Notes under the pieces: generated by a model
What the model saw: the letters and a program-made list of their open reading frames with translations, nothing else
Database searches by the model: none
Told to the model about the DNA's origin: nothing
IMG/VR virus record: IMGVR_UViG_3300022926_001346
Coordinates: 1 to 20,956 of that record
Length of the DNA: 20,956 bases
Strand: one strand, 5' to 3'
From: a virus
Made by a program: the position numbers and the translations under genes
Shown: positions 1 to 20,956 of the stretch, piece after piece
Position numbering within the stretch: position 1 is the first letter of the stretch
Layout of the letters: each line of letters opens with the position of its first letter

Positions 1-20
1 CATAACAAAGGAGAAAACTA

Positions 21-950
21 ATGCCTTTGGAGCCTAGTGGACAGATTACGCTTAATGATATTGCTACCGAGTTTGGAGGAAGTGTTCCTCATAATTTAAG
101 TGAATATTATGATGTAGCAGACGGTATACCTTCTTCGGGTCAAATTAGTCTTAGTAACTTTTATGGTGCATCTGCATCTGGCGGAACCGGCTGGGATATA
201 TCCACTGCTACATATGTACAAAACTTTAGTGTTACTGCTCAAGAATCAACCCCCACAGGATTATTCTTCAAACCCGACGGTACTGGTATGTATGTTATTG
301 GGTCATCTGGCGACGACATAAATCAATACAGCTTATCTACGGCTTGGGATATATCCACTGCTACATATGTACAAAACTTTAGTGTTAATACCCAAGAATC
401 AACCCCCACAGGCTTATTCTTCAAACCCGACGGTACTGGTATGTATGTTATTGGGAGTAGGGACGACTATTTAAATCAATACAGCTTATCCACAGCTTGG
501 GACATATCCACTGCTGTATATGTACAAAGGTTTTATGTTAGAAATCAAGCATCAACTGCCACAGGCTTATTCTTCAAACCCGACGGAACTAGTGTGTATG
601 TTATTGGGAGTAAGGACGACGCCATGCATCAATACAGCTTATCCACGGCTTGGGACATATCCACTACTGTATATGTACAAAGCTTTAGTGTTCTTACTCA
701 AGAAGCAGGCCCCGCAGGTTTATTCTTTAAGCCAGATGGGACTAGTATGTATATTATTGGGTACTCTGGCGACGACATAAATCAATATAGTTTATCTACG
801 GCTTGGGACATATCCGCTGCTACATATGTACAAAACTTTAGTGTTGTGGCTCAAGAAGACAGCCCCAGAGATTTATTCTTCAAACCAGATGGGACTAGTA
901 TGTATATTATTGGGAGTACTGGCCGCGCTGTCTGGGCGTACGACCTATAA
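21..950 (+). CDS. Tail-fibre/adhesin-like virion protein with five beta-propeller-like repeats
   Basis: This 309-residue protein is probably a host-binding or fibre-associated virion protein. Residues 5-50 carry two short motifs, SGQITLNDI and SGQISLSNFYG, of the type seen at the N-terminus of many phage fibre and adaptor proteins. From W58 to the end there are five repeats of exactly 51 residues, each with WDIS, YVQ-F-V, GLFFKPDGT-MY-IG and a closing QYSL. WDIS/KPDGT/YVIG patterns of this kind are typical of beta-propeller blades. The last repeat ends in WAYDL, where the others have NQYSL. The start is supported by AAGGAGA eight bases upstream. It lies before a second fibre gene in the same direction. 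The propeller assignment and adhesive role are inferred; the repeats are seen directly. A beta-helix is an alternative. Confidence 0.7.
   Translation: MPLEPSGQITLNDIATEFGGSVPHNLSEYYDVADGIPSSGQISLSNFYGASASGGTGWDISTATYVQNFSVTAQESTPTGLFFKPDGTGMYVIGSSGDDINQYSLSTAWDISTATYVQNFSVNTQESTPTGLFFKPDGTGMYVIGSRDDYLNQYSLSTAWDISTAVYVQRFYVRNQASTATGLFFKPDGTSVYVIGSKDDAMHQYSLSTAWDISTTVYVQSFSVLTQEAGPAGLFFKPDGTSMYIIGYSGDDINQYSLSTAWDISAATYVQNFSVVAQEDSPRDLFFKPDGTSMYIIGSTGRAVWAYDL
192..950 (+). repeat. Five tandem 153-nt coding repeats
   Basis: The TGG of the WDIS motif recurs at 192, 345, 498, 651 and 804, an exact 153-nt period with no frame change. Units 1 and 2 are almost identical over long stretches of nucleotides, and units 4 and 5 share the GGGACTAGTATGTA segment, which suggests stepwise recent duplication. 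Differences concentrate in two short windows per unit, around the codons before TGLFF and around the GDD codons. Confidence 0.9.
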
Positions 951-1001
951 TATAATGCTAAATGGTAGTTTAACCACACAGGATTTAGGAACTCTAAGTT
1001 A

Positions 1002-2918
1002 ATGGCAGATCGCAGAACCAGAATACAATCGCAAACTGCGGCTAGATGGACTTCAACGAATCCTATTTTACTAGTTGGTGAAATGGGACATGAGTCTGAT
1101 GCTGGAAGAATAAAAGTAGGCGATGGTATTACTCCTTGGAACTCTTTGTTTTATACTTCAGCTTCATTTGCTGCAAACGCCCCTACTAACTTCACAGACA
1201 CATTAACAGTTAGTGATAGTGAGGTTCTGGTAGATGCTGATATAGGAGTAAGTGTACAGGCGTATAGCGCTAACCTGAAAGGATTTGCGGATGCGTTTAA
1301 TCTACCAACATCAGATGGTACTGCGAATCAAGTTTTAAAAACTGACGGAACAGGCACATTATCATTTGTTGCACAGTCCGGCGGTTCACTTCCTGGCCTA
1401 GGTGTAACAGCATCAGCAGCTGAACTCAATACCCTCGATGGTATTACTGCCACAACAGAAGAATTGAATACCCTCGATGGTATTACTGCCACAACAGAAG
1501 AATTAAATCACATGGACGGTGTGACATCTAATGTACAGACTCAGTTAGATGCAAAGGCCGGCAGTGCAGACATACCGGCAGACATCAGTGACTTAACTGA
1601 TACTACAAATCTATTAGATCACTTTAGTGGTGACTATAACGATTTAATAAATACGCCAACAATACCTGCAGACGTTAGTGATCTTACAGACACCAGTGGA
1701 GCGTTATCAACCTCACTTTCCGATTTCGGTATAACAGCATCAGCAGAAGAATTAAATAAGCTAGACGGATTAACAACATCAGCAGCTGAACTCAATACCC
1801 TCGGTGGTATTACTGCTACAACAGAAGAATTAAATAAGCTGGACGGATTAACCGCTACAACAGCAGAATTAAATTACATAGACGGGGTAACGTCTAATAT
1901 ACAAACACAACTAGACGCAAAGGCCGACAGTGCAGACATACCGGCAGACATCAGTGACTTAACTGACACAACAAATTTATTAAGTGCTGGCGGTGTTAGC
2001 AGTTACAACGATCTAACAGATAAACCCACAATACCTGCAGACATCAGTGACCTAACTGATACTACAAGTATTATTCCGACAGACATCAGTGATCTAACTG
2101 ACACCGGTGGGGCTTTGTCAGGAGGCGGTGGTGCAAGTTCCCTATCAGATTTAGGCTTAACAGCATCAGCAGCAGAATTAAATAAGTTAGACGGATTAAC
2201 CACTTCAACAACAGAATTAAATAAACTGGATGGGTTGACCGCTTCAACAACAGATTTAAATAAGCTAGACGGATTAACCGCTACAACAGCAGAATTAAAT
2301 TACATAGACGGGGTAACGTCTAATGTACAAACACAGCTTGATGCTAAACAAGCACTTGACGCAAATTTAACAGCATTTATAGCAGCAGTAGATTTTCCTA
2401 CAACAGACGGTAATGATGAACAAATATTATTTACTAATGGTTTAGGACAATTATATTGGGGATCTGTGTCAGGGGGTGGAGGAGCTACTTTATCTTCGTT
2501 AGGTATTACAGCAACCGCAGCAGAATTAAATTACATGGACGGTGTAACGTCTAATGTACAGACACAACTAGATGATATTGTATCTACTTCAGGTACTTTT
2601 AGTCTTAACTTAAATCAACAGGGAGAATTAGCAGTAGTAACTGGAACTGCAAGATGGTATGCCCCATTTGATTTATCCGTTTCCTCTATTGTTGCATACC
2701 TTGCAGTGGCGGCAGATGCCGATGTGTCTTCTAATATTTTAAAAAATAATAGCACTGTTAAAACTGTTACTATTACATCAGGACAGCTTTCTACTACAGT
2801 TCCTTCAGCATCATTTAGTATGTTAGAGGGAGACTATATAACAGTGGACACAACAGCAGTAGGATCATCTGCTAAAGGCGAAGATTTAGTAATTCAATTA
2901 AAATATAGTCAAGATTAA
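1002..2918 (+). CDS. Repeat-rich tail fibre with C-terminal knob-like domain
   Basis: A 638-residue long tail-fibre-type protein. Residues 3-53 (RTRIQSQTAARW, GEMGHESDAGRIKVGDG, PWNSL) match the N-terminal module shared by phage fibres and tropism-determinant proteins. The middle, about residues 134-526, is built from twelve copies of a roughly 13-residue unit centred on ELN-LDG, four copies of DGVTSN(V/I)QTQLD, and several SDLTDT units, a pattern expected for a trimeric fibrous shaft. Two related 40-residue blocks, starting SANLKGF near residue 89 and DANLTAF near residue 455, bracket most of the shaft. The last ~105 residues (GTARWYAPF ... GDYITVDTTAVGS) are non-repetitive and beta-rich, resembling the receptor-facing knob seen in marine myophage fibres. 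AGGA lies 12 bases before the ATG. Host recognition is inferred. Confidence 0.8.
   Translation: MADRRTRIQSQTAARWTSTNPILLVGEMGHESDAGRIKVGDGITPWNSLFYTSASFAANAPTNFTDTLTVSDSEVLVDADIGVSVQAYSANLKGFADAFNLPTSDGTANQVLKTDGTGTLSFVAQSGGSLPGLGVTASAAELNTLDGITATTEELNTLDGITATTEELNHMDGVTSNVQTQLDAKAGSADIPADISDLTDTTNLLDHFSGDYNDLINTPTIPADVSDLTDTSGALSTSLSDFGITASAEELNKLDGLTTSAAELNTLGGITATTEELNKLDGLTATTAELNYIDGVTSNIQTQLDAKADSADIPADISDLTDTTNLLSAGGVSSYNDLTDKPTIPADISDLTDTTSIIPTDISDLTDTGGALSGGGGASSLSDLGLTASAAELNKLDGLTTSTTELNKLDGLTASTTDLNKLDGLTATTAELNYIDGVTSNVQTQLDAKQALDANLTAFIAAVDFPTTDGNDEQILFTNGLGQLYWGSVSGGGGATLSSLGITATAAELNYMDGVTSNVQTQLDDIVSTSGTFSLNLNQQGELAVVTGTARWYAPFDLSVSSIVAYLAVAADADVSSNILKNNSTVKTVTITSGQLSTTVPSASFSMLEGDYITVDTTAVGSSAKGEDLVIQLKYSQD
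1401..2578 (+). repeat. 39-nt-type 'ELNxLDG' shaft repeats within the fibre gene
   Basis: Degenerate repeats of about 39 nt encode ELN-(L/I/M)-(D/G)-G units. The first tandem pair is close to identical at nucleotide level (AATACCCTCGATGGTATTAC near 1427 and again near 1466), while later copies drift through codon changes such as AATAAGCTAGACGG or AATAAGCTGGACGG. This supports expansion by slippage or unequal recombination in frame. Confidence 0.8.
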
Positions 2919-2936
2919 GACTGATAGGAGTTAAAA

Positions 2937-3152
2937 ATGAATTTTGATTTAGTAACAGCCGATGGAACTACTCCCCACCGAGCTGCATTTGAAAGCGATA
3001 CTATAAAAGTATGGCGTATTGAAGACGAAGAAGAATTTTATGTTGTAGAACAACCGTGGAAAAATGAAAGCGATGGCTCAAGATCTGCATGGACAGATCT
3101 TGCTGAAGGCGTTGCATGGTTTAAAACAGCTAACGGTCACCTGGGAGAATAA
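2937..3152 (+). CDS. Small acidic protein of unknown function in fibre cluster
   Basis: A 71-residue protein that I do not recognise. It is acidic in the middle (EDEEEF), rich in aromatic residues (WRIEDEEEFYVVEQPWKN, AWTDLAEGVAWF) and has no signal peptide or membrane segment. A good AGGAG ends six bases before the ATG, so translation is well supported. It sits 18 bases after the fibre gene and 2 bases before the 612-residue virion gene. A role as a small fibre chaperone or fibre-associated protein is possible from position only. Confidence 0.6.
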   Translation: MNFDLVTADGTTPHRAAFESDTIKVWRIEDEEEFYVVEQPWKNESDGSRSAWTDLAEGVAWFKTANGHLGE

Positions 3153-3154
3153 AA

Positions 3155-4993
3155 ATGGCTAAGGTTTACAATAACGGGGGGGATTTGAGACAACCAATCG
3201 TGATGGAAGATCCTAGAACTGCAAACGATGGTTTCTGGCTCTGGGGAAGAAGGCACGATAAAGATACTCTCACCCCACAATACAATAAAGCAATGAATTG
3301 GGCGACTGAAAACAGTGGTTTTGCTACTTTTGGAGACGTTAATTATTGGCAAAATCGAATGGATGGTAATTCCTACTATGCTGGACAAAATCAATTATTG
3401 TTGTCCAAGATGACAGTACATTGTAGTGATTGGTATAATGATACTACGAATTATTACAACATCCCAGATGATGCTGCCTGGAGATATATGGATTCTGTTA
3501 CAGAAGATGGACAATCTTTTACTACCTGGACCGAATACGACAACGGCGCCGGTACCAAAAGAATGGCTATTTGGAATTCAAATGGCAGTTCCAACAGGAC
3601 TGAGACAATGATGTATGGACATAACCAGGCTCTTACTAGCGATCAAAACTTAGACGAAGTTCGTGTTACAGAAAGTGTGGAACTCTCATATTGGCGAGGT
3701 GCATTGACACACCCTTCTTGGACTGACAATGGATATATTTATGCTATGGCAGGCGGCGGTAGTACCAGCAGCAGCAGTTCAGCTTGGGCTGGGCCAAATT
3801 ATTATTGGCTGTATGCAGGCAATGGCTGGCCTACCAGTTACTCTAATGTACAAAGTAACCCCACTATTGCCGGTAACCTAGGTGCTGTTCAGGTACTTGG
3901 ACATTCACTTGTTGACGGGAAACCAATCACTGTAAGCATGTCCCACTACGCCAATACAGGTGCTGTTAAAATAACTAAACATACATTTAGCGGCAGTAGT
4001 GTGTACGGGACAGAATTGGCACATCTTCAACAAACGGCACCAACGGCAGCAGGAACCCATGCCGGTGGTAACAACTTGAACGGTGATGCCTTCTGGAGTA
4101 CCTGCTCTAAAACATTTACTGACCCTAGAGACTCAAATAAGAAAGCATTTTATAGAACTTATTTCGATACGAGCGGTGATTTTCACCCACTCGTAGTTAC
4201 TTGGGATACTACAGATGATTCTTTCCTTATTGAAAATGATATTTCGATAACCGGAAATAAAAGTTCTGTTCATGCAAACTTGCTAGTTAGTACATTTGAT
4301 ACCAGCGGTTTTAAGAGTGATGCAATACTTACAGAGACTTGGGCTACTAGTGGCAACAGATATGTTGGCTATATTCCAATAGACAACAAAGGAACAGATA
4401 CAGACTCAGCAAAGAGAACAGTAATAGTTTACACTATGAATTCTGCTGACCCTACAGCTCTTACTTATCACTCTAAGGTAACTTTTGCTACTGTTGCAAG
4501 AAATATAGTTTGGTTGAATGATGCTAGAACTTTACTCGGAGTTTTCTTTAAAGATAATTTTAAAATTTATTCTTTCAGCGACGGCTCTGGTTGGACAGAA
4601 ACAACAGAGATAGGTTTTCAAGTTACCTCTTGCGGCAGAGATGCTGATGATAGAATTTGGTATGTTAAAGAAGATCCGGAATTGGGTAATAAGTATCCAG
4701 CACTTTATTTGCTAACACCTACGTTACCAGTCTCGGTTACTGTTACACCTGAACTAGCATCATACACTTATAGTGGTTCTAATATTACCTCATATATAGA
4801 TGTTAGCGCACTTGACACATCTGGTACAAGACTTGCAACAAGTGTTAAACTTGTTATTGAAGGTAGCTCTATGACATTCACAGATGGAACTACTACAAAA
4901 ACAGTAACTACACTAACATCAGGTGAATTACAGGTAGGTACAACTATTACTGGCTCAGGATACACTAACGTAACAGCAAGCATTGTAGTTTAA
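3155..4993 (+). CDS. Large virion/tail-fibre-associated protein, unknown
   Basis: A 612-residue protein, probably a virion surface or fibre component, not assignable to a T4 gene. The N-terminal part is rich in W, Y, N and G. The central and later part (about residues 330-525) has strand-turn patterns such as NRYVGYIPIDNKG, VWLNDARTLLGVFF, KIYSFSDGSGWTET and DDRIWYVKED, which resemble propeller blades without a strict repeat. Residues about 526-612 form a separate Ser/Thr-rich Ig-like tail domain (VTVTPELASYTY ... GSSMTFTDGT ... GTTITGSGYTNVTASI) of a kind that recurs at the ends of phage structural proteins. GGGAG lies just before the ATG and the gene begins two bases after its neighbour. 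Function as an adhesin is inferred from context. Confidence 0.6.
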   Translation: MAKVYNNGGDLRQPIVMEDPRTANDGFWLWGRRHDKDTLTPQYNKAMNWATENSGFATFGDVNYWQNRMDGNSYYAGQNQLLLSKMTVHCSDWYNDTTNYYNIPDDAAWRYMDSVTEDGQSFTTWTEYDNGAGTKRMAIWNSNGSSNRTETMMYGHNQALTSDQNLDEVRVTESVELSYWRGALTHPSWTDNGYIYAMAGGGSTSSSSSAWAGPNYYWLYAGNGWPTSYSNVQSNPTIAGNLGAVQVLGHSLVDGKPITVSMSHYANTGAVKITKHTFSGSSVYGTELAHLQQTAPTAAGTHAGGNNLNGDAFWSTCSKTFTDPRDSNKKAFYRTYFDTSGDFHPLVVTWDTTDDSFLIENDISITGNKSSVHANLLVSTFDTSGFKSDAILTETWATSGNRYVGYIPIDNKGTDTDSAKRTVIVYTMNSADPTALTYHSKVTFATVARNIVWLNDARTLLGVFFKDNFKIYSFSDGSGWTETTEIGFQVTSCGRDADDRIWYVKEDPELGNKYPALYLLTPTLPVSVTVTPELASYTYSGSNITSYIDVSALDTSGTRLATSVKLVIEGSSMTFTDGTTTKTVTTLTSGELQVGTTITGSGYTNVTASIVV

Positions 4994-5002
4994 GGAATAG
5001 AT

Positions 5003-5614
5003 ATGGCTACTACTGTAGATTCAGTTTCAGTCACTACCAATATATCAATTACGCCGGCCGCATCAACGCGGTCGGCTAATTTAGTAGCAACAGCATTCAG
5101 AAATATCTCTGCTGTAACTCCAGTAACTTTCTTTGTTGAAAATGGTCAAGATACAGATTTCTGGGCAGATGTTCCGACAATAGGGGGAGAGCGTCTTGTT
5201 GGTAGTAGTCTTGGGTTTTTAGAATCTACAGATGTTAGCATACCTATGACAAAAGTATCAATAACCGAAGCTAGTTATACTACAGAAATTCTTGATTTGG
5301 GTCCTGAATATGCTACACTTACTAGTAGTTTTGATTATTATAGTGAGCAATTTAGATCCTATTGGGAAATGGGAAGAATGAAAATAGCAACGGATGCAGA
5401 TCCAACAGTAACTTGGCAATACAGTTATAGTGAACCAACAGAAGTTACTCTTAATATATTAGATGAGTCTGTCACAGTGGGGTATTTTGAAAATCAGGGT
5501 GACGGTCCAAACTTCCAAATGATAACAGGTGAAAATGATGTAAGGCGTATCAGTACATCTAACATAACTAAAAATGTATTAGGAGCAGGCGCGGTTCAAT
5601 ACTGGAGTTCTTAA
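5003..5614 (+). CDS. Putative virion protein, unknown
   Basis: A 203-residue protein with a Thr/Ser/Val-rich, beta-strand-like composition and no membrane segment, signal peptide or recognised catalytic motif. It starts nine bases after the preceding stop; AGGA overlaps that stop codon (TTTAAGGAATAG), giving a plausible ribosome site. The N-terminus (SVSVTTNISITPA) and the part around residues 75-125 (STDVSIPMTKVSITEASYTT, FDYYSEQFRSYWEMGRMKI) could be two beta-domains. It is the last gene before a late promoter and the neck genes, so it most likely belongs to the fibre transcription unit. Confidence 0.55.
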   Translation: MATTVDSVSVTTNISITPAASTRSANLVATAFRNISAVTPVTFFVENGQDTDFWADVPTIGGERLVGSSLGFLESTDVSIPMTKVSITEASYTTEILDLGPEYATLTSSFDYYSEQFRSYWEMGRMKIATDADPTVTWQYSYSEPTEVTLNILDESVTVGYFENQGDGPNFQMITGENDVRRISTSNITKNVLGAGAVQYWSS

Positions 5615-5620
5615 AATTAT

Positions 5621-5628
5621 TATAAATA
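5621..5628 (+). promoter_or_regulatory. Late promoter (TATAAATA) for the gp13 unit
   Basis: An exact TATAAATA, the T4 late-promoter consensus, lies 24 bases before the gp13 start in a short AT-rich gap just after the preceding stop. It would serve 13-14-15-x-16-17, which have no further copy between them. Use by a gp55-type late sigma factor is known for T4 and inferred here. Confidence 0.75.
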
Positions 5629-5652
5629 AAAGACATACTTTCGGAAACTAAC

Positions 5653-6624
5653 ATGGCACTTAGCACAAGACAAGAACTAATCGACTACTGTTTACGCAGG
5701 TTAGGCTTTCCTGTAATTGAAATTAATGTAGACGAAGATCAAATATCAGATCGCATTGATGATGCCTTGCAGTTTTGGTACGAGTATCACTTTGATGGGC
5801 GACAGAAGATCTTTATCTCACATGAGATAACCGGTGACATAGTAAGACTTGCTTCTATTCTTGCTAATCAGTTTACAGTAGGAGAAATACTTAGAGGGGC
5901 AACTTCAGGTGCAACTACTGTTATTAAAGCAATAACAGATGTAAGTACATTTACCTGTGAAAACACCAGAGGCACCTTTGTTGCTGGAGAAACAGTAACC
6001 GGTTCAGCTTCAGGGGCTAATGCAGCTCTTCATTCTTCTACACCCTTTACCGCAGGAGATATGAGCAACAATTATATTACAGTAGGTGATGGGGTATTGT
6101 ATGTGACTAGAATGTTCAATTTTGGTGGCGCCACGAATAGTAGCACATCAGGCACAGAAATATTTGACGTAATGTATCAGTTTAGGCAGAATGACTTATA
6201 TAACTTACTTGGTGCTGACATGACATATTATACAGTAGTACAACAGCACTTGTCAACACTTGAGCAGCTACTAGTTAATCAAAGACAAATTCGTTTTAAT
6301 AGAAAAATGAACCGCATTTATGTTGATACTGATTGGAGTAAAACATTTAATCCTGGGGATTATATTGTGTTTGAAGCATACAGTATTGTAGACCCTACAG
6401 AATTTTCCGAAGTGTATGATGATATGTTTTTAAAGAAATATGCCACTTCTCTTATCAAAAGACAGTGGGGTGAGAACATGAAGAAGTTTGGTGGCATACA
6501 ACTTCCAGGCGGTGTTACACTTAACGGAGATAAAATATTTGAAGAGGCAATTACTGAAATAGATCAAGTTGAAAGAGATATGCAGTTAAAGTATGAGCTT
6601 CCTCCGACATTTATGGTGGGATAA
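5653..6624 (+). CDS. gp13: Neck protein gp13, with internal repeat insertion
   Basis: This is the head-completion or neck protein that joins the portal vertex to the tail after packaging. The N-terminal ~55 residues (LRRLGFPVIEINVDEDQISDRIDDA, YEYHFDG) match T4 gp13 closely, and the rest (VTRMFNFGG, FDVMYQFRQNDLYNL, FNRKMNRIYV, KYATSLIKRQWGENMKKF) is also typical. At 323 residues it is slightly longer than T4 gp13 (309). Residues about 68-129 look like an insertion with two copies of a GE---G--SGA motif (FTVGEILRGATSGA and FVAGETVTGSASGA) that T4 gp13 lacks. The ribosome site is weak (CGGAAA). It starts the neck-terminase unit and is followed three bases later by gp14. Confidence 0.92.
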   Translation: MALSTRQELIDYCLRRLGFPVIEINVDEDQISDRIDDALQFWYEYHFDGRQKIFISHEITGDIVRLASILANQFTVGEILRGATSGATTVIKAITDVSTFTCENTRGTFVAGETVTGSASGANAALHSSTPFTAGDMSNNYITVGDGVLYVTRMFNFGGATNSSTSGTEIFDVMYQFRQNDLYNLLGADMTYYTVVQQHLSTLEQLLVNQRQIRFNRKMNRIYVDTDWSKTFNPGDYIVFEAYSIVDPTEFSEVYDDMFLKKYATSLIKRQWGENMKKFGGIQLPGGVTLNGDKIFEEAITEIDQVERDMQLKYELPPTFMVG

Positions 6625-6627
6625 GAA

Positions 6628-7374
6628 ATGGCCACCAACTTCTATTTTCAATCGGGCAATACTAGCGGTACTACTGCCGAACAACGGCTAATAGAAGATC
6701 TGATTATCGAAAGTCTAAAAATATACGGACATGACGTATATTATTTACCTCGAACACTTATAGACGAAGACACAATCTTTGATGAAGATACACTGAGTCA
6801 ATTTGCTCAGGCCTATCCGTTGGAAATGTATCTTGAAAATATAGATGGTTATGACGGTGAAGGAGAATTGTTTACAAAATTTGGTATTGAGTTTAGAGAT
6901 CAAGCCACATTTGTATTAGCAAGGCGCAGATGGGATGAACTTGTTGCAACTAGTGATGGCATATTTACCCAAGACACTCGCCCCTCTGAGGGTGACTTGC
7001 TTTACTTTGAGAAAACACAATCTCTTTTTGAAATCAAACAAGTACAGTTTCAAGATCCATTTTATCAAGCCGGAAAACTTTACGTCTTTAAACTTGTTTG
7101 TGACTTGTTTGAATACAGCAGTGAAGTTATTGATACAGGTATTACATCACTTGACAACATATATGAAGAACAAAATCTTGATATGTTGGTTCATCAGTTT
7201 CTATTGGAAGATAATGAATTATTCTTGCTTGAGGATAGCTCTTCATTGATACTTGAAACATATGCTGAAGATACAAGCACTGGCAGAACTGATGGAGCGG
7301 ACTTCCAAGACTTTAATGATTTGGAAGATATCATAGACTTCTCAGAAGTCAATCCGTTCGGAGAAATTGGATAA
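6628..7374 (+). CDS. gp14: Neck protein gp14
   Basis: A 248-residue neck protein that works with gp13 to complete the head and form the tail-docking site; T4 gp14 is 256 residues. Diagnostic parts are GTTAEQRLIEDLIIESLKIYGHDVYYLPR, the acidic IDEDTIFDED segment, EGELFTKFGIEFRDQATFVLARRRWDE and the EGDLLYF...LFEIKQVQFQDPFYQ stretch. The C-terminus is acidic and ends in VNPFGEIG. It lies three bases after gp13, and its stop codon shares a base with the gp15 start (TAATG), so the two are likely translationally coupled. Confidence 0.93.
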   Translation: MATNFYFQSGNTSGTTAEQRLIEDLIIESLKIYGHDVYYLPRTLIDEDTIFDEDTLSQFAQAYPLEMYLENIDGYDGEGELFTKFGIEFRDQATFVLARRRWDELVATSDGIFTQDTRPSEGDLLYFEKTQSLFEIKQVQFQDPFYQAGKLYVFKLVCDLFEYSSEVIDTGITSLDNIYEEQNLDMLVHQFLLEDNELFLLEDSSSLILETYAEDTSTGRTDGADFQDFNDLEDIIDFSEVNPFGEIG

Positions 7375-8390
7375 TGTTTAAGAATAAACAATTTTATCAT
7401 CAACATATTAAGAAAGCTATTACTGCTTTTGGTATGATATTCACAAATATTAATGTTAATCGTGTTGACAAAAATAATGTGACACAGCAAGTTATACGTG
7501 TACCTCTTTCTTACTCTACAAAACAAAAGTTTTTGTCACGTATTGCTCTAGTAGAAGATGCGGATGACAGAGCCGAGGTTGCTATTACTTTACCTAGAAT
7601 GGGTTTTGAGATTCAGAACTTTGAGTACGATCCTGCAAGAAAAATATCTTTAGTACAAAAAAACAAAGCTATTATTGCCGGAGCAGATTCAGGAAAAGTC
7701 AGCTCTACATTTGTTTCTACACCGTGGAATATGACTGTTGATCTATATGTTTTTGCTAAAAACCAAGAAGATGGGTTGCAAATTATAGAACAAATTTTAC
7801 CTTTTTTCAATCCTGATTTTAATATAACGGTCAATGAATTGCCTGAAATGGGTATTAAAAGAGATATTAAAATTACTTTGGATAATGTTGCATATGACGA
7901 TCAGTATGAAGGAGAGTATGCTTCTAGGATGAGTATTATATGGACATTGAGTTTTACCATGAGATTAAATTTTTACGGATATGTTGCAGATCAAAATATT
8001 ATACGAGAAGCTGTAGCTAGAGCATATACAGATATAACTGAGGCAGCATCAACTCCTTATACGCAACACACAGCTACTATTACAACAAAAACTGCAACAG
8101 CAACTTCACGTATAGAAAGTGGAACTGTTACAACCATTAATGTACAATACCAAGGAGAAGGGTATCTTGTAGCTCCCGACGTGACAATAACTGGCGGCGG
8201 TGGCTCGGGTGCAACAGCTGAAGCTATCCTAAAGGATGGCAAAATAATAAGTATTAATGTAACTAGTGGAGGTTCAGGATATAATTCTGCGCCTACAGTT
8301 ACTTTGGAGAGTCCGCCAGACACAGTAGAAGAACCTACACCGGCTGACCCCTACAGATTTGTTATTGATTTTGAGGAAATATATGAATGA
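7374..8390 (+). CDS. gp15: Tail terminator/sheath stabiliser gp15, C-terminally extended
   Basis: This protein caps the assembled tail, stabilises the contracted or extended sheath, and docks the tail to the neck. Residues 1-225 match T4 gp15 (IRVPLSYSTKQKFL, ITLPRMGFEIQNFEYDP, IIEQILPFFNPDFNITVNE, IKRDIKITLDNVAYDDQYEG). The protein is 338 residues, against 272 in T4. The extra length is a module at about 247-312 with two GxGY-(V/S)AP-VT units (GEGYLVAPDVTITGGGGSGA and GSGYNSAPTVTLE), followed by a Pro-rich linker and PYRFVIDFEEIYE. The start overlaps the gp14 stop by one base, and the stop overlaps the next gene by four bases (ATGA). Confidence 0.92.
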   Translation: MFKNKQFYHQHIKKAITAFGMIFTNINVNRVDKNNVTQQVIRVPLSYSTKQKFLSRIALVEDADDRAEVAITLPRMGFEIQNFEYDPARKISLVQKNKAIIAGADSGKVSSTFVSTPWNMTVDLYVFAKNQEDGLQIIEQILPFFNPDFNITVNELPEMGIKRDIKITLDNVAYDDQYEGEYASRMSIIWTLSFTMRLNFYGYVADQNIIREAVARAYTDITEAASTPYTQHTATITTKTATATSRIESGTVTTINVQYQGEGYLVAPDVTITGGGGSGATAEAILKDGKIISINVTSGGSGYNSAPTVTLESPPDTVEEPTPADPYRFVIDFEEIYE

Positions 8391-8698
8391 GATTAAAATA
8401 TGCCTTAAGACGTCGCACTTTAGAAAAGTTGCGCATAGTATATGAATGTGGTTACGTGCATGAAATGTGGGTGTATAATTTGAGAATAAGTAAAATGGGC
8501 CAGTATAGTTGGTCACATTATACTAAAGAAAACCGAATAATAGATTTACAGCCTGATAAAATAATTGCCATTTTTGTTATTAAAATCAAAAAGGGTTTTT
8601 ATTGGTCTAAGCGTAGACCTCCTATAAAAAGAAAACCAAAACCAGAATTAGTTTTGGATCAGTTTAAACCAAAACAACATACGGGGTTTGAATATTGA
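8387..8698 (+). CDS. Small basic protein between gp15 and gp16, unknown
   Basis: A 103-residue protein without a recognised family. It is strongly basic: the N-terminus is RLKYALRRRTLEKLR and the C-terminal third is KKGFYWSKRRPPIKRKPKPE. A beta-like centre (DKIIAIFVIKIKKG) precedes the basic tail. It overlaps gp15 by ATGA and its TGA overlaps the ATG of gp16 (TGATG), so it is locked into the neck-terminase translation chain and is very likely expressed. T4 has no gene in this place between 15 and 16. A nucleic-acid or terminase-associated role would fit the charge but is only inference. Confidence 0.65.
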   Translation: MRLKYALRRRTLEKLRIVYECGYVHEMWVYNLRISKMGQYSWSHYTKENRIIDLQPDKIIAIFVIKIKKGFYWSKRRPPIKRKPKPELVLDQFKPKQHTGFEY

Positions 8699-9135
8699 TG
8701 AGTACGTTTGATAGTCTAGATGATAAGTTTAAGGTTTCACCAACCAAAGCCTTAGACACAAACTTAAAACAGGTAAGAGAAAAAAATGATTTGCCGGCTC
8801 CTGTAACGACCCCTGAAAAAGAATTGGAAGATGATTATCAGCAAGCAAGAGAATTATTGAAAAAAACTGCTGATTATAGTGATGAGGCAATCAAAGGCAT
8901 TTTGCATATAGCCAAAAATAGTGACTCGGCAAGAGCATATGAAGTGGCGGGACAACTTATTAAAACACTTCAAGACAACGCCAAGGATATGCTAGATGTG
9001 CAGGAGAAGAAGAAGAAAGCCTCGGACCGGCCCACACAGGTAGGTTCTGGCGGTGTAACTAATAACAATTTATTTGTAGGAAGTACAAAAGACTTATTAC
9101 GAGCGTTGAATAAAGATGTTTTAGACCATGAGTGA
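8698..9135 (+). CDS. gp16: Terminase small subunit gp16
   Basis: The small terminase recognises concatemeric DNA and stimulates gp17 during packaging. The protein of 145 residues (T4: 164) has the typical layout: a variable N-terminus, LEDDYQQARELLKKTADYSDEAIKGILHIAKNSDSARAYEVAGQLIKTL as the central helical hairpin, then a basic linker (EKKKKASDR) and the conserved VTNNNLFVGSTKDLL end. I chose ATG at 8698, which overlaps the previous stop as TGATG. A TTG three bases earlier is in frame but less likely. The 3' end overlaps gp17 by eight bases, as expected for coupled terminase subunits. Confidence 0.9.
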   Translation: MSTFDSLDDKFKVSPTKALDTNLKQVREKNDLPAPVTTPEKELEDDYQQARELLKKTADYSDEAIKGILHIAKNSDSARAYEVAGQLIKTLQDNAKDMLDVQEKKKKASDRPTQVGSGGVTNNNLFVGSTKDLLRALNKDVLDHE

Positions 9136-10780
9136 AGAACGTACCTCCTATCACGGTAACCCTAACCTCAAAAATATAGGGTACGAACATGAGTTTACAC
9201 GGGATCAACTCAAAGAGTATATCAAGTGTAGCAAAGATCCGATATATTTTATAGAAAACTATGTTCAGATTATTACACTGGACAGGGGTCTACAGCCTTT
9301 CACACTATACGAATGTCAGAAGAAAAAAGTAGAACTCATACTTAATAATCGTAAAGTTATTTTGATGGAAGGTAGACAGCAGGGTAAGACTGTAACAGCA
9401 GCAGCCTGCATACTTCATTATACTATATTCCAAAGCGACAAGACTGTTGCTATCATGGGTAACAAAACAGCATCAGCAAGAGAGGTGTTGGCACGTTATC
9501 AAACTATGTACGAAAACCTGCCTATATGGATGCAGCAGGGTGTAAAGACATGGAACAAGGGTGACGTTGAATTAGAAAATAATTGTAGAATATTCACAGC
9601 AGCAACGACTACTTCAGGTATTCGTGGTAAGTCTGTAAACTGGTTGTACATTGACGAGGCGGCAATCATTCCGAACAATGTTGCGGATGAGTTCTTTGCT
9701 TCTGTATATCCTACTATTTCTGCTGGTGAAACTACAAAGATTCTACTCACTTCAACTCCATTGGGATACAATCACTTTTGGAAGTTTTGGAATGAAGCGG
9801 AGAAGAAAGCAAACGGGTTTATTCATCATTTTATTCCGTACAAAGAAATACCCGGTAGAGATGAGAAGTGGGCAGAAGAACAACTTAAACTTCTTGGCGA
9901 ACTAAAGTTTAACCAAGAGGTTCTGTGTGAGTTTCTCGGTTCTAGTAATACACTTATTAATGCTAGAACTATTGCTACACTTAGTTCCAAAGAGCCTATA
10001 TTCTATAATGATGACGGGCTAAGAATATACGAAGAACCAAAAGAAGATCACTACTATTGTATTACAGTAGACACTGCTAGAGGTATTGGCGGAGACTACT
10101 CTGCTTTTGTTGTAACAGATATAACAGATATGCCATATAGAGTAGTGGCAACATACAGAAATAATAGAATAGCACCTCTGTTGTATCCTGAGGTTATAGC
10201 AAAGTTAGGTAGAGACTTCAACGATGCCTATATATTATGTGAAAATAATGACATAGGTGGACAAATTGTTGAAATCCTACATGAGGAAATAGAATATAGT
10301 AATATATTTAGCACGGTAACTGAGAAAAGTAGACAGTATGTTTCTCCTGGATTTGGCAGAAGTTCTAGATTGGGAGTGAATACTTCTAAACAAGTAAAAA
10401 GACAAGGTTGTTTTAGCTTTAAATCATTGATGGAAGAAAAGAAATTACTAGTGTTTGATGCTGAAATCATACATGAAATTTCTACTTTTATTGAAAAGGG
10501 ACAGGGGTATCAGGCAGATGAAGGATATCACGATGACTTAGTGATGTGTTTAGTTATGCTTGGTTGGTTGTCTACAATGCCCTTTTTCAAAGATTTGGTT
10601 GATGTAAACACAAGAGAAGGGTTATATAAAGAAAACATAACAGAAATACAACAAACATTAACGCCTTTTATTATACATAAAGCTACTGATGAACCCGAAG
10701 GAGAGGTAATTTCCGGAGATTATTGGTTAACAGATGAAGGCTATAGTAGTAAAATAAAGGATTTGGGGTTTAAATATTAA
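9128..10780 (+). CDS. gp17: Terminase large subunit gp17 (packaging ATPase-nuclease)
   Basis: The motor that cuts concatemers and pumps DNA into the prohead through portal gp20. In this 550-residue protein (T4: 610) the ATPase domain has Walker A GRQQGKT at 82-88 (K87), Walker B WLYIDEA at 172-178 (D176, E177) and the coupling motif LLTSTP at 206-211. The RNase H-like nuclease domain has TVDTARGIGGDYSAF with D315, CEN with E372, and GYHDDLV with D469/D470, which correspond to the acidic metal-binding triad of T4 (D401, E458, D542). All key residues are intact, so it should be active. No intron or frameshift is seen. It overlaps gp16 by eight bases and closes this transcription unit. Confidence 0.97.
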   Translation: MSEERTSYHGNPNLKNIGYEHEFTRDQLKEYIKCSKDPIYFIENYVQIITLDRGLQPFTLYECQKKKVELILNNRKVILMEGRQQGKTVTAAACILHYTIFQSDKTVAIMGNKTASAREVLARYQTMYENLPIWMQQGVKTWNKGDVELENNCRIFTAATTTSGIRGKSVNWLYIDEAAIIPNNVADEFFASVYPTISAGETTKILLTSTPLGYNHFWKFWNEAEKKANGFIHHFIPYKEIPGRDEKWAEEQLKLLGELKFNQEVLCEFLGSSNTLINARTIATLSSKEPIFYNDDGLRIYEEPKEDHYYCITVDTARGIGGDYSAFVVTDITDMPYRVVATYRNNRIAPLLYPEVIAKLGRDFNDAYILCENNDIGGQIVEILHEEIEYSNIFSTVTEKSRQYVSPGFGRSSRLGVNTSKQVKRQGCFSFKSLMEEKKLLVFDAEIIHEISTFIEKGQGYQADEGYHDDLVMCLVMLGWLSTMPFFKDLVDVNTREGLYKENITEIQQTLTPFIIHKATDEPEGEVISGDYWLTDEGYSSKIKDLGFKY

Positions 10781-10784
10781 ATTT

Positions 10785-10792
10785 TATAAATA
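10785..10792 (+). promoter_or_regulatory. Late promoter (TATAAATA) for gp18
   Basis: An exact TATAAATA five bases after the gp17 stop and 51 bases before the gp18 start. The gap continues with a strong ribosome site, GAGGAG, before the ATG. A dedicated late promoter fits the high copy number needed for sheath protein. Confidence 0.75.
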
Positions 10793-10843
10793 GTCTAGAT
10801 GATATTCAATGTTATTAGACAATAATTAACGAGGAGAATAAAC

Positions 10844-12769
10844 ATGGCGTTTCAGCTATCACCCGGTGTTCTCGTACAAGAAACAGACGTCACCGCAATC
10901 GTCCCCGCTGTTGCCACTTCTATTGGTGGTACTGTTGGGTATTTTTTGTGGGGTCCTTGTAACGAGATTATAACCGTAAGTAATGAACAAGAATTGGTTT
11001 CCCGCTTTGGCAAGCCTAACGAGGTAACAGCACCAGGCTTCCTGGCTGCAACTTCATTCTTGGCATATGGCTCTGCTCTTAAAGTAGTAAGAGCAGGAAG
11101 TACAGGAATGAAAAATGCAACCTCTTTGCAAACAAAGGGTGTTGCTTCAATTGCAGTAGATGTTGCTGGTTCAGGTTATACCTCAGCTACAGTAGCAATT
11201 TCTGCTCCAGACGATGCTGATGGAACACAAGCAACAGCAACAGCAACACTTGTAGCAGGCGAAGTTACTGCTATTACAGTATCAACGGCCGGTTCAGGAT
11301 ATTCTAGTGCACCGACTGTAACAATTTCAGGAGACGGCACTAGTGCTACTGCTTCAGCTACTTTGAACAGTGTTTCAGAAGGCCTTTTAATTGAAAACGA
11401 AGATGACTATGAAGAAAACCATGCTAGTGGCACTGTAGTAGGTATGTTTGCAGCTAAATATGGCGGCGTTTTAGGTAACAGCCTAAAAGTTTCAATGGCA
11501 GATTCTTCAACATTCTCATCTTGGTCATACGCAACCGAATTTGATTATGCCCCAACAGCTACACCTTGGGCTACAAATCAGGGCGCAACACAAGATGAAA
11601 TGCACATGATTGTAGTAGATGAAGATGGAGACATTACAGGTACTGCAGGAACTATCCTAGAAAAATTTGCAGGTGTTTCTAAAGCAGGCAATGCTAAGGA
11701 CACTTTCAATTCTTCTAACTATTATAAGGATGTTTTAAATCAGAGATCAGAGTATGTTTGGCATACAGGTCATCCAGCAGGTCATTTAAACTGGGGTAAC
11801 CCAGGTAGTAACGGAACTGCTTACATTTTGGTTTCTGCTCTGACCGATCCAACTGAGGTCACCTCTAGTTTAGCAGGTGGCAATTTGGGTACTCAGGCAC
11901 CTAGCTTCCTTCAAACAGGTTGGGATCTTTTTGCGAATGACGAACTTGTAGATGTAAACTTACTCGTAACAGGTGACGTATCGGCAACTGTTGCTAAATA
12001 TGTTGTTGACAATGTTGCAGATATTCGTAAAGATTGTATTGCATTTGTTTCACCGATCCAGGAGTCAGTTATTGATAATGTGGGCTCTGAAGCAACTGAC
12101 ATTGCTGCCGAGTACGATACTTACAGCTCTTCTTCATACGCTGTTATGGATTCCGGTTGGAAGTATATGTATAACAGATACAGCGACAAATATCGTTGGG
12201 TACCTTTAAACGGTGACGTTGCAGGTCTTTGTGCTAGAACAGATGATATTGCAGATCCTTGGTTTTCACCTGCAGGGTATAACAGAGGTCAAATTAAAAA
12301 TGTTGTTAAATTGGCTTACTCACCCAACAAAGCAGATAGAGATACTCTTTACAAGAAGGGCGTTAACCCAGTAGTTGGCTTCCCTGGTAACGGTATTGTA
12401 TTGTTCGGCGACAAAACAATGATAGGAAAAGCAAGTGCTTTTGACCGTATCAATGTTCGCAGACTTTTCATTACACTTGAAAAAGCTATTAGTACAGCTG
12501 CCAAGTTCCAATTGTTTGAATTCAACGATGCCTTCACAAGAGCGCAGTTTAGAAACTTAGTAGAACCTTTCTTGCGTGATGTTCAAGGTCGCAGAGGAAT
12601 ATACGACTTCCGAGTTGTATGTGATGAAACAAACAACACCGGACAAGTAATAGACTCTAATTCTTTTGTTGCGGATATCTTCATCAAACCTGCCAAAGCT
12701 ATTAACTACATTACACTTAACTTTGTAGCTACTAGAACAGGCATCAGTTTTGAAGAGATTGGTATTTAA
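10844..12769 (+). CDS. gp18: Contractile tail sheath protein gp18
   Basis: This is the sheath subunit that surrounds the tube and contracts during injection. The N-terminus (LSPGVLVQETDVTAIVPAVATSIGGTVGYFLWGP, LVSRFGKPNE, FLAYGSALKVVRA) and C-terminus (TLEKAISTAAKFQLFEFNDAFTRAQFRNLVEPFL, VVCDETNN, ADIFIKPAKAINYITLNFVATRTGISFEEI) match the T4 sheath family. The C-terminal part builds the conserved polymerising core. Length is 641 residues (T4: 659). Residues about 98-176 are a module with two GSGY-S(A)-T(V) units (GSGYTSATVAIS and GSGYSSAPTVTISG) related to the extension of gp15; it should lie in a surface-exposed protruding domain. The gene has its own late promoter and GAGGAG ribosome site. 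Confidence 0.96.
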   Translation: MAFQLSPGVLVQETDVTAIVPAVATSIGGTVGYFLWGPCNEIITVSNEQELVSRFGKPNEVTAPGFLAATSFLAYGSALKVVRAGSTGMKNATSLQTKGVASIAVDVAGSGYTSATVAISAPDDADGTQATATATLVAGEVTAITVSTAGSGYSSAPTVTISGDGTSATASATLNSVSEGLLIENEDDYEENHASGTVVGMFAAKYGGVLGNSLKVSMADSSTFSSWSYATEFDYAPTATPWATNQGATQDEMHMIVVDEDGDITGTAGTILEKFAGVSKAGNAKDTFNSSNYYKDVLNQRSEYVWHTGHPAGHLNWGNPGSNGTAYILVSALTDPTEVTSSLAGGNLGTQAPSFLQTGWDLFANDELVDVNLLVTGDVSATVAKYVVDNVADIRKDCIAFVSPIQESVIDNVGSEATDIAAEYDTYSSSSYAVMDSGWKYMYNRYSDKYRWVPLNGDVAGLCARTDDIADPWFSPAGYNRGQIKNVVKLAYSPNKADRDTLYKKGVNPVVGFPGNGIVLFGDKTMIGKASAFDRINVRRLFITLEKAISTAAKFQLFEFNDAFTRAQFRNLVEPFLRDVQGRRGIYDFRVVCDETNNTGQVIDSNSFVADIFIKPAKAINYITLNFVATRTGISFEEIGI

Positions 12770-12770
12770 G

Positions 12771-12778
12771 TATAAATA
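12771..12778 (+). promoter_or_regulatory. Late promoter (TATAAATA) for the gp19 unit
   Basis: An exact TATAAATA begins two bases after the gp18 stop and 24 bases before the gp19 start, with CAGGAG between. No other copy was seen before gp22, so it could serve 19-20-67-x-x-21. Confidence 0.75.
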
Positions 12779-12801
12779 AAAGTAAACAGGAGAATATTTA
12801 A

Positions 12802-13323
12802 ATGAATATTAACGAATTTAAAGCAAGACTAGGTACTGGTGGGGCTCGCCCTAATCAGTTTAGAGTTCTGCTTGGATTTCCTAATTATGTTACTGCTCAA
12901 GGTACCGATCCTTCTTTTAGCTTACTGGTAACGGGTGCTGCTTTACCAGCATCCACAGTAAACCCTACGGTCATTCAGTATAGAGGTCGTGAGGTTAAAA
13001 TGGCAGGGGAAAGAATTTTCGATCCTTGGACAATTACAATAGTAAATGATTCCAAACAGTCATTAAGAAGAGCCTTTGAGCAGTGGATGGAAGGTATGAA
13101 CGGTAAAGCCAACAATCAAGGTAGGCTGAACCCGAATGAATACCAAGCAGACGTTGTTGTTGAACATTTAGACAGAAATGATAAAGTATTGCCAGGTGGT
13201 ACTTATACTTTACGTGACGCATTTCCAATACAAATGAGTGAGATTGCATTAGCATATTCGCAAAACGATATTTTGGAAGAGTTCACTGTGACCTTCCAGT
13301 ATCAACATTATGACGTAATTTAA
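12802..13323 (+). CDS. gp19: Tail tube protein gp19
   Basis: This subunit forms the inner tail tube inside the gp18 sheath. The 173-residue sequence (T4: 163) shows the family pattern: ARPNQFRVLLGFP at the start, the TGAALPAS turn, YRGREVKMAGERIFDPWTITI, the SLRRAFEQWMEGMN helix and the final strands DAFPIQMSEIALAYSQNDILEEFTVTFQYQHY. The start follows AGGAG at a normal distance. It lies directly behind the sheath gene, as in T4, and leads into the portal gene. Confidence 0.96.
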   Translation: MNINEFKARLGTGGARPNQFRVLLGFPNYVTAQGTDPSFSLLVTGAALPASTVNPTVIQYRGREVKMAGERIFDPWTITIVNDSKQSLRRAFEQWMEGMNGKANNQGRLNPNEYQADVVVEHLDRNDKVLPGGTYTLRDAFPIQMSEIALAYSQNDILEEFTVTFQYQHYDVI

Positions 13324-13346
13324 GTCATAATTCGGGATAATATAAT

Positions 13347-14888
13347 ATGAATATTTTTGGGTTTGAAATAACTCGAGGAAAAACGCCACAAAGTGAGAAG
13401 TCCTTTGTGGCGCCTTCGGATGAAGGTGGCGTTGAAAGTATTAGAGCGGGTGGGTATTACGGTACCTATCTAGATATTGAAGGCGTTGCCAACACCGAAG
13501 CCGAGTTAATTAAGCGTTACAGAGACATTGCCATGATGGCTGATGTTGATGCCGCTATTGAAGATATTGTAAATGATTCAATAGCAAATTTAGATGATGA
13601 AGCTGCACTAACATTAGATTTGGATAACACAGGGTTATCCAGCTCAGTTAAGAAGCAGATAACAGGAGAGTTTGAGTATATTTTACGTCTTTTAGACTTT
13701 AATAATAGATCTCAGGATTACTTTAGGCGTTGGTACATAGACGGAAGAATGTATTTTCATAAAGTAATTGATACTGAAAAACCTAAAGAAGGTATAAAAG
13801 ATGTAAGATATATTGACCCACGTAAAATTACAAAGGTCAAAGAAATAAAGAAAGAAAAGAACACACATGGTGTTTCTTTCGTTAAAAGTGTAGACGAATT
13901 TTTTATATTTAATGAAAAGGGGTTAGCCACCAGGCCCGGACAGTATAAAGCATCTGATTCAGACAACGGTTTGAAAGTTACTAAAGATGCTATAGTTTAT
14001 TGTCCAAGTGGATTAATAGACATGGATAAGAATATTCCCGTGTCTTACTTACATAAAGCCATACGCCCAGCTAACCAACTTAGAATGATGGAGAACGCAG
14101 CGGTCATTTACCGCATAACACGCGCTCCGGAACGTAGAATTTTTTATCTTGATGTTGGCAACTTACCTAGTGGTAGAGCCGAACAATACTTAAAAGATGT
14201 CATGGATAGATATCGTAACAAGTTGGTGTATGATGCTAACACAGGAGAAATCAGGGACGATAAAAAGTTTATGTCCATGTTGGAGGACTTTTGGCTTCCG
14301 CGCAGAGAAGGTAGTCAGGGTACACAAATTGACACACTGCCAGCAGGACAGAACTTAGGACAAATAGAAGATATAGTATACTTTCAAAAGAAACTATATC
14401 AGGCTTTGAATGTTCCTGTATCAAGATTAGAACAGCAAGCGGGTCTAAACTTTGGCCGAGCAGCTGAGATTAACAGAGACGAATTAAAGTTTACTAAATT
14501 TGTTTCTAAATTAAGAAGAAAGTTCTCTGCTATATTTGATGATCTTCTTAAAACACAGTTAGTATTGAAAAATATTATCACTGAAGATGATTGGAAGGAT
14601 ATTAGAGAAAACATTGTATACAGGTATGCACAAGATGCTTACTATACAGAATCAAAGAATCAAGAGATTCTTAGAAGTAGAATAGAAGTTTTACAAGGTG
14701 CGTCATCTTATATTGGTTCATTGTTTAGCAAACAGTATGTACAGAAAGAAATACTCATGCTTAAAGATGAAGAAATAGAAGAAATAAATATGCAATTGCA
14801 GTTAGAAGAACCTTTTATGACGCAAGACCAAGAACATGACATGGCAATGCAGCAACAAGCTGCCGGTGAAGATACAGGAGAACAATGA
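13347..14888 (+). CDS. gp20: Portal protein gp20
   Basis: The dodecameric portal at the special head vertex starts head assembly, is the channel for gp17-driven packaging, and later binds the neck. The 513-residue protein (T4: 524) contains typical portal stretches: RYRDIAMMADVDAAIEDIVNDSI, RRWYIDGRMYFHKVID, DVRYIDPRKI, LRMMENAAVIYRITRAPERRIFYLDVGNLP, WLPRREGSQGTQIDTLPAGQNLG and LNVPVSRLEQQAGLNFGRAAEINRDELKF. Gln- and acid-rich residues form the C-terminal end. The ribosome site (GGGATAA) is weak, which would suit a protein needed in only 12 copies per head although it shares a transcript with gp19. The stop overlaps the gp67 start (ATGA). Confidence 0.97.
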   Translation: MNIFGFEITRGKTPQSEKSFVAPSDEGGVESIRAGGYYGTYLDIEGVANTEAELIKRYRDIAMMADVDAAIEDIVNDSIANLDDEAALTLDLDNTGLSSSVKKQITGEFEYILRLLDFNNRSQDYFRRWYIDGRMYFHKVIDTEKPKEGIKDVRYIDPRKITKVKEIKKEKNTHGVSFVKSVDEFFIFNEKGLATRPGQYKASDSDNGLKVTKDAIVYCPSGLIDMDKNIPVSYLHKAIRPANQLRMMENAAVIYRITRAPERRIFYLDVGNLPSGRAEQYLKDVMDRYRNKLVYDANTGEIRDDKKFMSMLEDFWLPRREGSQGTQIDTLPAGQNLGQIEDIVYFQKKLYQALNVPVSRLEQQAGLNFGRAAEINRDELKFTKFVSKLRRKFSAIFDDLLKTQLVLKNIITEDDWKDIRENIVYRYAQDAYYTESKNQEILRSRIEVLQGASSYIGSLFSKQYVQKEILMLKDEEIEEINMQLQLEEPFMTQDQEHDMAMQQQAAGEDTGEQ

Positions 14889-15154
14889 TGGACAGAGAAG
14901 CAGCAATTAGAGACATGATGCAAAGTATGGCTGGCGGTAAAGCTAGTGAAGTCCAAGATAAGTTTAATGCTATCATGCAAGCAAGAGCAGGCGAAGCTCT
15001 CAGTGATTATAGGCAAGAGCTTGCGAAAAGTGTTTTTAAAAATCCAGATTTAGAAGCTATGGGTTTGGCAGATGGTGAAGATCACGTAATTGAGGTAGAC
15101 CCTGCCGCCGAGCCTGAAACAGTTGAAACGGGAGACGATAATGAAGACGTTTAA
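14885..15154 (+). CDS. gp67: Prohead core protein gp67-like
   Basis: A small acidic prohead scaffold component of 89 residues; T4 gp67 is 80 residues and sits in the same place after gene 20. It begins with a helical part, DKFNAIMQARAGEALSDYRQELAKSVF, matching the KK/AxxFAEAMAARTxxLI-like helix of T4 gp67, and ends in an acid-rich tail (GEDHVIEVDPAAEPETVETGDDNEDV). It starts at the ATGA overlap with gp20; a second ATG three bases later could also be used. The 3' end overlaps the next gene by 14 bases. Assignment rests on position, size, helix and charge. Confidence 0.75.
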   Translation: MMDREAAIRDMMQSMAGGKASEVQDKFNAIMQARAGEALSDYRQELAKSVFKNPDLEAMGLADGEDHVIEVDPAAEPETVETGDDNEDV

Positions 15155-15440
15155 ACAATTCAGAGAAGGCGTTGAGGTAGATATCCAAGAGGCGCCAATG
15201 GATGGAGTCGAAAAAGGCTCATTAGAAGGCGACAAACATATGTGTGCAACCAAAATCTTTAAAGAAGGTTTCGGTGAAGGTACACCAATCACAGGCGAAC
15301 ACGCCACTCCAGACGATGAAGGAAATGTTGCTTGGTACAAGGTTATGTTTGAGCATGGTATCGAACAGGTTGAGATTTCAGAAGAAGGTGTACAAGTCCT
15401 TACACAAGAATCTCACATGAACCATAAGAAGAAAAAGTAA
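15141..15440 (+). CDS. Candidate internal head protein with capsid-targeting-like N-terminus
   Basis: A 99-residue protein in the place where T4 carries the prohead core gene 68, but not clearly homologous to it. I chose ATG at 15141 because GGGAG lies 6 bases upstream; an in-frame TTG at 15123 would add six residues and has no such site. The N-terminus MKTFKQFREG resembles the capsid-targeting sequence of T4 internal proteins (MKTYQEF...), and residues 15-17 followed by Ala (IQE|A) fit the gp21 protease consensus (L/I)xE. The predicted mature part of 82 residues has AWYKVMFEHGIEQVEISEEGVQVL, a small beta-rich unit, and ends in HKKKK. Targeting and cleavage are inferred. An unrelated virion role is possible. 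Confidence 0.7.
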   Translation: MKTFKQFREGVEVDIQEAPMDGVEKGSLEGDKHMCATKIFKEGFGEGTPITGEHATPDDEGNVAWYKVMFEHGIEQVEISEEGVQVLTQESHMNHKKKK

Positions 15441-15453
15441 ACGGAGAAAATAG

Positions 15454-15849
15454 ATGGCATTCGCTAGTTCTAATTTAAAGTTGACACAAGTTCAGGCCGT
15501 AGTACGAGTCAGCGGAACTGGTGGAGATAGTGGCTCTATTGATCTTGATGTTGACTTACTAAAAGCCTCTGAGACTGTGAGCAGCCCTTTAGTAAATATT
15601 TCAAAAGTACATTGGTATTGTGATAAAACCGCAACCGTAACTATTAGCCGTAACGGTGTAGATATTATGTATGTACACGGAGACGGTTTCACTGATTGGT
15701 ATGGCTTCTCTGAGAATACAGAGAACGATCAAGACATAGATATCAGTATCTCAAGCGGGGATGCTGTTGTTATCATTGAGTTGGCTAAGGTTGGTGGTTA
15801 CGGTCCATCAGAACACCAAGGTGCTGACGGTAATTTAGGAGCTAACTAA
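15454..15849 (+). CDS. Beta-rich putative head protein, unknown
   Basis: A 131-residue protein not present between genes 67 and 21 in T4. It looks like a single compact beta-sandwich: LTQVQAVVRVSG, GSIDLDVDLL, NISKVHWYCDKTATVTISRNGVDIMYVHGDG, DIDISISSGDAVVIIELAKVGGYG, with no membrane segment or signal peptide and a flexible Gly/Ala-rich end. CGGAGA precedes the ATG, and its stop shares a base with the gp21 start (TAATG), so it is coupled to the prohead protease. Position among head genes suggests a head decoration or head-associated virion protein, but the sequence gives no direct proof. Confidence 0.6.
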   Translation: MAFASSNLKLTQVQAVVRVSGTGGDSGSIDLDVDLLKASETVSSPLVNISKVHWYCDKTATVTISRNGVDIMYVHGDGFTDWYGFSENTENDQDIDISISSGDAVVIIELAKVGGYGPSEHQGADGNLGAN

Positions 15850-16508
15850 TGAAACTCATTAAAGAACTTAACGAAGATTTGAAATATATTGTAGAAGAAT
15901 CAGAGTCAGGTAAGAAGAGCCTTTATATTGAAGGTGTTTTTCTACAGTCAAATCTACAAAATAGAAACGGTCGTGTATATCCTAAAGAGATAATGGGTAA
16001 AGAAGTTGACCGTTACATGAAAGAACAAGTTGCAACTAAAAGAGCATACGGAGAATTGGGCCACCCTGACGGTCCTAGTATTAATCTAGATCGTGTTTCA
16101 CATATGGTTACTTCTCTTAAAGAAGATGGCGATAACTGGATTGGCCGTGCTAAAATTTTAGAAACCCCGATGGGTAAGATTGCAAAAGAATTAATACAAG
16201 AGGGAGCTGGCTTAGGTGTTAGTTCTCGAGGCCTCGGTTCACTAAAAGAGAACAGTGAAGGTATTAATGAAGTACAGGATGACTTCATGCTTGCTACAGC
16301 AGCAGATATTGTTGCTGATCCTTCTGCTCCTGATGCTTATGTTCAGGGCATAATGGAGAGTAGGGAGTGGGTATTTGTTAATGGAGTTTTCCAAGAAAAG
16401 GAAATTGAAGAAACCCAAAAGTATATTAAGAAAGCAAGTAGTAGAGATTTGGCCGAGGCTAAAGTAAAAGCTTTCCAAAACTTTTTAGAAATTATATCTA
16501 AAATATAA
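15849..16508 (+). CDS. gp21: Prohead maturation protease gp21
   Basis: This serine protease assembles in the prohead core and cleaves scaffold and capsid proteins after (L/I)xE sites. The 219-residue protein (T4: 212) has the fold landmarks of the herpesvirus-type S/H protease: LYIEGVFLQSNLQNRNGRVYPKEIM, the histidine motif GELGHP (H72), the serine motif GLGVSSRGLGSL (nucleophile S125 or S126; T4 has GVSSRGLGSL as well), and DIVADPSAPDAYV. All catalytic parts are present, so it should be active. It has no separate ribosome site of note and probably depends on coupling to the preceding gene. A late promoter for gp22 follows its stop. Confidence 0.96.
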   Translation: MKLIKELNEDLKYIVEESESGKKSLYIEGVFLQSNLQNRNGRVYPKEIMGKEVDRYMKEQVATKRAYGELGHPDGPSINLDRVSHMVTSLKEDGDNWIGRAKILETPMGKIAKELIQEGAGLGVSSRGLGSLKENSEGINEVQDDFMLATAADIVADPSAPDAYVQGIMESREWVFVNGVFQEKEIEETQKYIKKASSRDLAEAKVKAFQNFLEIISKI

Positions 16509-16514
16509 AATTTT

Positions 16515-16522
16515 TATAAATA
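16515..16522 (+). promoter_or_regulatory. Late promoter (TATAAATA) for gp22
   Basis: An exact TATAAATA six bases after the gp21 stop and 40 bases before the gp22 start, followed by the strong ribosome site AAGGAGAG. This fits the high demand for scaffold protein. Confidence 0.75.
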
Positions 16523-16562
16523 TATTGATACTGATTTAATCAAACCGTAAAGGAGAGAAACG

Positions 16563-17747
16563 ATGGGTGTAGAGTCCAAAATTAGAGAGCTTATGGAGGG
16601 TCAGGCAAATCGACCCAAAGATAAGTCTCAGGGCGATGCAACTAATCCTACCCAAGGTAGCTCTAATCCGAATCCTGAAATGCAAGACCTTAGTGGTTCT
16701 AGCAATGCAGAAGGCGGATTAACTTCAGAAGTAGGAAAGGCTGCAGCTGCCAAAGCAAGCAAAGACAACACACTTCCTAATGGCAATGGCGCTAAAGAAG
16801 CTCCTGCAAACTATGTCAATGACAAGCCAAGCGAAACTGATGTAATGAAGAAGGCTTCTGCCGGAAACGTACACCAGGAAGAAGCAGAACTTGAAGATGA
16901 TGAAGTTCTTGCAGAAGACGAAGCCGTTGAGGAAGATGTAGCAGAGATTACCGAAGAGGAATTCGATGCTGAAGATGTTCTCGAGGAAGAAGATGTTGTT
17001 GAAGAAGAAGTTGCGGAAGAGGATGTTCTTTATGAAGAAGATCTGATGGCACTTTTTGCTGATGACGAAAATCTCACAGAAGAATTTAAAAACAAAGCAG
17101 CTGAAATTTTTGAAGCTGTTGTAACATCTCGTGTAGCCAGCGAAGTTGAAGCTATTGAAGCTGAACTTGAAGAACAGGCTAACATTGAGTTTGATTCTAA
17201 GGTTGAAGAGCTTGTTGAAAACGTAGACAAGTATATGGCATACTGTGTTGAGAACTGGATGAATGAAAATGAATTGGCAATCGAAAACGGTCTCCGTAAC
17301 GAAATTACTGAATCATTTATCAAAGGAATGCAACAGGTATTCACTGAGCACTACATTGAAGTGCCTGAAGAAAAGTATGACGTAATGACCGAAATGCAGA
17401 GTAAGCTTGATGAACTTCAGAACAGACTCGATGAGCAGGTTCAAAAGAACATTGACCTTAACGAAGAATCAGTTGCTCTAAAGAAACAGAAAATCTTTAG
17501 CACTGTTTCAGAAGATCTAGCTTCCACAGAAAAAGAAAAGTTTGCTACATTAGTAGAGGACATTACTTATTCAGGTGCTGAGTCTTATGAAAACAAACTC
17601 ACAGTTGTTAAAAATAATTATTTTGCAAAGACTACTGAACATATTTCCGAAGATAAATTAGAGGATACAGTAGATGAGCTTAGCGCAACAGATAACACTA
17701 TTATGTACAAGTATGCTAATGCAATTGCAAAAGGTTCAAAGTTTTAA
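16563..17747 (+). CDS. gp22: Major prohead scaffold protein gp22, long acidic form
   Basis: The main core scaffold around which gp23 assembles; it is later destroyed by gp21. The protein is 394 residues, against 269 in T4. The extra length is N-terminal: a low-complexity Asn/Gly/Ser/Ala-rich part (about 13-100) and a highly acidic block (107-161, nearly all E, D, V and A). The recognisable gp22 core begins about residue 160 with ALFADDENLTEEFKNKAAEIFEAVV, followed by a helical NVDKYMAYCVENWMNENELAIENGLRNEI and a coiled coil at about 273-310 (MQSKLDELQNRLDEQ...). It has its own late promoter and strong ribosome site and lies directly before gp23, as in T4. Confidence 0.93.
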   Translation: MGVESKIRELMEGQANRPKDKSQGDATNPTQGSSNPNPEMQDLSGSSNAEGGLTSEVGKAAAAKASKDNTLPNGNGAKEAPANYVNDKPSETDVMKKASAGNVHQEEAELEDDEVLAEDEAVEEDVAEITEEEFDAEDVLEEEDVVEEEVAEEDVLYEEDLMALFADDENLTEEFKNKAAEIFEAVVTSRVASEVEAIEAELEEQANIEFDSKVEELVENVDKYMAYCVENWMNENELAIENGLRNEITESFIKGMQQVFTEHYIEVPEEKYDVMTEMQSKLDELQNRLDEQVQKNIDLNEESVALKKQKIFSTVSEDLASTEKEKFATLVEDITYSGAESYENKLTVVKNNYFAKTTEHISEDKLEDTVDELSATDNTIMYKYANAIAKGSKF

Positions 17748-17752
17748 TTTTT

Positions 17753-17760
17753 TATAAATA
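17753..17760 (+). promoter_or_regulatory. Late promoter (TATAAATA) for gp23
   Basis: An exact TATAAATA six bases after the gp22 stop and 40 bases before the gp23 start, with AAGGAGA as ribosome site. The geometry is almost the same as at gp22. Confidence 0.78.
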
Positions 17761-17800
17761 GTAAAGATTGTTATAATAAAACCACAATAAGGAGACATTA

Positions 17801-19081
17801 ATGTATCTTTCAGAACAAGTTGAGAAAAAGTGGGAACCCGTCCTTAACCATGAGAGTCTTTCACCGATTAAAGACACTTATCGTAGAGCGGTAACTGCTG
17901 TAGTTCTCGAAAACCAAGAAAAAGCATTGCGTGAAGAGCGTGCTGCTTTGTTTGAAACTGCTCACACTAACGCTACTGGCGCTAGTGTTGATAACTATGA
18001 CCCCGTATTAATTAGTTTGGTTCGCCGTGCGTTGCCAAACCTGATGGCCTATGACGTAGCTGGTGTACAGCCTATGACTGGTCCTACTGGTTTGATCTTC
18101 GCAATGAAATCACACTACTCTAGCCAGACAGGTACTGAAGCTCTGTTTAACGAAGCTGATACTGACTTCACTGGCGCCGCTTCACCTGCACACGCTGGTA
18201 GCAACCCTTTTGATGGCAGTACCTACACCACTGGTAACGGTATGTCAACATCAGCTGCTGAAGCTAAAGGTGATTCAGCTAGTAACGATATTGCAGAAAT
18301 GGCATTCAGCATTGAGAAGACCACTGTAACTGCTAAGTCACGTGCTCTTAAAGCTGAATACACAGTTGAACTTGCCCAGGACTTGAAAGCAATTCATGGT
18401 CTTGACGCAGAAAGCGAACTGAGCAACATTCTTTCTCAGGAAATTCTCGCTGAAATCAACCGTGAAGTTATCCGTACTATTTACAAAGTCGCTAAGACTG
18501 GTGCTGCTTCTACAGCAACTCCTGGTACTTTCGACCTTGACGTTGATTCAAACGGACGTTGGTCTGTAGAACGCTTCAAAGGCCTCATGTTCAACATTGA
18601 ACGTGATGCTAACGTAATTGCACAAGACACTCGTAGGGGCAAAGGTAACTTTATCATTTGTTCTTCTGACGTAGCTTCTGCTCTTGCAATGTCAGGCGTT
18701 CTTGACTATACTCCTGCTCTTTCTACTAACTTAAACGTAGATGACACTGGCAACACATTTGCTGGTACTCTGAACGGTCGTTACAAAGTGTATGTTGATC
18801 CTTATTCAGCTAACACTGGCAACGCCAATCAGTTCTATGTTGTTGGTTACAAGGGTACTTCTGCTTATGATGCAGGTATTTTCTACTGTCCGTATGTTCC
18901 TTTACAGATGGTTAGAGCTATTGATCCTGGTACATTCCAGCCAAAAATCGGCTTCAAGACTCGTTACGGCATGATTGCTAACCCATACGTTCTTAGGACT
19001 GATGGTACTACTGATGCAGATACATTTACTGCTGATCGTAACCAGTATTACAGAGGCGTTAAAGTTACTAACTTGATGTAA
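17801..19081 (+). CDS. gp23: Major capsid protein gp23
   Basis: The main shell protein with the HK97-type fold. At 426 residues it is shorter than T4 gp23 (521), as in many marine T4-like phages. Diagnostic stretches are LVRRALPNLMAYDVAGVQPMTGPTGLIFAM, the region about 165-225 (FSIEKTTVTAKSRALKAEYTVELAQDLKAIHGLDAE, EINREVIRTIYK), NFIICSSDVASAL, YKVYVDPYS and GFKTRYGMIANPYV. The helical, charged N-terminus is the expected delta-domain removed by gp21; LFE at 50-52 and LRE at 43-45 are candidate (L/I)xE sites. Codon use is more GC-rich and more biased to GGT, GCT and CGT than in its neighbours, as expected for the most abundant protein. A strong terminator follows. Confidence 0.98.
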   Translation: MYLSEQVEKKWEPVLNHESLSPIKDTYRRAVTAVVLENQEKALREERAALFETAHTNATGASVDNYDPVLISLVRRALPNLMAYDVAGVQPMTGPTGLIFAMKSHYSSQTGTEALFNEADTDFTGAASPAHAGSNPFDGSTYTTGNGMSTSAAEAKGDSASNDIAEMAFSIEKTTVTAKSRALKAEYTVELAQDLKAIHGLDAESELSNILSQEILAEINREVIRTIYKVAKTGAASTATPGTFDLDVDSNGRWSVERFKGLMFNIERDANVIAQDTRRGKGNFIICSSDVASALAMSGVLDYTPALSTNLNVDDTGNTFAGTLNGRYKVYVDPYSANTGNANQFYVVGYKGTSAYDAGIFYCPYVPLQMVRAIDPGTFQPKIGFKTRYGMIANPYVLRTDGTTDADTFTADRNQYYRGVKVTNLM

Positions 19082-19119
19082 TTTGGAATAAAAAGAATCC
19101 CAATAGGGACATTTTTGAG

Positions 19120-19145
19120 GGGGCTATTCGTAGCCCCTTTTTTTT
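19120..19145 (+). terminator. Intrinsic terminator after gp23
   Basis: A perfect 7-bp stem, GGGGCTA/TAGCCCC, with a TTCG loop and eight T's, beginning 38 bases after the gp23 stop. UUCG loops are unusually stable. A weaker 4-bp hairpin (TCCC-AATA-GGGA, 19098-19109) followed by TTTTT lies just before it and may act as an auxiliary. Confidence 0.92.
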
Positions 19146-19147
19146 GC

Positions 19148-19176
19148 TTTACAAATCTTAAAAGATCAAGTATTAT
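19148..19176 (+). promoter_or_regulatory. Possible sigma70-type promoter
   Basis: TTTACA (19148-19153) and TATTAT (19171-19176) are separated by 17 bases, directly behind the gp23 terminator. Each hexamer has one or two mismatches to the host sigma70 consensus. A transcript would begin near 19183 and read into the hairpin and the 39-codon ORF. AT-rich DNA often yields such matches by chance, so this is moderate evidence only. Confidence 0.45.
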
Positions 19177-19187
19177 ATATAGTGTCG

Positions 19188-19211
19188 AAAGGTAACAAAT
19201 ACGTTACTTTT
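19188..19211 (+). other. Hairpin in the leader of the small membrane ORF
   Basis: AAAGGTAAC pairs with GTTACTTTT (nine pairs, one G-U) around the loop AAATAC. It lies just downstream of the predicted start point of the possible promoter, where a 5' hairpin could protect the RNA. A smaller one, TGCC-CAAAA-GGCA (19247-19259), lies directly before the ribosome site AAGGA of the ORF. Confidence 0.45.
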
Positions 19212-19273
19212 CTATACACACCAGTATATAAACCCACGATTAAAAATGCCCAAAAGGCAAGGACTTGTAAAAA

Positions 19274-19393
19274 ATGAACAAAAATAGCGTTATTGATTTT
19301 GATCTTATCATAGCATTAGCAAAAACTGTATTATCGATATGTGTAGCAATTGCACTACCAGCAGTCATTCTATATGCTAATGCTGGATTCTAA
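19274..19393 (+). CDS. 39-residue single-pass membrane microprotein
   Basis: A short ORF in the otherwise gene-poor stretch 19082-19500. The product has a charged start (MNKNSVIDFD) and then one hydrophobic segment of about 24 residues (roughly 11-34, with LIIALAKTVLSICVAIALPA) and a short polar end. That pattern predicts one transmembrane helix. AAGGA lies about ten bases before the ATG, and a possible sigma70-type promoter lies further upstream. No family is recognised. Small membrane proteins of phages act in lysis timing, superinfection exclusion or host membrane takeover, but nothing here shows which. It could also be a chance ORF. Confidence 0.45.
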   Translation: MNKNSVIDFDLIIALAKTVLSICVAIALPAVILYANAGF

Positions 19394-19468
19394 AGTAACT
19401 TTATTTTTTATTGTGTTTTGTGTACACTTATTTGTAAATCACGACTTTGTTCCTAGACTTACAGGTAT

Positions 19469-19476
19469 TATAAATA
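19469..19476 (+). promoter_or_regulatory. Late promoter (TATAAATA) for the tube-fold gene
   Basis: An exact TATAAATA 24 bases before the start of the next gene, the same spacing as at gp13 and gp19. It follows the gp23 terminator and restarts late transcription. Confidence 0.75.
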
Positions 19477-19500
19477 GTAGATACAATCAAGGTAACTACT

Positions 19501-20085
19501 ATGGCATACACACCACTGATAAATGTATCTGAAGGCGGATGGGACGCTGGGAACCCTAGTGAATTAGATTATTTGAAACCGAATGGTTTTAGATTTCAAG
19601 TTCACAATATTCCTAACGTCTCATACTTCTGCCAGTCTGCAAATATTCCCGACATCACGTTAGGTGAAGTACAAACCCCCACACCATTGGTAGATTATTT
19701 TACTCCCGGTGAAAAAGTAAACTTTGGTGTATTAAATATACGCTTTCTTATTCAGGAAGACATGACTAATTATAAAGAGTTATATAATTGGTTAATAGGT
19801 TTAGGTAATCCTGAGAAAACAGAACAGTATACAAATTTTATACAAAGTCAAAATTATAGATTTCCGTTAGCCAATGAACGTGCAGTAGAACAGTTGGCTC
19901 CTTATAGTGACGCTTCACTTTTTGTTTTAGATTCAAATAACAATCCTCAATTAAGAATTGTTTTCGAGGATTCCTTTCCCATTGCATTAGGCGGTTTAGA
20001 CTTTGATATAAGTTCCGGGTCAACCGAATACTTCCAGGGCATTGCGTCATTTAGATATAGGCAGTATAAAATAGAAAACATTTGA
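19501..20085 (+). CDS. Tail-tube-fold virion protein (second gp19-like gene)
   Basis: A 194-residue virion protein whose strand order follows the tail tube fold of gp19: NGFRFQVHNIPNV (gp19: NQFRVLLGFPN), CQSANIPDITL (gp19: VTGAALPAST), a PGEKVNFGVLNIRFLIQED strand pair, the NYKELYNWLIGLG helix (gp19: AFEQWMEGMN) and LDFDISSG...FQGIASFRYRQYKI at the end. Sequence identity to gp19 is low. It may be a tube initiator, distal or terminator-like subunit such as the proteins T4 encodes in other places. A gp3-type tail-completion role is an alternative, since this spot between 23 and uvsY is often assigned to gp3 in related phages. A weak ribosome site (AAGGTAA) and a late promoter precede it. Confidence 0.65.
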   Translation: MAYTPLINVSEGGWDAGNPSELDYLKPNGFRFQVHNIPNVSYFCQSANIPDITLGEVQTPTPLVDYFTPGEKVNFGVLNIRFLIQEDMTNYKELYNWLIGLGNPEKTEQYTNFIQSQNYRFPLANERAVEQLAPYSDASLFVLDSNNNPQLRIVFEDSFPIALGGLDFDISSGSTEYFQGIASFRYRQYKIENI

Positions 20086-20111
20086 CATTTGCCGTTATAG
20101 TATGTTATACT
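20082..20111 (+). promoter_or_regulatory. Near-consensus sigma70 promoter for uvsY-uvsW
   Basis: TTGACA (20082-20087) and TATACT (20106-20111) with an 18-base spacer; the -35 matches consensus fully and the -10 in five of six. The -35 includes the TGA stop of the preceding gene (20083-20085). The start point would be near 20118, about 25 bases before uvsY. No TATAAATA is present, so the unit looks early or middle rather than late. Confidence 0.8.
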
Positions 20112-20142
20112 GTAACGATTTTATTATATTTTTGAGGTTATT

Positions 20143-20586
20143 ATGATTACTTTGGACGAACTACAAACCGAGTGGAAGAACGATTGCAAAATCGATCAAT
20201 TAAATTTGGGGGCCGAATCTACTAAGACACCTGAATTACACTCAAAATATTTAAATCATCTTACCACATTTAAATTACAACTCAGAAAAAATTTATCTCA
20301 GAAGTATTCTTTGAAACACATAAAAAGAAAATACTTTAGAGGTGAGTTATCTAAAGAAGAACTTACTCGATTAGGTTGGGAACAATATTTGGGTATTGCA
20401 CCACTGAATAATCAAATGGATGATTTTTTAGATAGTGACCCGGATATTATTAAATTGGATGATAGAATAGAGTATACACAAGCCTGTTTGTATCAATGTG
20501 AGAGTATTATGAAGTCACTAAATAGTAGAACATGGGATATAAAAAATGCTATTGAGTGGACCAAGTTTACAAACGGATTGATGTGA
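20143..20586 (+). CDS. uvsY: Recombination mediator UvsY
   Basis: UvsY loads the UvsX recombinase on single-stranded DNA covered by gp32 and is needed for recombination-dependent replication. The 147-residue protein (T4: 137) matches along its length: ITLDELQTEWKNDCKIDQLNLGAESTKTPELHSKYLNHL (T4: LEDLQEELKKDVFIDSTKLQYEAANNVMLYSKWLNKH), the basic KHIKRKYFRGELSKEEL, and the C-terminal RIEYTQACLYQCESIMKSLNSRTWDIKNAIEWTKF helix pair. GAGG lies five bases before the ATG. It begins a transcription unit with uvsW, which overlaps its stop codon. Confidence 0.93.
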   Translation: MITLDELQTEWKNDCKIDQLNLGAESTKTPELHSKYLNHLTTFKLQLRKNLSQKYSLKHIKRKYFRGELSKEELTRLGWEQYLGIAPLNNQMDDFLDSDPDIIKLDDRIEYTQACLYQCESIMKSLNSRTWDIKNAIEWTKFTNGLM

Positions 20587-20956
20587 TAAAAGTCAGCAAG
20601 AGAAATGAAGTACATCTTAAGATAGAAACAGAGCCTGGTATATCACAAGAGCTCAACGATTTCTTTACCTTTGATGTGCCCGGTGCTAAATTTATGCCAC
20701 TGTATCGTAATCGTATGTGGGATGGTAAGGCACGTTTATATAATATGTACAGACAAGAACTGTACGTAGGACTTCTACCTTATTTAAAAGAGTTTGCTGA
20801 CACCTTAGAATATCCGCTAGAAATAAATATAGAGGACATAGGCGATCCTCTTTCAATACAATACATAGAAAACTTTGCTAAAAAACTAAAGCTACAAAGC
20901 GGAGGCAAAGACATTGAAATCCGAGACTATCAGGTCGAGGCTGTTAAACATACTAT
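20583..20956 (+). CDS. uvsW: Helicase UvsW, N-terminal part (cut by window end)
   Basis: UvsW is the recombination and replication-fork helicase of T4-like phages; it unwinds R-loops and branched DNA. The reading frame starts at GTG 20583, overlapping the uvsY stop as GTGA, and is open to the end of the window (about 124 codons). The N-terminal DNA-binding domain is visible: ELNDFFTFDVPGAKFMPLYRNRMWDGKARLYN (T4: ELRDFFSFEADGYRFNPRFRYGNWDGRIRLLD) and the start of the helicase core at IEIRDYQVEAVKHT (the Q-like motif; T4: IEPHWYQKDAVFEG). Walker motifs would lie just beyond the end. It is truncated only by the window. Confidence 0.9.
   Translation, partial: MIKVSKRNEVHLKIETEPGISQELNDFFTFDVPGAKFMPLYRNRMWDGKARLYNMYRQELYVGLLPYLKEFADTLEYPLEINIEDIGDPLSIQYIENFAKKLKLQSGGKDIEIRDYQVEAVKHT

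Follow-up and report, generated by a model that had tools for sequence, protein, structure and literature searches.

The internal head proteins IPI, IPII and IPIII of phage T4 are among the closest described counterparts of the protein considered here. They begin with an MKTFK-type tag that is aromatic at residues 4 and 7, positions that mutational work in T4 has tied to targeting (PMC9026906), and their propeptides of 10–19 residues end at a hydrophobic-x-Glu|Ala site (the bar marks the cut). Mature IPI has 76 residues (PMC3012670), the T4 internal proteins are diverse and basic (pI 9.0–9.7), and their genes lie outside the gp20–gp21 operon. Within that operon, between genes 67 and 21, T4 instead carries the gene for gp68. 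For cyanomyoviruses, a review states that gp67 and gp68 are lacking, along with alt, modA and modB (PMC2984593). In the open-access papers that we searched, we found no account of the protein described below or of tagged cyanophage head proteins.

The window analysed here (20,956 nucleotides; IMG/VR record IMGVR_UViG_3300022926_001346) carries head genes in the order gp20, gp67-like, target gene, 131-residue gene, gp21, gp22 and gp23. Its major capsid protein is closest, among cultured phages, to those of Methylophilales phage Melnitz (70.8%) and Pelagibacter phages, and we therefore take the virus to be a marine T4-like phage. The target gene starts with ATG, six bases downstream of a GGGAG, and its translation agrees with the 99-residue product given in a preliminary description, running from an MKTFKQFREG start through I15-Q16-E17 and A18 to an HKKKK end. 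As was also stated there, it lies two genes before the protease gene (a 131-residue frame at 15454–15849 precedes the Peptidase_S77 frame at 15849–16508). The genes concerned are:

13347..14888, + strand: gp20, portal (Portal_T4 match, 7.8e-172)
14885..15154, + strand: gp67-like prohead core gene, 89 residues, overlapping the start of the target gene (weak PHROG matches; alignment with T4 gp67 and relatives)
15130..15134, + strand: GGGAG, ribosome-binding-like site of the target gene (read in the sequence)
15141..15440, + strand: target gene, coding sequence of the 99-residue precursor including the stop codon (open reading frame translation; homologues exist)
15454..15849, + strand: 131-residue gene between target and gp21, no family match (open reading frame; family searches)
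15849..16508, + strand: gp21, prohead protease, presumed processing enzyme (Peptidase_S77, 3.6e-42)
16563..17747, + strand: gp22, prohead scaffold (T4_CASP, 1.3e-61)
17801..19081, + strand: gp23, major capsid protein (family match in the window)

At its own processing site, gp23 reads LFE|T, which aligns with LSE|A of relatives. The 131-residue protein is possibly related to proteins of similar length and placement in HTVC008M and Mosig. Searches of Pfam, NCBIfam and PADLOC with the target alone gave no match. A gp67-like gene is present both in the window (14885–15154) and in the marine relatives Melnitz, Mosig, HTVC008M and S-H38, although a review denies gp67 to every cyanophage genome. The locus shows that in marine relatives a T4-tagged head protein follows a gp67-like gene, whereas cyanomyoviruses are stated to have neither gp67 nor gp68 (PMC2984593).

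Within the target gene, alignments and models distinguish four parts:

15141..15164, + strand: tag core, residues 1–8 (MKTFKQFR), like the T4 internal-protein capsid-targeting sequence (pattern scan, homologues, pN/pS)
15183..15194, + strand: IQE|A, residues 15–18, predicted gp21 processing site, with the cut between 15191 and 15192 (homologues; pN/pS 0.09)
15192..15437, + strand: predicted mature protein, residues 18–99, 82 residues, pI 5.1 (inferred from the site)
15237..15416, + strand: Tudor/SH3-like domain, residues 33–92, with His33, Cys35, His54, His72 and His92 (alignment, fold model, structure comparison)

The resemblance of residues 1–8 to the T4 tag, noted earlier from the window alone, holds up on comparison with the MKTFKEF of IPI. 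We scanned for the pattern M-(x)-[KR]-[TS]-[FYL]-x-x-[FY] near the starts of open reading frames, with the whole T4 genome as positive control, where it picked out IPI, IPII and IPIII and nothing else among 483 open frames. The only hit among the 66 frames of the window was the target, and a 162-kb contig carrying a homologue likewise gave that homologue alone (1 of 461 frames), while a 125-kb contig gave three hits in 373 frames. Given this rarity at the starts of frames genome-wide, and a background rate for the motif after any Met of about 0.0008 (T4 and two related contigs, read in six frames), the tag goes beyond chance. Among 68 distinct homologues, F stands at residue 4 in 59 (Y in 5, L in 4) and at residue 7 in 61 (Y in 6, L in 1), and every one has R at residue 8; the two targeting positions are thus F, Y or L in 68 of 68, as fits a T4-type CTS internal head protein. 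The first homologue search had the tag among its patterns, and the scan was repeated with domain-only patterns: in that scan, which took the closest 80 matches and is biased towards near relatives, the tag stood among residues 1–70 of the open frame in 65 of 67 head-locus copies. The two exceptions are the contigs of L027 and L028, where the protein starts MKTFKQFREGVEVEIQE further into the open frame.

The processing site is equally persistent. Read in the preliminary description as an (L/I)xE gp21-type site, it is kept as [ILVM]xE in 68 of 68 distinct homologues, each with Glu directly before a conserved DGV core and I, L, V or M two residues earlier. The stretch ahead of it varies from 13 to 47 residues, yet the site still closes the tag region, as in T4-type CTS internal head proteins. 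Cys-rich linker insertions precede the site in L047, L052, L053 and L071. In 18 related genes, pN/pS was 0.08 over tag residues 2–8 and 0.09 over residues 15–18, whereas the intervening linker had 0.24 and the domain 0.21, so that tag and site are the most constrained codons of the gene. An alignment of homologues had been suggested as a check on the motif reading, and since both residues 1–8 and the IQE-type site are kept, that reading proves correct and has good support. We consider it very improbable that tag and site arose by chance, or serve another purpose, in an ordinary late cytoplasmic protein. A tag of about seven residues and a motif as weak as [ILVM]xE leave some room for this, but the tag is rare genome-wide, is kept together with the site across insertions and deletions, shares with it a codon constraint that falls on exactly these two segments, and belongs to a gene beside gp21.

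The likeness to T4 internal proteins extends to layout. The propeptide has 17 residues, the arrangement MKTFKQFREGVEVDIQE|APM of the target is almost identical to MKTFKEFTSTTTPVSTITE|ATL of IPI, and both mature proteins are small (82 and 76 residues, respectively). We considered and rejected the idea that the mature part is homologous to IPI, because outside the tag BLASTP gave nothing but chance pieces. From the sequence features, conservation, synteny and predicted fold that we computed, we infer with reasonable confidence that the target is a minor internal head protein that is targeted to the prohead core, is processed by gp21, and keeps its mature domain in the head, probably to be injected. 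During head assembly, the N-terminal tag (residues 1–8, aromatic at 4 and 7) would bind the prohead core and carry the protein in. The gp21 protease, from the second gene downstream, would then cut after Glu17 (IQE|A) and free the 82-residue mature protein, which would stay in the head and probably enter the host with the DNA, where its Tudor/SH3-like barrel may act as a binding adaptor. Counted against a packaged head protein are the tag length of only about seven residues, the acidic pI, extra weak sites and the position of most copies of the domain away from head genes. The extra sites are two weak [ILVM]xE matches in the mature part (residues 69–71 and 79–81), at which it might be cut further and lost. 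The acidic mature protein (pI 5.1) also differs from the basic T4 internal proteins and speaks against simple DNA binding.

Unlike the T4 internal-protein genes, the target gene lies within the gp20–gp21 operon, and every head-locus copy that we checked sits between the portal and protease genes. Among locus pieces long enough to tell, gp20 was upstream in all 121 and gp21 downstream in all 119 (counts that are not independent, as some contigs were fetched twice). This synteny with gp20, the gp67-like gene, gp21, gp22 and gp23 supports a head-core role. It also suits a minority possibility, namely that the target is a prohead-core assembly protein and functional stand-in for T4 gp68, which would enter via its tag, help to build the core or portal region and, once cut, be either removed or left behind as a spent remnant, playing no part in the host cell. 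The target occupies the gp68 slot between 67 and 21, and strong conservation and invariant synteny would be expected of an assembly factor, but the two proteins have no sequence similarity, gp68 has neither a tag of the target's type nor a Tudor-like domain, the tag with a single cut is the layout of retained internal proteins, and the folded domain has few sites. Homology to gp68 was itself rejected, with no BLASTP alignment obtained. The same slot in Melnitz and HTVC008M is occupied by an unrelated 82-residue protein (in Melnitz with a tag-like start, SKTLSQF...LPE), which argues that the target is not universally needed.

Five loci from other lineages, encoding three distinct proteins, bear on the same alternative. 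Their order is gp20–gp67–X–gp21–gp22–gp23, where X has 261–307 residues and carries the domain of the target behind a gp67-like N-terminus in place of the tag, an arrangement that counts for the preferred reading and also for an assembly role. Against a profile of 13 gp67-like proteins, the N-terminus of X scored 14.5–23.6 bits (best of 1000 shuffles, 11.4), and it resembles gp67 clearly in one protein and modestly in the other two. We had considered that gp67 was lost from these loci, which proved wrong, as a separate gp67-like gene lies upstream in each of the three distinct types. With X behind a gp67-like N-terminus and the target behind a tag, two core-type N-termini precede one domain at one locus. 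Our confidence in an assembly role, or in the anti-defence role discussed below, overlaps with that in the preferred reading of a retained and injected head protein, as all of them use tag-driven packaging; the difference is the job of the mature domain. Two points are new here: the cargo is a conserved Tudor-like domain that may hold a metal site, and tag and gp67-like N-termini are exchanged ahead of it.

The cargo domain (residues 33–92) recurs in long phage proteins of 200–1200 residues, and most copies in other phages are of this kind, encoded away from head genes. Across 67 clusters, His33, Cys35, Gly47, His54, Gly61, Tyr66, Phe70 and His92 (window numbering) are invariant and His72 is retained in 96%. 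An initial model of the fold had low confidence (mean pLDDT 59.7); AlphaFold2 with a deeper domain alignment reached a mean pLDDT of 75.4, with 83–93 over most of the domain and five models alike in confidence. The modelled strands span positions 15–24, 28–37, 48–52, 57–61 and 67–76 of the mature protein, and these positions predict that His33, Cys35, His54 and His92 should cluster at one end of the barrel, like a metal site. The barrel is probably held by such a His-x-Cys/His/His site, with metal as its presumed ligand. Longer versions of the target (L047:6001-6912, L051:6001-6537, L053:6001-6582, L072:1715-2251) carry a C-terminal VEEIEE[IV]SKKTLGSYIKKA module, and many of the long domain proteins (L410, L417, L405, L380, L421, L364, L376) have short amphipathic starts, MKSLYESIKNIME or FGLxDSLLDAV, which are possibly other head-targeting signals.

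By weak evidence, the predicted five-stranded barrel looks Tudor-like, of the UvrD/PcrA type. UvrD Tudor domains filled the first four rows of a Foldseek search with the second model, but at E of about 0.1–0.3; in VIA-align, rows one to four were UvrD/PcrA Tudor domains (Z 4.8–5.5), with SH3 domains just under (4.5). The Pfam family with most matches among 63 domain copies was PF21196 (PcrA_UvrD_tudor), with eight weak matches (best E 0.0049); the target itself gave no match to that model at the family cut-off. A profile comparison with the Tudor family outperformed 200 column shuffles over 17 columns only, those of an H-x-x-[FW]-G-x-G hairpin that the C-terminal Tudor domain of UvrD/PcrA shares with most members of the target family, though in the window copy Lys replaces the hairpin His. 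The His/Cys set is specific to the phage family, and the target has no helicase. Sequence searches of the PDB with profiles returned chance matches only. The domain defines a large phage family, and its invariant His/Cys set and its Tudor likeness offer two directly testable biochemical predictions.

These properties bear on the suggestion, made in the preliminary description, that the protein is a packaged effector that blocks host defences. T4 Ip1–Ip3 block GmrSD enzymes (PMC12373910), and tag and layout are as in IPI, which is the case for an injected anti-defence protein that inhibits a host nuclease like IPI–IPIII. However, the T4 proteins are diverse, specific and basic, whereas the mature part of the target is acidic, Tudor-like and highly conserved (most homologues are 57–96% identical to the target; pN/pS about 0.2), its domain is common to many phages of different hosts, and the PADLOC models gave no match. 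Strong conservation and spread over different phages argue against an arms-race anti-restriction role of the Ip1–Ip3 kind, and we regard the effector claim as unsupported and improbable.

For the internal head protein that we favour, conservation of the domain in phages of different hosts indicates a partner that is phage-encoded or a conserved host machine. The partner is more likely a component of the phage head or a universal machine of the host, with RNA polymerase as the obvious candidate for the latter. The UvrD Tudor domain binds RNA polymerase, and its hairpin His and Phe form part of an aromatic cage (PMC7585439); that of PcrA recognises a hairpin motif present in both RpoB and UvrB (PMC8318588). 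A common fold does not establish a common partner, and RNA-polymerase binding by the target domain is only a hypothesis. The PcrA partner motif, [VIL]DxxTGE[VIL][VILT], was absent in exact form from T4, the window and two related contigs, and a relaxed form matched the portal gp20 (13347–14888) at LVYDANTGEIRDD, near but not exact to the TGE hairpin motif. In one speculative and unlikely scenario, the injected, metal-stabilised Tudor-like domain would bind host RNA polymerase through its beta subunit as infection begins, in place of the T4 Alt/ModA/ModB takeover (reportedly absent in marine cyanomyoviruses), as one of a larger packaged set with this domain.

Tag-like starts also occur elsewhere in marine phages, and T4-style protein packaging seems to extend well beyond enteric T4 phages; in such genomes, packaged proteins can be sought simply by tag plus processing site. 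P-HM2 gp164 carries the domain of the target behind a tag-like start, MKSLSDFTKKSKVAE|A (site VAE|A), which counts in favour of the internal-head-protein reading, and its gene adjoins a cytidylyltransferase gene. PHROGs 22379 and 11470 (cyanophage 'possible cytitidyltransferase') likewise contain the domain (E 5e-10 and 4e-7), though their proteins are far longer and multi-part, and the ones examined beside the cytidylyltransferase gene are encoded outside the head operon. Cytidylyltransferases themselves begin with a T4 internal-protein-type tag and site in Synechococcus phage S-H38 (MKSYKEFLSE|AR; L083:2571-3698) and marine virus AG-345-E15 (MKNLFQFLAE|AG; L084:4164-5414). Because cytidylyltransferase/NMNAT-type proteins have been reported in cyanophage virions (PMC3037559, PMC9602691), these tagged enzymes may be injected. 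KSFCARM-type proteins (L176:2067-2390 and L084:7323-8687, the second matching DUF6321, PF19846) start MKSFKEFLEE|AR and MKTFEQFTE, and are possibly another class of tagged head proteins.
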